This document shows positions 1-64,000 of a stretch of 64,000 nucleotides of DNA, in pieces; positions within the stretch are counted from its first letter, which is position 1, and each line of letters opens with the position of its first letter. The position numbers were made by a program, and so were the translations under genes. The stretch is from Rhododendron vialii (Eukaryota > Streptophyta > Magnoliopsida > Ericales > Ericaceae), in NCBI RefSeq assembly GCF_030253575.1, contig NC_080568.1:21723501-21787500 (forward strand), in the 5' to 3' direction. The notes below the pieces were generated by a model. That model was not told the origin of the DNA and made no database searches. It worked only from the letters and a program-made list of their open reading frames with translations.

Positions 1-607
1 CTATAAAGAGTATGATCTTATAGCTCTAGATTCTTGGAAAGGTACACTTGATAGCCACACTTCCACTGCGCACTCTGATTATCTTTCTCCCAAGTCGTTT
101 CTTCTCCCTTTTTCTCCCTTTTTTTTTTAAAGATATAGTTAACTGATCAGGTCGTCTCACATAAGAATTTAGCATCCTACCTCACCCTTTCCGTTAGATA
201 TAAAATAAAGTCTTAACGTTGATTGCTTTCTAGGACTCGCATTTCATAATTTCACACAATCTATTCTTTGCTTCTTGTGTAGTTTGTGACCACATTTTAA
301 CGTTTCACATCACCCATATTCACTAGAGCATCCTTCCATAAAGAGTGTTGGGTCTGAGATCATTACTAAACAAAGGCACGATGTCATTCAGTGTCCAAAA
401 GGATTTCCTCAGTGCCATTTAGACCACAAGGTAGTTTGACATTAATTCTTGTCTATCTCTAGACACTATTTTAAATGTGAGATCAACTTCAAGATAGAAC
501 AGACAAAACACATAAGGTACATAAAGTTGTGTAATCAAACTGTGAAGCTAGACTCCTAAAGCTCTGGGTTTTAAGAAATCCATAAACTAATGCTCTGATA
601 CCACTTC
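1..607 (-). mobile_element. 5' internal region and primer-binding site of an LTR retrotransposon (partial)
   Basis: Read on the minus strand, the LTR that ends at 608 is followed after four bases by a match to the tRNA-iMet primer-binding site TGGTATCAGAG (about 593-603). This is the standard arrangement at the start of an LTR-retrotransposon interior. Positions 1-592 should therefore be the untranslated or gag-proximal interior running leftwards out of the window. No gag frame is readable here. The element is cut by the window edge, so completeness is unknown. Confidence 0.6.
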
Positions 608-1818
608 TGTCACGACACAAAACCTACCTTGGAAGTCGTGACCGGCCAAGCGGGTGTTAAGCCGTCGAAGGCCTGCTCATAATCTAGTTTAGGGATTTCT
701 CACATCATTGTCATTTTAAACCATATAAGCAAAGTATGCGGAAGCGTAGAATAAATAACATAATCCCAGAACTTCTAAGTGTACAAGTATAATAATTACA
801 AACCATTAGGCTATACACGATTCTCCACGGTTATTCTAGCACCCGATTCAGTCCACAATTTGCCATCTACCTTAACCTGAAAAATTGTAAAAGGTTTTCA
901 TAAGCCGAAGCTCGGGTGAGAAACGTATACGAAAGTTACATGTTTGACCATGGAAATACCCCACATTATAAAACAGTTCAAAGCAACAATTCAAATATTT
1001 TGTTGACCATCTAGTACAAGCATTTTTGTCCGAAAGCTCATTTCTTCGGTCCAAGAGATGGACCCTTTTCATTTCATTTATTTTTCAACTTTTGCACTTT
1101 TGAGCGATAATAGCATTCAACGGTATTTTTGCCAGTCGGTTGGGGAGCGACCCCATTGAAGAGTGGTAAGATATCATTACTCGGTGATGCCTGGCTGCAT
1201 CTCCTACCTTATTACTTCACGCCGCTAGTATCTTTACCCATCCCCTAGCGCTCGGGACACCGTTCGGGTGAATCATATTATCACAAGCATGTACTAGCAA
1301 CCAGTAAAGTTCAAGTTTCCAAAACATATTGCCATGGTCTAATTTAACTTAAACTCAAAAGATTTATAAACCAGTCATCGCATGCATTAACATCAATTAA
1401 ACCAAGTAGGAGGTTCAAATTCCATATTTTCCAGCAAAATCAAGTAATGGCATCTCATTTCAAAATTTCAGAAAATACATGTAACTAAAGTATGCGCAAC
1501 TCACCAAAAAGGATGCGTCTAACTTGACGTGGCACCGAGCTAGCCCAAGGCACTAGTACCTATACAAAACGCATCACGAATTACTACTTGCCACAACTGT
1601 TTGAGCATGATCTAGGAATTAACTATAATTTCTTCATTACGTCGTCGGGGTCGGCATAAGGACTGTTTTTTTATAGTTCTAGAATGAAAGTATTACATAC
1701 TAAACCTATTATCCCTTCTGAAGTTATATATATGGGTACCAAATACACAAGTTTGGAACAAAATTCCCTCAGTTTACTAAAGTAGATGCGTAGAAGTTTA
1801 GCATAGTCTTAGATTAGT
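608..1818 (-). mobile_element. LTR (3' 1.2 kb) of a Gypsy-type retrotransposon, minus orientation
   Basis: This stretch is the reverse complement of about 21594-22808, with only scattered mismatches seen by eye along 1.2 kb. Its minus-strand end reads GTCGTGACA, a normal LTR CA terminus, followed directly by the primer-binding site. Homology stops abruptly at about 1818, although the LTR at 20768-22808 continues for another 0.8 kb. This copy is therefore truncated at its U3 end or has a different U3. It lies downstream of an AP-endonuclease first exon on the same strand and may sit in that gene's first intron. Confidence 0.75.
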
Positions 1819-2061
1819 CTGGGAGACGTGAGTGGTTTACTGTGAATTACTCCTATCAGAAAAGCTAATTAAAGCCCTATGTTACTGATATTAAATGATT
1901 TGCCCTTCGAACCGGAGCTGGGCACACGATCCTTATTTTAGTAGCGGCGTGCGAAGCTACATATACCCAAGTCAATGAAGGGTACCCCTACCCGGGGGCC
2001 GGGTCCGACAAACAGTTAAGTTCAGCGGTTACGCTTCGCTCCCCGTGCAATTTTAAGGTAC
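1819..2061. other. Spacer between truncated LTR and AP-endonuclease exon
   Basis: No coding signal or recognisable repeat was seen. If the exon at 2062-2191 belongs to a working gene, this is the start of its intron 1. Confidence 0.4.
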
Positions 2062-2191
2062 AAAACTTCAATGGCTCCTTCTTCTTCTTGTTGTTGTCAT
2101 CATCTGAGGCTTCTGGGTTTTGAGCATGATTGAGAGTGGGTTTCTTGAATGATGATCCTTCCTTTTGGATTGGCTGGAAGAATCTCTTCAT
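2062..2191 (-). CDS. APE1L: AP endonuclease (exonuclease III family, APE1L-like), first exon only
   Basis: The minus-strand frame from ATG 2191 begins MKRFFQPIQKEG and runs through a Lys/Asn/Asp-rich stretch to KKEPLKF. This is the characteristic start of the plant DNase I-like AP endonuclease typified by Arabidopsis AT3G48425, as I recall it. That family cuts DNA at abasic sites in base-excision repair. After KF the frame diverges at a plausible donor (TTTT|GTACCT, intron phase 1), so the exon probably ends at 2062 and the catalytic exons lie left of the window, beyond the LTR element. An in-frame ATG at 2251 would add 20 residues; the inner start matches the family. In Arabidopsis this gene neighbours CbbY, which supports the call. 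It could equally be a stranded exon of a broken gene. Confidence 0.55.
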
Positions 2192-3494
2192 TTTCGTAGC
2201 TCCAATCCAGAACTCTCTCAAAATATCCAAGTAAATTTCGATTGGGTTCACATATCGAAAAACAGGACGACGTATAATTCTCCAAAAACTCGCATTCTTT
2301 GGGCGCGAGGTTAGTTCAAGTCAAGGCAAAGTCAAACGCACGTTTCGAAGACACGAGCTTGGAATGAATGTCATTATCGGCTTGGAACATTCCTCTATTC
2401 TTGGCACAATCTATGCTCACCCAAGTAAAATGCAATTGAGAAGATACTACTCCCTTCCGTCTCCGTTTTTTTGTTTTTCATCCTATCTCAACTACATAGA
2501 AAACTAATTAAGTATAACTTTTAATTGGTAATACTATTTATATGCAATATAGATCTTGTTTGATAAATCTCAATAAATTATTTTTAACGATGTTATCAAA
2601 ATTAACGAAAAGATTATTGCAAAATATAATCAATTAAAAAATGATACGAATTTCAAAAAAGAACTAAAGAATTAGGATAGAGGAAGTTTTTATTTTTTAT
2701 TTTTTTCTTTTGACGAGGATTGGGAAAATGGTAGAAACTCTGAGACGCAAGTTCATGTAAATCACATTCCTTCAATAAAAAGTCACTCTCATTTTTAAAA
2801 GACCAACTGAAGTTTTATGTCAAAATCACGCTATCAAAGCAAATTGTCAATGAACACAACTCTCGGACAATTGTGTTTGGAGTGCAATGTAGTATGTAAA
2901 CTTATGTGCATCTCCAAACAAAACTTATTTTAAAGTTTTATTCCCAGCATTACGATCTTGTTAAAATTCGTGTTCAGGGTGTTTTCGGCAGCGAATAAAT
3001 TATGAGAAAAAATTTGTAGCAATCAAGTTGTTAGGTGTTTTCGATAGTGAATAAGTTATTGAGAAACATTAAGTTATTTCTAATAGTGAATAAGTTGTTA
3101 ATTGGCTGGCGAGTAGAGTTCTTGTAGCAAAAAAAGTTTCTATTGACAAGTTGTTAGTTACCGTGTGTGAATGACATGCTAAGAACGCATACGTTTTTTC
3201 CACAAATTGCTACCTGTACATTATAATTATTGGGGTCATTACAATGTTCCGAAAAATTGATTACCAAGACGGACAACAAGACATTGAGCGGGAAATGTTT
3301 AGCACGGTGAGATATTATAGCTGGACTAGAGTGGATCCATATTCGTTTTTTGACAATCCGACTATTTGACAATAGACACCCCTGCCAATAACCACTGCTA
3401 CATTAAAGCAGGTTAGGATTTTGTGGCTCGGCAGTGGATAAGTCTGGTCGTTATGTTTCTCTGCTCCTCTCTTCCCCCCAAATGAAACCGTAAT

Positions 3495-3500
<6 letters not shown>
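2192..3500. other. Divergent promoter region between AP endonuclease and CbbY
   Basis: About 1.3 kb separates the two head-to-head starts. It holds an AT-rich segment at about 2447-2690 that opens with a CTCCCTTCCGTCTCC-like end typical of small Stowaway-type elements, though its right end is degenerate. A loose repeat of GTGTTTTCG-x-TAGTGAATAAGTT occurs at about 2978-3100. No gene was seen. Confidence 0.45.

Positions 3501-3525
<25 letters not shown>
3501..3525 (+). repeat. (GA)n microsatellite in CbbY 5' leader
   Basis: A run of GA dinucleotides ends directly before the ATG at 3526. GA/CT tracts are common in plant 5'UTRs. Confidence 0.9.
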
Positions 3526-3530
<5 letters not shown>

Positions 3531-6500
3531 GTCAAGTACAGTAATCTGCCCTTCAACAACGCCTTCATCATCAACCTCTCACTCAAGGAACTACTACTAC
3601 TCTGCGTGTATCCTCAGACGCCATGGGAGGACCTTATCTTTTTCTTCTTCTTCTAGAATAAGCACAAACAGGGCATCAAGAACGACAATGCCCGGAAGCA
3701 AGAGCTATAGAAGTGGATTTACCAAATGCTTTTCGGCTTCTTCTTCTTCTCCTCCTCCTTCCCTTAGTCTTCGACTGCGACAGCGTGCTCGTTGATACCG
3801 AGAAGGACGGCCATCGGATTTCATTCAACGACACTTTTGCTGAGGTATACACTATCTACAACCCTATCTTTTCTTTTCTTTTCTTTGTATTGCGCGTAGG
3901 ACTTTTTTATTTATTGAGAGTTTGATAAAGATCTTCTTGGTGTGGAATTTATTGTTGATATTTTAGAAACTTACCGAGATACCGGAACTGGGTTTGTTAA
4001 GAATTTTTGAAATCCTTACACAGAATCTTGGGAATGCATACTTCACCCACCACTGCATTTCGCATCCACATCGTATACTGCATTTGTTTCGCGATGATGA
4101 AGTGGAATCCAAAGACTGCCATGTGATTGCAATATAGCCATGCACACTAGATATGCAATGCGCAGTGTGTGGACCCCACATGTCTTGTGAGCGAGTGTGT
4201 ATGTTCATAGCAAAATTGCTGTAGAAAATACCAAAACTTACTTTTTTGTTATTTGACTGGACATGTATGGCTGGTGTACAACACGGTATAGCTCCACACT
4301 TCACACGTACAAGGGGGGTTTATTTTCTTTTGCTTGTTCAAGGGAAATTTAGTATTCTTTTCGTGCCTCAAATGAGTTTTTCCTTGTTTCCTGAATTGGG
4401 GTTGATTTAATCCTGCAACATGCAGTGTATATATTTCACATGGAATTCTTTGTTTGTTTGATCAGTTGCATTATTTGATTATGAAATAAAATTGTTTTTG
4501 CAGAAGGAATTGGGTGTTACCTGGGATGTGGATTTGTACGGGGAGTTGCTGAAAATCGGGGGAGGAAAAGAAAGGTAATGCCGCCTCCTGAAAAAAACTG
4601 CCAACCTACTGTGAGTATTGCAGATAAACATAAAATTCAATGAAATAATGTAGAGACGCCTTGAGCATCTTTTATTTGAATCATACCTCGGTGTCTTTCT
4701 TCATAGGATGACAGACAGCCTACTTTAACAAGACTGGTTGGCCAGAGAAAGCTCCGAAGGGCGAAGAGGAAAGAAAGCAATTTATCGCTTCCCTTCACAA
4801 GCGAAAGACGGAGTTGTAGTTCATGGCCCTTATTGAGAAAAAGCTGTTGCCTCTCCGACCAGGTGTTGCCAAGTCAGTTGCTATCGATCTTTTCTTCGAT
4901 CGGTTACATTTGAAGTGTGATGCCCAGCTACAATTGCAAGTCTAATTTATTCATCTTCTTTCTTATCATCGCAATGTTTCTATTTGTTGACTTCATGAAG
5001 TGCAAGCTCAAAAAGACGGGCTTTCTTGAAAGTACTAACCAGTATGAAAATAGGACATGCAGCTATTACACATTCGAAAACTACTATGAATATACGGGGG
5101 AATATTTATTACTCAAATGGAAAGCGAAATGTTGGTCTGAAGTTGAGATAAAGTAGGCTAGTTAGCGCTGTTGAAACTTTCTTGATATCAATACCACATG
5201 TTTCTTGGCTAAGTGCGCAACTGATGTATATTAGCACCTGAAATCGTTGAGATTTTTGAACTTCGAATGATTAAACCACTCAGAGAGTTTTTTTTAATAG
5301 AGTTTTGGCCCTGGACTTTCGGTGATGTGGAATGTAAGTGATCTGAGGTCATGTAGTTTTTGTTTTCTCTGCTCAATAGTACTTTGGAAGTAGATAAAAG
5401 GTCTGACCTGAAATAAAATTATGTAATACAAAATATTTGGTTTTCTGAGTTTGAATATTCATATTTTCCAGGTTGATCGACCAGGCTTTGGCAAAAGGAG
5501 TTAAAGTTGCTGTGTGCAGCACCTCCAATGAGAAGGCAGTATGCATCATCAGGTTCTATGTTTCTCAATTTGTGAACCCGTAGTGTATGCAATTTTGTGC
5601 GCGTTCTTAAGCGAAATTGGTATATGCTAAAGGGAACATTTTAGACCCAAAAATGGTGCAATTCTCCTGATTTCACACTATCTTGGGACTTGCCTCTTGC
5701 ATGAGGAATATTCACTTAAAACCATCGTTATGGACTGGAGACGGTGCAACCAAGGAAAAAAATGAGGTCCCATTTGAACCCAAGTAGTCTTCTCTAACAG
5801 CCTTTCGTATGCATAACTGTGCATATATAGTACATTGTCAACTCAACAAGTCGAGCAGAAATATTCCATTATGCTGCTGGCTGTTAGCATCTTATTTTCA
5901 CAACTAAGTTGTATGAAGTGAATTCAAACCTACTTGTATTCGTTATTGACAACGAAATCGTGTAATCTGATTTCAGGTCTCTGCAATAGTTTCGTGCTTA
6001 CTTGGGCCTGACCGAGCAGAAAAGATCACGATATTTGCAGGAGACGTGGTTCCTCGCAAAAAGCCTGATCCGGTAAATTCCTCATGCATCATGGTCGTAT
6101 TGTCTCTGTCAGATATTGCATTTTGTACATTTAAAGGCAAAAGTCCAATACGGTTCGAGTATCAATTACCATCACTTCCCAAATTTTGGTGTATCTCTGG
6201 GGATGGTAATGTCTTTTCTAGCGCATTGATCTCTTCAATTTCATCTTTAATTAGACCTGGTTCTATAAGCAACTGAACTAAGAAATTTCTTCCTTGCAGG
6301 CAATTTATGTACTGGCAGCTACCACCCTGGGTGTTGAACCCTCAAGGTATGGTCAGATAACATGGTCAAAAGACAAAAAGAATTGAACTCATATCCAAAT
6401 TCCGAAAAAAAATTGAGCAACATTCAGATTTTATAAAACCAGTTATGTTTCGGTTTGCTATTCATAACTTTTGCATGTCTTTGGAAAGGTGACATACTCT

Positions 6501-7269
6501 TCATTGTTTTATTCCAGTTGTGTAGTGGTAGAAGACAGTGCCATTGGTCTTGCAGCAGCCAAAGCTGCTGGAATGAAGTGTATTGTCACAAAGAGTGGGT
6601 ACGTTTCCTTTCTTGATCTAGGATTCCGCTCTCAACTTCTATTGGGAATTTTAGTAGTTTGAGATATATTTTTGAAGATGCTTTCACGCTCGTGATTATG
6701 CCCCCTCTAACGCACACACATTATGTGACTTCTACCTGCCAGTGACTTTTCAGCCTTCTTCGTTAGCACTGGCTTCACATATATTTTTGCTGCATTTTCA
6801 CTATTTCTTGACGCCTTAGAATTCATGTAATCTGTCATTATTGATATAGTTTTTCCGATCAGTAAATTTTATCAACTACAAGATGGATATTAGAGAGATG
6901 ATCGGAGACTACTAGGGTAGACAAGAGAGAAACAGAGGTAAATCCCTGTCACAAGGACTAGAAACACTTGCCACACAAAATAAGAACCAAAACACAGAAG
7001 GCAAATCTTAGCAGCTTGAGAAAAACGTATTTCAATTTAGGACACCCATCTTAGCAACTAGCCTTCGGGTATATATCGTCTTCATAATTATACTTCTCTT
7101 GCAACTTAAAATTACGTTCACCAATGGACTAATTGCTGGCTGCAGGTACACCGCTGAGGAGGATTTCGTAAATGCAGATGCAGTTTTTGATTGTATCGGA
7201 GATCCTCCCGAGGAACGGTTTGACCTGGCATTTTGTGGAAGCCTTCTTGAGAAGCAGTACATTAGCTAG
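3526..7269 (+). pseudogene. CBBY: CbbY-type HAD phosphatase (xylulose-1,5-bisphosphate phosphatase), disrupted
   Basis: Eight exons are readable: 3526-3844, 4504-4574, 4707-4872, 5472-5538, 5977-6072, 6300-6346, 6518-6598 and 7146-7269. All have usable GT-AG borders. The product would be a chloroplast HAD-family phosphatase that removes the Rubisco inhibitor xylulose-1,5-bisphosphate. A Ser/Arg-rich transit-like N-terminus precedes the motif I region; motif III lies at VPRKKPDP and motif IV at VVVEDSAIGLAAA. Four lesions are visible. A frame break in exon 1 between the transit peptide and motif I lies in a TCT/CCT run. Motif I reads DCDSV where the family has DCDGV. A tandem ACAG duplication at about 4711-4718 shifts exon 3. 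A TAG lies after KRKTEL at about 4817-4819. Exons 4-8 are open. The summed exon length (971) is not a multiple of three. Sequencing error is possible, but four lesions argue for a true pseudogene. Confidence 0.82.
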
Positions 7270-8355
7270 CCATCATTTGGAAGGACATCCTCCCAGAAGC
7301 ATATTCGATGTGGTTTTCAATTGTTTTCCCTCCTAATATGCATGTTAAAAGCATTTCAAATGCTTCTTGGAATACCATATAATCTGTTTCCGATGGATAC
7401 AAAATTTGCTGACATTTTTTTCTGTCTTAGCCCTAGAGATGCCATGGATTGTGGCTTCTCAGTTGTGGTTAGAGGCCTCTTGGAACCCCATCAATGTAGA
7501 TAATTTTTACATGTTGTCCATACGGATACGCAGTTAGATGCATATGCATCTTGGTACTGTTGAATATAACTCTCTCCACTCTCAATTTTCAGCAATAACA
7601 ACATTACGTAAGTCGAATTTGTTTACAATTGAATGTGATGCATACTCGCAAAAAATAAAAATCCATCACCGTTTAAGCGGGTCTCACAATAAAACCTACT
7701 AATGGTAAATATATAAAATGATCCATATAGCTCTGTCCACTCTCAATTTTCTGCAATAACAACATTATGTACGTCAAATTTGTTTACTATCGAATGTGAT
7801 GCATGCTCGCAAAAAAACATCACCGTTGATGCAGCGGGTCTCACATGAAACCCCACCAATGGTAAATTTATAAGATGATCCATATAGCATTGCCCTCTGG
7901 GAAAAGTTCAACAATACAACTATTTTTTGAAAAAATTTCAACTGGTCAAGAGATTTTCTTAAAACTTTTTTACATGGCTGAGCTTTAAAAAGTTGTTCTT
8001 TGTTCCAAACCTATTACCCAAAGTCGTCCATCAGCATTGATTCATGGAATTTTCTCAACTTTTTTACATCTCAGATCCACAAGGCGGAATATTAAAATGT
8101 TGTTTCAATCTTGTGCTTGGCTCCAAACCTTTGATCCATACGTGCTCAAATCCTCTGCATATGGGTACATTTTTGCATGCACATTTTGCTCCGGTGCATT
8201 TTCAATCATTGAATCACGTAAGAATCTTCTCCTCTCCTAAGATTTTACGTGTGGTTCAACGGGAATACCTACACAAAATTCGGAACAGAGGATTTGAGGG
8301 GTACCCAATACTCGGTCCATGTTGCACTTGCAGTTGCTCCCTTCAAGAGTGCTAA
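7270..8355. repeat. Tail-to-tail intergenic region with a 161-bp tandem duplication
   Basis: CbbY and UFSP converge here. Two adjacent copies of a segment of about 160 bp lie at about 7569-7729 and 7730-7888. Both begin CTCT-x-TCCACTCTCAATTTTC and end ATGATCCATATAG, and they differ by roughly one base in eight. The rest holds only 3' flanks; no gene was seen. Confidence 0.75.
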
Positions 8356-11300
8356 TTACACCATGTTGGGCCGTTGTGGCAGCAGAAGATTATAGAACCT
8401 GTCCTGAAGAAAGAAATGCTTTCCCTTGCTATCAACAGCCTTTTTCCACGCACACCATCCACCATTCACAATTTTCTTGATATCATCACTTCCAGTATAG
8501 TGGGGATCAAGTATGAGAAATGCACAATCTCCGCTTACGTCGTCGTAATCGACTCCCAGCAGAGTGTATGCAAGAACTCCACCACCTGCGTTATAAACAA
8601 GTTGATAAGTACCCCACAGAATTACATTTGTTTCCCCTCTACGACAACTTATTCTGTAAGTAACCAGTTGCACAAAGAAATCAAGCGGATTTTCCATATC
8701 AACACATAAAAAGAGAAAAAAGTCAAAAGATCGAAAGAGAAGAGAGAATAAAACAAAGCTTTGTTCATTATATCTTGATCTTGAGAGAGCTGCAAAGTAC
8801 AAGATTATATAGATATGGCAAACAGGACAAAATGCATTTCACTGACCAATCATAATAGGCGTTCCCTGGTTCTCGAAATGCAAGGCCAGCTCCCGACATT
8901 TTTCAGGAAGCTCAGCTCCCGATCTGACGTTTATGACTTTACAACTGACCTGTTTAACCAAGGAACTCATTACGTCAGCTCTGCTCAGGTGTCATTTTAT
9001 GTCAGAAACTTAAATACACTTGCTTTCAAAAGTCGAGGTCCACCGAGCATGTATAGCATGACATGATCCAAGCGTAACACTGCTGATATAATTCTACCTC
9101 ATAATTTCGTGCACAAAAAATGGCAATTCAAAGTTATTACTCCAATTTAATGGCAAAGTAGCACACTTACTCCGAGAAGTTTATCTAAAACAAAGCTTAA
9201 TTCAATAGCTCCAATCCAGTCTCGCGAGCCTACAAAGGCAGGTTCCTTGTCTCCAATCTCCACAAGCGCCTGTTGTATTTCTCTGAAAATTTGATTTGTT
9301 TGTCAGACCCCAAATATCAAACATTACCCATTGATTCAAATTCAAAACTTTTCATCCATTTCGAATCATTCCATGCAGATATGCTGAAGAAATGAACAAA
9401 GCAATCATAAAGTATCAGATCTTGTACTCCTTATAATGTTACTACTATGATAACGGTTACATACAGGTCAAATGTTAAATATGTGAAGTCAATCTGCTTG
9501 GATAATGAAACAATTCAATCAAAAAAGGGGGGGAAAACTTATTCAAATTGAACATAAGTTACATAACATTGTAAGTTGAACCTTCTGTTACCTGTGTGAA
9601 GGAACATCAATGGATGAGTAATGTTGGAGCCTGAACCACGAAATGATAGTTTGTAGAGAGCGGTAGGCACAACCCCAGCCCTAGCAAGTGAAACATAAAA
9701 TACTTATTGGAGAACAACTGCAAGAATAAATAACCGAATCCCATTAGCAACTTAGTTACAGTGCTCAACAATACCTAGTCAACTTGTGGGAGTGAAAGGA
9801 GGTGGGTTGGATAAAAGCAGAGGCAGACTTAAAACCTCTAGCACAAAACATTGAAGGGCCAATACAATGGCATAAGTACATAATGTTTTCTATGAGCTAG
9901 TGGACCATTGTACGTAACTGAAAATAGATCATATGGTAACCATGGTCAGAGATGACTGATGTGTTTACAATCAATTGGCAGTCAGAAAACTGTTGAGGAA
10001 TGACAGTAAGAATTCCACGTGCATCACCAAGAAAAGATCACAAAACAACTAAATAAAGGAACAAATAATAATATTACCGAGTCATCATAACCATCTTGAA
10101 GATAATGATGGTACTCGTAAGAACCTTGTACCATAGAGATGACACCACCAGAAACTGCACAATGCATTATTTTCAGTGCAAGCCCAATAAAGAGAAAATC
10201 CACAAAATAAGAAGTCAAAGTACCACTAACCCCCACTGCATGGAATCCCAAGATGTACATCCTTTAGCAAAGGGGAACCTGAAATTGCCATGGAGAGGTG
10301 TCGACTACAGAGGATAAACTAATGGATGCTGGCACAAGCATTGACTACAGAAACTGTATCCTATTAGAAGCTGAATGGTTACCTTTCGATGTTGAGTTGC
10401 TTCGTGCAGTATTTGGAGTGGATAAGTTAATGGCATTTGCAATTCTTAAGAGAGGACGATCAAAAGGTAATCCCAGCCTCAAATGTAGGGATCTTCTAGC
10501 TTCAACTGCAAAAAGAAAATTCCATTTAACATGGAAAGGTCGAGAATCTCATTTTCTTTCTGAAAGAAATATCCAGACTGTTGTGACTATGTATCATGCG
10601 TTAATTAGTGAAATAAGATCATCACATCCTGCAACAGTATAGAGACAGTCTGTCCACCTAATGATTAACCACTAGACTATTTCAGGCTATTGTCCTTTTC
10701 CAGTTGAAGACCATAAATTTGAGCCCTAAAATACAACCAATTAACTACATAACTGGAAAGATTGGCAGCACTTCACCTTGCTTCATTTCTGTCTCCCCAT
10801 ATCTGAGTTCATAGATAACTGTTACTGGATGCAAAAACCCAGGTGGACTGAAGTGATAGGGATGCAACTGCAAAACAAAAAACTCTTATAATTACATGCA
10901 AGTAATCCTTATAAGAATTTTTCTGAAGGCAACAAAACTGCAAAATTAAACAAATGTTAAAAACTCAACAAACCGGAACTACAATTATTTTTAATCTCTA
11001 TTCTCATAACTTTTTGGAATATCTAACAATCATGTCTTTAACTGTTAATTTGCTTAATGCACATTAGTCTGCCAAACCACAAGTATGCACCCACATCTGC
11101 TTATGCTAATTGTTGTAATTTTTCAAGTAGAATTTAAACAAGAGCAACTACAAGGGTCAACTTACCACGGGGTGTTGTCTTAAGAGGTTGGGCGAGATTA
11201 TGTTCTTCATGGTACATATCTGGTCGATTAACCCAACTATGATTAAATTTGAAACTGCCTTCTCCAGTGAAAGATCCTTCGCGGCATAACAGAGAACTCG

Positions 11301-14300
11301 TAACTTGTAATCTACAACCAAAAGCTTGGCTTCTTTCAAAGCTGGAAAGAACGCAAGTTGATCATCAATACATGTAATGTTAATAATATCACAAGTGTGA
11401 GAAGAATGTCATTTACATGCATATAGGGGTAAAGTAAACAAACAAAGTTATGACAAGAACTCATTACCAGGGAAATATTCAGCAATAGGGGCAGCATATT
11501 TGGGAGACTTCCCTGATCTATTAAGTAGGACACTAACTTGGATCTTATCTGCATCCTAATGGTACAATTGTTAGAACAGTTGCACTGTTTTGAGCAAACC
11601 ATGCATTGATCTAAGTTTCCCATAGTTAAATCATAAAATATCAACCATTTACTTCTCTAGAAATGATGCATGGAATTTACCTCCTCTACAGACTTAAATG
11701 ATGAGACATCTTTACGTTTTGAACAGAAGTATGAACATGAAACAGTTCTTGCATCAGCTTCCTCAGCAGTTGCATTTGAAAGGCCAGCATTCCCGAGATC
11801 TGAAACCACTTCCACACCACGAAGAACTACAGGATGAGGTACTTCAGCTGAGGGTTCATTGAATGCTTCTATAATGTATGTGGCTTGTGGATCTCTAAAT
11901 CTAGCAGCAATGGCATCTGATGCACGTAAATACATATCCCCTGCTTCTGGAAAACATCAAAATATACATCACAAAAGCAATTAGAACCTTCAGTATTTTC
12001 ATACTACGGAAAATAAGCATTTCAAAAATTCGAGATAGCCAGAAACTGCTTACATGCTTGTGATGAATCAAGAAATTCATTCAAGAGCAGATAAAAAACA
12101 TGGACCGCTCAGGGTACTCAGAAGTTAGAATTCAAACGAATGTTACAATTTCCTCAGAACATTTAATTGGCCTTGTACTTTTGATTTTTGACAACCAAAC
12201 TGGAAAAAAATATTCTGTGCGGTTCACATAAGACTGCCCGAAGGCAGATCAGAATACCAAGTGGTCCCCGCTCGGTTGAGGGCGAGGACAACAACTAGAG
12301 TATCTCCTGCCGGAAGAATAGCAGTATTGGCTCTCGTTCTTTTTCTATAGCGAGCGAAGGGACTAACTAGTCGTTAGGCCCGAGAGTAGCGGAACAGATG
12401 GCTTATTGAAAGGAGGGAGCGAACGGACTAATAGCGATGTCCCCGGGAGCACATAAAGCATGAGGGGACATCAGCATACGAGGAAGTGAGTGAACAACCC
12501 AGATATAGATTCCTGAGAAAGACTGTTCCAGTTTTACCCCACTTTTACCAGCAGTACCTACTGTAAACTGCAAGATATCTGGCCAATGTTTGTAACTTTC
12601 TATTCTAAAGTCCTAACATTAGAAACCACAAGCCCATTCCTACTCCACATCTCCAGCATGGGTGTTTAACATTGCAATCTACGGTATACTCCTGGTCTTT
12701 TATCTAAAACTACACTTCAAACCTGAGTCTGCTTCAACTATATCCTTACTGTTTATGATTATCATAGCTCCTGCATAAGGAGACGACAAATTCACCATCA
12801 TCACTGGACCTAGTTGTGCCTCAAGTGAATAATGGGTACCTGAAGCAGTGCATGTGCTACATCACAGGGTACTTCAGCTGCTCAGCAGGAATTGCAGTCT
12901 TAGTTGTCTTCTACTGTACAATGAATTTTACAAAACATTTTTGCGTCATGAAAGCAATGGAATCTCTTATTAACTTCCAAAGCTCAAGGTAGTTTTTAAG
13001 CAGTAAAAAGGTTCAATTAAACCATAGCAACCCCTACTAAATGTGCTCAACCTGAATAACAGTCTACAGTCTACTCATCATTTCACACAACCAGCAAGCA
13101 CACCTCTTGGCAATCGTCAACTGTGCAGCAGCTCCCATTCACGCTCTCTAGTCTCCACTGATCACTATGATGTATTTGGCAGAGCAGATATGTATGGTAG
13201 CTCAGTAAAGTGACACAGATTACACCATTTACCTGGATTTGTTACCCTGAATCAGTACTGAGCTTCCTGAGCTTTTTCCCCTGTCTATCATGGTCCCTCT
13301 ACCAACCCGACTATATGGGTCAAAAGCTCTTTAGAACACATCTTATGATTCCTCACAAATGCCCCTTTCTTCAGTGTTTTACGTTGTCTCAAGCAAGAAT
13401 AATTCTAATCCAGGCATCATTTTGTATGAAAACTCAATCTGTAGTGGGTAGGCGCCCTCTTGCTCGGTGATTAGTATTTCAAATAGATTACCATTTAGAA
13501 TTCAATGGTTGGGGCCTCACAAAGGTCATAGGTTGCCAGGATACACATACACCAATTCAACAACCAATATTCTCTATATACATACCCATTACCCATCCCA
13601 AGTAAGAATATATTCATACAGATAGAGAGGCATTTAATCGGCAACATACACTGCTAACAGTATACCTGAGTTATCAAAAGAAACGGTACAACTCAAGTGG
13701 CATCCTACAAAGCTAAAGACATCTCAAACATTTGATGACAAAACAGAGAAAGAACTTTACCTTTGGGGCTCTCAACTGGAAAATAAACAGGCAACTTGAT
13801 CTTAAGCTCGCATCGAAGTAAGCAACCTCTCTCCCAAACATACTTCTCAGGCTGATCAGCATAGATAACATCATCAACAGATTCCAACCTAGTTGAATCT
13901 CCAGACCTCGACACAAAAAAACAAAGATTTCCAGTGTCCAAATCCGCGACAGCTCCAACCAAATCTCGATCCTCTGAATCCCTTCCATCAACATTCCCAG
14001 ACAGAAACTTCCTCAAATTGCGTGAGGCGCTGACTGCCTCACTCGCAACTTGTTCAAAATCAGAATTTTCTCCAACAATCAGCGCTCCAATGACTTCAAA
14101 ACCTCTTAACAGCAGTGACCTAAGATCATCTGCTCATGAATTATGTACCCGTCGTAAGTATAAACACATGTGCGTACACATTCACAACATACACATTATT
14201 TATTCACAAGTGAATTCGTTCAAACAATCAGCGCTCGAAATACTTTGATTCCCCTCAATAGTAGTATGGTAAGATCATCTACTCTTAAATCATTACCTGC

Positions 14301-15323
14301 AAGATGCAGGTACTGAGACATCTACAAATGTCAAAATAAATGGTAACAGAGAATTTCAACTACAATTACTTCAAAACTCCTAAGATCTTCTGCTCATAAG
14401 TTACGTACCGGCGGTATGTACAAACACGTATGCCTAGACATTCACAACGCACACACATACGTATACATATATATAAAACTCGTTCGAAACTTAATTGATT
14501 CGAACAATCAGAGCTTCGATTACTTCTATTCCCTCAATTGCACTAACAGAAGATCATCATCTTGTAAATTACTCAACCGACACAAGTATAAATAAATCCG
14601 GGCACACATTCATTATGTATAACTCATTCTAGCTCTTATCTCCCTCTCTCTCTGTTTGTATGTACATGTACATAATTCACTCTTCTAGAATATCAATATA
14701 CCCCTTACACAATATCCACCGCCCTAAGGGTTATGGACTCGAGGGCGGAGGTAATAAGATACAAGTGGTGTCACTTGACCCTAGACAGTTGATATCTCAC
14801 AAGGATATTTGATAGTCGTTTTGTTATTTTTACGGTTTCACCCCGTAAAAAGATCTTTCAATTGCTCTAACTTGCTTCAAATGCACAGAAAACCCCAAAA
14901 TTCGGTTCTTTTCGAGAGTCGACGGTGTTATGAATGATCTCGTTGGGACTAATTGTAAAGCAAAATTACATTAATGAGTATATTTTTAGCTCGCAATTAG
15001 TTATTTCTTTTGTATTAACAAACAAGATATATAATCTGATCTACTTTCTGACGCCACTAACCAAAAATCTTGGCGCCGCCATTGATATGAACCTTAGCAT
15101 TGTTCATACATACATACATATATGTACCTGATTCATTGGAGTAATGAGGAGAGAGAGGAGAGGAGGGAAGGGTGTGGATGCATCGGAAGGTGGAGACGAT
15201 GGTGAAGGGAGGGAAGAAGGGAGATCCGATAAGCCATTGAAGGCCTGGTTGTTCGTTCTTGTTGATGATTATCAGCCTGCGACAAAGAACTCGCACGCTC
15301 GTTTTCACTTCGTCCGCGGCCAT
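8356..15323 (-). CDS. UFSP: UFM1-specific protease (peptidase C78), complete
   Basis: Thirteen exons on the minus strand join in frame: 15128-15323, 13761-14132, 11681-11940, 11468-11555, 11166-11341, 10777-10867, 10383-10505, 10231-10278, 10078-10154, 9592-9680, 9171-9282, 8847-8949 and 8356-8585. The sum is 1965 nt, giving 654 residues, close to the plant family length of about 645 that I recall. The start is placed at MAADEV; an ATG 15 codons upstream is also in frame. The N-terminal half is the plant extension; the C-terminal half is the papain-fold C78 domain. The catalytic Cys lies in WGCAYRS (codon 9669-9671), and the Asp and His lie in LDPHYTG (8506-8508 and 8500-8502). It should mature UFM1 and remove it from targets such as ER-bound ribosomes. 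No lesions were found. In Arabidopsis the orthologue (AT3G48380) lies near CbbY. Confidence 0.93.
11941..13760 (-). other. Long UFSP intron 2 with a GC-richer insert
   Basis: This 1.8-kb intron contains a segment at about 12230-12510 whose composition (GAGCGAAGGGACTAAC, TCCCCGGGAGCAC and similar) differs from the AT-rich surroundings. It resembles plant mitochondrial intergenic DNA or an old repeat. No coding content was seen. Confidence 0.4.
14065..14620 (-). repeat. Degenerate tandem copies of UFSP exon 2 5' end inside intron 1
   Basis: The exon 2/intron 1 boundary (about 14079-14195) is echoed at about 14225-14300, 14361-14458 and 14507-14616. Shared blocks are AATCAGMGCT, AAGATCWTCTGCTCAT, GTACC-x-CGGTATGTA and ACATTCACAAC. 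The copies carry both coding and intron bases, so the array arose by duplication of the exon border, followed by divergence. Only the first copy retains an open frame that joins exon 1. Confidence 0.6.
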
Positions 15324-18300
15324 GGATTTTGATGATTCTTTCTGATGCGATGAACTTTGATACCTCACTGAAACCCGAGTTTAGTTGATTTCAGTTCGCG
15401 ACGGGGAGAGTTGTTCTTTGTCAGGAAAAGAGGGTGATTGGATGCAAGGATGAGATATCCCAAGCCAGGATAAGAAATGGACTACGGGCTCTTTTAAAAA
15501 TCTAATCTAAAATTTGTATCCGTAGCTATTGCATTACACGCCAGTAGGATTCAGACTTCTCAGCCCTCAGCAGTCCAACTGCCGAGAAGTCGGCGCAATT
15601 CAATCTCGGTCGTTTACCTCGACAACTAATGATCCATATTCTGTGAAGTATGCTATATAGGTAAAAAAAAAAAAGAGTATAATTTAGCGAGATACTTTCA
15701 GCAAATTTAGATCATTAAAAATACTTTCCAAAAGTGTTACACATACAACAGTTGTGTAAAACATACAACGGTTGTGTAAAACACAACACACAATCAATCT
15801 CTAGCCGTTCATTGTAGTAATAAATGGTCAGGACTCATTCAAACTCTTCCCCATAAAAATTAGACTTTTCCTTGGAAGAGTTTTTTTAAAATCTAGACCT
15901 TTCAAATACATCTAGACGGTCAGAATTATGCACACAATCGACACAACGGTTGTGCAAGTAGCATTTTTGAATACTTTTTGATGGTTGAAATTATGCGAAC
16001 TGTCCTCTGCAATCAAAACACAGACTGCAAATAAGCAAGATTCTCAACATATGAATACAAGATATAAAATTCCTAGAGTATGTCAGAAGTGAAATTCTAC
16101 ATCAAATATATACTTTGGTGATCTTTGTGTTATGTTTGTTGAAGAATTATACAATGTAAGTGCACTCTAAACGACTCTTCAAATTTAAATATTTTATCTT
16201 TTCGTTGACTTTGAAGGTACCCATTTGTGCTCAAACAATAAATTAATTCACCAATTAAAAATATAGTAGAATTGATGAGTTGACAATTCGAAGACTCATT
16301 TTCCATTCTTCAAACTTGAAGAAAGAAAAAGCTACACTAAAATAGTGTAGCAAGTTTGCTTCTTCATGGAACGGTGTTTTGATGACATGGCTCTTCAAAT
16401 TCAGTTTGGTTTTATTTTTGCTGCCTCATTTGGAGAGATGCTCTTAACTCCTTGAATATGGAAATGGTAGAGGAAAAAAAAACTCCAGTATTCGTTTTAG
16501 TTGGGACGAGAACAAAATAAGAAGGGCAAAATAATCACATCCATTAGCTCATGATGGACGGGATATGGAATCCCCAATGAGATCCCGGGATATAGGATAC
16601 GTACTTTCGTCCATAACGCGGGAGCAAATGCTATACTTTTTGGGCCCACGGCACTACATATTAGATCGCACCCCATTTAGAGGAAAATACAGTTTCAATG
16701 TAAGACTGAGAGAGACTTCATTTTGATAGGTCACAAAGAGAAAAACCTAAAACCTGATAAATTGATGGAAATAGTTCATTTTAATTGACTTCTACACTAT
16801 TTAAGGTTTTTTTTTAAAGGTTCTAACTGAGCTGTTTATCATGGATCTGTTTGGATTTGTCTAGGCCACTGCGAACAGAAAAATGCCACAAACACAAACA
16901 TAAGTGCACATATACGGGGACAGATGTAGCTGCACAGATCTGAACACAAATGTGTTACATATGTGTGAGCCCTACATATTCGCTGTGGGAACCACATGCA
17001 TCGAAGGGTTTCAGACACAATTGTGTCCAAATCTGTGCACTTTTGCATGTGTCAATAGCATTGCTCCATTGCCTAAGTCGATCATAAGCTGTTAAAACCT
17101 TCCACCAAATCAGTCGGAATCATGGGAAACAAAATTGACAAATGAACAATAGTGTTTGAAGCCAAAGGTTGGAAATCAACTTTCATATTACTAACAATAT
17201 ACAAACTCAAGTTCCCAACAATTAAATTTCAGACGGCTTTCCAAGTTTCAGTAATCCTTAGAATCCTAAAATCTGTTGAAGATTTTTGACAAAAAATTTA
17301 AAAGCTCAAATTCCAAAATTTGATGTTTTTCGTATCATGCACTACGATTCCTCCGAGAGCTTGCCCTGCATAATTTTCGATGGAGGGCTTCTTATTGCAG
17401 AAGAGTGACCATCATTTGCGCATGGGAAGATTCCGGTTTTTAATTGCACCACCAAATAAGTAGAATTAAGCAAGCAAGTCATGATGCTTAAGGCAACACA
17501 TTTTCTGATGCTCAAGGCAACAAGTCTCATAAAACTGTCGGGTCTGTCATCACTGTTAACTATATACAGGTTATAGTAACAGAAGTTAAGAGAAGACCTT
17601 CAGAACATAATGCTCAAGTCTTAATGTGCAAGAGAATGTTAATCTTTGAAGTACCTTTGCTGTACTGAAAAATTACCCGGTAGCCACACAAGGTAAAACA
17701 CACTTCAGCGAGTGAGCTCATTGTTGTTGATACCAAAGTTGCCAAGCCTGCAACAAGATGCATTTTCTAACATTTCAATGGAGCTTAAATAGAGAAGGTT
17801 CTATTATAAGGTCAATTATCAGCAAAAAGCACAGTTACACATACCAGCAACACAGCCAGCACACATTTTATTAGTAACATTCAGTGAATTGAAACACGGA
17901 GTCCATAAAGACAAGGAAATGAGGTTTGAAATGTAAGCAAGCTAAGAAGGTATACGATTCCATTAGGACCATTACCAATTGCAAGTTTCCACAACGTTCA
18001 ATTGAATTACCACAACTAACCCATAGGTCTCTTGTTATACAATGTACGACTTTTCCACACAGCTGTAAACCGAACCAAGTTATGCGAGCATGACTTAATA
18101 GTTTGTGCATCAAACAAACCTATCTGGAACACATTTTGAGGCTTCTTGCTTTTCTAAAATTCGGCTTGATAAGCTCATATTGCATAAGAGAACCAAGCTA
18201 CTTGAGCTCGGCTAGAAGGAAGCTCGTTTGAGAAACTTGGATAACCCACTAATTTGCTCAATTTGCCTCATTTACAATCCTACACTTGGATGCCGATTGT

Positions 18301-18660
18301 GGCAAAGCCCTGTTGGTCAATGACTCTACTCTGTACACCATGTAGTCAAAATAAGCTCAAGGAATATGAACACCGTTCACAGGGTTCCCCCAATCTGCAA
18401 ACAAATTAATGAATTTAACAAATCTTCGCCTCACTCTAAAGAACACTGCTTTGCAACTAAAGATAAAGCATTCATAAACAAAAGCTCATATATAGAGCTA
18501 ACCCAGCTGAGATTCTCTATCTGTAAATGATGACTTATAATTAGTAGGGCATGATTAAGAATGCAAAATAAACCAGCCTACAATGTCTAACTGTATTTCC
18601 GGTCAACGTCTTCACTATTCATGATCAGCAAAAGAAAATAACTAAATTAGAAAAATGAGG
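15324..18660. other. Intergenic, UFSP promoter side
   Basis: The region is AT-rich. At 15740-15960 there are several copies of a CAACxGTTGTGT motif, one near-palindromic, probably from a small transposon. A segment at 16840-17060 rich in CACAAA/TGTGTC has the look of a MITE remnant. A poly-A/TA microsatellite stretch lies near 15660. No supported gene was seen. Putative UFSP promoter elements cannot be placed with confidence. Confidence 0.4.
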
Positions 18661-18673
18661 CTATAAAACCACA

Positions 18674-19305
18674 TACCCATTCTCATCTCTGGAGCAATTC
18701 ATTTGACAACTATTGGTACAGCAATATGTATCAATTGAAGACCTTCTGGGAATAGACAATTCAAGATTACTGTCTGGTTGGAACCTCAAACAGGTACTCT
18801 GAGAAGTCTCTGATGACTGCATCTTTTTATGGAGCTTCAGGGATCTGAATAAACAGTCAGGCTGTTTCTCCTCCTCTTGAGCAGATATAGCTTTGCATTT
18901 GCAATTGCCTGTCATTCCAATGCTTAGTGCATTTCCTTCATTGTTCCGTATCATCGCTTCTTTTTTCTGACAGCAGTTATTCGAGAATTGGGACCCACAA
19001 TAGGGGGAACAAGTCTCAACATATTTGTCCCTTACGTTTGCCTTTTCAGAGGTGGAATCAGAATGACATGATGGTTCACTTCTGTTTTCAGTGGTTGACT
19101 CATGGTGCAATTTGCGGGAACAGCTGAACAAGCTGAAGGATATCTTCTTTTTGGTATACTTTGTCGCAGGAACACAGTGCATAAGATTGATCCGCATCTC
19201 CACATTACAACCCAGAACAGATTGAAGTGCGTTTGCAATCAATTTCCATGACTTCTCAGCCTTCTTTACATAGCCAGGGTGATGAAACTCCAATTCAACC
19301 ACTGC
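18674..19305 (-). pseudogene. STICHEL-like protein, isolated C-terminal exon
   Basis: The minus-strand frame reads VELEFHHPGYVKKAEKSW, then SVLGCNVEMRINL, then a Cys/Ser-rich tail ending CSRDENG at a good donor (GTATGT at about 18668-18673). This matches the C-terminal region of plant STICHEL/STICHEL-like proteins, which carry a DnaX-type AAA+ domain further upstream and in Arabidopsis affect trichome branching. An acceptor (TTAG|CA) lies just upstream of the open frame. No AAA+ exons were found upstream, where a stop at about 19351 and then a Gypsy remnant follow. No final basic exon was recognised downstream. It is therefore probably a gene relic, although remote exons beyond the repeats cannot be excluded. 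Confidence 0.6.
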
Positions 19306-19830
19306 TAACCTTGGGATATGGTTTACGACTAGGTCATATGAGTACCTTGATTAGTTCCTAGACTCTCTGCAATTCTATTTCCAACTCCTTTCAAACTCTT
19401 TTGTGAACCTGGTTTCATTCGGCTTATGTGGGTTCAGTGAATGTACAAATCAAAAATTGATCATGCTCTTCTTCCATGCCCCTCGCTTCTAAACCCTATA
19501 CATGTTTTAGCAAAAAGTCCAAGTGCAAATCCGAAGTAAAAAAAAAAATTTTTGAAAACAAGTTGAGAACTTTCTTGATTTCAAACTTTGTAGCATGCTC
19601 GGAATCGTGCTTTATGCTTTATCTGATAAATTCGAAAGTATCTTCTATATATGTCATCATTGAGCCCCATTTAACTTATTCATGTCAACCATGAATACTC
19701 TTCTTCCTTGAATTCTTGGTTATTATGAAAATTAGTGTTCTGATTCATCAATTTCTTGAATGTTCCAAATGAGTGATAGAAGGGAAACGAGTGATAGAGG
19801 GGAAAATTGGTAGAACGCAGGAAAGGTCGA
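19306..19830. other. Spacer between STICHEL-like exon and Gypsy remnant
   Basis: Nothing recognisable was seen. The boundary with the decayed retroelement interior is not sharp. Confidence 0.35.
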
Positions 19831-20767
19831 GGCTCTTGTTAACAATGGCGATAGGAGTTCTGTATTTTTCTCTACTCGCTGGATACAAATAGAAGTTCCA
19901 AGACTTCTCTCAAAGGGCAAGTTGCTATGGAAGATGAAAAAGAAAAGGGGAAAGCTTTGGACGCACATACATAAAAAGAACTCTAAAAGCTCAAGCAAGG
20001 AGATGCGACGGCACCAATCCTCACTCTTTCCAGATGGGACATAGAGATTTGGGCTCAATGACAAGGCATAGGAAGAGTATCGATGAAAAACGAAAAAGTG
20101 ATTGACATCGAGAATATCGACATCAACTTTTTGAACCCCATGTCCAAGTAATCATACGAATATTGATATCAAAAATCTGAGTTTAGATTTGAAAATTTTC
20201 CATCACTTACGAGTGAATGATTCTAAGTCCAGAAGACTTGATCGATGCAAATTTATTTGAGGATTTTCAAGTCAAGGGCAGCAACTACTATCAAGGCAAT
20301 TCGCCTACAACAGTAGCTATCAGGCAAGGGTAAGCCAGACGTCCTTCAAAGCTTTATACGAGAAGTGTTGCAGAACCTCGATATGCCTCATAAAGAGCAA
20401 CGATTGGGAAGGAGATAGCATACGAGGAACAATTCGAGTGAATCTCAGAACGCTGCTTACCAAATGTGACAAACGTGTTCAACCACCAGTGGAGTTAGAA
20501 GGGGATTTACGATATGAAGAACGACCCGTCAGAATTATGGATCGAAAAGACAAACAACTTCGAAGTAAAGTCATTCCGTTGGTAAAAGTTTGGTGGGAAA
20601 AACATTCTGGGAATGAGGCGACGTGGGAAAGAGAGGATGATATGCGATGACAATATCCGGAATTATTTGGGGAAGGTACTACTGATTTACCTATTTTATC
20701 TTAAACCCCAATCTAACACTAAGATTAGACAAATTTGGAGGACCAAATTTCCCAAGGTGGGGAGAAA
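19830..20767 (+). mobile_element. Decayed Gypsy (chromovirus-type) pol 3' end with chromodomain-like tail and polypurine tract
   Basis: On the plus strand, SFKALYEKCCRTSICL (about 20340-20390) matches the conserved integrase C-terminal region of plant chromoviruses. It is followed at 20438-20650 by RPVRIMDRKDKQLRSK-x-IPLVKVWW-x-EATWEREDDMR, the usual tail of such polyproteins. A TGA then interrupts just before QYPELFGEG, which would normally continue the frame. Fragments near 19840-19920 may be integrase core. A purine-rich tract (AAGGTGGGGAGAAA) at about 20754-20767 directly precedes the LTR. The element lacks its 5' half. Confidence 0.75.
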
Positions 20768-22808
20768 TGTGAAATCCTACCTTTTCTAAAAAAATAAAAA
20801 GTAGTAGTTTAATCACATGGTCCGAATAGTAACCCAACTCACTGTATGAGTTACGCAACGATGGGATTTTATCTTAAAAATCCGACACCGCCACAATGAC
20901 CCTTAAATTATTATTAGTCTGTGTTGAATTTTTGGGATTTTTCGGAGACTGAAATCCAAATACGTTTGGTCTAGTTCGCGTTAACGGGACATGAAATTTA
21001 ATTTGCTGAGTCATGGGGATAGTAACAGGTGTCTTATTTTCATGTTGTACCTCCATGTTCCACCGAAGTATATATATGTGTATTGGGTAATTATTAAATT
21101 AGAGAACAAAACAAAAATGAGAGAGACTCCTGCCTAGTCTTTTTTTTTGCCGAGAATCCACCGTCGGGCCGCCTACCCGTTCCGTTTGTTTTCACCGAAG
21201 GATTTCTAAGCCCTTTTTGGTAATCCTTCTAACCCATTAATCTATTTATCATTCTCACTCATTAATCTATTTTATGGTTAGTAATAGGGCTTATGTATCT
21301 GTTTTTACTGAGGAAATAGAACTGGAGCAAAACTCTTGCAACACTCGCACACGCACGCGTACAGCATCAAGGAACGGCGGCCATGGCTGCCGACCAACTC
21401 GATCGACACCACTTCGGCCACTCTCTCTCACCTTTTTATAGCATCTTTTTCTCCTCTCGCATACGCAGCGCTCCAACCCCTAAAATTTTCACACAAGCGA
21501 AACCCCTATCGCATTTTAAGTAAATTATTTGCTGATTATTCACTGACTGATTATAAGCCTCAATTTAGGATATTGAATAGCAATTTGATTAAGCTAATCT
21601 AAGACTATGCTAAACTCCTACGCATCTACTTTAGTAAACTGTGGGAATTTTGTTCCAAACTTGTGTATTTGGTACCCATATATATAACTTCAGAAGGGAT
21701 AATAGGTTTAGTATGTAATACTTTCATTCTAGAACTATAAAAAAAACAGTCCTTATGCCGACCCCGACGACTTAATGAAGAAATTAGAGTTGATTCCTAG
21801 ATCATGCTCAAACAGTTGTGGCAAGTAGTAATTCGTGATGCGTTTTGTATAGGTACTAGTGCCTTGGGCTAGCTCGGTGCCACGTCAAGTTAGACGCATC
21901 CTTTTTGGTGAGTTGCGCATACCTTAGTTACATGTATTTTCTGAAATTTTGGAATGAGATGCCATTGCTTGATTTTGCTGGAAAATATGGAATTTGAACT
22001 TCCTACTTGGTTTAATTGATGTTAATGCATGCGATGACTGGTTTATAAATCTTTTGAGTTTAAGTTAAATTAGACCATGGCAATATGTTTTGGAAACTTG
22101 AACTTTACTGGTTGCTAGTACATGCTTGTGATAATATGATTCATCCGAACGGTGTCCCGAGCGCTAGGGGATGGGTAAAGATACTAGCGGCGTGAAGTAA
22201 TAAGGTAGGAGATGCAGCCAGGCATCACCGGGTAATGATATCTTACCACTCTTCAATGGGGTCGCTCCCCAACCGACTGGCAAAAATACCGTTGAATGCT
22301 ATTATTGCTCAAAAGTGCAAAAGTTGAAAAATAAATGAAATGAAAAGGGTCCATCTCTTGGACCGAAGAAATGAGCTAGCTTTCAGACAAAAATGCTTGT
22401 ACTGGATGGTCAACAAAATATTTGAATTGTTGCTTTGAACTGTTTTATAATGTGGGGTATTTCCATGGTCAAACATGTAACTTTCGTATATGTTTCTCAC
22501 CCGAGCTTCGGCTTATGAAAACCTTTTACAATTTTTCAGGTTAAGGTAGATGGCAAGTTGTGGACTGAATGGGGTGCTAGAATAACCGTGGAGAATCATG
22601 TATAGCCTAATGGTTTGTAATTATTATACTTGTACACTTAGAAGCTCTAGGATTATGTTATTTATTCTACGCTTCCGCATACTTTGCTTATATGGTTTAA
22701 AATGACAATGATGTGAGAAATCTCTAAACTAGATTTTGAGCATGCCTTCGGCGGCTTAACACCTGCTTGGCCGGTCACGACTTCCAAGGTAGGTTTTGGG
22801 TCGTGACA
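20768..22808 (+). mobile_element. 3' LTR (about 2.04 kb) of the Gypsy element
   Basis: It starts TGTGAAATCC right after the polypurine tract and ends GTCGTGACA. A TATA-like TTTTTATAGC lies near 21435. The last 1.2 kb matches 608-1818 in inverse orientation. No primer-binding site follows, as expected for a 3' LTR. A target duplication could not be tested because the 5' LTR is missing. Confidence 0.75.
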
Positions 22809-23933
22809 GCGAAATTGCTCACAAGTCACAACCCTACTGTATAGGTTATTCCGGATTTCTTTTACTTTTCTTTTTTTGGCAAGAAACTTGCTCGCGGCTG
22901 GGACTTGGGAGACGTAGGATATCGAAAGCCCAACAAAGCGGTAACTAAATATTGTGTATGCCGCAGCCACAAGTACTTGTTTCATTTGGAGAAATGGAAA
23001 CATTTCAAAACGACCATAAGGTTCTACACCCTAACAATCAATTCTTGAGATCAACATAACACTTTTCCCAAATGCAAATACACAAAGGTTATCATATTTT
23101 CTTTTCCATGGAATCATCTCCGTCCCGCTAGGTTTTTATTTTTTGAGTACCTATTTTCCGTTTTATGTGACAGATCATTTTCTCATAATACATCAAATAC
23201 AAAAACTTTCAATTAAATTATTTCAATAAAATATTTAATTACTGTCTTTGTAAATTCGGGGAGTTAAAAATGATGACATGATAATGTCGCTATTATTGCT
23301 GTAAAAGCTATATATAGGTTACGTAGATATCATGTTGATCACATCAGTAAATGTATGTCTAGTGTTCAATGTGCTTTTACCTGCTTTGAAGAAGATGGAG
23401 TGGAATTGGTACAGTGAAATCATGTAGGAACCACTGGCTAGTTGGTTGCCTACCACTCATCTCTTTAGGAGGTGGAGGTTTGAGCCCCTCTGTGGGCGGT
23501 TTGGGGTCAGGGCTATGGATAGTTCTTGCAATTTTTTGTGCTAATTCAACACACTCCGCTAACTATACCGTGTGGTAAAAAAAAATTCATGTTACATTTT
23601 CTTGACTCATACAAAACAGAACAAAAAGACTTGAGATATCCCGTTCTACTAAAAGAAATAAATACTTATTTGTTAAATAAAGTAAAATAATTACTTACTT
23701 TTAGAATTAAAAATAATATATTATAAAAAAATAACATATTTCATAAAATAAAAAATAAATATTTAAAAAATAATAACCTTAGCAAAATAGAACTAGCCCG
23801 CGACAAGGGAGACTTCTGTCAATCTGTCATGTCCGAAACCTAATTGTAAAAATTTCAGGGAAAGTTTGTAATTAACTACCATCCAGAAGCCTTATGCTGA
23901 GTTTTGCTTGCTCTGCTTCCCCAATTAACTGTA

Positions 23934-23970
<37 letters not shown>

Positions 23971-24001
23971 GTTGGGGTTCCTTGAACCCTACGAAACAGA
24001 G
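22809..24001. repeat. VPS34 upstream region with a SINE-like element
   Basis: About 23427-23590 resembles a tRNA-derived SINE. It has an A-box-like TAGTTGGTTGCCT, a B-box-like GGTTTGAGCCC and a terminal poly-A run, with a short TCATGT repeat on both sides. A CT microsatellite (about 23938-23967) lies in the VPS34 5' leader. A dense AT-rich patch lies at 23640-23790. Confidence 0.5.
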
Positions 24002-27000
24002 ATGAGCAGTAACGAGTTTCGGTTCTTCTTGTCGTGCGACATCAACCTTCCGGTCACCTTTCGCGTCGAGCGGCTCGACGGAAACTTGCCCGCGCCTAAG
24101 CCCCCTAATTCAGGTAACTTTTCCTTGACACTCACGTTGAATTAGAAGTGGATCTTAATTTAGGGTTTTAGATAATCGGATGACGCTTTTGTAATCTGAG
24201 ATTTGCGTTTAATTATTTGTCCAGCGGAAGCTGATTTTGCTACGGAGGAGAGAAGGCCGGAGCTATTCGTTGAGTGTGCTTTGTACATTGATGGTGCTCC
24301 TTTTGGGCTTCCCACCAGAACAAGGTTTCTCTCTCATCTCGTTGCTATCATTTTCGATCGGGCAAATGAAAATTATGAGCATCTTTCTCGGCTTGTTTGC
24401 ATGTTTGTAAACTATGAACAGTTGTTAACGAGCCCCCGTATCTCTGTGCATCTTTAGCCTTAGATATTCCTGCGTCGGTTTTTTGAACTTGCAAATTAGG
24501 AATGGTTTTTTTTTTTTGAACTTGCAAATTAGGAATGGTTTTTCTGGTTCTCTAACCAGTAATAACATCATAAAAAGGCACCAAGAGGGTGTGTCTGGTA
24601 GGGGTGGCTCTGGGATTTGAGTAGAAAATTTTTGTGATACAAAACTCTATATACGATAAAGTTTTTTTCTTTCTGTTAAAAGTTTATTGTGCCTAATTTA
24701 TTTTACTTTGTTGAGCTATACTATCTACTTACTCTCAATTTTATTGAATTTGACTTCGTGCTAATGATCCAGCGCGGATAAGACTGTAGGAAATATAGCA
24801 AAATCCAAAATTTTAGTATATTTTCTTAACTAAGGGGGTTGCGAACCCCCTCAATTATTGGTAGAGCTGCCCTTGGTGCCCGGAGTATACAAAGGGAGAA
24901 AGAAAAAAACTACTATACAAGGACCCGAATCACTATATCCCTAAAAAATATAACGAATCAAAAGTGTCTTAGCAATGCTATCAAGGTAGCCATTTTTGTT
25001 TCTTACAATTGTTTTTCTGCACATTGTCCCCATTTACTTGCCAGGTTAGAGTCAACAGGTCCAACTTATTGCTGGAATGAACTCATTACATTGAGTACAA
25101 AGTATCGAGACTTAACCGCCAACTCACAACTTGCATTAACTGTAAGTTGTCGTGTACCTTTTGTCGTTTTCACTTTCATGTCAACATCGTTGATTCGTTA
25201 TGATGTGGGTGAGTTGAATTTGTAAGTTCCATCCTGAAAGCTCTAGTTATTGGAACTGCAGGTTTGGGATGTTTCATGTGGAAAAACTGAGGGGTTGATT
25301 GGTGGGGCTACCATTAGTCTTTTTAACACCAAAAAGCAACTCAAAACAGGGAGGCATAAGTTCAGGCTTTGGGCTGGAAAGGAGGCCGACGGATCTATTC
25401 AGACGACTACTCCTGGAAAGGTTTCTATCTGTTGCTTCTACCAGAGTTCATACTTATACATTTCATGGTTTTCAAAACTTACTGTTTTCTAATGATTTGA
25501 TGCTTAGCATCTGTTCATCCTGATAGGTTCCTAAGGAGGAATGTGGGGAGTTAGAGCGTTTGGAAAAGCTTGTAAATAAGTATGAAAGGGGACAGATTCA
25601 ACGAGTTGATTGGTTGGACCGTCTTGCATTTAAAGCCATGGACAAAATAAAGGAACGTGAAAGTGGCAGAAATGGAAGTTCTTTGTATGTTGTGGTTGAG
25701 TTTTGCAGCTTTGAACATCGAGTTGTTTTCCAGGTAGGGTTTCTCTGTTTGCTGGCATAGGAGTTTTTCATTCTCTGTCCCCATCTCTTTCTCTTAAGTC
25801 TTTATTAATTGTCTGTTTTGATACTTTGAAATTCAACATGTTGTGGCTCAGTATGTACTATGTAGGGATGCCCCTAGGCGTGGGGTGTAAACGATATGAC
25901 TTTGTTATATGGAAAATTTTCAAGTACCCCCTAAACTATCACCCAAATGTCTCTCAAAATTTATTGTGATTTTAGTTGAAATTGAAACGGAAATTGTTGA
26001 AGTGGCAAGTTCTTTGGTCATGGGCTTGATTACGCTGGATTATATAGCACCTTCCTTTACTTCTACCTTAGCCTTTCACTGGCTTTACCCATCCCTCTGC
26101 CATCAACACTACATGTCCTTCCTTCCTCTAAACACCACCCCTCTCCCCCACATACCCCACCTCGTCAGCACCATCACCACCACCACCATTGAATCCCCTC
26201 TCGCTCAAATCGGCTTCAACCAATTGAGGATTTATATATGCGCATACACATGTGTACATGCATATAATATACCCAGCAGAACTTAATCACAGTTGCATAT
26301 CCCTTGCTAAAGGTCTCAATCGGCTTCTCACATGGGAATATGTCGCAGGCCTCTTCTCCCATTACTGATTGTCGCAGCCCCCTTCTTCCCTTTCTGATTG
26401 TTGCAGATCAAACAAAAAATACTGCATAGTTCAATACATGTGTAGAAAACTACATTGTGCATCCTCTTTGGTGTCAATGGCCAATTCAGTTGATATTGAA
26501 GGGTTTTGCCTCTTTGCGTGAAGCAAATCCTGCAGTTTTGAACTGCCAAACTCCAAGACCATACATTTGCACTGCCAAACTCCTGCAGTTCAAGCCGTTG
26601 TCGTGTGTAGCGAGTAAGGCAATGAGGTTTCTATTAGTCCTATACTTTGTCTTTTATAGTAAGGTTTAGAAGATAATCCGAACCGAATAATTCAAAAAAA
26701 TCTTATAATAATAATATTATGTAATTTATACAAGTTGTCCATTGTACTTGGAAATGGACGGCTGCCAGTCCTTTCTATGTATAATTTCTATGAGATATTC
26801 ATAGTCATCAAGTTTCTTCTTTTGCATTATTCCTGATGGTAAATTTTTGTAAAATTCTTTTGCATATGCCTTAACTAGTCCAAGTGAATATTATATCTTG
26901 GATTCTACAGTGTTGCCTCAACCTATAATAAGAATGAAGTCCTGCTCTTACTACTTCATTAGAACTAAATCATCAACAAAACATACTTCGTGACATGCTC

Positions 27001-28390
27001 TCTTAACTATATTTGACAAGTCTATTCATCATGCAGTAGCTCTAAATATTGTTCTAAGCTTTTTCTCTACTGTACTAATCTGTCCTGGATCGCCTTAAAT
27101 TGATGATACCGCAGTTAAATTCAATTTTGTAGTATACACTGTCTTGCTTCTGTAATTTTGTAATCTACAGGGATCGTTATTAAAGTTACTTGTTGCTTAC
27201 TTCTTGATGGACATGTAGGAGTCGGGAGCAAATTTCCTCATACCATCTCCTATAACTACCAGCAATGAATTGGTTACGGTGTGGGATCCAGAGGTGGGCA
27301 AGATAAATCCCTCTGAGCACAAGCAACTAAAACTTGCCAGGAGTTTAACCCGAGGCATCATTGACAGGGATCTTAAACCAAGCTCCAGTGAAAGGAAGTA
27401 AGTGAGAAATCTAGTCTTCGTGAACTCAAAACATTCTCTCACGTTATTTGACATTATAGGAAGTTTGATTGCTTTGTTTCTTTTTTGTTTTCACTGACCT
27501 TTTTTTGTAAGTTTTTGGGGACTGAAGTATCACTTTAGCCTAACATACTACCAAGTACCAAGTTAGTGAAAAGTTTTATGTGAAAAATCTTTCATGCTTT
27601 AAAGTAGGATTTGTGAGGAATGGAACAAGGGTGATTTTTAGATCCCGGCATACTACCAGGTACCAAGTTAGTGAAAAGTGTTATGTGAAAAATCTTTCAT
27701 GCTTTAAAGTAGGATTTGTGAGGAATGGAACAAGGGTGATTTTTAGATCCTGGCACCATGGATGAAATCATAAGCTTTTCATGCAAAGTAGATCCTTGCA
27801 AAGCCTAAAATAGACAGGCTCTATTTTCACTACAGAGATTTTTCAGACTGTTGTGAATTCTTTAGAAAATAGAACTCTACAATGCAAGGGAAGAATCAAA
27901 ACTATTTATTGCCAAATACGAGTGACGTTTCATAAACATTATCCTATGCAGGGTTCAAGGCATGGTTTTGCAGAATCTCCTCACTGCAAATGTAGCTCAA
28001 CTGCTCAGTTGAAACTGAATACTCTCTCTATCTCTCTCTCTCGCTCTCTCTCTCACACACACACACACACATTATGTAAAGCTGAGAAACTAATGTTTTC
28101 AGCATAAGACCTAGCCAAACCAAGCCTGATGTCTGGTTTATGCTGAAAAATATTGTTTTCAACATCTTTTTTTTTTTGCTCGGCAAACAAAACTTTTATA
28201 AAACTCAAAAAGGATACATCGAGAGGGAACACAGTAAGCGCACCACACTTACTCGTTAAAGCTAGAAAAGAAAGAAAGACAGAAAAAAACCTAAGCTCAT
28301 TCAACATCTTAAGACCTAACTCGCAAATTTCTGGTTCTGCTGATTCATGTTCCATCTAGTATCACTAATTATTTCTTCTGTTTTAGTTTT

Positions 28391-28460
<70 letters not shown>

Positions 28461-31400
28461 AATGGAGGTTATTAGACATTTTCCTTCGCTATCAGGTCGA
28501 TACAGAGAATTTTGAAGTACCCCCCAACAAGGATTTTAAGTGGTGATGAAAGGCAGCTCTTGTGGAAATTTCGATTTTCATTGATGTCAGAGAAGAGAGC
28601 TCTCACAAAATTTCTCCGATGTGTCGAATGGAGTGATGTTCAGGTCAGTGGGATGTATTACCTTCCCTTTTTTCTTCTTCCATGGGGCAAATTTTGTAAT
28701 CTTCATTTTTTCGTTCTGTCCACGGGGCAAACTAGATTGTCTTCCTGCTTTCCATCTTTAATAGATATTGGAATGATGTGAGGAGTACATTCCTTGTCTT
28801 TCATTTTGATGTTGTCATCATTCCAAATCCCGATTTGCTTCAATTGAAAGTAACTAACTTCGAGGGTACTATGCTCATGTGTTTGCAGGAAGCAAAGCAG
28901 GCAGTAGAATTGATGGGAAGGTGGCAAGCAATTGATGTATGTGATGCACTGGAGCTCTTATCTCCTGTTTTCGAGAGTGAAGAGGTAGGTACTACAGATA
29001 TATGCATGCATGTTTGAGTTGTCTAAGGATGGACTGAGTTTACTTCTCAATGACATAACTGAAATCATGAGAGATAACCTCAATAAACACAACTGGTGGA
29101 GTTACTCGATCGCGAAACTAGGAGAACAATGCTATCTTCATTCGGCGCCAAAAGGAGAAGACAATAATGACAGAACTGCCTTATTGGACTTCATCCTTCG
29201 TGCATTGGATTATATCTATTAACATCCAACACAAAATCACTTTGGTATTGACTAGAGAGGTTGCCCAGGCTCATATGCTAGTTTAGAGGTTATAACTAAC
29301 TTGTGTCAGTTGTGTGTGACAAGCTCAACCACTCCCTTGCATGTGTGACACCTACCTCGCATGGGGAGAGCTAAACAAAGGATCCATAATTTATGATCAC
29401 TACAAACACAGTGTACTTATGGGACAAACAGGGAAATGACCCAAGAGAGTTGCCCTAAAGCTTCTAAAAGCATAGCTCTGCTACCATATTAAAGTGTTCA
29501 ACTCAAAACCACTTGGTACTCCAACCTCATACATCAGCTGATGAAATCCGTTTTATGTAGTCGTACATAGTTTTTCATATTATTCTGGACTATAACATGC
29601 CCCCTCAACAGGTTCGTGCCTACGCTGTCAGTGTTCTGGAAAGAGCTGATGATGAAGAGCTTCAATGTTACCTACTTCAACTAGTTCAAGCTCTTCGTTT
29701 CGAGCGCTCTGATAAATCTCGCCTTTCTCATTTCCTTGTCCAACGCTGTATGCATTCTGTTACTTACGTCAATGACTTATTGCATGATAAGCTTTATATC
29801 TATTTGTTCAGCTAAAATGATGATGTTAATCGGAAATCCACTTTTAAACTTGGACAGCATTACGCAATATCGAGTTGGCTAGCTTTCTCCGGTGGTATGT
29901 TGCGGTTGAATTCCATGATCCTGCATATGCAAAACGCTTCTATTGTACCTATGAGATTCTGGAGGAGAACATGATGAAGGTTTCTTATCGCTATAGTCAA
30001 TTACCTTGTGAATTGAGTATACAGTGTTTGTTTCTCGTATGAAGCCATGCATATAGCGGAGTATGACTTGATGCATGTTTCTTTCTTGGCTTTGGCCTTT
30101 ATTCTGGAATGGGAAATTATTAACATTTTAGTTACTTCTATGAAGTGCAAAAAGTTGGTATATTGTGCTATACTGCTATGCATGTATGTATGTATGTATG
30201 TACACATATCAAGGCAGATGTCTAAGTAAGGATGGGGAAGCTTATCTCAAAAAAAAGAGAGTAAAGACATGGAAACTCACCTAATGTGTGTCATATGCAT
30301 ATGTACGTATTATAGTCTTTTACTTTGTTTTTTTTTATTTTTTGCAAATGGATGAAGTATGGAAAGATCTGGCTTAATATTTTGTGGTAGTATCTACAAT
30401 TAGCTTGGCGCATTATTATGAGCTTTAGAGAAGCAAATTTCTGTTTTGTGGCTGATTTTGCAGCATTTTGCGAATATATTGTTTTCTATGAGATTATGAG
30501 TGCATAGATCATTTTGCTTTCTCTTTTGGTGCATGAAGCTAAATAACACGTGGGCTTTAGTTGATCTCCTATTATCAGGATCAGGCATGTTGCCTTTCAT
30601 TAATGAATAGCTGAGACCAACGCAAATAGAAAGGGAGAAAAAAGGAAGGAAAATATCTCTTACTTTGATTGAGTAGTCCCTGCAATTCAGTGATGAAGTC
30701 TTCTTTTCAACAGTTGGGAGCTGGTGTGAGTGGAGATGAAGACGGATTCAAGCTATGGCAGAGTTTGGTCCGCCAGACAGAACTGATTGCACAGTTATGT
30801 TCTATAATGAGAGATGTGAGAAATGTACGGGGTGGGACCCAAAAGAAGATTGAAAAGCTTAGGCAGCTTCTTTCTGGTCTTCTTAGCGAGCTGACTTACT
30901 TTGAAGAGGTATTTCCAGGATATGAAGTTCCTTTCAGATTGAATTTTGTTAACTTGTTTGCTGATTCAGTTTTTTGCTGGCATTTGGGTTATTCCGTACC
31001 ATGTACTTGCGGGTTGTTTTCTTTGCCAATTATAGTGAACACTGAACAATTGTCTTTTGTGTTTTCAGCCAATAAGATCACCTTTGGCACCAGGTGTCCT
31101 CATCACTGGGATTGTTCCGTCTGAATCTTCAATTTTTAAAAGTGCATTACATCCTTTGCGCCTGACTTTTCGGACAGCACATGGTGGAAGTTGCAAAATC
31201 ATGTTCAAGAAAGGAGATGATCTTCGGCAAGACCAGTTGGTAGATTGAGTGTTTTCTTCAATAGCTGCAGGTCTTTTCTCCCTCTCTCTCTCTCCCCTCC
31301 TCTTTCTCTCACACGCAAACAGGCAGGAGGAGGAGAGAGAGTAGAATGGTGGTCAGCTGATTGATTGATAGATGTGGTTTTTCTAGGTTATTCAAATGGT

Positions 31401-33694
31401 ACTGCTTATGGATCGCTTGCTTAAATTAGAGAATCTTGATCTACACTTGACTCCATATCGGGTGCTAGCAACTGGACATGATGAAGGCATGTTGGAATTC
31501 ATACCATCCAGTTCTTTAGCACAGGTATAAGATGCTTCTGTGACAGTGTTAGTGAGTCACATATTAAGTTAACGTTTGCATTTCTTTTTGATAATGGAGA
31601 TGAGAAGAGTATTTTTACCTTTATACAAGCTGATTGGGCCATTAAATGCTTAAATGAAATTGAGGCCTGTAGTACAACTTAGCTTTGATTTTGAAGGCCT
31701 GTCTGTCGGACCGGATTAGTATTATTATTTAGCTCCTTGCATTTTTATTTTATTTTATTTTATCATAGCTCCTTGAACTCTTTGTAGCTATTTTTTCTTC
31801 TTTCAAAGTTTTCTCTGTTATTAGTCGAAACTATGGTAATTAGCTATATCTTCACATATATGACATGCCATCTTGCAATGGTTTTAACAGATATCAATCG
31901 ATTCAATCTTCTTGACTTTCAGATTCTCTCAGAGCACCGAAGTATTATAAGCTATCTGCAGAAGTTTCACCCGGATGAGAATGGACCATTTGGAATTACA
32001 GCTACCTGTCTTGAGACATTTATCAAAAGCTGTGCGGGCTATTCAGTTATCACATACATATTGGGCATTGGGGACAGGTGATTTCTTAGCTGCCGATATT
32101 TTCTGATATCAGGACCCTGCTGCAATCCCAGTGTGGGGGGTGGTTAACAAATGAATTCTACTTCTAAAAACAATAAGGATCAGAACAATTCAGTGGTTAT
32201 GTTAACCCAGATATTACTCAGAGTTTTAAACCATTCTGCTGCAGGAATTTGTAAACAAGCTAAAGATAAGTTCTCTTTCCTTTGGTTTTTGTATGGCACT
32301 CTCATATTTCATCTATGAGATGGTATGAACTGATGCATGTTGGAACAACTATGGAACACAATTGAGTCCTCTCTTGTAATGGGAGTTGCTCTACTTATCT
32401 ATGCCTAATCTGGATCACTCTCAAATTTGTTCGGACTTGTTTGGAGATGTACTTTCTTGTTTCAGATCTTGACAAATTAGTGAAGTTGTCTGATGATACA
32501 TGAACACATCTTTATCAACAGAACTGGTAGTAAAATAGTTGGTAACTAACAAACTAAAACATAATTACTGAAAAGTTGCGAGTTATGAAAAGAACTGGTA
32601 GTAAAATAGTTGGAGCCTGGAGGACATTTTGTCCAAGTTCGTTGCCCATTCTCAACATTTGTGCACCCTCACGGCCACACCTACGGTGAGAAAAGGAACT
32701 TCCACCAAGAAGGTGGCAAGCTATTAATCCAACAGTTTAAATGTGTTTGGATATCTTAGACCTCAATTTTTGTGACTATCAATGCTGCTCGACAGTTATG
32801 ACTCCATTGTTTTGACTGGCACTTCAATTTTTTTCATCTTCTGTTTCCGACAAATGATATCCTTTTGTTGCATTTTCAATTAGCAAAAATATGCGTGTCA
32901 GTGACATGATGTCAATGCATGGTTTTAACTGTGTCAGAGACTTAGGGGGTATCTGTTCTTCATGTACGAAAGTATGGTGCAGTTTTTGATCCATTGATCT
33001 CTTGTTCTATAGGCACCTGGATAATCTTCTCCTTAAGACTGATGGTCGCCTTTTCCATGTTGATTTTGGTTTTATTCTGGGTCGAGATCCAAAGCCATTT
33101 CCACCACCAATGAAGCTTTGCAAAGAAATGGTTGAGGCTATGGGTGGAGCAGAAAGGTAATTTAAATTGTTTGGGAGTATCTAGTTAACCCTTTGGCACT
33201 CTAGTTTTTTTTTTGTATTCAGTCTGCTGTGCAAAGTCGGATCGGATCTTTTAACATTTTTTACCATGTGATACTTCTCCCCTGCAGCCAATACTATACC
33301 AGGTTCAAGTCCTATTGTTGTGAGGCTTATAACATTCTCCGAAAGTCCAGTAACTTAATATTGAATCTCTTCCATCTAATGGCGGGTTCCAACATTGCTG
33401 ACATAGCTTCTGATCCTGAAAAAGGCATCCTTAAGGTGACTTGTTATCATTACCTCTTTTTTGGTGCTTTTACATTTTCAAATTTCTTAGACTTTGGTTT
33501 CTGTCGAGAACATCATTGTTTTATTTTTCCGCGACTGACTGTGATTTTCCTTTTAGCTCCAAGAGAAGTTTAGGTTGGACTTGGACGACGAGGAGTGCAT
33601 ACATTTTTTCCAAGATCTTATCAATGAGAGTGTCAGTGCTTTGTTCCCCCAAATGGTTGAGACCATTCATAGATGGGCCCAGTACTGGCGCTGA
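24002..33694 (+). CDS. VPS34: Class III phosphatidylinositol 3-kinase VPS34, complete
   Basis: Seventeen exons join in frame: 24002-24113, 24225-24324, 25045-25141, 25262-25420, 25527-25733, 27219-27397, 28496-28643, 28889-28984, 29612-29747, 29858-29979, 30714-30908, 31069-31239, 31387-31524, 31923-32077, 33013-33156, 33288-33435 and 33557-33694. They total 2445 nt, or 814 residues, the length I recall for Arabidopsis VPS34. Domains in order are C2 (exons 1-5), the helical PIK domain (exons 7-9) and the kinase (exons 11-17). Visible kinase motifs are GDDLRQDQL, the catalytic loop GIGDRHLDN (split by intron 14), and DFGFILG of the activation segment. The C-terminus is WAQYWR, the lipid-binding helix. 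It makes PI3P for endosomal sorting and autophagy, with VPS15 and ATG6 as partners. No lesions were seen. Confidence 0.96.
27544..27753 (+). repeat. 105-bp tandem duplication in VPS34 intron 6
   Basis: Two almost identical adjacent copies (27544-27648 and 27649-27753) begin CATACTACCA and end TTTTTAGATCC. The near-identity indicates a recent duplication. Confidence 0.9.
28020..28072. repeat. CT/CA compound microsatellite
   Basis: A CT-rich run passes into (CA)n inside VPS34 intron 6. Confidence 0.85.
28167..28299 (-). mobile_element. Truncated LINE-type insertion in VPS34 intron 6 with target duplication
   Basis: On the minus strand the segment ends TTTTGTTTGCCGAGC followed by a poly-A, the usual tail of plant LINEs. 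TTCAACATC occurs at 28158-28166 and 28300-28308 as a target-site duplication. The element is 5'-truncated. Confidence 0.65.
28394..28458. repeat. Long (CT)n microsatellite just upstream of VPS34 exon 7
   Basis: About 31 uninterrupted CT units end roughly 40 bases before the exon 7 acceptor, close to the polypyrimidine region, so length changes could affect splicing. Confidence 0.9.
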
Positions 33695-33816
33695 ACCCAC
33701 AAATCAGTTATTCATGTCCATGTAAGTCGGCTTATAGTTTCTAAGTTCTCCGAGTTTCTGGTGGGAAAGTTATTGTCTTGCAATTTTTGATAGCAGGATA
33801 TCAACCATTTGGTGTA

Positions 33817-35251
33817 TGTAGAGGGTAAAAAATAAGCTGGACACATGGCGCGTTAGCCTGGACGACACATGGCACATTGACTGAAATAAATTGAAATGAT
33901 AACCGTGTGACATGTGGCATGGTACCCGGAATGACAAGTGGAACGATGATATGAAACGTGCATGGATATTAAACCATACGGCCTAAGCCATGAGTTCAAG
34001 AATTGATCTAGTGAAGCAAACAAGAGGGCCTTGACCCGAGCTACCTGCCAAGGCCTAGCCGCATGACCTATAATCTGGACCACATGACCTGGCTGGACAA
34101 GACAACCGCATGAACTAGGCTAGCCACAACAGCTGGGAACCGCAGCACCAAGGCTGGCTGTTTAAGCTGGCTGCCTGGGCTAGCCGTGCGAGAGGCCACA
34201 AGGCCCGGCCACAGTAGCTAGGCCGGATGAGTGAGGCCGCATGGCTAAGGACCCCAAACCCTGTTGCCCCAGCGGCTAGGCCGCATGACTTCCCATTTGG
34301 GCGGTTAAGACTGCGAGACCCCTGGTCCCGAGCGGCTGAACCGCATGGCCTAGGGCTGAGTTACCCAACCGCACCACCTGGGAGGCGAGCTACCTAGCCA
34401 CCGCATGACCTAAAGGCCGAGTTGCCTTGGCCGATTGGCCGAGCAGGCAGGCTAGCTGCATTGCCTAGCCTCGTTTGACGAAGCCACCCCATGGCCTAAG
34501 GCCGAAGTACCTAAACCACTGGTATCAGCATGTCCGAAAGAGGATCGTGACTGGGCCGCTTTAGCAGTAGTGGCAAGGCAGCGCCAAGTTTTGAGTCTTT
34601 TGACCTTGCTTGCTAGTGGCAAAGGCTAAACCAAGGCCGACCTCGATCACACCGTTCATACGGGATTACTATCTAGTGGCTTGGTGGTTAAAGAACAAGG
34701 GATTGCCGCAGAGGGGTGCTCGTGAAGTAGCACCCCCAGGACTACCGCGGGTGTCACGGGGGCCCCAGCCTAACATAAGGGATATTCGTGCCCGATCTGT
34801 GTGAGAAGTGTCCGAAATTTGTTGGTCCACCCGGCACAGAAAGAGAGGTCGTGTGTGCCTAGAAATGGGACATTCCCCCACATTTTGGAAAAAAAGATTA
34901 GAGGGACTCCGGGAGTGATTCTAGAGAGAGAAAGAGTCCCAAGAGAGAATATCGCACTTGGTTTCGTTCTACTTGGTTTCCTATAAATGGGACATTCCCC
35001 CACATTTTGGAAAAAAAGATTAGAGGGACTCCAGGAGTGATTCTAGAGAGAGAAATAGTCTCTAGAGAGAATATTGCACTTGGTTTCGTTCTAGTTGGGG
35101 TGAAGAGTTCCTGGCAAGGATTCTTTCGTACTGTTGGCCTTGATTCTTTTACTAGATTTTTCACTTTATCCCTACGTTAATCGTCTTTTAATCTCATCCC
35201 TCTCCAGCATTTCTTGAATATTATAGACCCTGGATTTCTACCTATCATACA
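33817..35251. mobile_element. Solo LTR (1435 bp) with 5-bp target duplication downstream of VPS34
   Basis: The element starts TGTAGAGGG and ends CATACA, and GTGTA flanks both sides (33812-33816 and 35252-35256). This is the signature of a solo LTR. It contains a GC-rich patch at 34050-34560 with many copies of a GCATGRCCTAAGGCC-like unit, and a 122-bp tandem duplication at 34863-34984 and 34985-35095. It lies 120 bp past the VPS34 stop, probably in the 3'UTR or a 3'UTR intron. The parent family was not identified. Confidence 0.85.
34863..35095. repeat. 122-bp tandem duplication inside the solo LTR
   Basis: Both copies begin AAATGGGACATTCCCCC and continue through GATTAGAGGGACTCC and TTCTAGAGAGAGAAA to TTGGTTTCGTTCTA. 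A TATAAA-like CCTATAAATG sits at the copy junction, so the unit may include the LTR promoter region. Confidence 0.85.
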
Positions 35252-35256
35252 GTGTA

Positions 35257-36530
35257 CAATTCGGTGCAAGCTTGAACAACTGGCTTGGATGTTTCTCAAT
35301 TTCGCCAGATTGTTGGTGTCATGATTTTAGATAACCAGATGCCTTGCTTTGTGGTCCTAAATAGAACCATTGTTGATTGTAACTCTAGTGTAGAAAATCT
35401 CCTCAATTCTCTAATATCTGCAAATTGCAGTTTAAATTCTGTCCTTTTTGTTCTTCAGATCATACTCTCGAGAAGATTGCGAGGATCGAAGGCACCTCGG
35501 AAATAAACAAAGCTGTGTATATTTGTACATTTATTTGTCCCCTTTCAGAATGTACAGCTGTATTTGTAGAAATTTCTCACAGATTAGGATGTATAAAATT
35601 ATTTTATGTATTGATAGTTTCATTGTTCTATTTCTGTTGCCAAGACCCCCCTGGATCAGGGATCATTCCATGAGATTGAGATCCCTATTTAAATTCAGTG
35701 TATTGGGTAAGATCAGGTTAGGAAAGGACTTTAGAATTGATCTATGCTATTTTACAAGAAAAAAGATTCGTATTTGAGATGCAACACTTCCAAGAGAGAA
35801 CATAGACTTGTTTCTGATCGCAATATGATTTTTGCCCAAATAGCAAAGGAAAATTTTTAATTGCTGTCATGATGGCATTAGATAATAGTTTTAACCCCAC
35901 TATAGGTACCGATGGTGCGTAAACCGATGGGAATGTAGGGCCTACTCTGGATCCTACATGGATTATTCAAGTCAGTCAATAACTTTTAAAAAAAAACCCT
36001 AGTGGGCTTGTGAGAAATTAGTGCAATCTGATATGAGTAAATGTTTGATTCAATCTTTCATTTTTTTATTCAAATTCACTTGGGTTTTTTTAGAAAGTTA
36101 ATGAACCGCTTAGATCATCTGTATGGGCTTTGCATTTTCCGTTGGTTTACTCGTTGTCGGTCGAGTTTTCGATCAAGTGCGCTACAAGGTTTGCACCTTG
36201 ATGGGATCTTTTGTGATGTTATCATCACGGTCTAAACCGTTCATTATATGAAGTTCGCCTATATTCATTAGATATCTGTAGGTAACTTAGCTATATGATT
36301 GGACAATATATGGTTTTAGCAAATACATGGGCAGTATCATTAGAAGAATGAACTACGATACAATTTTGTTTCAATCATATATAATAATCATGAATGTACG
36401 ATTAACCTCATTTTAGAAGTGCTTAGAAAATTTTGTGTAAAGAACGGTTCAGATCATCAAGCTGACATTTCAAAAGGTACCATTAGAGTGCATAATAACC
36501 ATGTCACGCATTTGATGCTCTGCCAACAAT
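35257..36530. other. Intergenic after VPS34
   Basis: The first 400 bp may be displaced VPS34 3'UTR, separated by the solo LTR. Otherwise nothing coding was seen. Confidence 0.35.
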
Positions 36531-36790
36531 TTTTTTTTTGGGTAAAAGGAACTTCATTAAAAGCTTAAACAATTACATTTATAGGGTATTGTTCCCCAAT
36601 AGAATCCACATAAAGCAAATCGACAATACAAAAAGTAATGCTAGGATAGATATACAAATCTATTATAGAAATCGAAGTGTCGCTTGCTAGAGCATCGGCA
36701 CACTTGTTGGCCTCCCGGTAGATGTGCTTGAAGGTTAGCCTCCCAAAACGCTTTCTTAGGGACCTCATAATTCATAACCAGTATTATTGC
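36531..36790 (-). mobile_element. 5'-truncated LINE 3' end (RNase H domain remnant)
   Basis: The minus-strand frame at 36565-36768 contains FKHIYREANKCADALA, then a hydrophobic stretch and DLLYVDSIG. This is the C-terminal RNase H segment of plant non-LTR retrotransposons. It ends with a poly-A tail (plus-strand T run at 36531-36540). Clear target duplications were not found. Confidence 0.75.
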
Positions 36791-38245
36791 TAAGGGGGTG
36801 ACATTATTTTCATTGGCAAGTGGGGCATTATTATTTGAAGTGACAAGAAGATTTAAATAAACTGAAAAAGAAATGAAGATCTTGAAGGTATTTCTCCCAT
36901 GGAATATTCAGGTTCAAGATGCAGCTATCATGTGGGGAATGTGATGTATCGTCGGTGCCCAGCTGGTGATTACTGGTTAATCAAATGTTAAATACTAGTA
37001 CATGAAAGAGAATTGTTAACTAGTTATATTACGTATTCTGCCAATCAGAGATCAACTTCGCTTTCAAGATTCCAACTTTCCTCTTAAAAATGTTGCTTCA
37101 TTAGCACAACAAAATGTACCCTTACAGTTGGATTCTAGAGGACAAACCCTTTTTCGAATCTTAGGTTGAGTTTCGCAAAGTTTTTTGGGGTTTTTTTTTT
37201 GCTTGTTGTGTTCTTATTCGAATTATTTTCGCGTTTGTCAATTTTGCACCTCACTTTTTTGGTTTTCCGATTCTTCACGGAAAAGTAAAAAATTATGACT
37301 TTTACCGAAATATTTTTAAAAATATCCTAGATAAAGCAAACTAACAAACGTGAATATATATTTTTGAATACGGACAAAACAAGAAAAGCCCAAAAAATGC
37401 AAATAAAATGTTTAGCGGAATGCCAACTTAGTTATGGTCTACCCTACCGGATCTTGAATCATTACCTCAATTTATTTTACTGTTTTCAAACGTCTTCTCC
37501 ATGAATGCTTGCTAGTGTAAATCTTAAATAAGTTTAGTCACATGATTGTATCATTGCCTTATTTATATTATTGTATTATTTTGAAGAAGATCCTCCATGT
37601 GCACCATTTTATTACATTAGAAGAGACAGCATACCCCTTTAGAGTCGATCTAACAAGATTCCCAACAATTTACAAAGATGTTAACCTAACCGCCTAGTGT
37701 TTCTTTTTCATTTGCAGATAGAAATGACTTGTGTGAATACAATTTTCAAAGATATTAATATAACCGCACCCTATTGTTTTCTTTTTTAATGATCAGGATT
37801 ATTGATTTTGTTGACCTTATTGAACCATACATTATGCGACACGCTATGTTGATTCGATTATCACTTGATTTTTAACACTTTTAGCTTAAGAAATAATAAT
37901 TTGTCACACTGTGTCACGCCCTTTTATATAAAAAGATAAATCATAAATGTATTGTGATTATGTGTCTTTTATATCAGGTTTAAATGAATTTTGACAAAAG
38001 TAATGATCTCGGCTATACGTACAAAATAAACGATTCTTAATCAGCAAATCGTCCGAAAAGAACCACAAAATCACCGACACCGAGGGCACCCTCCCCGGTC
38101 TCTCAAAATTTGATTCGGTTCGAACAAGTTGTATTGTTGTTTATGGGGGACTTTTGAAATCAAACACCAAAAACACGATTGACGACGTGGCAAGATCTGA
38201 TTGCTCGGAATACGACATAATTATTCCCTTGTAAAGAACGTATAA
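36791..38245. other. AT-rich intergenic region
   Basis: No gene, no RNA gene and no bounded repeat were recognised in this stretch. Confidence 0.4.
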
Positions 38246-38997
38246 GGCCATCCACAATAGTATAATCAAAAATGGATAACCAAAAGTTAACACATCAGCT
38301 TTTGATTATCCATTTAAGAGGTTGCTAAGCTTAACAATGTTGAGGTCCACAATGGTCACTTCTAGTCCATAACCAAAATAAGGGGTCCACTACAATCTCT
38401 CTCTCTCTATCTCTCTCTCTCCTTATGTTTTCCACCATTGATCACTTCCCTCCATTACATTTGGTGACTTTCATCCCTCATATTATGAATTTGGAAAAAA
38501 AATCATGTACTCAAAAAAAAATATATATCAGATGTGCTCTTGAATTTGGAAAAGAATGCAAGATTCTTCATGTACTCAACCACAGGGAGAAGAACGAAAA
38601 AAGAATAAAATAGAAACGGAAAAAAAAAAAGTGAAATACCTTAATCCAGCGATAATGAATTGAATTGTAGATGATCGAAAGATACCGAGCTTCACTTTTG
38701 GAGGGAAAGAAAGAGAAACAGTTTGTGGGTAAAGAGAATGAGATATAGAGTAGGCGAAGAAGAAAATACCATTTGAAACATGCGTGTAAACAATTTTGGA
38801 ACCAATTAACTTATATGGTGTTTGATCCACAAATTTTGATTATTGAAAAAGGTTGCTAGTTTTGGTTATCCAAAGCCCAAAATTTGATTATTTCTAAGAA
38901 TGTTGCTAAGTTTGATTATACCATTGTGAGTCATTTTTTACACCAACATTGTTAACTTTAAAAATAATTTGCTTTTGATTATACCACTGTGGATGCC
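38246..38997. mobile_element. PIF/Harbinger-type MITE, 752 bp, upstream of ARF
   Basis: The left end GGCCATCCACAATAGTATAA and the right end (reverse complement GGCATCCACAGTGGTATAAT) form terminal inverted repeats of about 25 bp. TAA is duplicated at 38243-38245 and 38998-39000, the 3-bp TWA target typical of Harbinger. Sub-terminal repeats (GGATAACCAAAA, GTTGCTAAG, ATAATCAAA) recur on both arms. It has no transposase frame. It ends only about 60 bp before the probable ARF 5' leader. Confidence 0.82.
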
Positions 38998-39000
38998 TAA

Positions 39001-43918
<4,918 letters not shown>

Positions 43919-46288
43919 GGTACTGCAGAATGTTCTTGCCGGTGGGATCCTGGATGCAGGGTGGTCTTATCTGAGTCTATCGTGTTGGTTATGGTTTCGT
44001 TTTTTTCCAAACAAGTGTTTCACTTTTCATTTAGAATTTTTGCATTGGTTATGTCTAACAGAGTGATGGTGGGTTATATGTACTTGAAAATGGTGTTTAA
44101 ATTGTAATATGATGCCTGTTATGACTGTGATTGCGAAAATTTGAGGCTATTGCTGTGTTGACAAGCCTTTTGATATAGTCTAATACCCATTGTGTCTTGG
44201 TTTTTTTATTAAACTTCAGCACACAGCACACAGGACATGTTTGGTTACAGGACAAGGCATGTAAGGTGCCATCCTCGGGGTAACCGGGGGATTATGCATG
44301 TACCGTCTCAACCCATGTTTGGTGGGAATTGGATTAAACTGTCCATATCATAAGTTTGATATTTTGACCTCTACTCCCATACCATCCCATTGTAACCCGC
44401 CTCCTGAATAGTTGGTGGAATTGGCAACTTACGTTAGCGGGGACAATTTCTATGCTTGGATTGTGTTGCTCATCCATCGATTATCCGTTTGGTTCCTAAC
44501 TTATGGCCTGTTTGTTAGAGGTACAAGGGAGGGGATATAGGGAGAAGCCAGATATAGGGAGAAGCCAGATATGTATATCCGGCGTTTATTTGCTTCGAAG
44601 AACCCAGATAAGTCACTTGGAGGCCGATTATTTTTGCACCTCCCTCCACCCCCCGGTTAAATCTTATCCCCTCCTTTTTTTTAACCAAAAGCCCCCCGCT
44701 ATTCACACCAGGAAGAAGAACTAACGCATCACTGTGTCATCTCTTCTCATCTCTCGTGCACAGAAGCAGCCAAACCAACCCATCTCAGACGCCGGAGTTG
44801 GGTCTGAGAACGACGACAATTCAAGAATGAAATGGAAATACAGATTTATGAATGAAACTCCCGATTTACTAGCACCCAATTTACAATACGAATTTACAGA
44901 TTCAGACAAGGGTCTAACCGATTTACAGATTTGGTGTCGTGGAAAGGCAACCCAAGGCTGGAAGACGACGGAGGACGGATCTAACCGTTACTCATTGCTG
45001 CTGGAGAGAGCAGAGTGAGCGAGAGGGACGTCGGCGACTCAATGAAGCTTGAGAGAGACAGAGCACAGAGAGAGAGAGAGACGTTCTATTTGGGGGCAGA
45101 TGTAGTTTCACCTGTGGTAAGAAGCAAGGGCAACGTAGGAATATCATCCCCCCCCCGCTTCTAAAATGATCCCCTTCATATCCCCCTCTTATTATTCAAC
45201 TTCTTGGGAGGATGATTGAACTTTTTTTTAAAAGATAGTGACTAAAGTGGCGCTTCAAAAGTTACCTGTGAAGCTAAGCTCTTTGAATAATTTTACTTGT
45301 CTTTATATCAAAACTAGCGGTTTTCAGTTCTATGCAAGGAAAAATAAATACGGTTATGTATTAAAATTCTGAGTATGAATAGAATTAATTCAAAGTAAAT
45401 AACAATTGTGAAAAATGTTGGATAAACAAAGCAAACAAACAAAAATCAAAAAGTGTAATATTACTTATCTTATTTATATGAATAAAACCCAATTTCCCAC
45501 TTCCTAGAAGTCACAAAATTTTCTCTGCACGTGCTCTCTCAAAAATAAAAATAAAATTTTTAAGAATTTAGAATCGAGAGTTCGGACTTTAGAGGCTTTT
45601 GAACCTAATGATATTTGCATGTACTATAGTATTTTTTTGTGTACACTATAGTATTTATTGATACAGAAGTAAAACGCATGAACTTTCTGGAATAAAAAAA
45701 AAAATTAAAGATAGGACATTGATTTTTAGCAGTCCAAACCAAAATATAACATTAATTTTTAGCAGTCCAAACCAAAATATAACGCAGATAAAAAACAAAA
45801 AAGAGGTATTTTCTCCTTTTTTGGTGTGTGAAGAAAAAGTATCTTGTTTGCGAGTTAATATTATTAGATATTTATGCTCTCATACAGGTCTAGAACTACA
45901 AATACATTTTTTTGTACATCAATAAGCTCATACATTATATATATTCAATGTAAAATTATTATGAGATATACAATAGAGTATATTCTTGAGCCTAAACGAG
46001 GCGAATAATGTCAGGTTTAGTTTTGACTATTATATTAAACAAGCGTAAAATTGAAGCTTAGATTCAGTTCGCTTAGTACGCAAATTAAACTCAAACGAGC
46101 CTTTACTGAGCCGAGTCTTAAACAATTCACGAACGGCTCGCTTTATTTGTAACCCTACTGGCTTTCAATGTGGTAATCCCACATTGGAGATTTGGGGTTG
46201 CGTGTGTTTATAAGGTCCATTCACACTTCACCTAGTCAGTAATTGCCTAGGTTTCATCCTACCAAACAAAATTTGTAACCCTACTAAA
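43919..46288. other. ARF 3' flank and repeat-rich intergenic DNA
   Basis: A repeat-like segment starts near 44506 with GGCCTGTTTGTTAGAGG and has GATATAGGGAGAAGCCA in tandem (44536-44570). It includes an open frame of 94 codons (44734-45018) with no recognisable domain. A tandem pair of TTTTTAGCAGTCCAAACC units lies at about 45722-45783. No supported gene was seen. Confidence 0.4.
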
Positions 46289-46718
46289 TAGGATTGTCCG
46301 TGGTCCGGATTGCTATGAATCCAATCCTAATCAGCGAGTCACGGTTTTAAAAAAATACAGTACATGTCCGAACCAAAATTCCTGCGGTTCGTTCCAATCC
46401 AATCTGTGAGTCATGTTTCGGTTCCGATTTTATCCACGGATTACATTCCATAAACACTAAATTGAAAATTCAACCAAAAAATCAAATTCTTGCCACCAAA
46501 AAAACGAGCATTTCAATTTGCCATTACATCCACCAATATAGCAACCAAATGAAGTATTGTCCAAACATTATCTACTTATTATATTCCATAAAACCTAATG
46601 AAAACTAGCCAACACAAAACAAACAAATAGTATCACATTAAGTTAAAATTGCTGAAAAAATTAAAATCAATTGGTAAAACTTATAATTATTTACCAAATA
46701 TTACACATATATTATTAA

Positions 46719-46755
<37 letters not shown>

Positions 46756-46946
46756 TGAATATTTCACGGTCTGATTCGGTTAATTCATGGTTTTGTAATG
46801 AAAATCCGTGGACCAAACCGTATCTTATGATTTTTCAATTTTCAAATTCGTGTCCGGACCATTAATTCACGGATCCAATCCAAAAAGCACTAATTAGTTT
46901 GGTCCGGTCCGATTTCACGGTTCTCGATTTTTCTTGGACAGCCCTA
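46289..46946. mobile_element. hAT-like MITE (tentative)
   Basis: The ends TAGGATTGTCC and the reverse complement TAGGGCTGTCC form short inverted repeats, flanked by CTACTAAA and CTACTATC, a possible 8-bp target duplication with two mismatches. The inside is AT-rich with several GGTCCGG/ATTCACGG repeats and a (TTA)n tract (46715-46752). Confidence 0.5.
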
Positions 46947-47045
46947 CTACTATCTAAACCTAATCCACCTCTTTTTCATTCTTTATATTCGCCCAAAACT
47001 TCGTTCCCCCTGCCATTACGGTTTTCCGCACTGAAGAAGGAGACA

Positions 47046-47308
47046 TGCCTTGCAAATTTCAACGAGGAGAGAATTCGAAATTGGGGTCGTCGGAGGAATG
47101 TGCTAACCCAAAGCAACCAAAACTGGCGCGAGAAGGAATCGAAAAATAGAAGAAATCGTTGAAGCGGAAATCGGGGTCGTCGGATGACAAGAAACAAAGA
47201 CAAAATCAACTAGGAGAGCAAAAAGAACTGGAGAAATCATTCAACGATTCTGATGACGATATTGATTGGCGTAATCACTATGCTGAACAGATCAACAAGA
47301 GTGAGGTA
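47046..47308 (+). pseudogene. Unrecognised exon-like frame, Lys-rich, one in-frame stop
   Basis: From ATG 47046 the frame reads a charged, Lys/Ser-rich sequence (CANPKQPKLAREG, then KRKSGSSDDKK, then NDSDDDIDWRNHYAEQ). It reaches a consensus donor AGTGAG|GTATGT at about 47308. A single TAG at about 47148 interrupts it. The composition suggests a nuclear protein, but no family was recognised. Downstream sequence turns into MITE-like repeats with no further exon. It may be a stranded first exon or a captured gene fragment. Confidence 0.4.
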
Positions 47309-48120
47309 TGTATGTATGCATGTATGTATTGTTGGAGATGTGAATATCATATGGGTGGCTACATATCTCAACTTGATAGGCACCAATATCAATTTGGAAA
47401 TAGCTTCAAGACCCTTTTTGACTTTTACAGGATTCATTCGCAGCTTGTACCCAACCTTGTGAGTAAGGGTGATACCGGTCTGGTTTCGATCGATTTTGCC
47501 ATTTTTTTGATCGAAATAGGTTATTCGGTTTGGGAATTTTACAAGTCGGAACCGGTTGAGATCATATGGTACCAGCTCAACCGGTTTCGGTCCGATTTAT
47601 CCAGTTTTCTTTCATGGGCCACATTTTGGGCCCAACACATCAAAAAATCTTCGATTCAACCCAAAAACAATAGATCTATTGATCGGAGATGAGAGACAGC
47701 CGGTCGATAGTGGCTTTTGAGAACCACAATAATGATACAAACATTACAAATGAACCGAAACAAAGTACAAACAGCAGCGGTGGCCATAATGAAAAAATCA
47801 AACACTAACAAAGACAGAGAGATACTACATAGACGGAGAGAGGGAGAGAAGAGAGATCTGTTTGTGAGTGGTGGGTCGGTTTCGAACTTGTGCGGCTGTG
47901 CCAGTCGTTCCTCGACCTCGTCGTTGATAGAAGAGATGAGACTATGAGAGAGAGAGAGAGAGTGAGGGATTCAAATCGGCGAAATCGCCATGACTGGAGT
48001 GCGGGGTTGTGGTTATGATGAAATAAAATTAGGGCTGGATTGATAAACTGTAAACGTATTGAGTATTGATAAAGATAAAAAATTGATTAATTGTGTATAA
48101 TAAATATATTTAGTAGACCA
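47309..48120. other. Repeat-rich spacer left of the viral locus
   Basis: Segments near 47470-47600 are full of AACCGGTT/CGGTTT motifs typical of small DNA transposons, and a similar style recurs at 63080-63230 beyond the viral block. A GA microsatellite lies at 47947-47962. No gene was seen. Confidence 0.4.
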
Positions 48121-48129
48121 AAATATACC

Positions 48130-48207
48130 AAAAGGTTGGGTAGCTCGGTGGTAAAGAGTGGCGAGGGTTTTCAAGAGTTTCAGGGTTCGATTCCTCTCCT
48201 CTATAAT

Positions 48208-48210
<3 letters not shown>
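48130..48210 (+). mobile_element. tRNA-like SINE head, truncated at TA repeat
   Basis: An A-box-like TAGCTCGGTGGTAAAGAG and a B-box-like GGGTTCGATTCC are spaced like a tRNA-derived SINE. The element has no complete tRNA fold. Its 3' part is replaced by the (TA)n tract. Confidence 0.5.

Positions 48211-48245
<35 letters not shown>
48211..48245. repeat. (TA)n tract at left edge of the viral locus
   Basis: About 17 TA units abut viral sequence, which starts at about 48244. The join reads through ATAT, so the exact base is ambiguous. TA tracts are reported flanks of endogenous florendoviruses. Confidence 0.9.
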
Positions 48246-48248
<3 letters not shown>

Positions 48249-49064
48249 ACTACCATTTGCAGAACTCAATTGTTCAGTTGTTTTGTGAAAATACATAATA
48301 GGAACCAAACCTTCTTGTATACAATTAAGGTCTGCTCCTGTGTCAATAAGAGCACTGACTTCTATTTGGAAATCACGTACTACTAATTTAACTTTAGTAT
48401 ACTATTTTTGGTAGCAATCCTGGTAATTAGTATCTTCTTCATTCTGAGCTTTTAACTGATTGTCAGATTCATTTAATTTGGTAATTCCTTTTTTAATAAG
48501 ATTAACCTCTTGTCTGAGATTTGGTACAGTAGTTTGTTTAATAGTTTGATTTGATTCTATTTTAGTAGGGGATTGACCAGGGGTGCTATGGGGAATAAAA
48601 TTCATTGTTTTCTTTGTGACTGTTGTAACTGTATTAACTTTTTTGTAATATTTTTCTAAGTAATGGAAAAAATAGATTTCGGTTCTTATTTCGTTCATAA
48701 AATTCTCCCATTGAGCAATTATCTTTGTTTGTCTAGATTGTGAATATTTACTAGCATAGTCTTTCCTTTTTTGTTTATTTTTCTTAGACTTAAATTCTTT
48801 GTATAATTTATCAAAATTAATTTCAAAATCTTTATGTAAAACGAGTAAACTTTGGTCAACTATTTCTTCAAAATCTGTTTGAGTTGGAGACCCTTGGGAG
48901 GTGTCTTCATCTTCAAATTTTGACTGGGTAGAATAACAGGGTTTACTAATTTGTGAGCTTGACTCAACGCCTTTTAGTTTAATGTTAGGGTCAAGCAAAT
49001 TTTTGTCTTTCTTAGGCTTGGTGACTGATCTGTCAATAGTAACTGAGCTATTTGACCGACTTAA
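48244..49064 (-). mobile_element. Endogenous pararetrovirus fragment, inverted (linker to protease)
   Basis: This is a reverse-complement copy of the stretch of unit Y at about 58271-59093. It covers the Lys-rich linker and the start of the aspartic protease (LIDTGAD region), then is cut off at the (TA)n tract. A 228-codon frame is open (48402-49088 minus). A Trp codon of the parent is TAG here, next to the YQDCYQ motif (about 48400). The right border joins a forward fragment through a shared GACTTAA. Confidence 0.85.
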
Positions 49065-50537
49065 CTGATAGGGTGATTTTAGGAACACCTTTTATTTGTT
49101 TACTTTATCCTTTTACAACTAATCACGAAGGAATTACCACTAAACCTTTTGGTCAACAAGTAATATTTAAATTTTTAACAAAATCAGAATTTCGTGAATT
49201 AAAGCAAATTAAAAACTACCATATACCTTCTTTAAATCAGAAAGAAAATCAACTAAGATTCCTACAGAATGAAATCAGATATAAATTAGTTGAACAATAC
49301 CTTACTGATAAAAATCTTAATCAAAAAATTGAACAATTTAAAGAAAAACTAGTAAAAGAAGTTTGTTCTAACCTTCCTAGTGCCTTTTGGCATCGGAAAA
49401 AGCACATAGTAAATCTCCCATACGTAAAAGAATTTAATGAAAATCAGATCCCTACAAAATTCAGACCTATTCAAATGAACCCTGAAGTAATGGAAACCTG
49501 CAAGAAAGAAATTAATGAATTACTAAGTAATAACATCATTCAAAAAAGTAAATCACCATGGTCGTGTCCAGCTTTCTATGTCAATAAAAATGCAGAAAAA
49601 GAAAGAGGCGTACCACGACTAGTTATTAATTACAAACTATTAAATGAAGTATTAAAATGGATCAGATACCCAATACCTAATAAAAAAAATTTAATCAACC
49701 GATTAAGCAATGCAGTAATCTTTTCAAAATTTGATTTAAAAAGTGGATTTTGGCAGATCCAGTTACATCCCAATGATAGGTACAAAACAGCATTTACTAC
49801 ACCTTTTGGACATTACGAATGGAATGTAATGCATTTTGGATTAAAAAATGCACCAAGTGAATTCCAAAATATCATGAATGAAATATTTAACCCATTCAGT
49901 CAATTCATCATTGTTTACATAGATGATGTTCTCATCTTTTCCAATACTATTGATGAACATTGGAAACACTTAAATACATTTGTCAATACCATTAAAAATA
50001 ATGGTTTAGTCATATCTGCCCTTAAAATTAAATTATTTCAAACTAAAATAAGATTTTTAGGATACGATATTCATCAGTCCACCATAGTACCAATTAGTAG
50101 AGCAATTCAATTTGCTGATAAATTTCCTGATGAAATTACTGACAAAAATCAATTGCAAAGATTTTTAGGATCTTTAAATTACATAGCAGAATTCTATAAA
50201 GATCTTAGGAAAACATGTCAACCCCTATTTGAAAGATTAAAAGACAAGCCCCCTCCTTGGTCATCCCTACACACTTCTATAGTCCAGCAAGTCAAAAAAT
50301 ATGTCAAGACATTACCATGTCTAGGTATTCCTACAGTCAATTCTTTTAAAGTTATCCAAACTGATGCCTCAGATATTGGTTATGGTGGTATCCTCCTCCA
50401 AAAAGTCAATTCTAGTTCCCCTGAACAAGTTGTTCGATTTCATTCTGGTCTATGGAATAAAGCACAAAGTAATTACAGTACTATTAAAAAAGAAATTTTA
50501 GCACTAGTCTTATGTATTTCAAAATTTCAAGATGATA
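49058..50537 (+). mobile_element. Endogenous pararetrovirus fragment: protease end, reverse transcriptase and RNase H start
   Basis: An open frame of 528 codons (49052-50638) corresponds to unit Y positions 59174-60653 and differs at only a handful of residues. It carries the protease C-terminal ILGTPF, the RT core (LVINYK, FDLKSGFWQI, YIDDVLIFS) and the RNase H start (TDASDIGYGGIL). Here the codon that is a stop in unit Y at 60542 is still sense (CAA). The frame is cut inside RNase H and joined to an inverted leader piece, so it is not functional. Confidence 0.9.
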
Positions 50538-51177
50538 GTAATTACTGGAACTGTAATTCAATTACTGAATTAAAACAGTACATGAATGGTTTACCGGTTT
50601 ACAAAGGAAGCTGGAGTAGATTGATACTCAGCAATTAACTGGGATAGAAGAGTATATTCAGAACTCTAATAACTTTGTAGAAGAGTATCTAAAATATCTC
50701 CGAGTTACTTGAGAGCAATGGGTATTATCAGAGTAGGGGAGAGAGATACAGAGTGGGAGGTGATGCAAAAGGAGGAGGTGACTGAGATATTTATAGAAAA
50801 GTGACTGAAGAAATCAATCAGTTAATCAACAATAGTAAAAGCAAAAGTTGAAAGTTGAATGATACGTTTAATTGAAAAGGAATCAATTATGAATAGTTAA
50901 ATCCGTGGGTGAATAGTACCATGAACAGTAATGAATAGTAATTCGGATGAATAGTGCAATTACTAGAACTTGTAATTGAGTATAGAATAACTTAATATGA
51001 ACAAAAGTATGAACCAAATGTAATTACTGGAACTGTAATTCAATTACTGAATTAAAACAGTACATGAATGGTTTACCGGTTTATAAAGGAAGCTGGAGTA
51101 GATTGATACTCAGCAATTAACTGGGATAGAAGAGTATATTCAGAACTCTAATTACAATGGATCCCTTTTCAAGACGT
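50538..51177 (-). mobile_element. Scrambled viral leader pieces with filler DNA
   Basis: 50538-50717 is the reverse complement of leader 56500-56669. 50718-51150 is the reverse complement of an overlapping, longer leader stretch (about 56540-56973). Between 51153 and 51177 are two tiny forward bits that match unit Y near 61114 (ACAATGGATCCCTTTTC) and unit X near 55998 (TTCAAGACGTG). This mosaic precedes the forward leader of unit X. Confidence 0.75.
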
Positions 51178-51198
51178 GTCTGTGCTTCCGCCCCCTTT

Positions 51199-51210
51199 TG
51201 GTATCAAAGC
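51199..51210 (+). promoter_or_regulatory. tRNA-iMet primer-binding site, unit X (one mismatch)
   Basis: TGGTATCAAAGC here, against TGGTATCAGAGC at 57006-57017. In Caulimoviridae this site primes minus-strand DNA synthesis and marks position 1 and the minus-strand gap of the circular genome. Confidence 0.85.
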
Positions 51211-51578
51211 CAAGTAGGAAATTGTTGAAGGATTAAACACTGAGTAAACTGTAAGTTGATTTGTTCCCCCTGATCTTTCGTTTAGTTATTTATTCCTGCT
51301 GTATTTTCAATTGGTAGATTAATTCTAGTTGCCTTCGGTCGAGCACCTTGCACTAGCCACCCACTTTGAGCCACCCTGTAGTAATCCGCAAAAGTCCCCG
51401 TGAGTAAGTCCCAGGTGGGCAGTTAGGGGTTGGGAAAAAACTTAGGGTATGTGTTCAGTAGGTTATGAGTATGTGTTAAGTGGGGTATGTCTTTATCAGG
51501 GTAATTTAGAGTTAAAATACTAAAAGAGAAGACTTTAAGAGTAAATTACTAAAAGAAGAATCTTTAGGAATAAACACA

Positions 51579-52410
51579 ATGAACAGATTATTCATGTGTA
51601 GTTCTTCAGCCAGTTCTTCAATGGCTAATTTATCTGAGTTGTCGGACATAGTCAACCAAGAAGAACATGAGTATCAAGATCTAGATATTCCCAAAATTCC
51701 AGTAAAAGAATCTCACGAATTTACATCACAAGTTAGTAAACCTAGTTACTCTACACAACCAATTCTACTTGTTTTACACAAAGACTTTGAAATTAATTTT
51801 GCTAAATTATACAAAGAATTTAAGTCAAAAGAAAATAAACAAAAAAGAAAAGACTATGCTAATAAATACTCACAATCTAGGCAAGCAAAGATAATTACTC
51901 AATAGGAAGATTTCATGAAAAATACAAGGACTGAAATCTACTTTTTCAAATACTTAGAAGATTTTTATAAAAAAGTCAACACTATTACAAAAACAAGATG
52001 GAGAAAATCAGATAACACCACTACAAACTCTAGTCATCCTCCCTTATAACCCATTATTATTGATTACAAAAATACATTTATTACTGCATCTCCATTCAAA
52101 TTACCCAGTGAAAGAATAGAATGCAAACAAATTGTTGAACAAATTAATTACACCAATCAATGTCTAAAAATCATAGGTAACCAATTAGATAAAATGAAAA
52201 CCAAAATTGATGAAAGATCTTTTTGCATTTTCCCATCCTCTAGTAAACAAATAGAAGCACCCCTTATACGTCTTCCAGAAAAGAGAGAAAATATTAACAT
52301 CAACCGGAATCAAAATATTCAAATGATTGATGACATACTAACAAAATTAACCATTAAATCTGAACAAGAGTCACCCCAAGTTTCTACGATCACAAAAAAA
52401 TTGTGACACT
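51579..52410 (+). pseudogene. Unit X ORF1, N-terminal part (shared peptide and linker), broken
   Basis: ATG 51579 opens a Ser-rich peptide (MNRLF-x-CSSSA, then LSELSDIVNQEEH) that is almost the same as in unit Y. It then jumps directly to the linker with FEINFAKLYKEFKSK. In unit Y the two blocks are separated by the movement protein. Breaks are a TAG at 51903-51905, a stop near 52048, and a frame change in the A-run near 52395, after which the coat protein frame begins. The linker is predicted coiled-coil and basic. Its function is unknown. Confidence 0.75.
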
Positions 52411-53856
52411 AGTACTTCTAGTCAAAAAGAAGAATCTTCTTCTGATGAAGAAATCACACAACTCCAAAACCAGTTCTCCAATCAAGGAATCAACCGTCTT
52501 ATTAATCCCTCAACTAACCATACCACTCTGACCAAAAATTGGTACTCTAGACCAACTCCTCCTGATTTACAATATGAGGAAAATAATCTATCCAATCAAT
52601 TTTCTGTTTCTTCTAATAAATTATATGAATGGAATATTGATGGCTTGAGTGAACACCAAATATTAGAAAAATTAAACCACATGTCAATGGCTGCTAACAG
52701 CTACTTAGGTAATACAGATCTCAATCAACTACAAATAGTTGATCTATTGACTTCTGGTTTCACTGGAATGTTAAAAGCATGGTGGGATAAATATCTCACC
52801 CATGAGTCACGAGAAGAAATTAAACATGCTGTCCAACTGAATGAAAATGGTCTCTCAATTTTTGACAACGAAATTGGAATGGGAGCACCAGATGGAATAA
52901 ATACTTTAATTTATACCATCATTAAACATTTTATTGGACAACCCAGTAACATTACTTCTAGGATACATGATCAACTAAGCAATTTGCATTGTCCAACATT
53001 AAGTGATTTTAGGTGGTACAAAGATGTTTTTACATCTAGAGTCATGCTCAGAGATGATTGTACAAAATCATTTTGGAAAGAAAAGTTTATTAATGGACTT
53101 CCTAATTTATTTGCTCACAAAATTAGGGATGTTCTTAGTCAACCAACAGGAGTCATTGAATATGATAAATTAACGTATGGTGACATTATTAGTACCATTC
53201 AAAAAGAAGGACTAAGAATGTGCATTGATATGAAAATTAGTAAACAAGCCCAGAAAGATAAAAATAAAGCCAAGTATGAGTTAGGAAACTTTTGTGAACA
53301 GTATGGTCTACCACCTGTAGCACCATCACGAAGGAAACCCAAACACCATACTAAACCAACCTACAATAGTAAGAATTATCGATACTCAAAAAATAGTAAA
53401 CCCAAATCATCTAAAGAAAAATATTACGAAAAACCCAAGAATCAAAAGAATAAAAAGAAGAATGATGACAAAAGTAACATTATGTGTTATAACTGTGGTA
53501 AAAAGGGACATTACAAAACTGAATGTAAAGTCCAAGCCAAAATCAGTCAACTAAATATATCTGATACTGATAAACAGCATATCTTGGAGATTTTCAGAAT
53601 TGCAAATCTAAACAATTCTGATGATGAAGAAGATATTAGTACATTCTCTGATTATCATTCCCTTAGTGAAAGTCCAAATGAAGATCAAATTAAAATTGGT
53701 TGTACTGATAATTGTTGTAAAAAATTAAATGTACTTACTAAAGAATTACCAGAAGAAGAATTATTAATTGATCTAATCAGCCGAATAGATGATTTAGAAT
53801 TAAAACAACAATATATTAAAAAACTCAAACAGCTCTTGTTACAACAAGGGAAATAA
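52411..53856 (+). pseudogene. Pararetrovirus coat protein with zinc knuckle (unit X)
   Basis: The frame is open from about 52410 to the stop at 53856 (over 470 codons). Coat-protein-like core segments include GMLKAWWDKYLT, LSDFRWYKDVF and FWKEKFINGLP. A basic Lys-rich tract (53330-53480) and a CCHC zinc knuckle, C-x2-C-x4-H-x4-C at 53485-53526, follow. An acidic tail comes last. In the family this protein builds the capsid and binds RNA. Unlike the rest of unit X, the core shows no internal stop. Its upstream frame is shifted relative to the ORF1 start, so no full polyprotein can be read. Confidence 0.85.
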
Positions 53857-54577
53857 CCCCAATACAATAAACCAACAGTAAGCCTCAATGCTACTATAGA
53901 ACGTTTTAATAAAATTAATAAAGAAGTCACTCTGCATGATTTACAGCATGAAATAAAAACTTATTAAAATAGAAATTACAAAGATTAAAAACCAACTTCC
54001 GACATTAGCACTAACTAACAAATTCCTCAGAAAAAAGAAAGACAGTTCATCTTCTGAAGAAACCTTCGAAGTTGATACTCAAAATCCCAGCCAAGAAAAA
54101 GATATTGACCACCCAAACAGTGATCAAGATATTGACCAACCCAACAGTAACCATAATAGTCACAGATTAAGTATAATCAATCAAATAAACATACAGAAAT
54201 GGCATGCCCGTATTAAATTGATAATAGGTGATTATAAAATACAAGTTACTGCTCACATCGATACAGGAGCAGATTTAAATTGTATTCAGGAAAGTTTGAT
54301 ACCTGTTAAATATTATCAAGAAATAACTGAACGATTAAGTTCTGCAAATGGAAGTAAAATGATAATTAAATACAAATTACCCGAAGTCAATATTTGCCAA
54401 AATAAAATTGGTTTCAAAACCTCTTTTGTTTTAGTCAAAAATTTAACTGACAAAGTAATTCTAGGAATGCCCTTCATTTATTTACTCTATCCATTCACAG
54501 TCACCAGTAACAACATCATGTCTTGTGATCAACAAGTCACTTTTGAATTTTATCAACACCAGACAAAAATGAACTAA
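53857..54577 (+). pseudogene. Unit X protease region, frame-broken, without reverse transcriptase
   Basis: After the coat frame stop (53854-53856) a further open stretch reaches another stop near 53963 and then shifts frame. Acidic repeats (about 54080-54160, QDIDQPNS-like) precede QKWHARIKL and the aspartic protease motif DTGAD (54260-54274), with ILGMPF near 54460. The frame ends at 54577. In unit Y the same point continues into reverse transcriptase; here the RT and RNase H are absent. Confidence 0.8.
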
Positions 54578-54631
54578 GTCAATTGCAAAATTGCTCTATT
54601 TATCCTACTAATGATTCATTTGATTATTTTA

Positions 54632-56208
54632 CAGATGGCTCAAAGTCAACAGAAAACAATTCCATTTGGGAAAATCCTTCTGTCTGTATTCCCTGAAGGA
54701 GCAAGCACAAAATTTAGGAAGCTAAATTACTTAAAGAGCATGGATGAAACCCAACAATGTCTTCTGGATAACCTCTGGAATACGAAAGGGGATCACCATA
54801 ATTATTAGACAGCTTAAATTGTTTAAGTATTTATTTTAATCAGCAAACTAGTGGAGTTGTTTTCCCTAGTTTTCTTGATGGAGTTTTAATTAACCCATCT
54901 TTAGTCAGCACTAGTTCATCTACTAACCTCCTTTCTTGTAAGCATTGTGATTCAATGACTTGCAAATATTTTGATTTAAACTGCAGGTATTACCAGCAGT
55001 CAACTGAAAATAATCAGCTCAAAGCAGAACTCACTACATTGAAGAATCAGTCAATTGAAGCCAAGAAGACCTCTTTTACCCCACTGGTAAAAGAAGAGAA
55101 AAAACTATCATCCCCACTGGATGATAGTAAAGGGGTACATGTGCAGTCATCCCTACTGGATGATGGTGAAAGCGTAAGTGTATTTGAAATTTTTCAAAAA
55201 AAAACTTTCAAAACCATAGCTTTACCACAATCCTAATTCCTACTCCCCAAGTCACTACCATTAGATGTAGTGAGCCACATTCAACATTTGGCCAGGCAAT
55301 CTGGTCACCATTTTCAAGAATTCCTATTTGAAACCCTTACTAAATTAGCCAGTCAACCAACCCCAGGATTATCAATCACTTGGGAAACTCACTATAATGA
55401 AAATCAAGACCGAGTTAACTGCCCCAAAACTAATCCTCTATGTTTAGAAATACCTCTAGAAAGGTATGATTGTCCTTGCCAGTTAATATTCAGCATCCCC
55501 CAAGCCTGCATCCATATGCAACACTTCCAAGACCTTGTCCTTCCATACAAAGGCCAAGATATTCAAATCAGCCCAATGACCCTATTAGACCATGGTTTTC
55601 TTAAACAACTCATTTTTACTGACCCAGACCAAACTGACCGAGTCACTAGAAAGTTAGCCATATGTGTCAACAATGTCTTCAATAAACATAGGGCAATGAA
55701 ATGCCAGGTTTTAATCTCTAGTAAAATGCCCGAATGGACAAACACAGGGAATGTGATACTAGCACAACATATCATGTATCTCTCTACTAATTGGCCTTTT
55801 AGCAAGATACATGCACCTATTAATCTTATTGAAGATGAATGCCCATGGCTTTGTTCTGCACCCATTAGAGCACAGATCAGACATCACAGGGCAAAGTCAA
55901 TTGCGAGTAATCTTGGAAATGAGGATTATTTCCAAGAAGGAAGGTATCACTTAATTTGTGAAGATCTTGTTCAAAAAATCAAGTCCACTGATCCTCTTCA
56001 AGACGTGCCATTTATTTTTTATACAAAATTCCAAAACTTAGTCAAAGACTACAAGTTCTACTGGGATCATAACATGAATCCCCTATCCGAAGATGACCAA
56101 GCATCCAGCCCGGATTGCCTAGAAATGAATGAAGACAACGGGCAAGATTATTGGGATAATCTTCCAAGTGAAGAATTGCAGAATTTAGACAACATGATGG
56201 AGTCCTAG
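54632..56208 (+). pseudogene. Unit X second ORF, unknown function, broken
   Basis: The likely start is ATG 54632 (MAQSQQKTIPFG). Breaks are a stop at 54806-54808, a frame change before 54955, and a TAA at 55234-55236. The last 312 codons (55270-56208) are open. A coiled-coil-like stretch (ENNQLKAELTTLKNQ) lies near 55000, followed by a region rich in Cys, His and Trp and an acidic C-terminus. It is not visibly related to the second ORF of unit Y. No family was recognised. Confidence 0.7.
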
Positions 56209-56421
56209 TTAACAACCAATTATCACTTTTGGCCCAACAGTCAGCAGTCAATTATTGCTTTTGACCATCTGCACCGAAAGCAGCAACAGTCATCAATTAT
56301 TTCTACTTTTGGTCCTACCAGCACCGAAAGCAGAGCCAGTTATCTACTTTAGTCATCATTTCTCCACCGAAAGGAGAAAAGTCACGAGATTGAATTATTT
56401 GTAATACTCAGGACCTTAGTC

Positions 56422-56428
56422 TATAAAA
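56422..56428 (+). promoter_or_regulatory. Viral TATA box, unit X
   Basis: CTATAAAAGG lies about 30 bp before a conserved start region. Upstream, ACCGAAAGxAG motifs repeat (56270-56375), resembling enhancer repeats, and the same arrangement occurs before 62467. Confidence 0.7.
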
Positions 56429-56454
56429 GGATCCAAGAGTAATGTAGTAAGGGA

Positions 56455-57385
56455 GGCAATTAGAGCCAATTACAGAGTTAATTGCATACTTGCTCTCAAG
56501 TAACTCAGAGATATTTTAGATACTCTTCTACAAAGTTATTAGAGTTCTGAATATACTCTTCTATCCCAGTTAATTGCTGAGTATCAATCTACTCCAGCTT
56601 CCTTTGTAAACCGGTAAACCATTCATGTACTGTTTTAATTCAGTAATTGAATTACAGTTCCAGTAATTACTTTTGGTTCATATTTTTGTTCATATTAAGT
56701 TATTCTATACTCAATTACAAGTTCTAGTAATTGCACTATTCATCCGAATTACTATTCATTACTGTTCATGATACTATTCACCCACGGATTTAACTATTCA
56801 TAATTGATTCCTTTTCAATTAAACGTATCATTCAACTTTCAACTTTTGCTTTTACTATTATTGATTAACTGATTGATTTCTTTAGTCATTTTCTATAAAT
56901 ATCTCAGTCACCTCCTCCTTTTGGATCACCTCCCACTCTGTATCTCTCTCCCCTACTCTGATAATACCCATGTTCCTCTAATGTGTCTGTGCTTCCGCCC
57001 CCTCTTGGTATCAGAGCCAAGTAGGAAATTGTTGAAGGATTAAACACTGAGTAAACTGTAAGTTGATTTGTTCCCCCTGATCTTTCGTTTAGTTATTTAT
57101 TCCTGCTGTATTTTCAATTGGTAGATTAATTCTAGTTGCCTTCGGTCGAGCACCTTGCACTGGCCACCCACTTTGAGCCACCCTGTAGTAATCCGTAAAA
57201 GTCCCCGTGAGTAAGTCCCAGGTGGGCAGTTAGGGGTTGGGAAAAAACTTAGGATATGTGTTCAGTAGGTTATGGGTATGTGTTAAGTGGGGTATGTCTT
57301 TATCAGGGTAATTTAGAGTTAAAATACTAAAAGAGAAGACTTTAGGAGTAAATTACTAAAAGAAGAATCTTTAGGAATAAACACA
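56455..57385 (+). promoter_or_regulatory. Pararetroviral leader with perfect primer site (57006-57017), X/Y junction
   Basis: The leader runs from the presumed start near 56455 through the primer site TGGTATCAGAGC to the ORF1 ATG at 57386. The half before the primer site belongs to unit X and the half after to unit Y. The two are joined without any break at the primer site. The same leader recurs at about 51178-51578 and 62500-63056, and inverted at 50538-51150. Confidence 0.8.
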
Positions 57386-60300
57386 ATGAACAGATTATTC
57401 AAGTGTAGTTCTTCAGCCAATTCTTCAAAGGCTAATTTATCTGAGTTGTCGGACATAGTCAACCAAGAAGAACATGTGTATCAAGATCTAGATACATGAT
57501 TAACTAATTGGAATATTCTCAAAATCCCAGTAAAAGAGATTAACAAATCAAGTTTCTTAGATGATACTTTTCGCACGGATCAAGTAGCAAAAACTGCAAA
57601 ACATGTTTATGCTATTACTAAACAAGAAGAACGATGTTCTCTTCTTAGTCAACAATCAATTAAAAGACACCTCGAAAGAGGATATAAATATATTCATGTA
57701 GGATTAATACAAGTAGCTATTAAACCACTTACAAGAAAAGGATTAAATTCCTCAGTATTACTATCTCTAAGAGATAGCAGATTCACAATCTATAGTGATA
57801 GTTTGTTAGGATTAATGGAGTCAAGCCTACATAATGGTCCAGTTTACTTCAACTGCTACCCCGATTTACCCCTTAGTTTAAATGACAAGAATATTTTAAA
57901 AGCATTAACTTTAAATATCCAAACTGCTGGTGCAATCACTCAAATGCTTGAAGGAAGTCAGTCCATTGCATTAATCTATCGTCTTTATTACAAATGTATG
58001 AAAACTAATTTAAATATTCACGCATTAGTCAAAAGTCCAAAAGACAAAACTGTCCTTATTCAAAGTAGAACAAATGCCAATATTCAAGTGCCCAAAATCA
58101 TTTCTTGGAATGACATCCAGTTACCAGCTAGTTGGCTTAGTGAAAATGATAGTTTCCCACAGAAACTCCAAAATGACACGATTGATCTAGATTATATTCA
58201 ACAATACCTAGATGGTACGGTTAGGATAAGTTTTGATCAACAAAGAACAAACCCTCCTCTGAGAATCAAAGAATTAAGTCGGTCAAATAGCTCAGTTACT
58301 ATTGACAGATCAGTCACCAAGCCTAAGAAAGACAAAAATTTGCTTGACCCTAACATTAAACTAAAAGGCGTTGAGTCAAGCTCACAAATTAGTAAACCCT
58401 GTTATTCTACCCAGTCAAAATTTGAAGATAAAGACACCTCCCAAGGGTCTCCAACTCAAACAGATTTTGAAGAAATAGTTGACCAAAGTTTACTCGTTTT
58501 ACATAAAGATTTTGAAATTAATTTTGATAAATTATACAAAGAATTTAAGTCTAAGAGAAATAAACAAAAAAGGAAAGACTATGCTAGTAAATATTCACAA
58601 TCTAGACAAACAAAGATAATTGCTCAATGGGAGAATTTTATGAACGAAATAAGAACCGAAATCTATTTTTTCCATTACCTAGAAAAATATTACAAAAAAG
58701 TTAATACAGTTACAACAGTCACAAAGAAAACAATGAATTTTATTCCCCATAGCACCCCTGGTCAATCCCCTACTAAAATAGAATCAAATCAAACTATTAA
58801 ACAAACTACTGTACCAAATCTCAGACAAGAGGTTAATCTTATTAAAAAAGGAATTACCAAATTAAAAGAATCTGACAATCAGTTAAAAGCTCAGAACGAA
58901 GAAGATACTAATTATCAGGATTGCTACCAAAAATGGTATACTAAAGTTAAATTAGTAGTACGTGATTTCCAAATAGAAGTCAGTGCTCTTATTGACACAG
59001 GAGCAGACCTTAATTGTATACAAGAAGGTTTGGTTCCTACTATGTATTTTCACAAAACAACTGAACAATTGAGCTCTGCAAATGGTAGTAAAATGCAAAT
59101 TAATTATAAATTACCCAAAGTACATATTTGTCAAGATGAAGTTTGCTTTAGAACTTCTTTTGTGTTACTCCAAGACTTAACTGATAGGGTGATTTTAGGA
59201 ACACCTTTTATTTGTTTACTTTATCCTTTTATAACTAATCACGAAGGAATTACCACTAAACCTTTTGGTCAACAAGTAATATTTAAATTTTTAACAAAAC
59301 CAGAATTTCGTGAATTAAAGCAAATTAAAAACTACCATATACCTTCTTTAAATCAGAAAGAAAATCAACTAAGATTCCTACAGAATGAAATCAGATATAA
59401 ATTAGTTGAACAATACCTTACTGATAAAATTCTTAATCAAAAAATTGAACAATTTAAAGAAAAACTAGTAAAAGAAGTTTGTTCTAACCTTCCTAGTGCC
59501 TTTTGGCATCGAAAAAAGCACATAGTAAATCTCCCATACGTAAAAGAATTTAATGAAAATCAGATCCCTACAAAATCCAGACCTATTCAAATGAACCCTG
59601 AAGTAATGGAAACCTGCAAGAAAGAAATTAATGAATTACTAAGTAATAACATTATTCAAAAAAGTAAATCACCATGGTCGTGTCCAGCTTTCTATGTCAA
59701 TAAAAATGCAGAAAAAGAAAGAGGCGTACCACGACTAGTTATTAATTACAAACCATTAAATGAAGTATTAGAATGGATCAGATACCCAATACCTAATAAA
59801 AAAGATTTAATCAACCGATTAAGCAATGCAGTAATCTTTTCAAAATTTGATTTAAAAAGTGGATTTTGGCAGATCCAGTTACATCCCAATGATAGGTACA
59901 AAACAGCATTTACTACACCTTTTGGACATTACGAATGGAATGTAATGCATTTTGGATTAAAAAATGCACCAAGTGAATTCCAAAATATCATGAATGAAAT
60001 ATTTAACCCATTCAGTCAATTCATCATTGTTTACATAGATGATGTTCTCATCTTTTCCAATTCTATTGATGAACATTGGAAACACTTAAATACATTTGTC
60101 AATACCATTAAAAATAATGGTTTAGTCATATCTGCCCCTAAAATTAAATTATTTCAAACTAAAATAAGATTTTTAGGATACGATATTCATCAGTCCACCA
60201 TAGTACCAATTAGTAGAGCAATTCAATTTGCTGATAAATTTCCTGATGAAATTACTGACAAAAATCAATTGCAAAGATTTTTAGGATCTTTAAATTACAT

Positions 60301-60862
60301 AGCAGAATTCTATAAAGATCTTAGGAAAACATGTCAACCCCTATTTGAAAGATTAAAAGACAAGCCCCCTCCTTGGTCATCCCTACACACTTCTATAGTC
60401 CAGCAAGTCAAAAAATATGTCAAGACATTACCATGTCTAGGTATTCCTACAGTCAATTCTTTTAAAGTTATCCAAACTGATGCCTCAGATATTGGTTATG
60501 GTGGTATCCTCCTCCAAAAAGTCAATTCTAGTTCCCCTGAATAAATTGTTCGATTTCATTCTGGTCTATGGAATAAAGCACAAAGTAATTACAGTACTAT
60601 TAAAAAAGAAATTTTAGCACTAGTCTTATGTATTTCAAAATTTCAAGATGATATATTAAACCAAAAGTTTTTAGTCAAAATTGATTGTAAAAGTGCGAAA
60701 TATGTTCTGGAACAAGATGTTAAGAACATAGTTAGTAAACAGATCTTTGCCAGGTGGCAGTCAATTTTAAATATTTTTGATTTTGATATTGAATATATTA
60801 AGGAAGACCAAAATTCTATCCCTGATTTTCTTACCAGAGAATTTTTATTTAACAAATCATAA
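57386..60862 (+). pseudogene. Unit Y polyprotein: movement protein, protease, reverse transcriptase, RNase H
   Basis: One frame of 1159 codons has two in-frame stops, TGA at 57497-57499 and TAA at 60542-60544. Domains in order are the shared Ser-rich N-terminal peptide, a 30K-family movement protein (about 57560-58130, with SLHNGPVYFNCYP and LNDKNILKALTLN), and a Lys-rich linker (58270-58940). The aspartic protease follows (DTGAD at 58994-59008, ILGTPF). The reverse transcriptase (YIDD at 60032-60043) and RNase H (TDASDIGYGG, IDCKSAKY, PDFLTREF) come last. In Caulimoviridae such proteins move the virus between cells and copy the genome. No coat domain is present where it would lie in a single-component relative. 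The copy is non-functional as it stands. Confidence 0.92.
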
Positions 60863-60947
60863 AAAGTACTTCTCAGCTATTTAAAGCCATTTTCCAGCAG
60901 CATTCATTATTCATCATACTTACAAACAACCCAATTTTAGTCTTACA

Positions 60948-62217
60948 ATGACAGACAAAAGCAAGAATCCAGCTTTACTTACAAAAAACCAGCTCGCACT
61001 CCCTCCAGCAGATTGCGGCAACAAGTACCAAGTTCTTGGGCAAATCCCCAAGACCAGTTACAGTTCTGCACTTGCATACACTCCTTTCTCTAGTCACATT
61101 ATTACACCATCCACAATGGATCCCTTTTCTTCAAACCAGTCCATCCAGCTAAGTCAACCAAAATTTACTTACCCAGCAAGCACCACTGAATATGTTCTCA
61201 AATCAGTTGCAAACCAATTTATTTTCCATTGAATCAGTCCACAAAAATATTCACAGCCCCCTCGAATTAGTCAAAGCCTTTTTTCCTCCGGGTTGGCATT
61301 TCATTCCTGCTCACCCAGATAAAACCTTTTTTTTTTACAAAGACATTCTTCTCCACCACAAGTCAATTGTAATCAAACCTATTACTGATAGAGTCAATCC
61401 AAATAAAGTCATTTACCATTCCCTCTACATTCACAATATAGTCAGTCTTGATGAATGGGGACACCCATCTTTGCTCAGAAATCTTCCTGGTCACCCAATT
61501 CAATATAATTACTACGATTATATTGATTCTTGGTTCAAAGTCATCCTCCATGAAAATGAATCATTTACCCACTCTTGGTTTTTCTCATTTGATCACAAAT
61601 TCAAATCGGTAATTCCGTCTTGGTTCTCCAGATGGTGGCACCAAAATGGAGCCATTCCTGAACTATTACCAATTGAACTTATGGATCAAGTCAACTATTT
61701 TTCCACTTTATACCCAACCAACCATCACACTGGTCAATTTCCTATTCTCCTACTATTCATGGCAAAATACAAGGTACCATGGATCTTCAAATGGCGATAC
61801 AGCATCAATAACAAAACAGTTACTCGCCAGTATTTGGTAAAATGGTGGGGTGCATTCAAGCATCATCGCATCATTGAACAAGTCAAAGAAGAATTCCCAG
61901 TCAAAGTCCCAACTCCAGTCAAAACTCCAGTTCCAATTACACAGGTTCACCCGAATAAACAGAAGTCAGTTCTTCCTGAACCAAGTTCACCAACATTTTC
62001 TACAATTAGACTTGGAAGTCCAACTCCAAGTTCTCTCATACAGTCAAAATCCAAGTCAAAAACCAAGTGTTCACAATTATTGATGTTAGCTCAACAATTA
62101 ATTGCTCAAGCCAGTCAAGAAGAAGAAGACAATTCATCTGAAGAATCAGTCACAGCAACATCTTGCAAAAACCCATATCGATCTGCTTTTCAAGATGCTC
62201 AAGACCCATTTGCCTAA
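60948..62217 (+). pseudogene. Unit Y second ORF, unknown function, one frameshift
   Basis: ATG 60948 opens MTDKSKNPALLTKNQ. The frame moves by one near 61220 and then runs to 62217 (about 420 codons in all). The central part is aromatic-rich (PPGWHFIPAHPDK, SWFSRWWHQNGA, WIFKWRY, YLVKWWGAF). A Pro/Gln/Ser-rich tail ends in an acidic stretch. WKWxY plus VKWWxxF pairs occur in other plant endogenous pararetrovirus second ORFs, but the role is unknown. It shares no visible similarity with the unit X second ORF. Confidence 0.72.
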
Positions 62218-62466
62218 ACAAAATGGCATAGTCAATTATTCAGCAGTCAATTATTGCTTCATTCTCCACCAAAAAGCACCAACAGTCAGCAGTCAATTAT
62301 TACTTTTGACTATCTACACCGAAAGCAGCAACAACAACCAATTATTTCCGCTTCTGGTCCTACCAGCACCGAAAGCAGGGCTAGTCACCTACTTTAGTCA
62401 TCATTTCTCCACCGAAAGGGGAAAAGTCACATGCTAGTACTATTTGTAATACTCGGGACCTTAGTC

Positions 62467-63056
62467 TATAAAAGGATCCAAGAGTAATGTAGTAGGAGGA
62501 GGCAATTAGAGCCAATTACAGAGTTAATTGCATACTTGCTCTCAAGTAACTCAGAGATATTTTAGACACTCTTCTACAAAGTTATTAGAGTTCTGAATAT
62601 ACTCTTCTATCCCAGTTAATTGCTGAGTATCAATCTACTCCAGCTTCCTTTGTAAACCGGTAAACCATTCATGTACTGTTTTAATTCAGTAATTGAATTA
62701 CAGTTCCAGTAATTACTTTTGGTTCATACTTTTGTTCATATTAAGTTATTCTATACTCAATTACAAGTTCTAGTAATTGCACTATTCATCCGAATTACTA
62801 TTCATTACTGTTCAGTTACTATTCACCTACGGATTTAACTATTCATAATTGATTCCTTTTCAATTAAACGTATCATTCAACTTTCAACTTTTGCTTTTAC
62901 TATTGTTGATTAACTGATTGATTTCTTCAGTCACTTTTCTATAAATATCTCAGTCACCTCCTCCTTTGGATCACCTCCCACTCTGTATCTCTCTCCCCTA
63001 CTCTGATAATACCCATGTTCCTCTACTGTGTCTGTGCTTCTGCCCCCTTTTGGTAT
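62467..63056 (+). promoter_or_regulatory. Terminal viral promoter and leader, ending in the primer site
   Basis: A TATAAAA at 62467-62473 is followed by a full leader copy almost equal to 56455-57005. Viral sequence stops at TGGTAT (63051-63056), inside the primer site, and passes into a TA tract. ACCGAAAGxAG repeats lie just upstream (62300-62420). Confidence 0.8.
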
Positions 63057-63080
63057 ATATATATACATATATATATATAA
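63054..63080. repeat. TA tract at right edge of the viral locus
   Basis: An interrupted TA run directly follows the truncated primer site, mirroring the (TA)n at the left edge. Confidence 0.85.
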
Positions 63081-64000
63081 TCGATTCAGTTTTGACCAAT
63101 TTTTAGAACACATAAACCGGAAACCAAATCAGTTTTCAAAAAATAAATTTTTTAAAACCGGATCGAAATTATTCGACCGGTTTGAAAAATTCGATCCGAT
63201 TTTCCTTGTTCAAACCGATTTTTCGGACTCAGCTAATAGCCCTACAAGGCCGGCGCTGAGATTTTTGAGGCCTAGGAGGAACTTGTAAAATTGGGGCCTT
63301 GTGTATTTTTTAGAAAAAAATAAAATAAAACTAACCTCAAAATGATAGTTACTTGGTCCCATATTTTGGTTTTTTTTTTTCCTCCCATATTTTGTTTCAT
63401 TGTTTCGATTGCTCATATAATTTTTCAGGCATTTTCGATGCTGTTCTAAATATATTTTTTAAATTGCTCTACGTTATTTACAATCACTTTCTTTATTTTT
63501 AACTCTGCTTTTAATTTGTTACTGTATCATATAATCAAACTACTTTATATCTCGATTTGCTAGTAACGATTACCGGTCAACTAACCTGATTGTCCTATTA
63601 AAGTCGTGATAGAATCAAGTTTCCTTTCATAACCTAACTACATTGCCTAATTGAAGTTTTAAGTACGCATGAGTGCCTAAGATTAGTATAATTCATCTGT
63701 TACTATCTTCTGTTGTCAATAAATAGTAGAGACATATTCATTAATTTAACATTAGCTTTTGCTTCGTCAAAATTTCTCACATCATTGATTCATCACAATA
63801 GATATTGTCATAAAAAAAGAGATGTCCTAGTTTAATACTAGTTTGAATATATATATATTGTCATAAAAAAATATTCTTGTGAAGAATGAAAAGTTAGGCC
63901 CATAGTACTTGAACCATGTACCTATTGGATGGGAAAATAAAGCTATGCCGTGAGGTGAGCTAGCTCATTTGTTATATGTGCACTAAATTAAACATTTATT
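63081..64000. other. Repeat-like flank right of the viral locus
   Basis: 63090-63240 is rich in AACCGG/CGGTTT motifs, and GGCCGGCGCTGAGATTTTTGAGGCC near 63249 looks like a small DNA-transposon or gene-like repeat remnant. The rest is AT-rich with no gene. Confidence 0.4.

What the first reader, a model, noticed from the sequence alone, without database searches (positions are those of the whole stretch)
51199..63056. Two complementary pararetrovirus units in tandem, consistent with a bipartite viral genome
Unit X has coat protein and protease but no movement protein or RT. Unit Y has movement protein, protease, RT and RNase H but no coat protein. Both share leader, N-terminal peptide, linker, protease and promoter, and each has its own second ORF. 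Neither could spread alone, yet together they cover the whole caulimovirid gene set. Bipartite genomes have been proposed for some florendoviruses; I do not recall this exact division of genes and cannot check. The alternative is one ancestral genome with two different large deletions, but the clean unit borders and distinct second ORFs argue against that.
Basis: partly seen in the sequence, partly recalled or inferred. Interest (0 to 1): 0.93.

Follow-up and report, generated by a model that had tools for sequence, protein, structure and literature searches.

The report
Two-part extinct plant virus, fossilised
A plant chromosome holds two complementary halves of an old DNA virus, one with the shell protein and one with the copying and movement genes, and the same two halves recur elsewhere in that genome, which supports a virus that lived as two cooperating pieces.

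Summary
X (51176-57005) has coat protein, protease and an ORF2, no movement protein or RT; Y (57006-63056) has movement protein, protease, RT, RNase H and another ORF2, no coat protein. Both lie in one insertion (48244-63056) between TA repeats. The host genome supports a two-component virus. The X layout is legible at seven other loci. Of 16 close coat copies, 0 have a movement-gene match upstream. Of 104 coat copies, 0 have an RT match within 4 kb downstream; of 50 movement-RT pairs, 0 enclose a coat match (capped lists). X and Y proteases differ by 26% on average, while leader and intergenic region are intermixed. B-side proteases of three lineages group together, so the split looks older than the lineages; the A side is unresolved. 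Genes compared between lineages show purifying selection. Deletion is also true, but ancient: X keeps both edges of the lost movement gene. Bipartite florendoviruses were proposed in 2014. New here are the division (movement protein only on the RT part), X's distinct ORF2, and evidence that the split lasted. No RT tree with named genera was possible.

The parts
48211..48245 (.). (TA)n tract at the left edge of the compound insertion
48244..51155 (.). rearranged block of Y-type pieces: 48244-49064 inverted, 49058-50537 direct, 50537-50718 and 50718-51155 inverted
   Evidence: 98-99% to Y
51176..57005 (+). Unit X, coat-protein component (B-type), 5.81 kb from primer site to end
   Evidence: layout recurs at L010-L013 and L015-L018
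51199..51210 (+). tRNA-Met primer binding site of X, one difference from the Y copy
   Evidence: name of the site after Geering 2014 and recall
51579..51905 (+). X ORF1 start: N-terminal peptide, both edges of the lost movement gene, start of the linker (DUF7588)
52351..53856 (+). X coat protein: DUF7746, Caulimovir_coat_dom, zinc knuckle
53957..54577 (+). X aspartic protease region
54802..56208 (+). X ORF2 (one in-frame stop); no detectable likeness to Y ORF2
56422..57005 (+). TATA box and presumed transcribed leader of X, near-identical to Y from about 56394-56466 onward
57006..63056 (+). Unit Y, RT component (A-type), 6.05 kb
57006..57017 (+). tRNA-Met primer binding site of Y and X/Y junction
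57500..58420 (+). Y movement protein region
   Evidence: PF01107 E 2.8e-16
58421..58720 (+). Y linker (DUF7588)
58937..59470 (+). Y aspartic protease
59471..60862 (+). Y reverse transcriptase and RNase H (interrupted by an in-frame stop)
60885..62217 (+). Y ORF2, in two frames; related to an ORF2 of the distant one-unit virus
62467..63051 (+). TATA box and presumed transcribed leader of Y; the leader folds better than 100 of 100 shuffles
63053..63080 (.). (TA)n tract at the right edge

Best explanation
X and Y are endogenous copies of the two genome components of one bipartite pararetrovirus of florendovirus type. Y (component A) supplied reverse transcriptase, RNase H and movement protein; X (component B) supplied the coat protein; both carried a protease, promoter, leader and primer site, so each could be transcribed and copied by the RT made from Y and packaged by the coat protein made from X (inferred). 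The 5' leader and intergenic region were kept alike by exchange between components, most likely template switching during reverse transcription, since the shared tract starts near the TATA box (inferred). The split arose by old losses from a one-unit ancestor and looks older than at least three lineages; in this lineage the B component then also lost the movement gene, so neither unit was self-sufficient. Joined copies were captured together in a TA repeat, probably during break repair (inferred from the flanks and Geering et al. 2014), and are now decayed.
For: Layout X legible in 8 of 12 fetched copies with at least 94% coat identity (7 loci), with no MP or RT match inside those 8 units. CP copies at 94% or more: 0 of 16 with an MP match upstream; at 80-87%: 49 of 65. 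MP copies at 93% or more: 0 of 18 with CP downstream. RT within 4 kb downstream of CP: 0 of 104; MP-RT pairs with CP between: 0 of 50. Protease distance X-X 4.6%, Y-Y 3.0%, X-Y 26.4%; transcribed intergenic region 6.3, 5.6, 5.5%; leader 4.6, 5.5, 4.8%. Protease tree: the 12 B-side proteins of three lineages group (96/93), apart from the one-unit relative. dN/dS between lineages 0.05-0.17 for CP, ORF2x, MP, AP, RT, ORF2y. Eight head-to-tail X-Y or Y-X junctions, by position, at six loci of this lineage.
Against: No virus particles or free DNA were seen. The genome searches score only the best candidates (103 of 1432, 129 of 680, 132 of 6694), so a rare one-unit copy could be missed. The A side is not a clade in the protease tree (7% of bootstraps). 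The selection estimates cover the branch before X lost its movement gene as well as after. A helper virus with a complete genome cannot be excluded; a distant complete relative does exist in this genome. Only one A and one B copy each were fetched for the second and third lineages.
Confidence: 0.83

Rival explanations
1. X, Y or both are defective genomes of one or more complete viruses that acted as helper, with no obligate partnership between X and Y.
For: A complete one-unit relative lies in the same genome. Geering et al. 2014 also say a helper cannot be discounted.
Against: The complete relative is far off (RT 69%, CP 33-34%) and its leader did not match. No complete copy of this lineage was found. 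X and Y share the leader, and coat gene and ORF2 of the B side stayed under purifying selection between lineages, which a defective genome riding on a helper's coat protein would not need; that constraint may in part date from before X's present layout.
Confidence: 0.1
2. X and Y are deletion products of two different complete virus species that met in one plant and exchanged leaders.
For: Proteases differ by 26% while leaders match.
Against: A pair with a similar protease gap occurs in the sister lineage (A' and B' proteases 72.9% alike, leader plus movement region 96.6%), and the B-side proteases of three lineages group together. Meeting and deleting in the same way several times is unlikely.
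Confidence: 0.05
3. X and Y are recent deletions of one integrated genome within the host chromosome.
For: Clean edges and tandem layout.
Against: Protease dS 0.92 with dN/dS 0.29 between X and Y, against RT dS 0.007 between two Y-type copies at this locus; the X layout recurs at seven other places of the genome.
Confidence: 0.01
4. X-type and Y-type units spread mainly as paired retroelements inside the genome, with Y's RT copying X, and infection between plants plays no part.
For: High copy number and tandem arrays in a sister lineage.
Against: Movement protein and coat protein were kept under purifying selection between lineages, and no integrase family was listed.
Confidence: 0.06

Closest known systems
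Putative bipartite florendoviruses (VvinBV, VvinDV, OsatBV, Sorghum bicolor virus; Geering et al. 2014, PMC4241990, section on bipartite genomes read in full)
   Same: Component A without coat protein, component B without RT; near-identical intergenic regions; 5.5-6.9 kb; compound insertions; TA repeats at the edges.
   Different: There component B carries MP and its C-terminal extension is like the ORF2 of A; here X has no MP, and its ORF2 shows no detectable likeness to Y's. There only the N-terminal part of RNase H is said to be missing from B; none of it was found in X.
Sister A/B lineage in the same genome (L031, L032)
   Same: Same division of CP and RT, same two ORF2 families, shared leader.
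   Different: MP on both components (98.3% alike), longer shared tract.
One-unit relative in the same genome (L029, L030)
   Same: MP, CP with DUF7746, AP, RT, RNase H in the florendovirus order.
   Different: All genes in one unit; MP in a frame of its own, which recalls Glycine max virus of Geering 2014; RT 69%, CP 33-34%.
Bipartite florendoviruses of sugar beet (Schmidt et al. 2021)
   Same: Reported as bipartite, as cited in PMC10377300 (passages).
   Different: Paper not held, so the layout could not be compared.

Membership tests
Caulimoviridae (endogenous) | MP, CP with zinc knuckle, AP, RT, RNase H without integrase; tRNA-Met primer site | tested here: met
   across the two units together
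Florendovirus (tentative genus) | RT groups inside the florendovirus clade | not testable with these tools
   no named caulimovirid references reachable; protein search off, viral contigs gave none
Florendovirus (tentative genus) | gene order MP-CP-AP-RT-RH with an ORF2 unlike known proteins | tested here: met
   order inferred from X plus Y and seen in L029; the ORF2s reach no Pfam cut-off
Florendovirus (tentative genus) | insertion next to TA repeats (typical, not exclusive) | tested here: met
Bipartite florendovirus sensu Geering 2014 | two complementary components, A without CP and B without RT | tested here: met
Bipartite florendovirus sensu Geering 2014 | intergenic region above 90% identical between components | tested here: met
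   95.4% over 779 nt
Bipartite florendovirus sensu Geering 2014 | component B carries MP | tested here: not met
   X has none; met in the sister-lineage copy L031
Bipartite florendovirus sensu Geering 2014 | component B C-terminal extension homologous to ORF2 of A | tested here: inconclusive
   BLASTP E 0.22; 68 of 500 shuffles as good; profile comparison probability 0.1 with shallow alignments
Bipartite florendovirus sensu Geering 2014 | part of RNase H left in component B (implied by the paper's wording) | tested here: not met
   no RNase H hit in X at E up to 1

The most novel reading that the evidence does not exclude
A reverse-transcribing DNA virus lineage was bipartite for a long time, not as a failed side branch: the A/B split is older than at least three lineages, the two parts were held together by concerted evolution of their common region, and the partition went further with time, from movement protein on both parts to movement protein on one. 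One host genome keeps the whole series, including a distant one-unit relative.
Probability: 0.7. Interest if true: 0.78.

Novelty: new variant of a known kind. Interest (0 to 1): 0.68.

Why it matters
As far as the papers I saw go, bipartite pararetroviruses are known only as integrated copies, and the 2014 report left open a helper virus and called them perhaps unsuccessful attempts. Here the protease, present on both parts, works as an internal clock: it shows that the parts diverged long ago, while the common region stayed shared. That makes the question testable in any plant genome with A and B copies. It also gives a case of stepwise partition of a retroelement genome.

Tried and rejected
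Recent deletion inside the chromosome: rejected by protease divergence. Homology of the two ORF2s: not found by BLASTP, shuffles or profile comparison; a distant link is not excluded because the alignments are shallow. A coat-region scrap in Y's own spacer: shuffles reach the score 697 of 2000 times, so no; a scrap is seen only in the sister copy L032. Structure prediction of both ORF2s gave mean pLDDT 33.6 and 40.3, so no fold search was made. Viral contigs held no relative of CP, either ORF2 or RT. Host species: not named by the tools; 13 contigs and 532.6 Mb recall a Rhododendron assembly from memory, unproven; one search searched that name with pararetrovirus words, and in its listing I saw no title on this virus. 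A paper search on recombination in cauliflower mosaic virus gave nothing used (listing only). In one search a rounded count (25 of 1065) was used in one test; one search repeats it with the true 20 of 1059. One search had one sister-lineage leader (L023) in the leader table; one search leaves it out.
Full report
What is there. One viral insertion spans 48244-63056. Its left edge abuts a (TA)n tract (48211-48245) and its right edge runs into another (63053-63080). From left to right it holds a scrambled block of Y-type pieces (48244-51155), unit X (51176-57005) and unit Y (57006-63056). X and Y are head to tail and meet at Y's tRNA-Met primer site. The array starts 23 nt before X's primer site and ends about 6 nt into a next one, so both ends lie near the primer site. 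Elsewhere the window holds plant-type exons, with Peptidase_C78 and STICHEL domains (2 of 4 frames tested).

Gene content. X: N-terminal peptide, linker (DUF7588), coat protein (DUF7746, Caulimovir_coat_dom, zinc knuckle), protease, ORF2. Y: nearly the same N-terminal peptide, movement protein, linker, protease, RT, RNase H, a different ORF2. By tblastn X has no RT, RNase H or MP core, and Y has no coat protein. X does keep both edges of the movement-gene region, side by side: 3 of 2000 shuffles reach the score of the front edge, 0 of 2000 that of the back edge.

Two kinds of divergence at the locus itself. The X and Y proteases share 68 of 119 residues, with dS 0.92 and dN/dS 0.29; the linker has dS 0.43 and dN/dS 0.17 (48 codons); the N-terminal peptide has no synonymous and 5 nonsynonymous changes in 57 codons. 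Two Y-type RT copies at this locus differ at dS 0.007. Differences between X and Y in the protease lean to third codon positions (21, 13, 34); those in the N-terminal peptide (0, 5, 0) and between the two Y-type RT copies (3, 3, 2) do not. The left block holds two overlapping intergenic pieces: over 435 columns X-Y differ at 5, X-left at 8, Y-left at 6; over 182 columns at 1, 1 and 2. So the common region was close to identical when the DNA was captured, although the coding parts had long diverged. Taken over leader and core intergenic region, X-Y differ at 20 of 1059 sites, somewhat more than the two Y-type copies in coding sequence (22 of 2301; Fisher p 0.03), which tells slightly against perfect identity. 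The shared tract begins between 56394 and 56466 (2 log-likelihood units), around the TATA box (56422) and the expected transcript start; upstream of 56422 X and Y differ at 22 of 188 sites, downstream at 14 of 584, gaps counted. The presumed transcribed leader folds better than 100 of 100 shuffles in both units (z -3.5 for Y, -3.9 for X). This fits exchange at the RNA level, by template switching, which is an inference.

The host genome. The window lies in a 532.6 Mb genome of 13 contigs. The CP query found 104 matches, the MP query 129, the RT query 132, the window's own copies included; only the best candidates are scored (103 of 1432, 129 of 680, 132 of 6694), so counts are lower bounds. 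By position, CP copies of at least 94% identity have an MP match within 2.5 kb upstream in 0 of 16 cases; of 88-93% in 3 of 14; of 80-87% in 49 of 65; below 80% in 1 of 9 (the MP query may miss the MP of the most distant lineage). MP copies of at least 93% have a CP downstream in 0 of 18. An RT match lies within 4 kb downstream of 0 of 104 CP copies (two at about 4.08 kb, presumably in the next unit). MP lies 1.19-1.65 kb upstream of 50 of 132 RT copies, and CP lies between in 0 of those 50. In the one-unit relative the gap from CP to RT is about 1.0 kb, so such a layout would have been seen. One oddity: in L009 an RT scrap of 92 residues abuts the upstream side of a CP in a scrambled stretch.

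Twenty CP copies were fetched with 9 kb each (ranks 2-19 of the list plus the partial copies at ranks 25 and 26, of 104). Twelve have at least 94% CP identity. In eight of these the unit is legible from leader to ORF2, with the nearest CP match 846-880 bp behind the leader and no MP between (L010-L013, L015-L018); L015 and L018 overlap and are one compound locus, so these are seven loci besides the window. The other four are scrambled (L009), cut before the leader (L014) or bare CP pieces with 99.8% identical flanks (L027, L028). Two more fetched copies without MP (L021, L022) and four with MP (L019, L023, L026, and L025 with a part) belong to related B-type lineages; L020 and L024 were not legible. 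Flanks: four of the eight legible X copies (L010, L015, L017, L018) show no non-viral stretch of 300 bases; among the other stretches, matches above 150 bases were 66-96% identical and at most 611 bases long, and some may be unmasked viral sequence, apart from the pair L027/L028. By position, Y is followed by X with 3.93-4.01 kb from RT to CP at five loci, and X by Y at three including the window; two loci show both, so these are eight junctions at six loci. Of 16 X-type CP copies, 9 have a Y-type gene within 9 kb.

Component identity across loci. Protease p-distance: X-X 4.6% (45 pairs), Y-Y 3.0% (3), X-Y 26.4% (30, from 25.2 to 27.6%). Transcribed intergenic region: X-X 6.3% (36), Y-Y 5.6% (6), X-Y 5.5% (36). 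Leader of this lineage: X-X 4.6% (28), Y-Y 5.5% (10), X-Y 4.8% (40). Within a compound locus the X and Y intergenic regions are closer than the between-locus mean: 1.8, 5.1, 1.9 and 2.4% against 5.8% for 32 pairs from different loci; conversion after capture could contribute to that.

Sister lineages. A B-type copy (L031) has leader, MP, CP, protease and the X-type ORF2; an A-type copy (L032) has leader, MP, protease, RT, RNase H and the Y-type ORF2, plus a 62-residue scrap of coat-gene sequence before the protease (81% over 101 nt with L031). L031 and L032 are 96.6% alike over 1780 nt of leader and MP region and 89.7% over 515 nt of the intergenic side, but 72.9% in the protease, where dS is 1.7 and dN/dS 0.13. 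A third lineage (L033, L034) has a copy of each side, alike over 102 nt at the start of the reading frame; L033 also lacks MP between N-terminal peptide and linker. In the protease tree the 12 B-side proteins of these lineages group together (96/93; 93% of bootstraps); the five A-side proteins are unresolved outside them (a clade in 7%), and the one-unit relative is far away. In the CP tree the copies without MP, other than L033, form one side of a branch (98/98), inside MP-bearing copies if L033 and L031 are the root. So the A/B split looks older than the lineages, and MP was lost from B later, at least once and perhaps twice. Against this, A-side monophyly is not shown and L033 sits on a long branch in both trees.

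Selection. Between lineages dN/dS is 0.096-0.118 for CP, 0.167 for the X-type ORF2, 0.11 and 0.15 for the X and Y proteases, 0.10 for MP, 0.05 for RT, 0.14 for the Y-type ORF2. The genes compared were therefore useful while the lineages diverged. These are simple Nei-Gojobori estimates from single copies, without error bars, and they do not single out the time after X lost its movement gene.

The one-unit relative. Forty-six of the 132 RT copies are below 75% identity. Two of the 46 were fetched (L029, L030): MP in a frame of its own, then CP, AP, RT and RNase H in one frame, 69% in RT and 33-34% in CP. In L030 a second, inverted copy has behind its RNase H an ORF that matches Y's ORF2 (25%, E 4e-22); L029 gave no ORF2 match, and X's ORF2 matched neither locus. 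Y thus seems to have kept the ancestral ORF2, and X has another one, or one changed beyond recognition.

What is known. Geering et al. 2014 (PMC4241990; section on bipartite genomes read in full; other passages by word search) described components A and B of florendoviruses in grapevine, rice and sorghum, with near-identical intergenic regions, compound insertions and TA flanks, and noted that a helper could not be discounted. PMC10377300 (passages) adds sugar beet; that paper is not held. PMC9719215, PMC5766536, PMC13308828, PMC11359110 and PMC9794742 were read in passages only. In the listings and passages that I saw from the paper searches there was no description of a B component without MP or of a protease test of the A/B split; subscription papers are mostly not held, so this is no proof of novelty.

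Verdict. The deletion reading is also right for the deep past. Genus membership rests on layout and flanks, not on an RT tree.

Noticed in passing
G000, sister lineage: The sister lineage occurs in tandem and mixed arrays with many long uninterrupted frames (30 of 129 MP matches lie in frames of 1250 residues or more with a CP downstream), pointing to recent amplification.
   Followed up: partly
window 48136-48200: A tRNA-like stretch with A-box-like and B-box-like motifs (motifs recalled) sits just left of the TA tract; ARAGORN calls no tRNA, so it may be a SINE.
   Followed up: partly
window 607-1817 and 21594-22809: A 1.2 kb inverted repeat pair at 97% identity, with a tRNA-Met primer-like motif on the minus strand at 603; probably pieces of a retrotransposon.
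   Followed up: no
L027 and L028: Two stretches on contig C6 about 191 kb apart with 99.8% identical flanks, a segmental duplication or an assembly duplicate.
   Followed up: no
L029, L030: A distant one-unit pararetrovirus with the movement protein in its own frame; 46 RT matches below 75% identity may belong to it or its kin (2 of 46 looked at).
   Followed up: partly
window 51447-51574 and 57255-57381: Short tandem repeats (22 and 29 nt units) in the leader of both units.
   Followed up: no
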